The position numbers were made by a program, and so were the translations under genes. A DNA stretch of 32,447 nucleotides from Nocardiopsis halophila DSM 44494 (GTDB lineage: Bacteria; Actinomycetota; Actinomycetes; Streptosporangiales; Streptosporangiaceae), in the NCBI RefSeq assembly GCF_000341245.1, contig NZ_ANAD01000053.1, forward strand, positions 16,532-48,978. The letters are read 5' to 3'. Every line of letters starts with the position of its first letter. The first letter of the stretch is position 1. The notes under the pieces were generated by a model. It was not told where the DNA came from. It ran no database searches and worked only from the letters and a program-made list of their open reading frames with translations. Of this stretch, positions 1-32,447 are shown in pieces.

Positions 1-501
1 CGGCGCCACCGGGTCGACCACCGACCACCACGCGGGGGCGGCGGCCAGGAGCACGGCTCCGACGGCGATGAGCACCGCCTGGCCGGCGGTGCGCTCCAGC
101 ACCACCGCGCGCACGCCGGCGCCGAGCGCCCCGCTGCGGCGGCCGTGGTCCAGGGCGCGGTGGACGTCGCCGAGCACCCCCGTGGGAAGGACCGCGTTCA
201 GGAACAGCGAGCGGTAGTAGGCGGCGACCGCCGGGCCGGTGCGCAGGCGCAGTCCCAGTGCGCGGGCGACCAGGACCCACCGGCGCGCGCTGAGCAGGGT
301 GGTCGCCGCTCCGACGGCCAGGGCCGCGGCCACCGCCAGGGCGGCGGGGCCGGCTCCGACGCCGCCCAGGGCCGCGGCCACCGCGCCCAGGTCCAGGCGC
401 CAGGCGACGATCCCCAGCAGCGCTGCCGCCGCGACGATCCGCGCCCACGGCCACAGGCCGGCCGGTATCCCGGCGCGCCGCCGCCGTTCAGGTCCGGTCA
501 C
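1..501 (-). CDS. Lysylphosphatidylglycerol-synthase/flippase-type membrane protein, partial (UPF0104)
   Basis: This is the N-terminal part of an integral membrane protein; the 3' end lies outside the window and about 167 codons are visible. After a basic N-terminus it shows hydrophobic segments and the family hallmark block YYRSLFLNAVLPTGVLGD followed by a VVLERTAGQ segment, as in the lysylphosphatidylglycerol synthase transmembrane (AglD/YbhN-like, PF03706) family. Members include lipid flippases and other membrane glycolipid-associated proteins of unknown substrate. I chose the GTG at 501 because a GGGGG tract lies 7 nt upstream and the GTG overlaps the stop of a small upstream reading frame as GTGA. 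An in-frame ATG at 555 is the alternative. It follows the methyltransferase gene on the same strand after roughly 450-570 bp, so it may belong to the cyclohydrolase operon or have its own promoter. The family call is strong; the substrate is unknown. Confidence 0.72.
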   Translation of the reverse strand, partial: MTGPERRRRAGIPAGLWPWARIVAAAALLGIVAWRLDLGAVAAALGGVGAGPAALAVAAALAVGAATTLLSARRWVLVARALGLRLRTGPAVAAYYRSLFLNAVLPTGVLGDVHRALDHGRRSGALGAGVRAVVLERTAGQAVLIAVGAVLLAAAPAWWSVVDPVAP

Positions 502-626
502 GTCCGTGCCCCCGTCCGGCCCTCCGCCCCGCGAGCGGAGGCGGAAGGCCACCATGATGCCACCGCCCGGTGCACCGATCGCCCCGTTTCGCGAATTTCC
601 ATGGTCCCCATGCGTGCCCCGCTCAT
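498..626 (-). CDS. Possible 42-aa coupled small ORF
   Basis: A short frame of 42 codons starts at an ATG with a GGAGG tract about 11 nt upstream. It ends in a TGA that overlaps the proposed GTG start of the membrane protein as GTGA. That arrangement would allow translational coupling. The peptide is basic and has no motif I recognise. It could equally be chance in this GC-rich sequence. Confidence 0.22.
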   Translation of the reverse strand: MSGARMGTMEIRETGRSVHRAVASWWPSASARGAEGRTGART

Positions 627-1073
627 TCCCCGTCGCTTCCTCCCCGGCGGTTCACTCCCGGGCCCGTACCGCGGCCGTACCCGCACCGTCGGCGCCGGTC
701 CCACCCCCTGAGTTCCGTCCGACCCGCGATCGGTTCGGATCCGGGTCCGGCCTCCGTCTGCAGGAACGACATCCCGCGAGGCCTGAAGGGGTGGCGATCA
801 CCTCGTTCAGAGGAACACCGCCTCCGGGGCCGCTGCCGAGCCCGAAGCACCGACCGGGGCGGCGGACCGCGCCCGGCGCGGAGGCCGCCGCGTCCGAAAA
901 CCCTGCCGCATGCATCGGCGGAACTTCCGACGGCCGTGGGCGGCCCCCGGACACGGCCCTCAGCCGCCCAAGGACGACATGCACACCGGCCCGGTCTCCG
1001 GTGGCGACCGGGCCCCGGCTCCCGGCTATCGAGCTCCCGGCTGTCGAGGCCCTATCTCCTCGGCACCTCCGCC
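627..1073. other. Intergenic stretch, no gene recognised
   Basis: This gap of about 450 bp separates the methyltransferase stop from the membrane-protein region. Open frames across it are low-complexity Pro/Arg/Ala/Gly translations with no family resemblance, and I see no credible gene. It is long compared with the other junctions of the operon (overlaps to 23 bp). It may hold a promoter for the membrane protein, but I cannot point to one. Confidence 0.5.
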
Positions 1074-1931
1074 TCACATTCGTCCGCCCCCTCCGTCGTC
1101 CGGCAGGGCGAGGAGGTCACGGTGGTGCACCTCTACGTGCAGGTCTCCGTCGGCGCACTGGGACCGGCGGCGGTCGAGGTAGTCGCGCGCTCTCACGCCC
1201 AGGTCCGGGCGCTGCTCGACGGCCGCCGCCACCCATCCCTCCAGCCACGCGGCGGCGAGGGCGCGCAGGTCCGGACCCAGCCGCCAGGGGCTGTCGCGGA
1301 CCAGGACGTGCGCGCCGGCTCCCGCGAACGCCTGTGCCACGGCCCCGGGAGCGTCCGGCCCCAGCAGCGTCCGACCTCCCGACTCCCGTCTCTGGTGCGC
1401 GTTGAACGCCGCCTCGATCTCCCGGTCCAGCGGCTCCTCAGGGGCCAGGACCACCCTGCCCGCCACCGAGAGGGTGAGCAGGGCCGGGCAGCGCGCACCG
1501 GTGCACGCGGCGACCAGCGCGTAGGCCTCGTCGGTCGTCAGCACGTCCAAGAGCGCCGAAGCGGTGACCAGGTCGGCCCCGCGCAGGTCGGACCCGGTAA
1601 GGACGGTGAGCTCGGCCGTGCGGGTCTCCACGGTCACCGGTCGCCCGTCCGCCGCCGCGGAGGGCGGGCCGGCCCGCGCGCGCCGGAGCAGGTCCTCGTC
1701 GCGGTCGTAGACCACCCAGTGCTGCGGACCGGGAAGGATCGGCGCCGTCCAGCGGGCCATGGAGCCGGTACCGCCTCCCAGGTCGCACACCAGCAGCGGC
1801 GCACCGTGCTCCGGTCGGCGCAGGAACCGGCCGGCCTCGGCGGCCAGGCCGCGGTGGCGCGCGGCCGCGTCGGCCGGCTCCCGCAGCGCCAGCCAGTCCG
1901 GAGCGAACCGCCGCGTCCCCGGTGCGTTCAT
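1074..1931 (-). CDS. Class I SAM-dependent methyltransferase
   Basis: The 285-aa protein has a class I Rossmann methyltransferase core. Motif I is the glycine-rich DLGGGTG at residues 50-56 (SAM binding), followed by an acidic VVYDRDED stretch near residues 73-80 that would bind the ribose of SAM. A LVTASALLDVLT segment resembles the post-strand 4 motif. The ATG lies inside an ATGA overlap with the glycosyltransferase stop upstream, so the two are probably translationally coupled. As the seventh gene of the cyclohydrolase operon it would methylate the pathway product or an intermediate. The substrate cannot be read from sequence. The C-terminal half (about residues 150-285) is less conserved in appearance and may form the substrate lid. 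Confidence 0.85.
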   Translation of the reverse strand: MNAPGTRRFAPDWLALREPADAAARHRGLAAEAGRFLRRPEHGAPLLVCDLGGGTGSMARWTAPILPGPQHWVVYDRDEDLLRRARAGPPSAAADGRPVTVETRTAELTVLTGSDLRGADLVTASALLDVLTTDEAYALVAACTGARCPALLTLSVAGRVVLAPEEPLDREIEAAFNAHQRRESGGRTLLGPDAPGAVAQAFAGAGAHVLVRDSPWRLGPDLRALAAAWLEGWVAAAVEQRPDLGVRARDYLDRRRSQCADGDLHVEVHHRDLLALPDDGGGGRM

Positions 1932-3055
1932 CGCGCCCCCTCTGCCGCCGCCCGGTCGCCGTGGAGCAGTTCCAGGACCCGGGCCATGTCCGCGGCCGCG
2001 CTCCTCCAGGAGCGCAGCAGGGCCCTCCGCTCGCGTGCGGCGGTCCGCAGGCCCACGCGCAGGGCCCCGTCGCCCCACCACCGTCCGAGAGCCCCCGCGA
2101 GCGCCAAGGCGTCCCCCGAGGGGACGAGGAGGCCGGCCACCCGGCCGCCGGAGACGCGGCCGACGGTCTCGGGCAGCGCCCCCGCCCCGCTCACCAGGAC
2201 CGGGATGCCGCGTGCCAGCGCTTCGGACACCACCATGCCGTAGGTCTCCGCGCGGGAGGGCAGCACCACCAGGTCGGCGCGGGCGAACTCCCCGTCCAGC
2301 GCCGAGGGGCCCAGCGCGCCGGTGAAGCGGACCCGGTCCCGGATGCCGTGCCGTTCGAGCCGCTCCTCGACCCGTTCGGCGAATGTGGGGCGCGAGGGGC
2401 CTCCGGGGGAGGCCGCCTCCGAGGGCTGGGGGCCGGCCATGACGCACGTCCATCGCCGGTCGCGGTTTCGGCCGAGCGCTTCGGCGAGCAGGTCCTGTCC
2501 TTTGCGCGGGGTCACCGCCGCCACGCACAGCAGCCTGGAGGCGCCGTCGGTCCCGGGCGCCAGGGGCGCACGGTCGGTGCCGGGCTCCACCGTGTGGACC
2601 CGCGCCGGGTCGAGCCGGTGGCGCCGTGCGATGTCCCGCGCCGCGTGGCCACTGGTGGCCACCACCCGGTCCGCCGCGCGCAGGACCGCCCCCTCCGCTC
2701 GCTCGTACGCCTCCGCTCGCTCAGGGCGCAGCCCTCCCTCGTCCGCAAGGGGAAGGTGGACGAGGACCGCCAGGCGCAGCCGGGCCGCCGCCGGGGCGAG
2801 CACGTCGGGGACGCCGCAGGCCACCAGCCCGTCCACCAGGACGGGGGTGCCGTCCGGAAGCCCGTCGAGGGCCCGGGACAGCCGCGCGCGCTCGGCGCCC
2901 GAGGGATCCGGCCAGGCACCGTCCAGCGGGAGTTCACGCACCGGCATCCCCACGCGCGCCGACTCCTCGGCGATGCGCCGGTCGTACCGGTTCCCTCCGC
3001 TGGGCGCGGCCGGGTCGCCGATGCTCCCGGGAACGATGAAGACCGTCGTGCTCAC
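1928..3055 (-). CDS. Glycosyltransferase family 4 (GT-B fold)
   Basis: The 375-aa protein is a retaining-type GT4 enzyme that would transfer a sugar from a nucleotide-sugar donor. The C-terminal donor-binding domain carries the EX7E motif (E270 and E278 in [17 protein letters not shown]), preceded by a typical [10 protein letters not shown] segment near residues 181-190. The N-terminal domain has the [11 protein letters not shown] loop (an acceptor-side glycine-rich loop) and a [12 protein letters not shown] stretch. No transmembrane segment is evident, so it is cytosolic or peripheral. The GTG start overlaps the PTPS-like gene stop by 4 bases (GTGA) and the stop overlaps the methyltransferase ATG by 4 bases. 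Acceptor and donor are unknown. Together with a CDP-alcohol phosphatidyltransferase and a flippase-type membrane protein, the context suggests a glycosylated and possibly lipid-anchored product, which is inference. Confidence 0.87.
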
Positions 3056-3450
3056 AGCGACCGCTCATAGCTCGCCCACGCGACGTGGGACTCGTGGAGG
3101 GTCACCGCCAGGCCGTCCAGCCCGCGCGCCCCCTCCCCCAGCTCGCCGGCCTCGATCCGGGCGGCGAGCCGGTCGGCGACCACCTTGGCGAGGTACTCCG
3201 TGGTGGTGTTGACGCCTTTGAAGGCCGGATCGTCGTCGAGGTTGCGGTAGTTCAGTTCGGCCAGGACCTCGCCGAGCCGGGTGGTCGCCAGTCCGATGTC
3301 GACGACCACCCCGTCGCCGTCCAGCTCGGCGCGGCGGAAGGCCGCGTCGACGACGAAGGTGGCGCCGTGCAGGGCCTGTGCCGGTCCGAAGACGTCGCCG
3401 CTGAAGCTGTGCGCGGCCATGAAGTGGTCGCGGACGGTGACGCTGAACAA
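3052..3450 (-). CDS. 6-pyruvoyl-tetrahydropterin synthase/QueD-fold protein with degenerate active site
   Basis: The 132-aa protein has the length and layout of the PTPS/6-carboxytetrahydropterin synthase family (T-fold): an AAH zinc ligand (H14), an LHGATF block (H28), a central LNYRNLDD region, [15 protein letters not shown] matching the PTSE-helix, and a C-terminal LHES acid region. By eye against E. coli QueD, several key residues are missing. The HGH motif is HGA, so the third zinc His is lost at position 30. The catalytic Cys four residues before the first His of HGH is Ala24. The LDHH catalytic His is replaced in LNYR. The retained glutamate (HES) would still bind a pterin or pyrimidine ring. 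The start is TTG at 3450, chosen because GAGGAGG lies 5 nt upstream. It sits 23 bp after the dehydrogenase. It may bind or transform a cyclohydrolase II-derived pyrimidine rather than dihydroneopterin triphosphate. Confidence 0.8.
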
Positions 3451-3473
3451 GGGTTCCTCCTCAGAGGCGGGGG

Positions 3474-4448
3474 TCAGGGGTAGGCGATCCGGTGGCAGAG
3501 GGCCGGGACGGTTCCGTCCGCCAGGCCCCGCATCGTCTCGGGCAGTTCGTCGAAGGGGCTCTCACCGCTGATGAGGGCGTCGTAGGCGGGGTCGGAGAGC
3601 AGGTCCAACGCCAGCGCCAGGCGGTCGCGCAGCGTCCGGCGCGCGCTGCGGGCCGGGGACACCCTCCCCACCTGGCTGCAGCGCACCGCCAGCCTGCGGG
3701 GGTGGAAGGCCTCTCCCAGCGGAACCCGCACCTGCCGGTCGCCGTACCAGCTCAGCTCGATCACCTCGCCCTCGGTCCCCAGGAGTTCCAGGGCCCGGGA
3801 CAGCCCCTCCTCCGAGGCGCTGGTGTGGAACACCAGGTCGCATCCGCCCTCGGCGCCGCCGGGCGCGGCGAAGGGGACGCCCAGCCGTTCGGCGACGGCG
3901 GCCCGTGCGGGGTCGGTGTCGACCAGCTGCAGGCGCACCCCCGGCAGGGCCGCCAGCAGGCGCGCCGTACAGCCGCCGACCATGCCGGCGCCGACGACGC
4001 AGACGCGGTCGCCCACCCGGGGCGCGGCGTCCCACAGGGCGTTGACCGCGGTCTCCACGGCTCCGGCGAGCACCGCCCGGCGGGCGGGCACCCCGGGCGG
4101 GAGCGGCACGACCGCGTCAGCCGGGACGACGTAGCGGGTCTGGTGCGGGTACAGGCAGAACACCTCGCGCCCGACCAGGTCCGGCGGGCCCTGCTCCACC
4201 CGCCCGCTGTTGAGGTAGCCGTACTTGACCGGGCCCGGGAACTCGCCCTCCTGGTGGGGCGCCCTCATGTCCGCGCTGAGGGCCTGCGGGACGCGCCCGT
4301 TGAACACCAGAGCCTCGGTGCCGCGGCTGACCCCGGTGTACAGGGTGCGCACCACGACGTCACCGGGGCCCGGTTCGGCAAGCCCGACGGGACGGATCTC
4401 CCCTTCGCCCGGAGCGTTCACCCAGAAAGCGCGCGCTGCGCGTTCCAC
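3474..4448 (-). CDS. MDR-superfamily (zinc-type) dehydrogenase lacking the catalytic Cys
   Basis: The 324-aa protein has a medium-chain dehydrogenase/reductase architecture: an N-terminal GroES-like domain and a nucleotide-binding Rossmann domain with GAGMVGG at residues 153-159 and an acidic LVDTD end of strand 2. At the position where zinc alcohol dehydrogenases have the catalytic Cys of GICGTD, this protein has TGVSRGTE (Ser41). The four-Cys structural zinc loop is also absent. That pattern resembles the BchC-like MDR branch. It probably oxidises or reduces an intermediate of the operon's pathway with NAD(P)(H). A GTG start at 4448 is chosen because a GGAGGG site lies about 8 nt upstream and the gene begins 4 bp after the preceding stop. 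Substrate unknown. Confidence 0.82.
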
Positions 4449-4452
4449 CTGC

Positions 4453-5295
4453 TCACCCTCCGTTCGCCCCGGGGCCCGCCTCTGTGGCCGCCCATGGTGC
4501 GGCGCTCGTTCCGCGCCCGTCGCCCCGGCACCCGTCCGCGCCTGCACGGCGCGCGCGCCACAGCCACAGCACGTCCCGGCCGAAGGACCAGGCCAGCAGC
4601 GCGAGTGCGCCCGCAGCCGCCGCGGCCGCCGCGAACGGGGGCAGCAGACCGCTGACGACCGCGATGAGCGCCACCGCCTGCACCGCCGCCACGGCCTTGC
4701 GCGCGGTGCTCGGCGGGAGTCCGGCGCCGAGCCAGGGGGCGAAGCGCGCGGCCGCGCCGAAAGCGTAGCGTGCGCCGCCGATCGCCAGTGTCCACAGGCC
4801 GAGCAGGAACGCGGCGTGCACGCTGAGCACCAGGATCAGGAAGGCGTCGACCTCCATGTCGAAGCGGGCCCCGAGCCGCGATGCGGTACCCGTGCGCCGG
4901 GCGACCGGCCCGTCGACCCCGTCCATGGCCAGCGCCACCGAGGCCAGGACCGCCGCCGGCCAGGGGTCGGCGGGGCGGCCGGAGGCGGCGTCGGCGACCA
5001 GGGCGGCCACCCCGCCCACCAGCACAGCGCGGGCCAGGGTGACGCGGTCGGCCGGGCGCATGGACACCGCACCGTCGCGCCGCAGCGCGCGCGCCAGCAG
5101 CGCCCACAGCGCGAGCGCATAGGCGCACCCGACGGCCCATCCCGCCGCTCCGAGCCCGACGGTGGACGCGATCAGGGCCAGCAGCACGGGCTGGGCCGCG
5201 GCCCCCAGGGCCGTGCCCCACCACGGCCCCGGCCGCAGGTGCGGTCCGGGCCCGGCGATCGTGCGGGCGGGGATCTCACAGACGCCCATAAGCAC
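4453..5295 (-). CDS. CDP-alcohol phosphatidyltransferase family membrane enzyme
   Basis: The 280-aa protein carries the complete CDP-alcohol phosphotransferase signature D-x2-DG-x2-AR-x8-G-x3-D-x3-D at residues 125-150 (D125, D128, G129, A132, R133, G142, D146, D150). Several hydrophobic membrane segments flank it (about residues 28-70, 88-103, 112-124, 151-176 and 198-232). Such enzymes displace CMP from a CDP-activated alcohol with a second alcohol, as in phosphatidylinositol or phosphatidylglycerol phosphate synthesis. The start is GTG at 5295, 6 nt after a GGAGG that lies inside the end of the phosphatase gene; an ATG at 5289 is the alternative. It overlaps the phosphatase by 20 bases. 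Being adjacent to an inositol-phosphatase homologue it could be a phosphoinositol or polar-headgroup enzyme, but its placement in this operon suggests a specialised lipid. Confidence 0.87.
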   Translation of the reverse strand: MLMGVCEIPARTIAGPGPHLRPGPWWGTALGAAAQPVLLALIASTVGLGAAGWAVGCAYALALWALLARALRRDGAVSMRPADRVTLARAVLVGGVAALVADAASGRPADPWPAAVLASVALAMDGVDGPVARRTGTASRLGARFDMEVDAFLILVLSVHAAFLLGLWTLAIGGARYAFGAAARFAPWLGAGLPPSTARKAVAAVQAVALIAVVSGLLPPFAAAAAAAGALALLAWSFGRDVLWLWRARRAGADGCRGDGRGTSAAPWAATEAGPGANGG

Positions 5296-6106
5296 GCTTC
5301 ACCTCCGCCATCAAGGCGTCGCGGACGCCGGGGGCGAGGGCGAGGGTCGCCTCGGAGTCCACGGTGTGCTCGGAGCCGTCGCGGTCCAGGACGGCCCCGC
5401 CGGCCTCGCGCACCAGCAGCACGCCGGCGGCGGTGTCCCAGGGGCGGTTGGCCAGGATCAGCGCGGCGTCCAGCCGGCCGTGCGCGGTCCAGGCCAGGTC
5501 GGCCGCAGCGGTACCGAGCATCCTGATCCGCTGCACCCGCGCCCCGAGCCGCCCCAGCAGCTCCAGGCGCACCCGGTTCTTGGCCTCGGCGCCCGGCCCC
5601 ACGGCGAAGTCGCCGACCGCGACCATGGCCGCCCCCGGGTCGGCCGTGGCGGCCGCGTGCAGCCGTTCGGCGCCGCAGTAGGCCCCTACCCCGGACGCCG
5701 CCGAGTACGCGGCGTCCAGGAAGGGGAAGTCGATGGCGGCGGCCACCGCGGTCCGCCCGTGCACCAGGGCGACGGTCGCCCCGCACAGCGGGATTCCGCG
5801 GGCCAGGTTGGCGGTGCCGTCCACGGGGTCGACCACCCAGTAGGGCGCGTCCCCTCCGGCGCCGGTGCGGCCGTGCTCCTCACCGAGCACGCCCAGCCCG
5901 GGCGTCTCGCGGCCCAGGAAGTCCCGCAGCGCCTCCTCCACCGCCAGGTCCACGTCGGTCACCATGTCGCGGTCGCCCTTGGCGGCGACCGAGCGCGGGG
6001 CCCGGTCGGCGATGATGCGCCGGGCCAGGGCCGCCGCCTCGCGCGCGACCGGGAGCAGGTCGGCCCCGTCGGCCGTCGCGCCCGGCCGGGTCCCGTGCTC
6101 AGCCAC
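5276..6106 (-). CDS. Inositol monophosphatase-family phosphatase
   Basis: The 276-aa protein is a Mg-dependent, lithium-sensitive-type phosphatase of the IMPase/FBPase superfamily. All metal-binding motifs are visible: GEEH at residues 75-78, DPVDGT at 93-98, and WDTAAG at 223-228. Family members hydrolyse inositol-1-phosphate, fructose-1,6-bisphosphate, histidinol phosphate or 3'-phosphoadenosine 5'-phosphate. In this operon it could dephosphorylate a ribose 5-phosphate intermediate made by the cyclohydrolase (inference). A similar phosphatase step occurs in riboflavin synthesis, though with other enzyme families. The GTG start overlaps the cyclohydrolase stop by 8 bases, and the 3' end overlaps the phosphatidyltransferase gene. 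Confidence 0.88.
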   Translation of the reverse strand: MAEHGTRPGATADGADLLPVAREAAALARRIIADRAPRSVAAKGDRDMVTDVDLAVEEALRDFLGRETPGLGVLGEEHGRTGAGGDAPYWVVDPVDGTANLARGIPLCGATVALVHGRTAVAAAIDFPFLDAAYSAASGVGAYCGAERLHAAATADPGAAMVAVGDFAVGPGAEAKNRVRLELLGRLGARVQRIRMLGTAAADLAWTAHGRLDAALILANRPWDTAAGVLLVREAGGAVLDRDGSEHTVDSEATLALAPGVRDALMAEVKRAYGRL

Positions 6107-6812
6107 GGCGGCCCCCGCCCGTCTGCGCCGCCCCGCCGGAGGTGTCGCTCCCGGGACGCCCGTTCACGCCCTCCGCGCCGCCCACGGCCTCGACGCCGTC
6201 GAGCTGCGGGAGGTCGTGGCCGAGCCGGTCGCGCTTGGCGGTCAGGTAGGCGAGGTTGCCGCCGTGCGCGGGCGCCAGCAGCGGAACGCGCGCGGCCACC
6301 GCCAGGCCGTGCGCCTCCAGCGCCTCCACCTTGTCGGGGTTGTTCGACATCAGGCGGACGGAGGCCACCCCGAGGTGGCGCAGGATCCGGGCGGCCGGGC
6401 CGTAGTCGCGCACGTCGACCGGGAACCCCAGGGACGTGGCCGAGTCCACGGTGTCCAGCCCCTGCTCGTCCTGGAGAATGTGGGTGCGCACCTTGGCCAG
6501 CAGGCCGATCCCGCGCCCCTCGTGCCCGCGCATGTAGACCAGCACCCCGCGGCCCTCGGCCGCGATCGCCTCCAGGGCCGAGTCGAGCTGCTCGCCGCAC
6601 TCGCAGCGGGTGGCGCCGAAGACGTCCCCGGTCAGGCACTCGGAGTGGACGCGGACCAGGACCGGCCCGCCGTCCGCGACGTTCCCGCGCACCAGCGCCA
6701 TGTGCTCGCCGTGGGCCCCGGGGTCGCGGAAGGCCACGGCCCGGAACCGGCCGCGGCGGGTGGCCAGGTCGGATTCTGCGGTCTCCAGGTGCGTTCCGTC
6801 GTGATCAGGCAT
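6099..6812 (-). CDS. ribA-like: GTP cyclohydrolase II-like enzyme, Tyr-to-His active-site variant
   Basis: The 237-aa protein is clearly of the GTP cyclohydrolase II (RibA) family. The zinc site is HSECLTGDVFGATRCECG (C59, C70, C72), followed by YMRGHEGRGIGLLAK and the SNNPDKVEAL segment near the end of the domain. GCH II opens GTP, removes formate and pyrophosphate, and gives the riboflavin precursor pyrimidine. Aligned by eye to E. coli RibA, the catalytic Arg128 is kept (R135), but Tyr105 of KIRAYALQD is His111 in KVRTHILQD. The DTVEAN block is DTVDSA. From memory, a Streptomyces coelicolor paralogue with Met at this position releases the formylated pyrimidine, so this enzyme may also have an altered product. 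A Gly-rich tail of about 30 residues follows the domain. The ATG at 6812 has GGGGAG 5 nt upstream. It is the first gene of the operon and has no ribB/ribE neighbour. Confidence 0.88.
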   Translation of the reverse strand: MPDHDGTHLETAESDLATRRGRFRAVAFRDPGAHGEHMALVRGNVADGGPVLVRVHSECLTGDVFGATRCECGEQLDSALEAIAAEGRGVLVYMRGHEGRGIGLLAKVRTHILQDEQGLDTVDSATSLGFPVDVRDYGPAARILRHLGVASVRLMSNNPDKVEALEAHGLAVAARVPLLAPAHGGNLAYLTAKRDRLGHDLPQLDGVEAVGGAEGVNGRPGSDTSGGAAQTGGGRRG

Positions 6813-6930
6813 CCTGCTCCCCTCGCTGGTGGGAGGGCCGCGGCGGGGCGGCCCGGGCGCGCGTGCGCGTCACGCTATAGACTGACCCTGATATTCGAAA
6901 TTTGAAACATCGTATCTCGAGGACGGCATC
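6813..6930. promoter_or_regulatory. Divergent promoter/operator region between operon and TetR gene
   Basis: This 118-bp spacer separates the start of the cyclohydrolase operon from the TetR gene. It contains the most AT-rich patch nearby (about 6879-6915). Within it, TTCGAAATTTGAA at 6894-6906 is a 13-bp imperfect palindrome (5 of 6 base pairs). It is a candidate operator for the adjacent TetR protein. Minus-strand TATAGC at about 6874-6879 could be a -10 element for the operon; I see no strong -35. The divergent layout is the classical one for a local repressor. Confidence 0.45.
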
Positions 6931-7827
6931 ATGGGCGGCGACCCCCGGGAAGGAACGGGACTGACACGGCGGCGGCGCCGGATCTCCGACAGCGAGACCG
7001 AGCGGCGCATGCTCCAGGCGGCCATGGACCAGGTCAACAGCGCCGGACTGACGGTCAGCCTGGACCACATCAGCTTCGAGGACGTGATCCACCAGGCCGG
7101 CGTCTCGCGCAGCGCGGTCTACCGCCGCTGGCCCTACAAGGACCTCTTCTTCAGCGACCTGCTCCTGGAACTGGCCCGCGGAACGAGCCCGGCCATCGGC
7201 ACGACCAACCCCGAGGCGGTGCGCGGCGTCGAGCAGACCATCCTGGACAACCTCGACCGGCTCCGCTCCCCCGCCCGGCGCATGGAGGTGGCCGCCGAGG
7301 TCCTGCGCCACGGAGCGCCCCGCGAGCTCAAGACGTTCCTGGAATCGCCCGAGTGGCGCACCTACCTGGCCCTGCACGCGACCTTCCTGGGCCTGCCGGA
7401 GACCGACTACCGCGAAGAGGTGCGCCTGGCCCTGACCGAGTCCGAGCGCAGGGTCACCGCCGGCCTGGCGGCCTTCTACGAGCGGTGCGCCTCGCTCCTG
7501 GGGCTGCGCCTGCGCGCCGGCCTGGGGGCGGGCTACGAGTCGCTCGCCGCGCTCGCGGGAGCGACGGTGCGCGGCATGGTGGTCATGGCGCCCACCACCC
7601 CTGTGCTGTCCGAGCTGACCGTGCGGTCCGGGACGCTCGGCCTGCCCGAGGCGACCGACTGGTCGCTCCCCGCGCTCGCGCTCGCCTCGATCGCCTCGGC
7701 GTTCCTGGAGCCCGACCCCGACGTCGTGTTCGACGACGCGCGCATCGAGGAGCTGCGCACCGAGCTGAGCGCCCGGCGCGGGCCGCTCGAACGTGCCGCG
7801 GTCGAGGAGGGGGCGGGCCCCGGCTAG
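6931..7827 (+). CDS. TetR/AcrR-family regulator, long form
   Basis: The 298-aa protein starts with a basic RRRRR stretch and then a TetR DNA-binding domain. Its helix-turn-helix ISFEDVIHQAGVSRSAVY spans about residues 47-64 and is followed by the characteristic RRWPYKDLFF. The C-terminal ligand-binding part is longer than the usual 130-150 residues, giving a total well above the common 190-220 aa. It is divergent from the cyclohydrolase operon by 118 bp, so it most likely represses that operon and itself in response to a pathway-related ligand. This is inference from position. A GAGGAC site lies 6 nt before the ATG. Confidence 0.87.
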   Translation: MGGDPREGTGLTRRRRRISDSETERRMLQAAMDQVNSAGLTVSLDHISFEDVIHQAGVSRSAVYRRWPYKDLFFSDLLLELARGTSPAIGTTNPEAVRGVEQTILDNLDRLRSPARRMEVAAEVLRHGAPRELKTFLESPEWRTYLALHATFLGLPETDYREEVRLALTESERRVTAGLAAFYERCASLLGLRLRAGLGAGYESLAALAGATVRGMVVMAPTTPVLSELTVRSGTLGLPEATDWSLPALALASIASAFLEPDPDVVFDDARIEELRTELSARRGPLERAAVEEGAGPG

Positions 7828-7837
7828 GGCACCCCCG

Positions 7838-7858
7838 GGCCGGGCGGAGGCGCCGGCC
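7838..7858. terminator. Hairpin between convergent TetR and pirin genes
   Basis: Two 6-base arms, GGCCGG (7838-7843) and CCGGCC (7853-7858), flank a 9-nt loop in the 46-bp space between two convergent stops. No T-tract follows, as is common in high-GC actinomycetes. Confidence 0.45.
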
Positions 7859-7873
7859 GTCAGGGGCGCGCCC

Positions 7874-8977
7874 TCATTTGCGCCTGTACCTGGGCCGCGG
7901 CCGCAGGTGGGCGTTGGGCAGGGCGGGGGCGGGAAGGGGCGCCCCGTCGTCTTCGGGAACGGTCCCGAAGCGTGCGGGCCCGGCGCCGCCCGTGGGGGCG
8001 GCCCCGCCCTGCTCCTCTGCGCCTTGCCGGGTGCGTTCCTGCGTGCCGTTCGCGCGCGCTGCGGCCCGTTCGGCCTCCCAGGCCTCGCGCGCGGCCACGA
8101 TCTCCTCATGGCTCCGCCCCACGAAGTTCCAGAACATGACGAGGTCCTCCTCGAAGGGGACACCGCCGATGAGGAGCGCGCGCGAGCCCGGCCGTCCGTG
8201 CAGGGCCAGTTCCTTGCGCCCTCGCCCCAGGTACAGCATGGAGCCCACGGGCACCTCGCACCCCTCCGCGCTCACGGGGCCGGCCAGGGCGAGCACGGCG
8301 TGCTCGAACTCCGGCTCCAACGGCATGCGCAGCGCGCCCTCCCCCTCCAGCGCCGCCTCGGCCCCGACCAAGGGGGAGTAGACGCGTGCGGGCGAGGTCT
8401 CCCCGGCCATCGACCCGGCGATGAGACGCACGGTCCCCGCGGCGCTCTGCAGGTCCGGAAGGTCGGCGTGGCGCTCGAACCCGGCGGGGCCGTCGCGGTG
8501 GGCCTCAGGCTGGGCGATCCACAGCTGCACACCGTGCAGTGTCGGCGGCCGTTCCTCCGGCGAGCGCTCGGAGTGGGCGATGCCCCGTCCGGCGGTCATC
8601 AGGTTGAGCTCGCCCGGGCGCACGGTGCGGTCGCTGCCCAGGCTGTCCAGGTGGCGGACCCGGCCTTCGAGCAGCCAGCTCACCGTCTGCAGGCCCGTAT
8701 GGGGGTGGGGCGGCACCTGCATGCCCGGTCCGTCGGCGAGGTCGGAGGGGCCGTAGAAGTCGGCGAAGCACCAGGCACCGACCATGCGGCGCTCGCGGTT
8801 GGGCAGGGTCCGCTGGACGGGCATGGCGCGCGGCCCGCCCAGCGGGACCTCCCGGGGCGCGAGCAGTTCGATGTCGGGTTCGGCGGCCGGCGGTGCGGGT
8901 GCGGGACCGGGCGCCCCGGGCGCGGTGCCCGGGGCGCACACGGTCTGCTCGGCGGGGCGGCTCTCGACGTTGCTCAC
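7874..8977 (-). CDS. Pirin family protein
   Basis: The 367-aa protein is a bicupin of the pirin family. All four iron ligands of the N-terminal cupin can be read: PPHPHTGLQTVSWLLEG (H91, H93) and MTAGRGIAHSE (H135, E137). The order and spacing match human pirin. Bacterial pirins include quercetin 2,3-dioxygenases and regulators of central metabolism, so the biochemical role here is open. The N-terminal 35 residues are an Ala/Pro/Gly-rich extension, and a low-complexity C-terminal tail of about 60 residues follows the second cupin (WNFVGRSHEEI). That makes it longer than the usual 280-320 aa. The start is GTG at 8977 with a weak GGTGGGG upstream. It lies 56 bp downstream of the fusion gene on the same strand and could be cotranscribed with it. 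Confidence 0.88.
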   Translation of the reverse strand: MSNVESRPAEQTVCAPGTAPGAPGPAPAPPAAEPDIELLAPREVPLGGPRAMPVQRTLPNRERRMVGAWCFADFYGPSDLADGPGMQVPPHPHTGLQTVSWLLEGRVRHLDSLGSDRTVRPGELNLMTAGRGIAHSERSPEERPPTLHGVQLWIAQPEAHRDGPAGFERHADLPDLQSAAGTVRLIAGSMAGETSPARVYSPLVGAEAALEGEGALRMPLEPEFEHAVLALAGPVSAEGCEVPVGSMLYLGRGRKELALHGRPGSRALLIGGVPFEEDLVMFWNFVGRSHEEIVAAREAWEAERAAARANGTQERTRQGAEEQGGAAPTGGAGPARFGTVPEDDGAPLPAPALPNAHLRPRPRYRRK

Positions 8978-9033
8978 CGCCCCACCGTAAACCGGGCCCG
9001 GCGCGCGGACCCAGCCCTCCGGCGGCGGGCGCG

Positions 9034-10983
9034 TCAGCCCGCCAGCCCCCTCGCCCAGGCGGCGAGGCGGTCGAGGAAGGTCTCCGCCGTCGTGAGCCTC
9101 GGCTCCTCGGCGAGCACCGCGAAGTGGGGCACGTGCGGCATGCCCTCGTACAGGTCGAGCGCGACCCGGGTGCCCTGCTCGGCCGCGGCCTCGGCGAACC
9201 GCCGGGCGTCGTCCAGCAGCAGCTCGTCCTCCCCGGCGACCAGCAGCAGGGGCGGGAGGCCGGCCAGGTCCCCGTACAGCGGCGACTGCGGCGCCGCGTC
9301 GGCCGGTGCGCCGCCGAGGTAGTTGGGTCCGATGTGGCCCATCATCGACCCGGCCACCAGGTCCCTGCCCTCGTTCTCGGTGCGCGATCCGCCCTCGGCC
9401 GCGAAGTCGGTCAGCGGCGAGACCGCCACCGCCCCGCCCGGCAGCGCCTCGCCCGCCTCCTTGAGCACGAGCAGCGCCGACAGCAGCAGCGTCGCCCCGG
9501 CGGACTCCCCCGCCAGGACGATCCGCCCGGGCGGCACCCCCTGGGCGACCAGGGAGCGGTGGACCGCGACCACGTCGTCCACGGCGGCGGGGAAGGGATG
9601 CGCCGGGGCCAGCCGGTAGCCCACGCGCAGCGCGGGGCGGCCCGCGGCACGGGAGAGCCGGTGGGCCATGACGCGCTCGATCTGCGGGCTCTCGAACTCG
9701 AAGCCGCCGCCGTGCACGTAGACCAGCACGCCCGATGACAGCCCCGTACCGTCGGCGTCCACCCAGTCGCCCGGGACGCCGCCGGTCCCGGGAAGCAGCG
9801 GCTCGGTCCGGGCCGCGTCGGGCAGCGCGGCCCCGAACAGGGTCCCGCCGGTGAACAGCTCCCGCACCGCGGCCCGTTCGGCGTCGGTGGCGCGCACCCG
9901 CTCGACGAGGGGGCCCACCGGGCGGCGCGCCGCCCCGTCCCCGCCCGGTGAACCGGCCCCGGGCCCTGCGGACGTCCCGGGCTCCGCGGAGGCCCCGGCC
10001 TCTGGCTCCGCTGGCTCCGCTGCCTCCGCTCCGCCGTCGATCCCGGCGTTGAGCAGGGGCACCAGCGTCGTCTCCTCGTAGTCCAGGTGGGCGAGCAGGT
10101 CGGCGATCAGGCGGTCGACGTCGGCCAGGACCGCCCGGGTGTCGGGGTCGCCCCCGGAGACGCGCTCGCGGAGCGCGTCCAGCAGCTCGGCGACCCGGGC
10201 GTGCTCGGCGGCCAGGCGCTCGACCACCGGCGCCAGGTCCGGGCGCGCGGCGGCCACCGCGGGGAAGACCCCTCGGTCCTCCATGGTGTGGTGGTGGTGC
10301 AGGCCCTGGCACAGGGCCATGCAGTTGAGGCGCAGCTGGGCGCCGAGGGTCCCGCCTCCGGCGTCGGCGACCTCGGCGCGGACCAGCTCCAGCTCCCGGC
10401 GGAAGGCGTCGTGCACCACCACCAGGGCGTCCCCGGCGGGCAGGTCCGGAGGCCCGCCGGCGACGGGCTCCAGGGCGACGACGGGCAGGGTGCGCCCGGC
10501 CCGCTCCTGGTACTCGCCCCACCCCGCGTCGGCTTCCACGGCGCGCGCGAACACGCGGTCGCGCTCGACGCCCTGGAGCACCGTCGCCGTGGCGGTGTAG
10601 GTGAACGGGCCGTTCTCCACGGTGACGCGGGGGTCGGCGCGCAGGTTGCGGTACCAGGCCGGGTGGTCCGGGGCGCCTCCGGCCGAGGCGATGACGACGA
10701 CGCGGCCGCGTTCGTCGTTGAGGTAGCCCAGCGGTGTGGTGCGCGGGAGCCCGGTGCGGGCCCCGGTGGTGGTCAACAGCAGCAGGCGGGCGCCGGCGAA
10801 GGGGCCTCCCACGCGCCCCTGGTTGGCGCGGAACTCTTCGATGACCTGCCGGTTGAAGTCGGTGATGATGGCGGCATCTCCTTGAATGCACGGGTGAGGA
10901 GCGCGCCGCCCTGCTGCGGGCGTGCGCGCGGAGGTGTTCAGGGGTGTCTCCGCACACGCGTCGGTACGGATGGCGGGCATCAC
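9034..10983 (-). CDS. Three-domain fusion: deazaflavin nitroreductase - hemerythrin - alpha/beta hydrolase
   Basis: One uninterrupted frame encodes three recognisable domains (numbering from the GTG at 10983). Residues 40-175 match the deazaflavin (F420)-dependent nitroreductase/quinone reductase family: TTTGARTGLPRTTPLGY and HPAWYRNLRADPRVTVE. Residues 185-312 are a hemerythrin HHE four-helix bundle with candidate iron ligands H191, H229-232, E235, H261, H299 and E303/E304. After an Ala/Glu/Pro/Gly linker (about 313-355), residues 356-649 form a hormone-sensitive-lipase-type hydrolase: oxyanion VHGGGF (424-427), nucleophile GESAG (S494), D586, and H617 or H620. The start is uncertain. GTG at 10983 and ATG at 10980 have no ribosome-binding site, whereas AAGGAG at 10878-10883 lies 8 nt before an in-frame ATC at 10869, right where family members begin. 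Nitroreductase-hemerythrin fusions are known to me; the added hydrolase is unusual. Confidence 0.85.
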   Translation of the reverse strand: MMPAIRTDACAETPLNTSARTPAAGRRAPHPCIQGDAAIITDFNRQVIEEFRANQGRVGGPFAGARLLLLTTTGARTGLPRTTPLGYLNDERGRVVVIASAGGAPDHPAWYRNLRADPRVTVENGPFTYTATATVLQGVERDRVFARAVEADAGWGEYQERAGRTLPVVALEPVAGGPPDLPAGDALVVVHDAFRRELELVRAEVADAGGGTLGAQLRLNCMALCQGLHHHHTMEDRGVFPAVAAARPDLAPVVERLAAEHARVAELLDALRERVSGGDPDTRAVLADVDRLIADLLAHLDYEETTLVPLLNAGIDGGAEAAEPAEPEAGASAEPGTSAGPGAGSPGGDGAARRPVGPLVERVRATDAERAAVRELFTGGTLFGAALPDAARTEPLLPGTGGVPGDWVDADGTGLSSGVLVYVHGGGFEFESPQIERVMAHRLSRAAGRPALRVGYRLAPAHPFPAAVDDVVAVHRSLVAQGVPPGRIVLAGESAGATLLLSALLVLKEAGEALPGGAVAVSPLTDFAAEGGSRTENEGRDLVAGSMMGHIGPNYLGGAPADAAPQSPLYGDLAGLPPLLLVAGEDELLLDDARRFAEAAAEQGTRVALDLYEGMPHVPHFAVLAEEPRLTTAETFLDRLAAWARGLAG

Positions 10984-11107
10984 GGGCGCATGGCGGGGCG
11001 GAGACCTCGTGGATCACGGATCGCCGTCGATGCGGCGGAGAAGGGGCGCCTGCTCACGCGCCGGGCGCGGAAACGGCCGACGGGCGCGGAGCGCGCGGCG
11101 CCATGCG

Positions 11108-11137
11108 CTAGATCAGTCCGAAGACGCGTGCTTCCAT
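11108..11137 (-). CDS. Possible 9-residue leader peptide (MEARVFGLI)
   Basis: A 10-codon frame ATG...TAG is preceded by GGAGAG at a spacing of 8 nt. It lies between a good minus-strand promoter (11212-11240) and the fusion gene about 130-240 nt downstream. Position and size suit a regulatory leader ORF. I recognise no amino-acid run that would indicate a classical attenuator, so the call is tentative. Confidence 0.3.
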   Translation of the reverse strand: MEARVFGLI

Positions 11138-11211
11138 CACGACATCTCTCCAGGGTCAGGTGCCGCCCGGCCACCGCCTTCGTCGCTGCGGTGCCACGCG
11201 GCACGCCCGTC

Positions 11212-11240
11212 ATTCAAGCCCTGCGCCGAGCGGGTGTCAA
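11212..11240 (-). promoter_or_regulatory. Sigma-70-like promoter for the fusion gene
   Basis: On the minus strand a perfect TTGACA (11240-11235) is separated by 17 bp from TTGAAT (11217-11212), which matches 4 of 6 bases of the -10 consensus. Transcription would start near 11205, giving a 5' leader of about 220-335 nt before the fusion gene that includes the short leader ORF. Confidence 0.5.
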
Positions 11241-11720
11241 CCCCGGTCCGGCCCGCCCTGGTCGGGGCGTTCACGGATACGGCCGTGGCATCGAGCGCCG
11301 AGAGGAACGAAGCGCCCCGCAGATGGCCGACGCACTTCATTCGAGCGGCCGTTCTTCGGCCGCCGACTGGACTCTTCGGGTGTCGTGAGGGAGCACTCTG
11401 CAGAACGGCCTCCCCCATGCGTACATGAATAGTGGTGGATTCACCACTCCCGATCGCCCGACGCCCTTCCTGAGAGGGGACACCACAAAGAATGCCGGGC
11501 CCGCACACCCCTGGGACCGTTTCTGGGGGGGGCGGCGCAGGCGCCGGGATCGGCCGTGGCGTGGAGGCTTCCTGCTGGTCCCCGTGTGCGTATCCGACCA
11601 CCCGTCTCAGACCCCCGGCGTCACAACCGCGGAGAGCAGTCTCCCCTCGGAACCGGGCGCGAACAGCTCGGGCCTGAGGCGCGCCATCACCGCGCCCCAG
11701 GCCCGTTCCTCAGTTCCCGT
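11241..11720. other. Intergenic stretch with no convincing gene
   Basis: About 480 bp between the promoter above and the quinone oxidoreductase stop. GC is visibly lower than in neighbouring genes. The open frames give no family-like translation. The one clear element is the 18-bp inverted repeat at 11431-11448. A run of eight G at 11525-11532 is notable as a slippage-prone site. This may be decayed coding sequence, but I cannot identify a parent gene. Confidence 0.4.
11431..11448. promoter_or_regulatory. 18-bp inverted repeat, possible operator
   Basis: AGTGGTGGATTCACCACT consists of perfect 7-bp arms (11431-11437 and 11442-11448) around a 4-bp spacer. Its geometry is that of a dimeric repressor site. 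No gene start lies immediately beside it, so the regulated gene is unclear. Confidence 0.4.
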
Positions 11721-12737
11721 TTACCGACTGCTCACCCGCAGAATCGTCTTTCCGAGCGTCGCGCGCTCGGCGATGGCGCGGTGCGCCTCTTCGGCCTTCT
11801 CCAAGGGGAACGCCTGGCCGATCTTGGGCGCGACGTCTCCGCGCCGCAGCTTGTCCAGCAGCCGGTGAACGATGCGGCGCCCAGAGGCGTCGTCCAGTTC
11901 GGGCAGGTCGAGCAGTGAGAGCGCGCGGACCCCCCGTTCCTCGGCGCGCTCAGGGTCGATCTGTGCGAAGTCTCCGCCCGAGGCCCCGTAGCCCACGAAC
12001 CGGCCGCCGTCCTTGGTGAGCCCGAAGGCCGCGGTTCCCAATGCGGCCCCGGCCCCGTCCAGCACGACGTCGGGCCCGGCTCCGCCGGTCAGCTCCAGGA
12101 CGCGGTCGGTCCAGCCGTCCTCGGAGTAGTCGACGGTGTGCCCGGCCCCCTGCTCCTTGGCCCAGGCGAGCTTGCGCCCGCCCCGGGCGGCTGCGATGAC
12201 GTGGGCCCCTTCGGCTCGGGCCAGCTGCACCAGGATCGATCCCAGGCCTCCCGCCGCAGCGGTGACCAGGACCGTCTCCCCCCGTCCGGGCACCACGGCG
12301 TCGGCGATGTGCTGGGCGGTGAGGCCGTCGTGCAGCAGCGCCAGCACCTGGTCGGCGTCCACGCCCTCGGGGACGGCGACCAGGCTCTCGGCGGGCGCCG
12401 TGGCGAACTCGGCATAGCCGCCCTGCGGGGCCGACGTGCGCCCGGTCTCGGGAGAGCGCTCACCGGTGTCGGCCGTCACCCGGCTGCCGACCAGGGACGG
12501 GTCGACGCCTTCACCCACGGCCGCGACCCGGCCAACGACACCGCTGCCGGGGATGTAGGGCGGCTGCAGGGGGAAGAAGTCGGCGCCCCAGCCGCTGCGC
12601 AACTGGGTGTCGAGGAAGAGCACATCGGCCGCCTCGACGCCGATCACCGCCTCGCCCGGCCCCGCCTCCGGCGCCGGGACCTCCACCGGGGCCAGGACCT
12701 CGGGACCGCCGAACCGCTCCACTCGGACTGCGCGCAT
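11721..12737 (-). CDS. Zinc-binding-type quinone oxidoreductase (QOR-like MDR)
   Basis: The 338-aa protein is an NADPH:quinone oxidoreductase-like member of the medium-chain dehydrogenase/reductase superfamily. The N-terminus MRAVRVERFGGPEVL and the nucleotide-binding ETVLVTAAAGGLGSILVQLA (the AAxGGxGxxxxQLA fingerprint of quinone reductases) are diagnostic, as is the C-terminal GKTILRV. Zinc ligands are absent, as usual in the QOR branch. It would reduce quinones or related electrophiles with NADPH in the cytosol. The ATG at 12737 has GAGGAG 10 nt upstream. About 70 bp upstream lies a SoxR/MerR-like promoter box (12797-12827), which suggests induction by redox-active compounds. Streptomyces SoxR is known to control quinone reductases, so the pairing is biologically sensible, but no soxR gene is in view. 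Confidence 0.9.
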   Translation of the reverse strand: MRAVRVERFGGPEVLAPVEVPAPEAGPGEAVIGVEAADVLFLDTQLRSGWGADFFPLQPPYIPGSGVVGRVAAVGEGVDPSLVGSRVTADTGERSPETGRTSAPQGGYAEFATAPAESLVAVPEGVDADQVLALLHDGLTAQHIADAVVPGRGETVLVTAAAGGLGSILVQLARAEGAHVIAAARGGRKLAWAKEQGAGHTVDYSEDGWTDRVLELTGGAGPDVVLDGAGAALGTAAFGLTKDGGRFVGYGASGGDFAQIDPERAEERGVRALSLLDLPELDDASGRRIVHRLLDKLRRGDVAPKIGQAFPLEKAEEAHRAIAERATLGKTILRVSSR

Positions 12738-12796
12738 GGTGCCGCTCCTCTGCTCCGCATCGCCCCGCCCGGCCGCTCCGGGAGGGGAACGGCACC

Positions 12797-12827
12797 ACAC
12801 TCACACCTGAAGTTCAGTTGAGGTCAA
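12797..12827 (-). promoter_or_regulatory. SoxR/MerR-like promoter box upstream of quinone oxidoreductase
   Basis: On the minus strand TTGACC (12827-12822) is followed by a 19-bp spacer and GAGTGT (12802-12797), the long spacer typical of MerR-family promoters. The spacer holds CCTCAACTGAACTTCAGG (12823-12806), which matches 15 of 18 bases of the enterobacterial SoxR box CCTCAAGTTAACTTGAGG as I remember it. The -10 is weak, keeping only the key A2 and T6. Confidence 0.55.
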
Positions 12828-12853
12828 GCCTTTCAGTCGGCGGCCCTGGTGGA

Positions 12854-13270
12854 TCACGGCTCGCAGCACCACTTGAGCGCGGTGGCCTCGATGTCCACGA
12901 AGCGCCGCATGCGCGCCCCGGCGATGGAGGCCAGCAGCGGCGCCGCACGGCCCTCCAGCGACAGCACCAGACGCACCCGCGAACCGCCGCCCGCGGCCTC
13001 CAGGTGGTGCTCGGCCGTCATCCGGGCCCCGAGGAAGGAGGTCTCCCAGGTGAACTCCCGATCGGGCGTGAAGGCGGTGACCGTCCACACCGCCGGGGGC
13101 GTGCGCCGCTGGACCAGCCGGAAACGCGCGCCGGGCCGCGGCGCACCGGAGTCGAGGGCCTGCACGGAGGCCACCGTCGGCAGCCAGTCGGGCCAGCGCT
13201 CGACGCCGGTCATCACCGGCCAGACCTCCTCGGGCCGCGCACCGATCTCCGTACCGGTCTCGTACCGCAT
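12854..13270 (-). CDS. SRPBCC (START/Bet v 1-like) family protein
   Basis: The 138-aa protein has the polyketide-cyclase/SRPBCC layout. It begins with the signature MRYETGTEIGARPEEVWPVM, followed by GVERWPDWLPTVASVQ, a central strand run ending in FTWETSFLGARMTAEH, and a long C-terminal helix containing the basic MRRFVDIEATALK. Members bind hydrophobic ligands, and many are of unknown function. The ATG at 13270 is chosen because the frame upstream is Arg/Pro-rich nonsense. It is the first minus-strand gene beside the LysR gene and could be its target, as divergent LysR genes often control their neighbour. No ligand can be predicted. Confidence 0.8.
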   Translation of the reverse strand: MRYETGTEIGARPEEVWPVMTGVERWPDWLPTVASVQALDSGAPRPGARFRLVQRRTPPAVWTVTAFTPDREFTWETSFLGARMTAEHHLEAAGGGSRVRLVLSLEGRAAPLLASIAGARMRRFVDIEATALKWCCEP

Positions 13271-13583
13271 CCGTTTCCGCCCGTCTTCCCGCAGCGCGCG
13301 GCCGCCCCGGCCGCGTGGCGCCATTGTGGGCGCCGTCGGCCGCCTCCGCCATGGGCCCTTCGGCCGCTTACCGCTCCGGCGCCCCGGGGCGGACGCGGTC
13401 GCGAAGCCCGGGCACGTCCCGCCGGCGAAGGACGGTGCCCCGTAAGGGCCCGCCGAGGGTGCACACCGGAACGGATCACCCACCCGTGGCGGAGTCGGGC
13501 GCGGCGCCCTAGAGTGGCATCCGCCCAGGCCGGAGAGCCGACCGGCCCCGGTGCCCCACCGACCCGGAAAGGCCGGCGCCCCC
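13271..13583. promoter_or_regulatory. Divergent spacer between SRPBCC and LysR genes
   Basis: The 313-bp gap holds no credible gene. GGCGCC arms around ATTGTG near 13318-13335 form a small inverted repeat. TAGAGT at 13510-13515 could be a -10 element for the LysR gene, with no clear -35. It probably contains the LysR binding sites, but I cannot define them. Confidence 0.35.
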
Positions 13584-14507
13584 GTGTCCGAGCCGCCCGC
13601 ACCGCCCCGCTTCTCCCTGCGCCAGCTCGCCTACTTCGTCGCGATCGCCGAGGCCGGGACGCTGACCGAGGCCGCCGAACGGCTGCACATCTCCCAGCCC
13701 GCCGTCTCGCTGGCCCTCAACGACCTGGAGCGCGCGCTCAAAGTCCAGCTGTGCGTGCGGCGCAAGGCCCACGGCATCACCCTCACCCCCTCCGGCTCCG
13801 GCCTGCTGGCCCGCGCGCGCCGCCTCCTGCGCGAGGCCGAGGAGCTCGAAGCCGAGGCCAGCGGCGGCGGCGCGCTCACCGGCGTGCTCTCCCTGGGCTG
13901 CTATGTGACGCTCTCGCCCACCGTGCTGCCGCCCCTGCTGCAGGGCTTCGCCGCCCTCCACCCCGAAGTGACCGTCGACTTCGCCGAGGACGACCAGGAC
14001 GTGCTGCAGCGGCGCCTCCTGCGCGGCGAGCTGGACCTGGCGGTGCTCTACGACATGGACCTGCTCCCCGAGATGGAGCGCACCGTGCTGTTCTCCGTGC
14101 GCCCGCACGTGCTGCTCCCCGCCGACCACCCCATGGCCGGCCTCCCCGAGGTGTCGCTGCGCGCTCTGGAGCCCGAACCGATGGTGCTGCTCGATGCCGC
14201 GCCCAGCTCCCACCACGCCCTGTCGCTGTTCCACCGCTTCGGGGTGGTCCCCCGGGTGCGCCACCGCCCCACCACCTTCGAGACGGCGCGCGCGCTGATC
14301 GGCCGCGGCATGGGCTACGGAGTGCTGGTGCAGCGCCCGGCCAACGACCGCACCTATGAGGGGATGCGCGTGGTCGTCAAGGAGATCGCCGAACCGGTGC
14401 GCGAGGAGGCCGTCGTCCTCGCCTGGCCACGGAGCATGCGCCTGAACCGGCGCGCGCAGGAGTTCGTCCGCTTCTGCCGCGCCCAGGAGCCCGCGCGCGA
14501 CTCCTGA
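13584..14507 (+). CDS. LysR-family transcriptional regulator
   Basis: The 307-aa protein shows the LysR N-terminal winged helix-turn-helix: FSLRQLAYFVAIAEAGTLTE, then AAERLHISQPAVSLALNDLE near residues 30-50. A periplasmic-binding-protein-like effector domain (LSLGCYVTLSPTVLPPLL onwards) follows. The second half of the linker helix reads LLREAEELEAEA. GTG at 13584 is preferred because GGAAAGG precedes it by 11 nt; an in-frame GTG at 13551 lacks a site. It is divergent from the SRPBCC gene, its most likely target besides itself. The effector would be a small molecule; nothing in the sequence identifies it. Confidence 0.9.
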   Translation: MSEPPAPPRFSLRQLAYFVAIAEAGTLTEAAERLHISQPAVSLALNDLERALKVQLCVRRKAHGITLTPSGSGLLARARRLLREAEELEAEASGGGALTGVLSLGCYVTLSPTVLPPLLQGFAALHPEVTVDFAEDDQDVLQRRLLRGELDLAVLYDMDLLPEMERTVLFSVRPHVLLPADHPMAGLPEVSLRALEPEPMVLLDAAPSSHHALSLFHRFGVVPRVRHRPTTFETARALIGRGMGYGVLVQRPANDRTYEGMRVVVKEIAEPVREEAVVLAWPRSMRLNRRAQEFVRFCRAQEPARDS

Positions 14508-14537
14508 GCGCACATCGTCCCGCGTCCCCGGTACGTC

Positions 14538-14554
14538 CCCGGCACGGAGCCGGG
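14538..14554. terminator. Hairpin between convergent LysR and kinase genes
   Basis: CCCGGC (14538-14543) and GCCGGG (14549-14554) pair around a 5-nt ACGGA loop in the 58-bp space between two convergent stops. No T-tract follows. Confidence 0.45.
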
Positions 14555-14565
14555 CCGGGCGGGCG

Positions 14566-16698
14566 TCACACGGCGCAGCGGTCGCCCCGCGTCAGGCCGC
14601 TCTCCGCGAAGGGGACGTCCTTGGGCTTCTTGTGCAGCTCCCACCCCTGGACGTGCACGCCCGGGCTCTCGTGGAAGAAGCGGTCCTGCCACAGGCGCGC
14701 CTGGTCGGCCAGCTCCTCCAGGCCCTGCCCCCGCGCCTCGGCGGCGCTGGTCTCCAGGAGCGCCTCCACCTCTTCAGAGGTGGTCATCCGCTCGTACCAG
14801 GCGGTCTGGGCCGAGCTGCCCGGCCCGGACGAGGGGGTGGAGGTCCCCGGGATGTCGGCGGCCTGCAGCGCCTGCGCGCCCTCGTGGCCCAGCGTCGCCC
14901 ACACCGCGCGCGCCAGCACGATCTGGGAGGCGATGCGGCCCCGGTGGTCGCCGGTCCGGCCGCACAGCCGCACCGCGCGCCGGGCGTGGTCCAGCACCGT
15001 CGACAGCTCCTGCCCCTCGCGCGGCGGCCCGGTGTACACGCCCACCGCCATCTGCGACTCCATCACCGCGTGGAAGCGCGTCTGGGCGGTGATGCGCCGC
15101 ACACGCGCCTCCCACCACCGGTCGCCCAGCGCCTCGAAACCACTCACCGCCTGGGAGAAGGCGGCCACCGCCCGCTCGCCCTCGCCGGCCTCGCTGAGCA
15201 CCTGGCCCAGCACCAGCCGCGTTCGGGCGCTCTCCCTGCCGTGGTCGAGCTCGTGGAACATCTGCAGCGAGCGCTCGGCCAGCTCCAGGCGGGCCTCCGG
15301 GCGCCACGGGTCGCGCCCCCGCTGGCCGGTGAGCAGACCGCCCACCAGCGCCCCCAGGCCGCTTCCGGAGCGCCCCTCCCAGACCGCGCCGTGGTCCAGC
15401 AGCGCCATGCCGCGCAGGCACCGCGCCAGGTGCACGCGCTTGCCCGCGCGCTCGAAGCGCTCGCGCAGCGTGTCCAGCAGCCGCCAGGCCTCCTCGTGCC
15501 GCCCGCCCACGTTGTGCAGGTCGCCCAGCAGGATGCGCGCGTAGTCGGCCCGGCCCGCGTCGCCGGTCCGGTCGAAATCGGCGATCGCCCGGTGCAGGGG
15601 CTCCTCGGCGGCCGCGGCGTCCCCGAGGAGCAGGTGGCGCTCCGCGGCCGCGAGCCGGGCGCGCGGGTCGGGGCCCTCGCGGGCGGGGGCGCCGGTCGGG
15701 TCGGACCAGCGGTCGGGCGCGGTGCGCGGGCGCGGCGGGCCGGACGGCGACGCGGGCGGCCGCTCCTCGGCCTCCCCTGTCGCGACCGGGGCCGCCTGGG
15801 TGGCGGCGAAGGCCTGGGTGTCCAGCTCGGGCGGGGCCGCCGGGCGGGGCGGCGGCGCCGAGCGGACGGTGGGCTCCGGGGCGGCGCCGGCCGCCTCGGG
15901 GACCGGCGGCACCTGCTCGGCCCCGGTGAGCATGTCCAGCAGGCCGCGGGCGGTGGGGCGGTCCCCGGGCTCCTTGGCCAGGCAGTGCAGCACGATCGCG
16001 CGCAGGTGCCCCTCCAGCGGCCCGGTCTCGGCCGGGCCCTTGAGCACCCGCAGCATGCGCGCGCCCACGTTGGGCCCGGGGAAGGCCTGCCCGCCGGTCC
16101 CCGCGTAGACCATGGTGGCGCCCCAGGCGAAGACGTCGGCCCGGTCGGTGATCCGGTCGCCGCGCAGCTGCTCGGGCGCCATGTAGCCGACGGTGCCGAC
16201 CGCGGCCGTGGAGGCCGCGCCCGCCTCGGCCAGCCGGGCCACGCCGAAGTCGATCACCCGGGGGCCGTCGTCGGCCAGCAGGATGTTGTCCGGTTTGAAG
16301 TCGCGGTGCACCACCCCGGCGGCGTGGATCGCCACCAGCGCGGTGGCGGTGTGCACCGCCAGGCGCTCCAGGTCGGCGCCGTGCCGCGGCCCGCTGTCGC
16401 GCACCTGCTCCAGCAGGGTCGGGCCTTCGACGTACTCCGAGGCGATCCACGGGCGCTCGGAGTCGGCGTCGGCGTCCAGCACCGATGCGGTGCAGAAGCC
16501 GCGCACGCCCCGGGCCGCCTCCAGCTCCCGGCGGAACAGCTCGCGGGCGTGGGCGTCCTCCAGCATGTGGGGGTGCAGCTCCTTGACCGCCGCCTGGCGG
16601 CCCTCGCCGTCCACCCCCAGGTAAACGGTGCCGAACCCGCCCCGCCCGAGCTCCCCGTAGAGGGTGAATCCGCCGAGTGTCCTGGGTCCGTCCGTCAT
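14566..16698 (-). CDS. Ser/Thr protein kinase with C-terminal TPR-like repeats
   Basis: The 710-aa protein begins with a complete Hanks-type kinase domain (about residues 8-270): glycine loop GRGGFG (18-23), ATP-binding lysine K39 in AAVKEL, catalytic HRDFKPDN (D133), DFG at 150-152, GTVGYMAPE at 168-176, and the DVFAWGATMVYAGTG helix. A Pro/Ala-rich linker (about 280-355) follows. No transmembrane helix or PASTA domain is seen, so the kinase is probably cytosolic. From about residue 365 the sequence is helical with TPR-like repeats (for example AAEPLHRAIADFDRTGDAGR and ERAVAAFSQAVSGFEALG), suited to binding partner proteins. The ATG at 16698 is preceded by AGGGGAG. Substrates are unknown; the gene stands alone. 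STPK-TPR proteins are common in actinomycetes. Confidence 0.9.
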   Translation of the reverse strand: MTDGPRTLGGFTLYGELGRGGFGTVYLGVDGEGRQAAVKELHPHMLEDAHARELFRRELEAARGVRGFCTASVLDADADSERPWIASEYVEGPTLLEQVRDSGPRHGADLERLAVHTATALVAIHAAGVVHRDFKPDNILLADDGPRVIDFGVARLAEAGAASTAAVGTVGYMAPEQLRGDRITDRADVFAWGATMVYAGTGGQAFPGPNVGARMLRVLKGPAETGPLEGHLRAIVLHCLAKEPGDRPTARGLLDMLTGAEQVPPVPEAAGAAPEPTVRSAPPPRPAAPPELDTQAFAATQAAPVATGEAEERPPASPSGPPRPRTAPDRWSDPTGAPAREGPDPRARLAAAERHLLLGDAAAAEEPLHRAIADFDRTGDAGRADYARILLGDLHNVGGRHEEAWRLLDTLRERFERAGKRVHLARCLRGMALLDHGAVWEGRSGSGLGALVGGLLTGQRGRDPWRPEARLELAERSLQMFHELDHGRESARTRLVLGQVLSEAGEGERAVAAFSQAVSGFEALGDRWWEARVRRITAQTRFHAVMESQMAVGVYTGPPREGQELSTVLDHARRAVRLCGRTGDHRGRIASQIVLARAVWATLGHEGAQALQAADIPGTSTPSSGPGSSAQTAWYERMTTSEEVEALLETSAAEARGQGLEELADQARLWQDRFFHESPGVHVQGWELHKKPKDVPFAESGLTRGDRCAV

Positions 16699-16813
16699 GC
16701 GCTCCCCTATTCGCTTCTCCGCCGCCCGCCCTCCCGCGGCGCGCCGTCAGGAGGCGTCGCTTACAGAACCTTAGTGGCCCCGGATTCCGCACAGCAGTCC
16801 CGGGGACGCGACA

Positions 16814-17707
16814 TCACCCCATGTGAGCGCGGATCCGCCGGATGTGGCCAGGGCCCGTGCGGCAGCAGCCGCCGATCAGGCGCGCCCCGGCGGCGCGCCA
16901 GGCGTCGGCCCGGGCCGCGAACGCCTCGGGGTCCGCACTGCCGGTCCAGGCCCGGGCGGCCGGGTTCCAGGACTCCCCCGAGTTCGGGTAGGCCGCCCCC
17001 GGCCGTCCGGAGGCGGCGACGGCCTCGGCCACCAGGGGTGCGGCGTGCCGGGGCGGCGTGCAGTTCACACCGACGGCGACGACCTGCTCCATCCCGGCGA
17101 AGAGCGCGGCGCACTCGGCCATGGGCGTCCCGTCGCTGATGTGCGCGTCGTCGCGGCCGGAGAAGCTCACCCACACGGGCACCTCCGGTGTCTCCCGCAT
17201 CAGCTCCGCCAGGGCGCGCGCCTCCTGGTAGGAGGGAACGGTCTCGCAGGCGAGCAGGTCGGCGCCGGAGCCGGCCAGCAGCATCCAGCGCTCCCGGTGC
17301 CACTCGGCCAGCGCGCGGGCGTCCAGGCCGTAGTCCCCGGTGTACTCCGAGCCGTCGGCGAGTGCCGCCCCGTAGGGGCCGATCCCGGCGGCGACCAGGC
17401 CTGCGCCCGCCTCGTCGCGCGCCTGTGCGGCCAGGCGCACCGACCGGAGCATGAGCCCGGCCGCCTCGTCGCGCCCGATCCCCTGGCGCGCGAAGGCGGC
17501 GAATCCGGCCTGGTAGGACGCCGAGACCGCCACGTCCGCCCCGGCCTCGAAGTAGTCGCGGTGGGCGCGGCGCACCAGCTCGGGGGCGTCCGCCAGCAGC
17601 CGCGCCGACCACAGTTCCCCGGACAGGTCGCACCCGTACTCCTCCAGCCTGGTGGCCAGGCCGCCGTCGAGGACCACGACGCCGCGGTCGTTGAGCAGCG
17701 CTTCCAT
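16814..17707 (-). CDS. mmuM: Homocysteine S-methyltransferase
   Basis: The 297-aa protein is a zinc-dependent methyltransferase that converts homocysteine to methionine using S-methylmethionine or SAM as donor. The zinc-binding cysteines are in place: C216 in GVNCTPP and C281/C282 in GGCCRTGP near the C-terminus. The N-terminal VVLDGGLATRLEEYG and the central SASYQAGF are typical of the MmuM family. There is no cobalamin or pterin domain, which excludes MetH. The ATG at 17707 gives the standard family N-terminus; the upstream extension is not protein-like. No S-methylmethionine permease gene is adjacent. Confidence 0.92.
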   Translation of the reverse strand: MEALLNDRGVVVLDGGLATRLEEYGCDLSGELWSARLLADAPELVRRAHRDYFEAGADVAVSASYQAGFAAFARQGIGRDEAAGLMLRSVRLAAQARDEAGAGLVAAGIGPYGAALADGSEYTGDYGLDARALAEWHRERWMLLAGSGADLLACETVPSYQEARALAELMRETPEVPVWVSFSGRDDAHISDGTPMAECAALFAGMEQVVAVGVNCTPPRHAAPLVAEAVAASGRPGAAYPNSGESWNPAARAWTGSADPEAFAARADAWRAAGARLIGGCCRTGPGHIRRIRAHMG

Positions 17708-17819
17708 GGGCGCCACTCTAGATCGGCGCAGGGACCCTTGCAGGCCCTTTGCGCCGGGGAGAGGCTCGAGGCGCCGCCCGGCCAGGAGAGGTCGGCGCGA
17801 TTCTCCAAGGACGGTGCAC

Positions 17820-18527
17820 ATGCTCCGAGTCATCGGCGCGGGATACCCGCGCACCGGAACACTGTCGATGAAGGCGGCGCTCGAGCAGCTGGGGTTCGGT
17901 CCCTGCCACCACATGTTCGAGGTGATGAGCAGCCCCGAGCAGAGCGCCCTCTGGTCGCTCACCCCGGGCGAGGGGGAGGCGTCCTGGGACCGGCTCTATG
18001 AGGGGTATGAGTCGGCCGTGGACTGGCCGACCGGGTACTTCTGGGAGGAGGTTTCCCAGGCCTACCCCGACGCCAAGATCCTCCTGACCGTCCGGGACGC
18101 CCGTCGGTGGTACAAGAGCGCCTCTGAGACCATCTTCCAGTCCCCGCGCATGCTCGACGCCGTGGACGGCGAGGAGCACGGCGGCGCCGGGCAGGAGGAC
18201 GCGGCCGGTGCGACCACCACGGCGCACCTGAGGAGGCTCCACGAGACGCTGCTGAGCACCATGTGGCGCGGGGCCTTCGGCGTCGGCGCCGACGAGGTCC
18301 CCGACGAGGCCACGGCGGTCGCGGCGTTCGAGCGCCACATCGAGTACGTGCGCTCGCGGGTCTCCGAGGACAGGCTGCTCGTGTTCGAGGCGGCCCAGGG
18401 GTGGGAGCCGCTGTGCGACTTCCTCGGCGTCCCCGTCCCTGAGGACGAGCCCTTCCCCCACCTCAACGAATCCGAGGACCTGAAGGAACGGCTGGGGAAC
18501 GTGATGAGGGGCGGCCGGCCCTACTAG
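17820..18527 (+). CDS. Sulfotransferase-family (Sulfotransfer_4-like) protein
   Basis: The 235-aa protein has the PAPS-binding 5'-phosphosulfate loop GAGYPRTGTLSMKAALEQLG right at the N-terminus. It continues with FGPCHHMFEV and a 3'-phosphate-binding segment ILLTVRDARRWYKSA around residues 95-110. The order matches the Sulfotransfer_4 group. Members are annotated as sulfotransferases, but most have no known acceptor. The ATG at 17820 is chosen because AAGGA lies 8 nt upstream; a GTG two codons earlier is also possible. It is divergent from the homocysteine methyltransferase (112-bp spacer) and convergent with the VOC gene, so it is probably monocistronic. Confidence 0.82.
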   Translation: MLRVIGAGYPRTGTLSMKAALEQLGFGPCHHMFEVMSSPEQSALWSLTPGEGEASWDRLYEGYESAVDWPTGYFWEEVSQAYPDAKILLTVRDARRWYKSASETIFQSPRMLDAVDGEEHGGAGQEDAAGATTTAHLRRLHETLLSTMWRGAFGVGADEVPDEATAVAAFERHIEYVRSRVSEDRLLVFEAAQGWEPLCDFLGVPVPEDEPFPHLNESEDLKERLGNVMRGGRPY

Positions 18528-18560
18528 GCGCCACCCGAGGCGCGGACCGCGGACCGCAGA

Positions 18561-18605
18561 GGGCGGCCGCCGACCCCGGGGCTCCCCGAAGGCCGGCGGC
18601 CGCCC
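18561..18605. terminator. Strong bidirectional terminator hairpin
   Basis: Perfect 12-bp arms, GGGCGGCCGCCG (18561-18572) and CGGCGGCCGCCC (18594-18605), surround a 21-nt loop that itself contains CCCCGGGG. The element fills the 85-bp space between the convergent sulfotransferase and VOC genes. Confidence 0.65.
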
Positions 18606-18612
18606 CGGGGCC

Positions 18613-19053
18613 TCAGTCCTCGACCGGGGCCAGGCTCACGGTTCCGTCCTCGTCCACGCTCCATCCGGGGTTGTGGCAGACCTCCCACACCACGCCGTTG
18701 GGGTCGGCGATGTGGCCGTGGTACCCGCCGAAGGCCGCCTTCTGCGGACTCTTGACCAGGCGGGCACCCGCCTTCACCGCCCGGGCGACCACGGCGTCGA
18801 CCTCCTCGGGCGAGGCGACGTTGTGGGCCAGGGTCAGCCCGCCCAGGCGGGCGTCCTCCGGGCCGCCCGCCATGTCGCGGGCGAAGGCACCGGCCTCGAA
18901 GAGGCCGAGGACGGTACCCGGGGCGATCTGGAAGAAGATGATCTCCCCCGGTACGTCCATGAGCGGCCGCCAGCCGAGCCCGTCGGTGTAGAAGGACCGG
19001 GCGGCGTTGAGGTCGAGCGTGGACAGGGTGATGAAGTGGACCGACTGGTTCAT
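18613..19053 (-). CDS. VOC-superfamily (glyoxalase-like) protein
   Basis: The 146-aa protein has the vicinal-oxygen-chelate beta-alpha-beta-beta-beta layout in two modules: HFITLSTLDLNAARSFYTDG, GLGWRPLMDV and EIIFFQI in the first, and SPEEVDAVVARAVKAGARL, YHGHIADPNGVVWEVCHNP in the second. H of YHGH and E of WEV fit the metal-binding positions. Function ranges from glyoxalase to antibiotic resistance; it cannot be fixed here. The ATG at 19053 gives a normal N-terminus, with an ATG four codons upstream as alternative. It is divergent from an AraC-type regulator with only about 35 bp between starts, so the regulator probably controls it. Confidence 0.85.
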   Translation of the reverse strand: MNQSVHFITLSTLDLNAARSFYTDGLGWRPLMDVPGEIIFFQIAPGTVLGLFEAGAFARDMAGGPEDARLGGLTLAHNVASPEEVDAVVARAVKAGARLVKSPQKAAFGGYHGHIADPNGVVWEVCHNPGWSVDEDGTVSLAPVED

Positions 19054-19088
19054 GGGTCCGATCATGGCGGGGAGGGGGGAGGAGTGTC

Positions 19089-19859
19089 TTGAACGAAACG
19101 GACACGCCGCGATCGGCCTACCGGGAGTTCCCGCCGGCGGGCCCGGTTCCGGCCGCCGTGTGCGCCTGGGAGCAGGCCATCGCCCCCGGGCGGGGATACG
19201 TCCAGCGGGTGCTCCCCGACGGGTGCGCCGACGTGGTGGTCACTGCGCACGGCCAGGCCCGCCTCGTCGGCCCGACCGCCGAGCCGGCCCTGGTCCGCCT
19301 GGCCCCCGGCGGGACGGTGCGGGGGCTGCGCCTGCGCACGGCGGTGATCGGGGCCGCGCTCGGATGCCCGGTGGGCCCCCTGCGGGACGCGGACGTCCCT
19401 CTGGAGGACGCCCTGCCCTCCGGCGCCGCCCGCCGCCTGGCCGAACAGGTGTGGTGCGGCGACCCGCCGGAGCTTCCCCTGCGCCGCCGCGCGGACGGCC
19501 GCGTGCGGGCGGCGCTGCGAGCGATCGGCACACCGGCCGGCCCGGGGGCGCCGGCCCCCTCGGTGCGCGGCGCCGCCGAGGCCGCCGGGGTCTCCGAGCG
19601 CCACCTGCGGCGGCTGCTGGCCGACGCGACCGGACTGGACCCGCGGGCGCTGCAGCGCGTCATGCGCCTGCAGCGCTTCCTGGCCCTGGCCGACGCCGCG
19701 CCCGGCCTACGGGCGGCGGACCTGGCGGCCCAGGCCGGCTATGCCGACCAGCCGCACCTGACCCGCGAGGTGCGCAGGATGTCCGGGCTCACTCCCGCGG
19801 TCCTGCTGCGTGAACGCGCCGCCGGCCGCGGGGCCCCTCCGCCGCCCGGCGCCGACTGA
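19089..19859 (+). CDS. AraC-family regulator
   Basis: The 256-aa protein ends in a two-helix-turn-helix AraC domain: SVRGAAEAAGVSERHLRRLL in the first, and ADLAAQAGYADQPHLTREVR followed by MSGLTPAVLL in the second. The N-terminal half (YREFPPAGPVPAAVCAWEQ, then VLPDGCADVVV) resembles the DUF6597-type sensor found in actinobacterial AraC regulators. The start is TTG at 19089, supported by a GGAGGAG tract 4 nt upstream and the lack of another start. It lies back to back with the VOC gene, a frequent arrangement in actinomycetes. The inducer is unknown. Confidence 0.88.
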   Translation: MNETDTPRSAYREFPPAGPVPAAVCAWEQAIAPGRGYVQRVLPDGCADVVVTAHGQARLVGPTAEPALVRLAPGGTVRGLRLRTAVIGAALGCPVGPLRDADVPLEDALPSGAARRLAEQVWCGDPPELPLRRRADGRVRAALRAIGTPAGPGAPAPSVRGAAEAAGVSERHLRRLLADATGLDPRALQRVMRLQRFLALADAAPGLRAADLAAQAGYADQPHLTREVRRMSGLTPAVLLRERAAGRGAPPPPGAD

Positions 19860-19861
19860 CC

Positions 19862-19877
19862 GGCGGACGCCTCCGCC
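19862..19877. terminator. Hairpin between convergent AraC and DUF1992 genes
   Basis: GGCGGA (19862-19867) and TCCGCC (19872-19877) pair around a CGCC loop just after the AraC stop in a 62-bp convergent gap. No T-tract follows. Confidence 0.4.
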
Positions 19878-19921
19878 CCGGCCCGACGCCCGCTCGGCCG
19901 CGTCGCCCCGGCCGCGGGACC

Positions 19922-20422
19922 TCAGCCGAAGATGTTCCACCAGCGGCGCTTGCGCCTGCCGTCGGAGGCCCGCAGCGCCTCCCGCGCGCGCTCGGCGCGC
20001 TGCTCCTCCAGACGCCGCCGGGCCTCGGCGTTCTTCTCCCGCCACTCGGCCACGACCTCCTCGACGTCGAAGGGCATCATGTTCAGCGGCGGGCCGGAGG
20101 TGGGGAACTTGACGGTGCGCACGATCTGCTCGTTGATCCCGGCGATGATCCGGCGGGCCTCGTCCTCGGTGCGGGCGCCCACGGCGGCGGCCCGCGCCTC
20201 CTCGGCCTCCTTGCGCACGCGCAGCGCCGGCGGCAGCGGCGCCACCCCCTCCTCCTCGGTCTTGCGCCGCACCCACCACAGGGCGTCGCGCGGGCGGTCG
20301 ATGTCCGGGATGGGCTTGCCCGCCCCGGGCAGGCCGTCGAACTCACCGCGCTCCATCGCCCGGCGGACCTGCTGGTCGGCCCAGGACTCCCACTCCATCC
20401 CCGCGGGCTTGCGTTCGGTCAT
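19922..20422 (-). CDS. DUF1992 (DnaJ-associated domain) family protein
   Basis: The 166-aa protein contains the DUF1992 signature: MEWESWADQQVRRAMERGEF, then DGLPGAGKPIP, and later RIIAGINEQIVRTVKFPTSG. A charged helical segment rich in Arg and Glu follows (about residues 125-160), with a C-terminal KRRWWNIFG. Relatives occur alone in bacteria or next to DnaJ-like sequences in eukaryotes; the function is not established. The ATG at 20422 has GGGGGAG upstream at about 6 nt. It is divergent from the second TetR gene, and the 18-bp operator lies between them, so both may share control. Confidence 0.85.
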   Translation of the reverse strand: MTERKPAGMEWESWADQQVRRAMERGEFDGLPGAGKPIPDIDRPRDALWWVRRKTEEEGVAPLPPALRVRKEAEEARAAAVGARTEDEARRIIAGINEQIVRTVKFPTSGPPLNMMPFDVEEVVAEWREKNAEARRRLEEQRAERAREALRASDGRRKRRWWNIFG

Positions 20423-20492
20423 GGCCGCTCCCCCGTTTCCGTGCTCCGCCGTCCCGCCGCGCCCGGTCGCCTCCGCGCGGCGCCCACGCTTC

Positions 20493-20510
20493 ATGATACG
20501 TCTGTATCAT
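20493..20510. promoter_or_regulatory. 18-bp perfect palindromic operator for TetR regulator
   Basis: ATGATACGTCTGTATCAT has perfect 7-bp arms around a 4-bp spacer. It lies in the 124-bp divergent region between the DUF1992 and TetR starts. Each arm contains TATCAT reading outward, which fits a -10 TANNNT on either strand. A repressor bound here would block both promoters. The AT-rich arms stand out against the very GC-rich surroundings. Confidence 0.65.
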
Positions 20511-20546
20511 AACCGCTGCCGAAGCCCCCGGGAAAGGAGCACGCAC

Positions 20547-21185
20547 GTGCCCCGCACCGTCGACCACGCCCGACGACGGACCGACATCTGCGACGCCCTG
20601 GTGCGCACCGCCGCACGCGAGGGCCTGCACGCCGTCACCATGCGGTCGGTCGCCGCCGAGGCCCAGGTCTCCCTGCGCCTGGTGCAGTACTACTTCTCGA
20701 CCAAGGCCGGGCTGATGCACGCCGCCCTGGTCCACCTCGAAGAGCGCAGCCACCGCCGCTGGTCCGAGCGCCTGGCCGGGCTCCCGGTGCCCGCCGCGCC
20801 CCGCGCCCGCGTCCGCGCCTTCCTCGAGGAGGCGCTGCCCACGGACGAGGAGAGCCGGGTCTTCCACCTCCTCTGGACCTCCTTCGCGGTCCTGGCGATG
20901 ACCGACCCCGCGCTCGCCGAGCAGCCGTTCGTCTCCGGCCCAGAGCGCTTGGAAGGCCAACTGGCCGCGCTGCTGGAGGAGGCCCGCTCCCAAGGCGCCC
21001 TGAGCCCCGAACAGGACCCGGCCCTGGAGGCCGCCCGGCTCCTGGCCCTCACCCACGGGCTGGGCACCGACGTGCTCACCGGGCGCATCACCCCTGAGCG
21101 CGCGCTCGCCGTGGCCGAATACCACACGGGCGCCCTTTTCGACGCCTGCGTCCCCGCCGACGACGGGACACCGGGGCACGGCTGA
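20547..21185 (+). CDS. TetR/AcrR-family regulator
   Basis: The 212-aa protein is of standard TetR size. The DNA-binding domain reads RRTDICDALVRTAAREGLHA, then VTMRSVAAEAQVSLRLVQYY, with the typical YYFSTKAGLM after the recognition helix. The C-terminal domain is all-helical and acidic. The GTG at 20547 is supported by GAAAGGAG 7 nt upstream; the frame upstream of it has no protein-like content. A perfect operator lies about 40 bp upstream, so autoregulation is likely. The next genes on the same strand, an M20 hydrolase and an amidase 130 bp downstream, are plausible targets, as is the divergent DUF1992 gene. Confidence 0.88.
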   Translation: MPRTVDHARRRTDICDALVRTAAREGLHAVTMRSVAAEAQVSLRLVQYYFSTKAGLMHAALVHLEERSHRRWSERLAGLPVPAAPRARVRAFLEEALPTDEESRVFHLLWTSFAVLAMTDPALAEQPFVSGPERLEGQLAALLEEARSQGALSPEQDPALEAARLLALTHGLGTDVLTGRITPERALAVAEYHTGALFDACVPADDGTPGHG

Positions 21186-21186
21186 G

Positions 21187-21202
21187 GCCCGCCCGGGCGG
21201 GC
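21187..21202. terminator. 16-bp GC palindrome after TetR stop
   Basis: GCCCGCCCGGGCGGGC is a perfect palindrome two bases after the TetR stop codon. It could end TetR transcription before the hydrolase operon, but it has no spacer loop or T-tract. Confidence 0.35.
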
Positions 21203-21316
21203 GGAACTCCACCGCCTCCCGTCATCGGCCTGGGCCGAGGCGGGCGCTGCGCCGCCGGATCCGCATCCGCTGAAGGGTAGGTAGATGCCACGCCGCCACC
21301 GCGACGAAAGGACACC

Positions 21317-22708
21317 ATGCCCCCCACCGAATCGGAACCCAGCGACGCGGAACCCGCGGAGAACGAACACACCGCACGCGCCGAGCTCAAGGCCGCCGTA
21401 TGCGCCGAGATCGACCGGCGCGCCGGGGAGATCACCGCGGTCTCCCGCGAGGTCCTGCACAACCCCGAGACCGGCTTCCGGGAGGAGCGGACCGCCCGCC
21501 TGGTCCGCGACCGGTTCGCCGCCATGGGGCTGGAGCCCCGGTCGGGGCTGGCCGGGACCGGCGTCGCGGCGCGCATGGACGGGCGCGCCCACCGCCGCAC
21601 CGTCGCCGTCCTGGGCGAACTCGACTCGCTGCTGGTCGCCGACCACCCCTGCGCCGACCCCGCCACCGGAGCCGCGCACGCCTGCGGGCACAACGCCCAG
21701 ATCGCCTCCCTGCTCGGCACCGCCTACGGCCTGGCCCCGGTCATGGACCGCCTCGACGGGGACGCGGCGCTGATGGCCGTCCCCGCCGAGGAGTGCATCG
21801 AGGTCGACTGGAGGCTGGACCGCCGCGCCGCCGGGGACCTGGAGTTCATCGTCGGAAAGCCCGAACTCGTCAGGCTGGGCGCCTTCGACGGCGTGGACAT
21901 GGCGATGATGGTGCACGCCGGTCCCGCCGTGGCGTCCCCCGCCATGTCGGTGTCCATGACGGCGAACGGGTCGCTGGTCAAGCGGGTGACCTTCCACGGC
22001 ACCGCGGCCCACGCCGGCGCCACCCCCTGGAACGGGGCCAACGCCCTGAAGGCCGCCACCCTGTCCATCGCCGCCGTCGACGCCCAGCGCGACACCTTCC
22101 GGGACGCCGACGCCGTGCGGGTGAGCCAGATCCTCACCGGCGGCGAGGCCGTGAGCGCCGTTCCGGCCAGCGCGCGCATGGAGGTGATGGTGCGGGCCGC
22201 CACCGTCGAGGCGATGCAGGACGCGTCGGACAAGGTCGACCGCGCGCTGCGCGCCGGAGCGCTGGCGCTGGGCGTGCGCCTGGAGATCGAGACCGTGGGC
22301 GCCTACCTGCCGCTGCGGCCCGACGGTCCCTTCGCCGACCTCGCCTACGCCAACTGCGTCGAACTGTTCGGCGCCGGGGAGGTGGTGCGCGACGCCGGAG
22401 CCATGGGCGGCTCGACCGACATGGGCGACCTGGGGTTCCTCATGCCGGTGCTGCACCCGTGGTCGGCCTCGGGGTGCGACGCGCCCTTCCACGGGCCCGC
22501 CTTCCACACCGCCGACCACGAGGCGGCCGCCGTGGCCCCGGCCAAGGCCATGGCGATGACCGTGGTGGACCTGTTGGCCGACGGCGCGGCCGGAGCCGAG
22601 CGGGTCATCGCCGGTTCCGGCCCCAAGCTGGGCACCGAGGAGTACCTGGACCTGCGGCGCTCCTTCGATGCCCACACCGTCGAGGACCCCCTGGAGCGGA
22701 TGCGATGA
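21317..22708 (+). CDS. M20-family amidohydrolase (AbgB/M20D-like)
   Basis: The 463-aa protein is a binuclear-metal peptidase-like amidohydrolase. Metal-site motifs are HACGHNAQ (residues 121-128), PAEE (157-159, catalytic and metal Glu) and MMVHAG (H200). The dimerisation domain starts at VKRVTFHGTAAHAGATPWNG. The CGHN form, rather than CGHD, resembles p-aminobenzoyl-glutamate and related N-acyl-amino-acid hydrolases. It would cleave an amide of a small substrate in the cytosol. The ATG at 21317 has GAAAGGA 6 nt upstream. Its stop overlaps the amidase start as ATGA, so the two are coupled. The pair suggests stepwise degradation of an amide compound; the natural substrate cannot be named. Confidence 0.88.
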   Translation: MPPTESEPSDAEPAENEHTARAELKAAVCAEIDRRAGEITAVSREVLHNPETGFREERTARLVRDRFAAMGLEPRSGLAGTGVAARMDGRAHRRTVAVLGELDSLLVADHPCADPATGAAHACGHNAQIASLLGTAYGLAPVMDRLDGDAALMAVPAEECIEVDWRLDRRAAGDLEFIVGKPELVRLGAFDGVDMAMMVHAGPAVASPAMSVSMTANGSLVKRVTFHGTAAHAGATPWNGANALKAATLSIAAVDAQRDTFRDADAVRVSQILTGGEAVSAVPASARMEVMVRAATVEAMQDASDKVDRALRAGALALGVRLEIETVGAYLPLRPDGPFADLAYANCVELFGAGEVVRDAGAMGGSTDMGDLGFLMPVLHPWSASGCDAPFHGPAFHTADHEAAAVAPAKAMAMTVVDLLADGAAGAERVIAGSGPKLGTEEYLDLRRSFDAHTVEDPLERMR

Positions 22709-24174
22709 GCGGGGACGGGACCGCGTCGGCCCGCACGCACGGGACCGGCGCCGCTCAGAGCACGGACGCCCTGCACGAACGGGACGCCGTGGGGCTGGCG
22801 CGGATGCTCCGGGAGAAGCGCGTGTCGGCCCGCGAGGTCGTCACGGCGCACCTGGACCGGATCGCCGCGGTGAACCCCCGCGTGAACGCGGTGGTGACGC
22901 TCTGCGCAGAGCGCGCGCTGGAGGAGGCCACGGCGGCGGACGAGCTCCTGGCCTCGGGGGCCGTCCCCGGCCCGCTGCACGGGCTCCCCGTGGCGGTCAA
23001 GGACACCCATGCGACGGCGGGGGTGCGCACCACCCTGGGCTCGCCGGTCTTCGCCCACCACGTCCCCGAGGCGGACGACCTGGTGGTGGAGCGGATGCGG
23101 GCCGCAGGGGCGATCGTGGTCGGTAAGACGAACGTGCCGGAGTTCGCCGCGGGCTCGCACACCTTCAACCCGGTGTTCGGCACTACCCGCAACCCCTACG
23201 ACGCCTCCCGTTCGGCCGGGGGCAGCAGCGGCGGTGCGGCGGCGGCCCTGGCCGCGGGGATGCACCCGATCGCCGACGGCTCGGACATGGGCGGATCGCT
23301 GCGCAACCCGGCCTCGTTCACCAACGTGGTCGGACTGCGGCCCTCACCGGGCCGGGTCCCGGCGTGGCCGTCGGCGATGCCGTGGGAGACGCTGTCCACG
23401 CCCGGGCCGATGGGCCGGTCGGTGGCGGACGCGGCCCTGCTGCTGTCGGTGATCGCAGGGCCCGACCCGCGCGCGCCGACGGCGCTGGGCGATCCGGGCC
23501 GGGTGTTCGCCGATCCCTGGCCCGCGGAGGTGCGCGGGGCGCGGGTCGCGGTGGCGCCGGACTTCGGCGGGGCGCTGCCGGTCGCCCCCGAGGCGGCGGC
23601 CGTCGTCACCGCGGCGGCCCGGACCCTGGAGGGGCTCGGCGCCGCGGTCGAAGAGGCGGTCCCGGACTTCTCCGGAGCGGACGGCGTCTTCCGGACGTTG
23701 CGCGCGTGGCAGTTCCATCTGGCGTGGGGCCCGGTGATCGAGGCGCACCCGGGCACGGTCAAGGAGGCGGTCGTGCGCAACGCGGCGGCGGGGGCCGCAC
23801 TGACCGGCGAGCAGGTGGGACGCGCCAAGCAGGGCCTGGCCGGGCTCTACCACCGGTTCCGTCTCTTCTTCGAGCGGTACGACCTGCTCCTGCTCCCGGT
23901 GAGCCAGGTGCCGCCCTTCGATGCCGGGGCCGAGTACCCCGCCGAGGTGGCGGGACGGCCCATGGGCGACTACCTGGAATGGATGGCGTCGTGCTACTGG
24001 GTCTCGGCGACCGGCTGCCCTGCGCTCTCCGTCCCGGGCGGTTTCACCGGCGAGGGGCTTCCCGTGGGCGTCCAGATGGTGGGCCCGCACAGGGCGGAAC
24101 GGCGGCTCCTCGGGATGGCCGCGGCGTTCGAGGCCGCCACGGGGTATGGACGTCGGCGTCCGGGACTGAGCTGA
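22705..24174 (+). CDS. Amidase-signature family amidase
   Basis: The 489-aa protein has the Ser-cisSer-Lys amidase signature. K99 is in GLPVAVKDTH, the glycine/serine core is SAGGSSGGAAAALAAG (GGSSGG at 172-177), and the nucleophile S198 is in GSDMGGSLRNPA. The C-terminal NVPEFAAGSHT-like and VGVQMVGPHRAERRLL blocks are also typical. It hydrolyses an amide to acid and ammonia (or amine). The start overlaps the M20 gene stop by 4 bases. An N-terminal extension of about 20 Gly/Thr-rich residues precedes the conserved DALHERDAVGLARML start. Relation to GatA is excluded by context (no gatB/gatC). Confidence 0.92.
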   Translation: MSGDGTASARTHGTGAAQSTDALHERDAVGLARMLREKRVSAREVVTAHLDRIAAVNPRVNAVVTLCAERALEEATAADELLASGAVPGPLHGLPVAVKDTHATAGVRTTLGSPVFAHHVPEADDLVVERMRAAGAIVVGKTNVPEFAAGSHTFNPVFGTTRNPYDASRSAGGSSGGAAAALAAGMHPIADGSDMGGSLRNPASFTNVVGLRPSPGRVPAWPSAMPWETLSTPGPMGRSVADAALLLSVIAGPDPRAPTALGDPGRVFADPWPAEVRGARVAVAPDFGGALPVAPEAAAVVTAAARTLEGLGAAVEEAVPDFSGADGVFRTLRAWQFHLAWGPVIEAHPGTVKEAVVRNAAAGAALTGEQVGRAKQGLAGLYHRFRLFFERYDLLLLPVSQVPPFDAGAEYPAEVAGRPMGDYLEWMASCYWVSATGCPALSVPGGFTGEGLPVGVQMVGPHRAERRLLGMAAAFEAATGYGRRRPGLS

Positions 24175-24264
24175 TGCATCTGCCCGGAGGAGTCTTCAGC
24201 GCACTCCCAGCACAGCCTTGACGATGTAGATTCAACTCTGACAACACGCCGAGCGCTGGCACGG

Positions 24265-24308
24265 CGATCGGTTTGCACCTCCAGCGCTCTGGAGACACGA
24301 ACCGATCG
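24265..24308. repeat. 44-nt nested inverted repeat upstream of hypothetical gene
   Basis: Two perfect inverted repeats are nested. Outer 9-bp arms are CGATCGGTT (24265-24273) and AACCGATCG (24300-24308). Inner 6-bp arms are CTCCAG (24279-24284) and CTGGAG (24289-24294) around CGCT. The outer stem extends by one wobble and one G-C pair, leaving a 3x3 internal loop. It lies 90 bp after the amidase stop and 88 bp before the next start. It could be a terminator, a structured leader, a double operator or a short mobile palindrome. Confidence 0.6.
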
Positions 24309-24395
24309 CAGTCTGAGGACTTTCCTCCCATCGGATGCCCGGAGACGGTGGAAGGCGCGAACGACGCCCTTACAGGCCTCCTCCAGGAGGATTCC

Positions 24396-24782
24396 ATGAC
24401 TCCAGAAGAACTGGCAGAGAGGATCAAGGCGAGCGCCGGCCCCGAACAGGCCTATGACCTCATGGCCGCGCAGCCGATGAGGGTCCGCCAGGCCGCCCAT
24501 CACGCCCTGCCCCTCGCCTCTCGCCTCGCCCTGTGGGAGGTCCAGATCGACCGGTTCGCGGAACAGAATGCCGGAGACCTGAAGACGGCTCCCAAGCAGC
24601 GCGAGGCCATCGCGTTCGCCAAGACGGTGATCCGGCAGGCCAGGAACGGGGGCATCGACCCTGCAAGCGAGCTCCCGGTGAAGCTCGAAGAGATGAGGGT
24701 CCTTGCGCAGGAGGCCTTCGATGCGAGGACGGCGATCCGCCTGTTCGCGACCCTCGGCCCTCCCGAGGAACCACCCGGGTGA
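24396..24782 (+). CDS. Hypothetical protein, 128 aa, unrecognised family
   Basis: I do not recognise the family. The ATG at 24396 has an almost ideal AGGAGG 6 nt upstream, which argues for a real gene; the frame extending upstream to 24273 runs through the palindrome and is not protein-like. The product looks soluble and mostly helical: MTPEELAERIKAS at the start, DLMAAQPMRVRQAAHHAL in the middle, and KTAPKQREAIAFAKTVIRQA then LEEMRVLAQEAFDARTAIRL towards the end. Codon use is visibly less GC-biased than in neighbouring genes, and the 5' region is richer in A and T, which may indicate acquisition. It follows the amidase on the same strand but after 221 bp and a large hairpin, so it is probably a separate unit. 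Confidence 0.6.
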   Translation: MTPEELAERIKASAGPEQAYDLMAAQPMRVRQAAHHALPLASRLALWEVQIDRFAEQNAGDLKTAPKQREAIAFAKTVIRQARNGGIDPASELPVKLEEMRVLAQEAFDARTAIRLFATLGPPEEPPG

Positions 24783-24866
24783 CCACGCCTCCCCTGTCGC
24801 TGCGGTCGGCCCTGTGGGCCGCCCCCGGATGGGAGGCGCAGTCCCCCTCGGCGCCCCCTACTCGCC

Positions 24867-25277
24867 TCACCCCTCGACGACCTGGGTGTTCTGGCAGGCG
24901 ACGAGGCGCCAGGCGCCGCCCTCCTTCGCCATCACATAGAGCGGGCTCCCCTCCCGGCCCACCTGTTCGCCACCGTCGTCCCAGTAGCGCTGGCGCACCT
25001 TGACGGCGGCGACGTCGGAGCGGATGAAGAGCACCTGCTCCACCTCGTACGTGGGGATCATGCCCTTCATCGCCCCGGGGAGCACCTTGCGGGTGAAGGC
25101 CGCGATCTCGTCGATACCGTTCAGGCGCACCCCCTGCGCCGTGGTCCATACGGCGTCCGCCCGGAAGAGGCCGATGAACGCCTCGGGCAGCTCGTTGCGC
25201 TGGGCGTGCTCGACGTCGGCGACGACCTTCCCGATCGCCTCGACGTCGGCCGCGTTCGTCTCTGGCGAGGTCCGCAT
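24867..25277 (-). CDS. SnoaL-like/SgcJ-EcaC-type protein
   Basis: The 136-aa protein fits the NTF2-like fold: VEAIGKVVADVEHAQRNELP, FIGLFRADAVWTTAQGVRLN, GIDEIAAFTRKVLPGAM, then RYWDDGG and SPLYVMAKEGGAWRLVACQN. The ALW/AVW-TTA-G strand and the C-terminal WRLVACQNTQV are typical of SgcJ/EcaC-annotated proteins, which are often beside polyketide or stress genes. A catalytic role is not established. The ATG at 25277 starts only a few bases after a possible promoter, so the message may be nearly leaderless; a GTG two codons upstream is an alternative. It converges with the hypothetical gene. Confidence 0.8.
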   Translation of the reverse strand: MRTSPETNAADVEAIGKVVADVEHAQRNELPEAFIGLFRADAVWTTAQGVRLNGIDEIAAFTRKVLPGAMKGMIPTYEVEQVLFIRSDVAAVKVRQRYWDDGGEQVGREGSPLYVMAKEGGAWRLVACQNTQVVEG

Positions 25278-25285
25278 GGGCACCG

Positions 25286-25316
25286 ATCCTGAGACATCGA
25301 CCTGAGCTGAGGTCAA
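25286..25316 (-). promoter_or_regulatory. Possible MerR-like promoter with GACCT...AGGTC palindrome
   Basis: On the minus strand TTGACC (25316-25311), a 19-bp gap and CAGGAT (25291-25286) precede the SnoaL-like gene. GACCTGAGCTGAGGTC (25299-25314) is a 16-bp palindrome with one mismatched pair. It shares TTGACCTCA with the box before the quinone oxidoreductase, but its half-sites are much closer, so it is a poorer SoxR-type match. Confidence 0.35.
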
Positions 25317-25393
25317 GGGCTGCGGCCGACGCGGGGAGGCCGGTACAGGGAGGACGGTCCGGGAAGGAGCCGCGGCGGCCGGGCGGCCCCGCG

Positions 25394-26380
25394 TCACCCC
25401 TCGGGACGGTCCTCCAGCAGAGCCTGCGCAACCGCACTGTCCGTCACCAAGGTCGACACCAGGCCGCTCTTGAGCGCCGCACCGATCGCCCTGGCCTTGG
25501 CCTCGTCGCCCGCTCCGGCGACGGCGACCACCTCGGGGACCTTGCGCAGCTGCTCGGCCCGGATGCTGATCACCCGCTCGTCCAGATCGCAGTGGACCGG
25601 CCGCCCCTCGGCGTCGATCAGCTGCGCCGACACCTCCGCCTGCACCCCCAGGCCGCTGTAGCGCGCGCGGGAGTCCGGGTCCAGGGACTGGAACACCGTG
25701 GAGTTGTGCTCGTCCCAGCCGCCGATGGCGACCACCGCCGTGGTGAGCCGGTCGTAGTGGGCGAAGGCCGAGGCGATACCGGGGTCCGCGCGCAGCGTCG
25801 CGGCCGTGGCCGCGTCGGGCAGGATCAGCGGGGCGTAGACCGGGTAGGCCGGTCCGCCCGACAGCGACGCCGCCCGGCGGACCGTCTCCACTGAGCCGCC
25901 GCCGTCGGCGAACTCCGAGAGCACCCCGTTCAGCTGAACGACCGTGCACCGGGGAAGCTCGGCCAGTTCGGCGCCCACCGCCTGCAGCACCCGGCTCCAG
26001 GCCAGCCCCAGCACCTCGCCGGGGCGCACGATCTCCGGCAGCAGCCGCGCCGCCGCCGCGCCCAGCGCCCTACGGGTCTCCACCGGGTCCTCGGCGGCCT
26101 CCACCACGATCGCCCGGCGCAGCCCGTAGGCCTGCCGGAGCCGCTCCGACAGCTCACCGTCCAGCCGCGCGGGCAGGCGCACCTCGATGCGCACGATCCC
26201 CGCACCGCGGGCCGTGTCCAGGTCCCGGGCCACCTTGAAGCGGCTCAGCCCGAACTCCTCGGCGATCTCCACCTTCGACCGCCCGTCCAGGTAGAACCTG
26301 CGCGCGATCGCGGCCAGCCGCACCATCTCCGCGGGGCCGCCCGCGGCGGCCTCCGGCGCCTCACTCCGCCGTTCGCTCAT
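25394..26380 (-). CDS. SorC/DeoR-type sugar-binding transcriptional regulator
   Basis: The 328-aa protein has an N-terminal helix-turn-helix (RRFYLDGRSKVEIAEEFGLSRFKVARDL, cited in two parts: KVEIAEEFGLS at 36-46 and SRFKVARDLD at 46-55). A SorC-type sugar-binding domain with a sugar-isomerase-like fold follows (LGLAWSRVLQAVGAEL, VVQLNGVL, IGGWDEHNSTVFQSL). Such proteins bind a phosphorylated sugar or polyol and control the adjacent catabolic operon. The ATG at 26380 is preferred. No ribosome-binding site precedes it, and TACACT (minus, 26394-26389) lies about 9 nt upstream, so the transcript may be leaderless. It is divergent from the dehydrogenase/transport/kinase operon by 142 bp and most likely regulates it. 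Confidence 0.9.
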   Translation of the reverse strand: MSERRSEAPEAAAGGPAEMVRLAAIARRFYLDGRSKVEIAEEFGLSRFKVARDLDTARGAGIVRIEVRLPARLDGELSERLRQAYGLRRAIVVEAAEDPVETRRALGAAAARLLPEIVRPGEVLGLAWSRVLQAVGAELAELPRCTVVQLNGVLSEFADGGGSVETVRRAASLSGGPAYPVYAPLILPDAATAATLRADPGIASAFAHYDRLTTAVVAIGGWDEHNSTVFQSLDPDSRARYSGLGVQAEVSAQLIDAEGRPVHCDLDERVISIRAEQLRKVPEVVAVAGAGDEAKARAIGAALKSGLVSTLVTDSAVAQALLEDRPEG

Positions 26381-26522
26381 ATGCGCAGCAGTGTACTCGA
26401 TCGAGCGATACGCATTGACACCGTGTTTCGCTTGGGTTTTCAATACACGAAACATCTGTGACCCAGGCCGCTCACATGAGCATCCCCGGTCACGCCGCCC
26501 CCGACCCCTGGAGAGACCCCTC
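26381..26522. promoter_or_regulatory. Divergent control region of the polyol operon
   Basis: On the plus strand TTGACA at 26415-26420 is followed 18 bp later by TTCAAT, a possible promoter for the operon. TGTTTCG (26424-26430) and CGAAACA (26448-26454) are perfect 7-bp inverted half-sites spaced by 17 bp, overlapping that promoter, and are a good candidate SorC operator. CTCGATCGAG at 26396-26405 is a 10-bp palindrome closer to the repressor start. AT content is higher here than in the flanking genes. Confidence 0.6.
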
Positions 26523-27548
26523 ATGCGTGCCGCCATCATCGATGAGCCCGGAGCCGTCAGCGTGGGCGAGAGGCCCGACCCCGCCCCCGCCCCCGGCGGG
26601 GTGGTGGTCCGCGTCGGCGCCTGCGGGATCTGCGGAACCGACCTGCACATCGCCGACGGCGAGTTCCCGCCCAGCCCCTACCCCCTGGTCCCCGGGCACG
26701 AGTTCGCCGGGACCGTCACCGCCGTCGGCGAGGGCGCCCCCGGCGGCCTGCGCCCCGGCGACCGGGTGGCCGTGGACCCGTCCCTGTTCTGCGGCCACTG
26801 CACCTACTGCCGCGCCGGCCGCGGCAACCTCTGTGCGAACTGGGGCGCGATCGGCGACACCGTCGACGGCGCCTTCGCCGAGTACGCGTCCGTCCCCGCG
26901 GCCAACTGCTACCGCATCCCGGACACGATGACCCTGCGCCAGGGCGCCCTGGTCGAGCCGCTCTCCTGCGCGGTGCACGGGCTGCGCCGGATCGGCGCGC
27001 AGGTCGGCGAGCGCTTCCTGGTGGTGGGCGCGGGCACGATGGGCCTGCTCCTGCAGCAGCTCCTGCAGCGCTCCGGCGCGCGCGTCACCGTCGTCGACCG
27101 CAACACCCGGCGGCTGTCCATCGCCGCCGGCCTGGGCGCGGAGGCGACCGCCGCCGATACCGCCGACCTCGCCGACGAGCGCTTCGACGCCGCGATCGAC
27201 GTGACGGGCGCTCCCCCGGCCATCGAGGCCGCCTTCTCGGCGCTGCGCCGGGGCGGCCGCCTCCTGGTGTTCGGGGTCGCCGCCGACGACGCCCTGGTGT
27301 CGCTGTCGCCGTTCCGCGTCTACAACGACGAGATCACCATCGTCGGCTCCATGGCGGTGCTCAACAGCTTCGGCCCCGCCGTGGACCTGATCGGCTCGGG
27401 CGCGATCGAGACCGCCCCGCTGCTCACCGATGCGCTGCCGCTGGAGAAGTTCCCCGAGGCGCTGAGCATGATGCGCTCAGGGGCCGGAGTGAAGATCCAG
27501 GTCGTCCCCGACGAGGACGGCGCCCACGGCGACGGCGGCACCGCCTGA
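26523..27548 (+). CDS. Zinc-dependent polyol/sugar-alcohol dehydrogenase
   Basis: The 341-aa protein is a classical zinc alcohol dehydrogenase of the sorbitol/threonine dehydrogenase branch. Catalytic zinc ligands are C37 (GICGTD) and H59-E60 (PGHEF). The structural zinc loop is C90-x2-C93-x2-C96-x7-C104. The Rossmann motif VVGAGTMGLLLQQ follows. It would oxidise a sugar alcohol to a ketose with NAD(P)+. As first gene of the operon with a PfkB kinase and a xylulokinase downstream, the likely substrates are hexitols or pentitols such as sorbitol, mannitol, arabitol or xylitol (inference). The ATG at 26523 has GGAGAG 7 nt upstream; it is 29 bp before the binding-protein gene. Confidence 0.9.
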   Translation: MRAAIIDEPGAVSVGERPDPAPAPGGVVVRVGACGICGTDLHIADGEFPPSPYPLVPGHEFAGTVTAVGEGAPGGLRPGDRVAVDPSLFCGHCTYCRAGRGNLCANWGAIGDTVDGAFAEYASVPAANCYRIPDTMTLRQGALVEPLSCAVHGLRRIGAQVGERFLVVGAGTMGLLLQQLLQRSGARVTVVDRNTRRLSIAAGLGAEATAADTADLADERFDAAIDVTGAPPAIEAAFSALRRGGRLLVFGVAADDALVSLSPFRVYNDEITIVGSMAVLNSFGPAVDLIGSGAIETAPLLTDALPLEKFPEALSMMRSGAGVKIQVVPDEDGAHGDGGTA

Positions 27549-27577
27549 CCCCCGAAGCGATCGGAAGAGGCAGCACA

Positions 27578-28948
27578 GTGCACCCCACCCCCTTCGCCCG
27601 CGCCGCCGCCCGCGCCTTCGCCGTCGCCGCGGCCGGGCTGCTGCTCACCGGATGCGCCGGCGCCGGGGCCACCGGCTCCGGCGGCGACTCCGTCCGGCTG
27701 ACCGTCGCCATCGTCTCCAACCCCCAGATGCAGGACGCGATCTCGCTGGAAGAGCGCTTCCGCCGGGAGAACCCGGGGATCGAGGTCGACTTCGTCTCGC
27801 TCCCGGAGAACGAGGCCCGCGCCAAGATCACCACCTCGGTGGCGACCGGCGGCGGCGAGTTCGACGCGGTGATGATCAGCAACTACGAGACGGCCCAGTG
27901 GGCCGAGTACGGCTGGCTGGAGAACCTGCAGCCCTACATCGACGACTCCCCCGGCTACGACGACGGGGACTTCATCCCCTCGATCCGCGAGGACCTGTCC
28001 TACGAGGGCGACATGTACTCGGTGCCCTTCTACGGGGAGTCCTCCTTCCTGGCCTACCGCGAGGACCTCTTCGACGAGGCCGGCGTCGAGATGCCGGAGA
28101 ACCCCACCTGGGACGAGGTGGCCGAGCTGGCCGCCGAGCTCGACGGCGTGGAGCCCGGCGTCTCCGGGATCTGCATGCGCGGCCTGGCCGGCTGGGGCGA
28201 GATGCTCAGCCCGTTCAACAGCATGCTCCACACCTTCGGCGGGCGCTGGTACGACCAGGACTGGAACGCCGAGCTGGACTCGCCCGAGTTCCGCCGCACC
28301 GCCGAGTTCTACGTGGACCTCACCCGCGAGCACGGCCAGACCGGGGCGGCCAACAGCGGATTCGGCGACTGCCTGAACCGCTACGCCCAGGGGCGGGCGG
28401 CGATGTTCTACGACTCCACCTCCATGGTGAGCACCATCGAGGACGACAGCGCCGGGACGGTGGCCGGGCTCAACGGCTACGCCCCCGCGCCGGTGTCCGA
28501 GTCCGACTACGGCGGCTGGCTCTACACCTGGTCGCTGGGGATCCCCTCCACCTCCGAGCACAAGGAGGAGGCCTGGGCGTTCCTGGAGTGGATGACCGAC
28601 AAGGACTACATCCGCCTGGTCGCCGAGGAGTACGGCTGGCAGCGGGTCCCGCCCGGCAACCGGCTCTCGACCTTCGCCGAGCCCGAGTACCAGGAGGCCG
28701 CCGGCGCCTACGCCGACCCCATGCTGGAGGGCATCGAGCAGGCCGACCCCGCCGAACCGACGACACGGCCGGTCCCCTACCGCGGCATCGGGTTCCTCGC
28801 CATCCCCGAGTTCCAGGACCTGGGCACCCGGGTCAGCCAGCAGCTCAGCGCCGCCATCGCCGGGCAGGTCACCGTCGAGGAGGCGCTCGCCCAGAGCCAG
28901 CGCTACGCCGAGGACGTCGGCGACACCTACAAGGAGGACGAACGATGA
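27578..28948 (+). CDS. ABC transporter sugar-alcohol-binding lipoprotein
   Basis: The 456-aa protein has a lipoprotein signal peptide. A basic N-terminus and hydrophobic core end in the lipobox LLTG-C with acylated C26, followed by a Gly/Ser/Ala spacer. The mature part is a family 1 extracellular solute-binding protein (VRLTVAIVSNPQM, then FRRENPGIEVDFVSLPENEA, and MISNYETAQWAEYGWLENL), acting outside the membrane. Later YTWSLGIPSTSEHKEEAWAF and FLEWMTDK are typical of the mannitol/sorbitol-binding SmoE-like group. The GTG at 27578 has GGAAGAGG 8 nt upstream. Its stop overlaps the first permease start as ATGA. Confidence 0.93.
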   Translation: MHPTPFARAAARAFAVAAAGLLLTGCAGAGATGSGGDSVRLTVAIVSNPQMQDAISLEERFRRENPGIEVDFVSLPENEARAKITTSVATGGGEFDAVMISNYETAQWAEYGWLENLQPYIDDSPGYDDGDFIPSIREDLSYEGDMYSVPFYGESSFLAYREDLFDEAGVEMPENPTWDEVAELAAELDGVEPGVSGICMRGLAGWGEMLSPFNSMLHTFGGRWYDQDWNAELDSPEFRRTAEFYVDLTREHGQTGAANSGFGDCLNRYAQGRAAMFYDSTSMVSTIEDDSAGTVAGLNGYAPAPVSESDYGGWLYTWSLGIPSTSEHKEEAWAFLEWMTDKDYIRLVAEEYGWQRVPPGNRLSTFAEPEYQEAAGAYADPMLEGIEQADPAEPTTRPVPYRGIGFLAIPEFQDLGTRVSQQLSAAIAGQVTVEEALAQSQRYAEDVGDTYKEDER

Positions 28949-29901
28949 GCGCTGCGACCGCGCCCGCGCCGGAGGCGCCCGCGGCGCCGGCGCGGCGGAC
29001 GGGACCGGACCGGCCCCCGCGCGCCAACGGGTGGGCCCGGCGCGCCCCGCTCCTGCCCGCACTGGCGTTCCTGCTGGTCACCACCCAGCTTCCGTTCCTG
29101 GCCACGATCGTCTACTCGCTCCGGTCATGGAACCTGCTGCGCCCGGACTCCCAGGCGTGGGTGGGCCTGGCCAACTACGCGCGGGTGTTCACCGACCGCC
29201 AGTTCCTCGGAGCCGCGGCCAACACGGTGCTGATCACCGCCTCGTGCGTGGTGGTGGCCATGCTCCTGGGGATCGGCCTGGCGCTGCTGCTGGACCGGCC
29301 GTTCCGGGGGCGCGGGGTGGTGCGCACCCTGGTCATCACCCCGTTCCTGGTGCTGCCGGTGGCCACCGCGCTGCTGTGGAAGCACATCATGTTCGAGCCG
29401 GTGTTCGGGCTGGTCAACTTCGTGCTGGCGCCGTTCGGGGCGGGCGGGACCGACTGGGCCTCGCAGTCGCCGGTGTTCTCGGTGGTGGTCGCCCTGGTGT
29501 GGCAGTGGACGCCGTTCATGGCCCTGCTGGTCCTGGCGGGCCTGCAGAGCCAGGGCAAGGACGTGATCGAGGCGGGCCAGGTCGACGGCGCGTCCCGGTG
29601 GCAGATGTTCGTCTGGGTCACCCTGCCGCACCTGCGCCGCTACATCGAGCTGGGCGTGCTCCTGGGGTCCATCTACGTGGTCAACACCTTCGACACGATC
29701 TACATGATGACCCAGGGCGGACCGGGGACCGCCAGCTCCAACCTGCCCTTCTACATCTACCAGCGGACCTTCCTCGGGTTCGACATCGGCCAGTCGGCGG
29801 CCATGGGCGTCGTGGTGGTGGTCGGCACCATCATCGTGGCCACCCTCGCGCTGCGGCTGATCTTCCGCACCTTCATGAACGCACAGGAGGCGAGAACGTG
29901 A
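28945..29901 (+). CDS. ABC sugar-alcohol transporter permease 1
   Basis: The 318-aa membrane protein has about six transmembrane segments (from LLPALAFLLVTTQLPFLATI onwards) after a 30-residue Pro/Ala-rich N-terminus. The ABC-permease EAA loop is EAGQVDGASRWQMFVWVTLP, where the ATPase docks. It resembles the MalF/SmoF type. The start overlaps the binding-protein stop by 4 bases (ATGA), and its own stop overlaps the next permease as GTGA. No ATPase gene is present; actinomycetes often use one shared MsiK-type ATPase for several importers, which probably applies here. Confidence 0.92.
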   Translation: MSAATAPAPEAPAAPARRTGPDRPPRANGWARRAPLLPALAFLLVTTQLPFLATIVYSLRSWNLLRPDSQAWVGLANYARVFTDRQFLGAAANTVLITASCVVVAMLLGIGLALLLDRPFRGRGVVRTLVITPFLVLPVATALLWKHIMFEPVFGLVNFVLAPFGAGGTDWASQSPVFSVVVALVWQWTPFMALLVLAGLQSQGKDVIEAGQVDGASRWQMFVWVTLPHLRRYIELGVLLGSIYVVNTFDTIYMMTQGGPGTASSNLPFYIYQRTFLGFDIGQSAAMGVVVVVGTIIVATLALRLIFRTFMNAQEART

Positions 29902-30749
29902 CCGCCGTGAGCCCCCCGCGTCCGGCACGACGCGCCCGCGCGAGCGCGCGCGGCACCGCCCTGACCGCGGCCACCTGGGTGATCGCGCTGGTGTTCGTCT
30001 CGCCGGTGCTGTGGCTGGTGCTGACCGCCTTCAAGGAGGAGAACCAGGCGGCGACCGATCCGCCGACGCTGTTCTTCCAGCCGACGCTGGACCGCTTCTC
30101 GGCGGTCCTGGACGCCGACTTCCTGCCGTACGTGGGCAACTCCCTGATCGCGACGCTGGCCTCGACCCTGCTGGTGCTGGTGCTGGGCCTGCCCGCCGCC
30201 TACGCGCTGTCGGTCGCCCCGGTGAAGCGCACCCAGGACGTGCTGTTCTTCTTCATCTCCACGAAGATGCTGCCGGTGGTGGCCGTCGTGGTGCCCATCT
30301 ACGTGGCCGCCTCGCACCTGTCCATGCTGGACAACGTGTGGACGCTGGTGGTGCTCTATACGGCGATGAACCTGCCCATCGCGGTGTGGATGCTGCGGTC
30401 CTTCTTCCTGGAGGTGCCCGGGGCGATCGTGGAGGCCGCACGGGTCGAGGGCGCGGGCCTGCCGCGGATCCTGTGGTCGGTGATGCTGCCGGTGATGGCG
30501 CCCGGCATCGCGGCGACCGCGCTGATCTGCACGATCTTCGCCTGGAACGAGTTCTTCTTCGCGGTCAACCTCACCGCCGCCCAGGCCGCCACCGTACCGG
30601 TGTTCCTGACCGGCTTCATCACCAGTGAGGGGCTGTTCGTGGCACAGCTGTCCGCGGCCGCGGTGATGGCCTCGCTGCCGATCGTGGTGGTGGGCTGGAC
30701 CGCCCAGCGGCAGCTGGTGCGCGGCCTGTCCATGGGCGCGGTGAAATGA
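29898..30749 (+). CDS. ABC sugar-alcohol transporter permease 2
   Basis: The 283-aa membrane protein is of the MalG/SmoG type. The first segment is TWVIALVFVSPVLWLVLTAF, followed by five further membrane segments, and the EAA loop is EAARVEGAGLPRILWSVMLP. It forms the channel with permease 1. The GTG start lies in a GTGA overlap with permease 1. A TM segment contains LLVLVLGLPAAYALS, and STKMLPVVAVVVPIYVAAS is characteristic of polyol permeases. Two strong hairpins follow the stop, before the kinase genes. Confidence 0.92.
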   Translation: MTAVSPPRPARRARASARGTALTAATWVIALVFVSPVLWLVLTAFKEENQAATDPPTLFFQPTLDRFSAVLDADFLPYVGNSLIATLASTLLVLVLGLPAAYALSVAPVKRTQDVLFFFISTKMLPVVAVVVPIYVAASHLSMLDNVWTLVVLYTAMNLPIAVWMLRSFFLEVPGAIVEAARVEGAGLPRILWSVMLPVMAPGIAATALICTIFAWNEFFFAVNLTAAQAATVPVFLTGFITSEGLFVAQLSAAAVMASLPIVVVGWTAQRQLVRGLSMGAVK

Positions 30750-30750
30750 C

Positions 30751-30775
30751 GGGCGGGGGCCGCGGCGCCCCGCCC
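30751..30775 (+). terminator. Hairpin directly after permease 2 stop
   Basis: GGGCGGGG (30751-30758) pairs with CCCCGCCC (30768-30775) around a 9-nt loop, starting one base after the permease stop. It is the first of two tandem hairpins before the PfkB kinase gene. Confidence 0.5.
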
Positions 30776-30815
30776 GCGGCGGCCCCGCCATGATGGGGGA
30801 CCGTCGGATAGTCCC

Positions 30816-30853
30816 GGTCCCGGTGCCGCGGCGAGCGCCGCGGCACCGGGACC
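30816..30853 (+). terminator. 17-bp perfect stem hairpin between transporter and kinase genes
   Basis: The arms 30816-30832 and 30837-30853 pair perfectly over 17 bp around a GAGC loop. Very few natural hairpins in this window are as stable. No T-tract follows and the kinase ribosome-binding site starts only 11 bases later, so it probably acts as a partial terminator or mRNA-stabilising end that separates transporter and kinase expression. Confidence 0.65.
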
Positions 30854-30872
30854 TCCGAACGTCGGGAGACAC

Positions 30873-31820
30873 ATGATCATCGTCTGCGGCGAAGCGCTCG
30901 TGGACCTCATCCCCGGGGAGTCCGCCGGCGACTGGAGGGCGCTGCCGGGCGGCGGCGCCGCCAACGCCGCCATCGCGCTGAACCGGCTGGGGGCGCCCGC
31001 CCCCCTGCTCTGCCGCCTGTCCGGGGACCATTTCGGCCGGATGCTCCGCGCCCACCTGGAGGGGAACGGGGTGGACCTGCGCTGGGCGGTGGACGCCCCC
31101 GAGCAGACCACCCTGGCCTTCGTCGCGGTCGACGGGGCGGGCTCGGCCGAGTACACCTTCTACGCCCAGGGCACCGCGGACTGGCAGTGGTCGCCCGAGG
31201 AACTGCCCTCCGCCACCGGCGGTTCGTGCGTGCATGTGGGGACCCTGGCCACGGTGCTGGAGCCGGGGGCCTCGGTCCTGCGGTCGTGGCTCAGGGCGCG
31301 GCGCGGGGACACCGTGGTCTCCTACGACGTCAACGTCCGCGCCGTCGCCTGCCCGGACATGGACGCCTACCGGGACAACGCGCGCGCGTGGTGCGATGTG
31401 GCGCACGTGCTCAAGGCCAGCGCCGACGACCTGGCGCTGCTCTTCCCCGAGCAGCCCCCGGTGGAGGCGGCCCAGGCCCTGGTGGAGGAACACGGCCTGC
31501 GCCTGGCGCTGGTCACCCTGGGCGGCGAGGGGGCCGTGGCGGTGATGCCCGGGCATGAGCCGATCCGGGCCTCCGCGCCGCCGGTGGAGGTGGTCGACAC
31601 CGTGGGAGCGGGCGATGCCTTCATCGGCGCCTACCTGTCCGAGCTGGAGCGCCGCGGATTCCTGGCGAGTCCGGCGGCCCTGGAAGGGCTCGGACCCGAG
31701 GAGGCCGCCGAGACGCTGGGGTTCGCCGCGAACGCGGCCGCCCTGGCGTGCACGCGCGCCGGTTCCTCCCCGCCCACGCGGGACGAGGTGGACACCGCGT
31801 TCGGCAAGGCGGTCTCCTGA
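30873..31820 (+). CDS. PfkB/ribokinase-family sugar kinase (fructokinase-like)
   Basis: The 315-aa protein is a ribokinase-family carbohydrate kinase. The N-terminal GEALVDLIPG and LPGGGAANAAIALNRLG (first PfkB signature) and the C-terminal VDTVGAGDAFIGAYLSELE (second signature, catalytic D248 within GAGD) are complete. The lid sequence AYTF-like EYTFYAQGTADWQW is typical of bacterial fructokinases. It would phosphorylate the ketose made by the dehydrogenase, giving for example fructose 6-phosphate. The ATG at 30873 has GGGAG 4 nt upstream. The gene lies between strong hairpin elements on both sides, unlike the tightly overlapping transporter genes. Confidence 0.9.
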   Translation: MIIVCGEALVDLIPGESAGDWRALPGGGAANAAIALNRLGAPAPLLCRLSGDHFGRMLRAHLEGNGVDLRWAVDAPEQTTLAFVAVDGAGSAEYTFYAQGTADWQWSPEELPSATGGSCVHVGTLATVLEPGASVLRSWLRARRGDTVVSYDVNVRAVACPDMDAYRDNARAWCDVAHVLKASADDLALLFPEQPPVEAAQALVEEHGLRLALVTLGGEGAVAVMPGHEPIRASAPPVEVVDTVGAGDAFIGAYLSELERRGFLASPAALEGLGPEEAAETLGFAANAAALACTRAGSSPPTRDEVDTAFGKAVS

Positions 31821-31821
31821 A

Positions 31822-31886
31822 GTGCGGGCCTTGCCGGCCGCACCCGGGGAACGCTCCGCCCCTTGCACCTCGGAGCGCTTCCCGGG
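31822..31886 (+). terminator. Tandem hairpins between PfkB and xylulokinase genes
   Basis: First, GTGCGGGCC (31822-31830) pairs with GGCCGCAC (31836-31843) with one bulged G. Second, 31843-31858 pairs with 31871-31886 over 16 positions with one mismatch and one wobble, around a 12-nt loop. Like the pair upstream of PfkB, they may partly terminate or process the operon message. Confidence 0.5.
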
Positions 31887-31922
31887 CCGAAGGAGCGCAC
31901 CCCGTCCCCTGAGGGAGATCCC

Positions 31923-32444
31923 ATGGCACTCATAGCGGGCGTCGACAGTTCGACGCAGGCCACCAAGATCGTCGTGCGGCGCGCCGAGGACGGCGCACTC
32001 GTGCGCACGGGCCGCGCCCCGCACCCCGACGGCACCGAGGTCGACCCCGAGGCCTGGTGGCGCGCCTTCCAGGAGGCCGCGTCCGGCGGGCTGCTGGAGG
32101 GCGTCGAGGCGATCGCGGTCGCCGCCCAGCAGCACGGCCTGGTGGCCCTGGACGAGCAGGACCGGGTGGTGCGCCCGGCCCTGCTGTGGAACGACACCCG
32201 TGCCGCGGGCGCCGCCGCCGACCTGGTCGCCGAGCTGGGCGGCCCCAAGGCGTGGGCGGACGCGGTGGGCAGCGTCCCGGTGTCCAGCTTCACGGTGGCC
32301 AAGCTGCGCTGGCTGGCCGAGCAGGAGCCGGAGAACGCCTCCCGGGCCGTGCGGGCCGTCCTGCCGCACGACTGGCTGACGCGGCGCATCACCGGCGCGC
32401 AGGAGGCCGTGACCGACCGCGGCGACGCGTCGGGGACCGGCTAA
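31923..32444 (+). CDS. xylB: Xylulokinase (FGGY family), N-terminal part, frame closed at window end
   Basis: The visible 173 residues match the N-terminal domain of FGGY-family xylulokinases: [20 protein letters not shown] (phosphate-binding start), [20 protein letters not shown] (catalytic-region GQQHG-like loop) and [14 protein letters not shown]. The C-terminal visible motif is [11 protein letters not shown], which in relatives continues with an aromatic residue. Here the codon is TAA at 32442-32444, six bases from the end. An inserted A (GGCTAACTT for an expected GGCTACTT) would explain it. A family-normal protein has about 480 residues. The ATG at 31923 has GAGGGAG 5 nt upstream. Together with the dehydrogenase it would channel a pentitol-derived xylulose into the pentose phosphate pathway. 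Confidence 0.85.
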
Positions 32445-32447
32445 CTT

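Follow-up and report, generated by a model that had tools for sequence, protein, structure and literature searches.

A Nocardiopsis halophila operon that may channel GTP into a glycosylated, methylated and possibly phospholipid-linked compound

An operon of seven closely spaced genes, followed by a flippase-like gene at the window edge, is present on the – strand of the analysed window (i.e., the whole stretch of 32,447 nucleotides taken from contig NZ_ANAD01000053.1, or C53, of Nocardiopsis halophila DSM 44494), and this cluster represents the Streptomyces coelicolor SCO6650/SCO6655 locus in its Nocardiopsis form. Its best reading would be a route from GTP over a 2-amino-pyrimidinone or pterin to a glycosylated, methylated, and probably phospholipid-linked compound. 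We give an even chance to the proposal that the operon is dedicated to such a GTP pathway.

Gene content of the operon

The operon of eight gene families, seven of them tightly spaced, that the initial annotation described was recovered with its coordinates unchanged: all eight genes lie on the – strand, with gaps from –20 to +23 bp and then one of +518 bp. Specifically, the seven clustered genes are spaced by –8, –20, +4, +23, –4, and –4 bp in transcription order (taking 4448 as the MDR start), and the +518 bp gap separates the last of them (the methyltransferase gene) from the flippase-like gene. An alternative MDR start at 4547 would create a 95 bp overlap with the CDP-alcohol transferase gene. 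The features are as follows (window positions, unless preceded by C53):

6099..6812, – strand: GTP cyclohydrolase II, extra non-RibBA copy with His in place of E. coli Tyr105; PF00925 (GTP_cyclohydro2), 218 bits
5276..6106, – strand: inositol-monophosphatase-family phosphatase, optional member; PF00459 (Inositol_P), 155 bits
4453..5295, – strand: CDP-alcohol phosphatidyltransferase, motif intact; PF01066 (CDP-OH_P_transf), 47 bits
3474..4448 (alternative start 4547), – strand: MDR-superfamily dehydrogenase, BchC-like; TIGR01202 bchC, 54 bits (cut-off 291), and fold
3052..3450, – strand: PTPS-IV protein, SCO6650 ortholog; PF01242 (PTPS), 87 bits; PDB 3d7j, E 6.7e-63
1928..3055, – strand: GT4-family glycosyltransferase; PF00534 (Glycos_transf_1), 87 bits
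1074..1931, – strand: class I SAM methyltransferase; below Pfam cut-off, predicted fold
1..555, – strand: flippase-like (LPG_synthase_TM) membrane protein, N-terminal part, running on outside the window; PF03706, 46 bits
C53:15397-16110, + strand: creatininase-family gene, outside the window and beyond the flippase-like gene; PF02633, 209 bits

Pfam scores were above cut-off for six of the eight operon genes. The MDR and methyltransferase proteins scored below the cut-offs, and their predicted structures displayed an MDR fold (mean pLDDT of 86) and a class I methyltransferase fold (mean pLDDT of 93), respectively, each with structure matches at family level only. The flippase-like reading frame is disrupted in the assembly by a single N at C53:16531, directly adjoining the first position of the window, and an intact gene of 373 aa is found in a relative (L199). 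Scanning the window for Rfam families and tRNAs yielded no matches.

Conservation and motif states

Since the 80 named loci compared here are the best 80 of at least 532 confirmed matches, this set favours near relatives. In 76 of these best 80, spread over many genera, the MDR, PTPS, GT4, and methyltransferase genes follow one another on the same strand and in this order, and the co-occurrence of the genes is far beyond chance. Within the same best 80, the MDR gene was present in 80, the methyltransferase gene in 77, the CDP-alcohol transferase gene in 75, the flippase gene in 72, and the cyclohydrolase gene in 67 loci. Conserved co-occurrence, put forward in the initial annotation as a check on all eight families, extends beyond genus and phylum, except that the inositol-phosphatase gene (only 11 of the best 80, and also in a Palleronia module) is not part of the core. 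Moreover, the enzyme list of that annotation had missed a RibD_C reductase, which is linked in 27 of the best 80 loci, is present in 6/6 f31 loci and in 8/13 plasmid records, and is fused to the cyclohydrolase in L066. Linked RibD_C was found in none of the 12 His-type loci among the best 80 and not in the genome of the window, where a RibD_C gene is situated elsewhere, away from the operon.

Related modules also occur in Proteobacteria and haloarchaea. The CDP-alcohol transferase gene recurs in Agrobacterium, Thiodictyon, Peteryoungia, Microbacterium, and Haloarcula modules, and in Haloarcula the genes for the CDP-alcohol transferase, GTP cyclohydrolase IIa, MDR, PTPS, and methyltransferase are consecutive. 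Of 295 Streptomyces genomes sampled, 151 carry an SCO6650-type PTPS, and the pathway is present in many soil bacteria and some salt-loving archaea. The six f31 loci, and likewise some of the plasmid modules, gave no CDP-alcohol transferase and flippase matches, so the lipid link would not belong to every module. Separately, one locus (L218) carries the PTPS gene alone, without the rest of the set, which counts against a dedicated pathway.

By its FGPAQ signature, the window PTPS-like protein is assigned to PTPS-IV (COG0720). Among the best 80 loci, FGPA[QR] was found in all 80 (with the exact Q in 76), and Glu120 was retained and HGH replaced by HGA in 80/80. An identity as QueD, PTPS-I, or PTPS-II was rejected given this HGA, the lack of a Cys in the CxxxHGH/CxxxxxHGH stretch, and an NCBIfam QueD score of 37 bits (cut-off 89). 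The DxxDGxxAR(x8)GxxxDxxxD motif is present in the window CDP-alcohol transferase and in 75/75 relatives from the best 80, and the E-x7-E motif of GT4 in 78 of 79 relatives among the loci listed.

Cyclohydrolase type and the creatininase-family gene

The window cyclohydrolase reads RTHIL in the alignment where the genome's own RibBA copy reads RAYRL, i.e., His occupies the Tyr105 position, and the cyclohydrolase in a genome resembling S. coelicolor has Met there. We take Tyr105 of the E. coli GTP cyclohydrolase II to be the deformylation tyrosine, the replacement of which presumably causes the formyl group to be retained, and SCO6655 to be a cyclohydrolase that stops at FAPy. The window enzyme would, by its replaced Tyr105 equivalent, fit this FAPy-forming SCO6655 class.

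Among the loci listed, a creatininase-family gene accompanies 61/61 cyclohydrolases of the Met/His type and 0/17 of the Tyr type, a pairing that comprises one contrast on the starred branches of the tree (or two when counting all branches), so that the test, with one or two independent contrasts, is without statistical power. For the named loci alone (best 80 of at least 532), these numbers were 53/54 and 0/12, the lone Met/His exception being a cut contig from a genome that does carry the gene. L104 (whose cyclohydrolase domain is decayed and has Ser at this position, and which lacks a creatininase gene) and L033 (on the same contig as L051) were excluded, and the window and L051 were counted as positive because the gene lies outside the window or, for L051, on another contig of its genome. 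Several of the Tyr-type loci are short or truncated at one end. Searching 11 Tyr-type genomes in full revealed one creatininase relative of at least 57% identity (M. marina, G444), located away from the cluster, and either no match or matches of 34–40% in the remaining genomes.

Six candidate ligand columns of the creatininase-family protein are invariant in 56/56 rows of the alignment. It scored 139 bits against the mycofactocin protease MftE (cut-off 172), 101 bits against creatininase, and 32 bits against the curated ArfB model NF033501, far under the cut-off of 180. A FAPy formamidase annotated as creatininase is known (PMC9478397). Because the Met/His cyclohydrolases are accompanied by this gene, the (formylated) intermediate of the initially proposed route would probably be transient.

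Proposed route, alternatives, and known systems

We infer every reaction of the route below, as well as the order of steps 4–7 and the product. A special GTP cyclohydrolase II would open GTP with retention of the formyl group, yielding FAPy (step 1), from which the creatininase-family hydrolase would take off formate to leave 2,5-diamino-6-ribosylamino-4(3H)-pyrimidinone 5′-phosphate (step 2); in Tyr-type lineages, a single cyclohydrolase might perform both ring opening and deformylation. The RibD_C reductase (linked in many relatives, unlinked here) would then convert ribosyl to ribityl without deamination, so that the 2-amino group would be kept (step 3), and a phosphatase would remove the 5′-phosphate (step 4). 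Subsequently, the MDR enzyme may act as side-chain oxidase, and the PTPS-IV protein, with one Zn ligand missing, may bind the 2-amino-pyrimidinone and direct closure or rearrangement to a pterin-like ring (step 5). GT4 and the methyltransferase would decorate this ring (step 6), after which the CDP-alcohol transferase would couple the compound to a phospholipid, to be moved by the flippase-like protein (step 7). The sequences are in this way consistent with the scheme envisaged in the initial annotation, in which the chemistry of a ring made from GTP is combined with transfer of sugar, methyl, and lipid-headgroup moieties. A more specific version, which we consider doubtful, is a pathway of Actinomycetota, Proteobacteria, and haloarchaea that bypasses GTP cyclohydrolase I and makes a phospholipid with a glycosylated, methylated pterin or ribityl-diaminopyrimidine headgroup from GTP; here, reduction by RibD_C and then oxidation of the sugar chain by the MDR would replace the Amadori rearrangement, and the T-fold protein without the Zn ligand would close the ring.

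Ordinary riboflavin, F420, or queuosine synthesis is a most improbable role for the cluster, even though GTP cyclohydrolase II and RibD_C are enzymes of the riboflavin type and cluster PTPS genes are often annotated as 6-carboxytetrahydropterin synthase. RibB, RibE, and RibH are not among the eight operon genes, and a housekeeping riboflavin role was rejected since the window cyclohydrolase is a second copy in addition to a RibBA encoded in a separate rib operon on another contig, between genes read as RibE and RibH; the initial view of this cyclohydrolase as non-housekeeping is thereby upheld. Queuosine or another 7-deazapurine was rejected since QueC (PF06508) had no match in the genome itself, with a control search that was positive in 12/14 genomes, and since the PTPS-like protein lacks the QueD motif. 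One other genome (G004) has QueC, adjoining a second, different PTPS gene. F420 is disfavoured since 10/10 Streptomyces genomes that lack a cluster PTPS match retain both CofD-family matches seen in the carriers; one of these two matches is presumably a YvcK-type paralog. PTPS-IV was nevertheless once linked to F420 in archaea in unpublished work (as cited in PMC5041015). Against all three of these roles stands the presence of the SCO6650-type PTPS in only about half of the sampled Streptomyces genomes.

The product might also be a free pterin or pyrimidine glycoside (a cofactor, signal, or photoprotectant, cf. the cyanobacterial pterin glycosides), with the CDP-alcohol transferase and flippase-like protein serving another lipid or export. 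We judge this unlikely: f31 loci, Methylosinus, and SC52 combine MDR, PTPS, and methyltransferase (and GT4, except SC52) with no CDP-alcohol transferase or flippase match, and cyanobacteria are known to make pterin glycosides (PMC13259868) and Chlorobium to have a pteridine glycosyltransferase (PMC5683033), but the CDP-alcohol transferase is found in 75 of the best 80 loci, always with an intact catalytic motif, and recurs in the distant modules named above. Still less probable is FAPy as the branch compound, our initial idea, which was lowered in rank because the creatininase-family gene pairs with Met/His cyclohydrolases. Its protein would then do another job, e.g., cyclic acylguanidine ring opening or peptide-like bond cleavage, as might be suggested by the hydrolysis of a cyclic amide by creatininase itself (PMC9478397) and by the higher scores of the creatininase-family protein against MftE and creatininase than against ArfB. 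The absence of the gene at Tyr-type loci argues against this, as does the finding that in 5 of 8 full-length loci without a linked cyclohydrolase (best 80), the single strong GTP cyclohydrolase II match of the genome was taken as RibBA.

The preferred reading, i.e., a dedicated pathway from GTP to a glycosylated, methylated, probably phospholipid-linked compound, proposes a role for SCO6655 and PTPS-IV, with the creatininase neighbour predicting the fate of the formyl group; if true, a lipid headgroup built from GTP would be a novelty in membrane chemistry. The initial statement that no characterised pathway has this gene set holds for the product, none being found in the literature searched although the pathway is common in Streptomyces and related modules recur in Proteobacteria and haloarchaea, and needs amending in that the SCO6650 structure has been solved and the PTPS-IV neighbourhood published (PMC5445326).

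The first steps of archaeal riboflavin synthesis (GTP cyclohydrolase III, the ArfB formamidase, and a RibD_C-type reductase) and the bacterial BrbF, as far as described in PMC9478397, resemble the present system in having a formyl-retaining cyclohydrolase (putative here), a creatininase-family gene with conserved ligand residues, and a RibD_C reductase as separate genes. In contrast, the fold here is that of bacterial GTP cyclohydrolase II instead of III (Haloarcula excepted), the curated ArfB cut-off is missed, and MDR, PTPS-IV, GT4, and methyltransferase follow instead of lumazine and riboflavin synthases. The cyanobacterial and Chlorobium pterin glycosides likewise combine a pterin-type ring (predicted here) with a glycosyltransferase, but, in the descriptions consulted (PMC13259868, PMC5683033), those pterins start at GTP cyclohydrolase I, and neither a CDP-alcohol transferase nor a flippase is mentioned. 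PTPS-IV as published is defined by FGPAQ and has GTP cyclohydrolase (PF00925) and RibD_C (PF01872) neighbours, of which the former is in the operon here and the latter at another place in the genome; in the part of that source consulted, there is no mention of a product or of an MDR, a GT4, a methyltransferase, a CDP-alcohol transferase, a flippase, or a creatininase (PMC5445326).

Finally, S. coelicolor SCO6650 (PDB 3d7j) is a full-length ortholog of the window PTPS, and in the S. coelicolor-like genome the gene set is the same, its cyclohydrolase being of the Met type. This locus differs from the window in its gene order, in Met instead of His, and in that no inositol-phosphatase gene was found there. 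Counting along the genes of S. coelicolor, the creatininase-family protein would be SCO6654. SCO6650 and SCO6655 were reportedly studied by Spoonamore, Bandarian, and co-workers (in a 2006 paper), and the ready genetics of S. coelicolor make the identity of the product directly accessible to experiment.

Gene organization and conservation of the cluster

The initial annotation had described seven genes with overlaps or spacings of at most 23 bp plus a membrane protein after a gap, and its coordinates were borne out: all eight genes lie on the minus strand, separated in transcription order by –8, –20, +4, +23, –4, –4 and +518 bp. Six of the eight score above the Pfam cut-offs. The BchC-like dehydrogenase (MDR) and the methyltransferase (MT) fall below them, with predicted folds corresponding to an MDR (mean pLDDT of 86) and a class I methyltransferase (mean pLDDT of 93), respectively, and structure matches agreeing at family level for both. 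The flippase-like gene is truncated at the window edge, and a single N just beyond it, at position 16531 of contig NZ_ANAD01000053.1 (C53), disrupts its reading frame in the assembly.

Gene presence was scored by tblastn (1e-6) in named genomes, at the best 80 of 532 confirmed loci, some of which are shortened by contig ends. MDR and the PTPS protein were present at all 80, followed by the glycosyltransferase GT4 (79), MT (77), the CDP-alcohol transferase (75), the flippase (72), the cyclohydrolase (67), a creatininase-family gene (55) and the inositol-phosphatase (11). When the last two were left aside, all seven other genes occurred together at 60 of these best 80 loci, and all seven plus the creatininase at 51. 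The surmise that similar clusters exist in other actinomycetes thus held, with the order MDR, PTPS, GT4, MT on a single strand at 76 of the best 80 of 532 loci and many genera represented (among the matches listed, Nocardiopsis, Streptomyces, Actinomadura, Micromonospora, Amycolatopsis, Pseudonocardia, Phytohabitans and Planotetraspora). A SCO6650-type PTPS was found in 151 of 295 Streptomyces genomes; among 396 genomes drawn across the phylum, 10 gave a match at E ≤ 1e-34 and 72 at 1e-10, and some of the weaker matches are presumably to PTPS proteins of other types.

MDR-PTPS-GT4 also occurs, at 32–40% identity, in six loci of f31, a distant family within the phylum. These loci further hold FolB, a RibD_C gene and a methyltransferase unmatched by the window MT, and a cyclohydrolase is linked in just one of them. 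An acyltransferase-family gene lies near this set (stretches L167–L170, L174 and L175), and GT4 and the methyltransferase appear as a single 640-aa reading frame in L169 and L170.

Beyond the phylum, plasmid records matched PTPS (20) and MDR (29), with hosts including Rhizobiaceae, Methylosinus, Rhodobacterales and Thiodictyon, and haloarchaea for MDR. The pAt plasmid of A. tumefaciens carries flippase-like, CDP-alcohol transferase, GTP cyclohydrolase II, MDR, PTPS, GT4, MT, RibD and cytochrome b genes, and the Peteryoungia module resembles this region; the Palleronia module has an additional inositol-monophosphatase-family gene. Microbacterium combines CDP-alcohol transferase, MDR, PTPS, GT4, MT, an LPG-synthase-type membrane protein and RibD, and Haloarcula pelagica carries CDP-alcohol transferase, GTP cyclohydrolase IIa, MDR, PTPS and MT consecutively. 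Sequence comparison supports homology of these modules to the window proteins, and points weakly to homology of the haloarchaeal methyltransferases to the window MT (E of 9e-7 and 9e-5). No GT4 was found within the SC52 stretch, and neither Methylosinus nor SC52 matched the CDP-alcohol transferase or flippase. In the Agrobacterium, Peteryoungia and Thiodictyon modules a cytochrome b gene adjoins the RibD gene (L210:11165-12544, L213:10219-11582, L209:11528-13142), which may point to an additional redox reaction in these modules. Separately, a linear plasmid of S. anthocyanicus bears a lone PTPS-IV-like gene (L218:8001-8426) adjoining a MEKHLA-domain gene; none of the other cluster genes had a match there.

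Cyclohydrolase types and their companion genes

The 6.3 Mb genome (299 contigs) holds two GTP cyclohydrolase II genes, the second encoding a 434-aa RibBA. Since this RibBA stands between genes read as RibE and RibH, the window cyclohydrolase is an extra copy, in agreement with the earlier proposal that it is probably not housekeeping. The neighborhood of the window operon also includes:

C53:15397-16110, strand opposite to the flippase gene, creatininase-family gene, outside the window

BrbF of Sinorhizobium, annotated as a creatininase, strips formate from the formylated pyrimidine FAPy (PMC9478397). A cyclohydrolase is present at 67 of the best 80 of 532 loci; typed by the residue at the E. 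coli Tyr105 position, these comprise 42 with Met, 12 with His, 12 with Tyr and one decayed copy with Ser. The creatininase accompanied 53 of the 54 Met/His loci versus none of the 12 Tyr loci; the lone exception lies on a truncated contig, and its genome carries the creatininase on a different one. Adding further relatives gave 61/61 versus 0/17. Four proteobacterial Tyr-type loci had no creatininase match, and a S. fungicidicus plasmid carries a Met-type cyclohydrolase plus creatininase. On the tree, Met and His types form separate groups; because the Tyr contrast comprises only one or two independent pairs, the pairing of creatininase with cyclohydrolase type is suggestive and not statistically shown. 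Micromonospora marina, with a Tyr-type cluster, has a 57% creatininase relative on another contig (L198:7196-7912), with no other cluster genes found nearby. The creatininase-family protein reaches the cut-off of none of three models, the curated ArfB model included; its scores for MftE and creatininase exceed that for ArfB.

A linked RibD_C gene was present at 27 of the best 80 of 532 loci (Tyr 12/12, Met 11/42, His 0/12, others 4); among plasmid records, 8 of 13 contain one. Fusion of RibD_C to the cyclohydrolase occurs in two Pseudonocardia loci (L066:13815-15194 and L104:14184-15515, the latter with a decayed-looking cyclohydrolase domain); a histidine-phosphatase-family gene lies upstream of these fusions. 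For the Micromonospora-type RibD_C, the best score, 121 bits where the cut-off is 186, is with the model of the archaeal 2,5-diamino-6-ribosylamino-pyrimidinone phosphate reductase. In the window genome, a RibD_C gene lies elsewhere, beside a gene read as a separate deaminase, and its step would therefore be common to this pathway and riboflavin synthesis. An S. coelicolor-like genome has a second extra GTP cyclohydrolase II gene adjoining a two-domain RibD-type gene, with an apparent glycosyltransferase and an apparent MFS transporter (L201:2355-6703), perhaps another GTP-derived cluster.

The PTPS protein and the SCO6650 locus

At E 0.01, the PTPS-like protein had a sole PDB match, 3d7j (E 6.7e-63, full length), titled 'Uncharacterized protein SCO6650'. 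All but the first letter of 3d7j recur in the PTPS of stretch L191 (S. coelicolor-like genome), where CDP-alcohol transferase is followed by MDR, PTPS, GT4, MT, flippase, creatininase and a cyclohydrolase whose key site holds Met. Counting tags from SCO6650 makes this cyclohydrolase SCO6655, and the tags between the two are likewise assigned by counting. Spoonamore, Bandarian and co-workers (2006 and 2008) reportedly found that SCO6655 releases FAPy, replacement of Tyr by Met being the cause, and that SCO6650 is without Zn and PTPS activity.

SCO6655 is listed as a GTP cyclohydrolase II (PMC2853524). SCO6652, by counting the methyltransferase, rises in the second mycelium (log2 of 0.8, 4.3 and 4.1 at 24, 48 and 72 h; PMC3610822), a hint of expression. 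A 2017 network study describes FGPAQ as the mark of PTPS-IV, borne by most of a 561-sequence cluster that neighbors PF00925 (GTP cyclohydrolase) and PF01872 (RibD_C), with no product given (PMC5445326); by this signature, the PTPS protein of the operon is a PTPS-IV. A 2016 review places PTPS-IV in archaeal F420 synthesis, citing unpublished work (PMC5041015). A literature search, with most subscription papers outside its coverage, returned nothing that describes the complete cluster or the compound it makes.

A proposed route

Eight full-length loci among the best 80 of 532 have no linked cyclohydrolase. In five, the genome gives a single strong cyclohydrolase match (a 28-bit fragment in genome G440 excluded), taken as RibBA; the pathway, if running there, would have to start from the ordinary deformylated pyrimidine. 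From these loci and the creatininase pairing, we infer 2,5-diamino-6-ribosylamino-4(3H)-pyrimidinone 5'-phosphate as the branch compound; loci that have lost Tyr would need two enzymes to make it, and those that keep Tyr a single one. RibD_C acting without a deaminase would then yield a ribityl product that still carries the 2-amino group.

At all of the best 80 of 532 loci, PTPS-IV keeps the Glu that we take to be the ring anchor and has HGA for HGH, presumably part of the usual Zn site, so that it should bind a 2-amino-4-oxo ring without that site; HGH is retained in all six f31 proteins. The predicted MDR fold resembles secondary-alcohol and polyol dehydrogenases. Purely by conjecture, MDR could oxidize the ribityl chain to a 2'-keto compound, as from an Amadori step, which would be chemically economical, and PTPS-IV could close this compound to a dihydroneopterin. 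GT4 and MT would decorate the ring compound, the CDP-alcohol transferase (its motif present in 75/75 relatives) would anchor the product, and the flippase would move it.

The cluster represents a genuine pathway that has been conserved, and related modules occur in haloarchaea as well as in two bacterial phyla. Its proposed opening steps resemble those with which archaea begin to make riboflavin, yet the cluster is not classed there.
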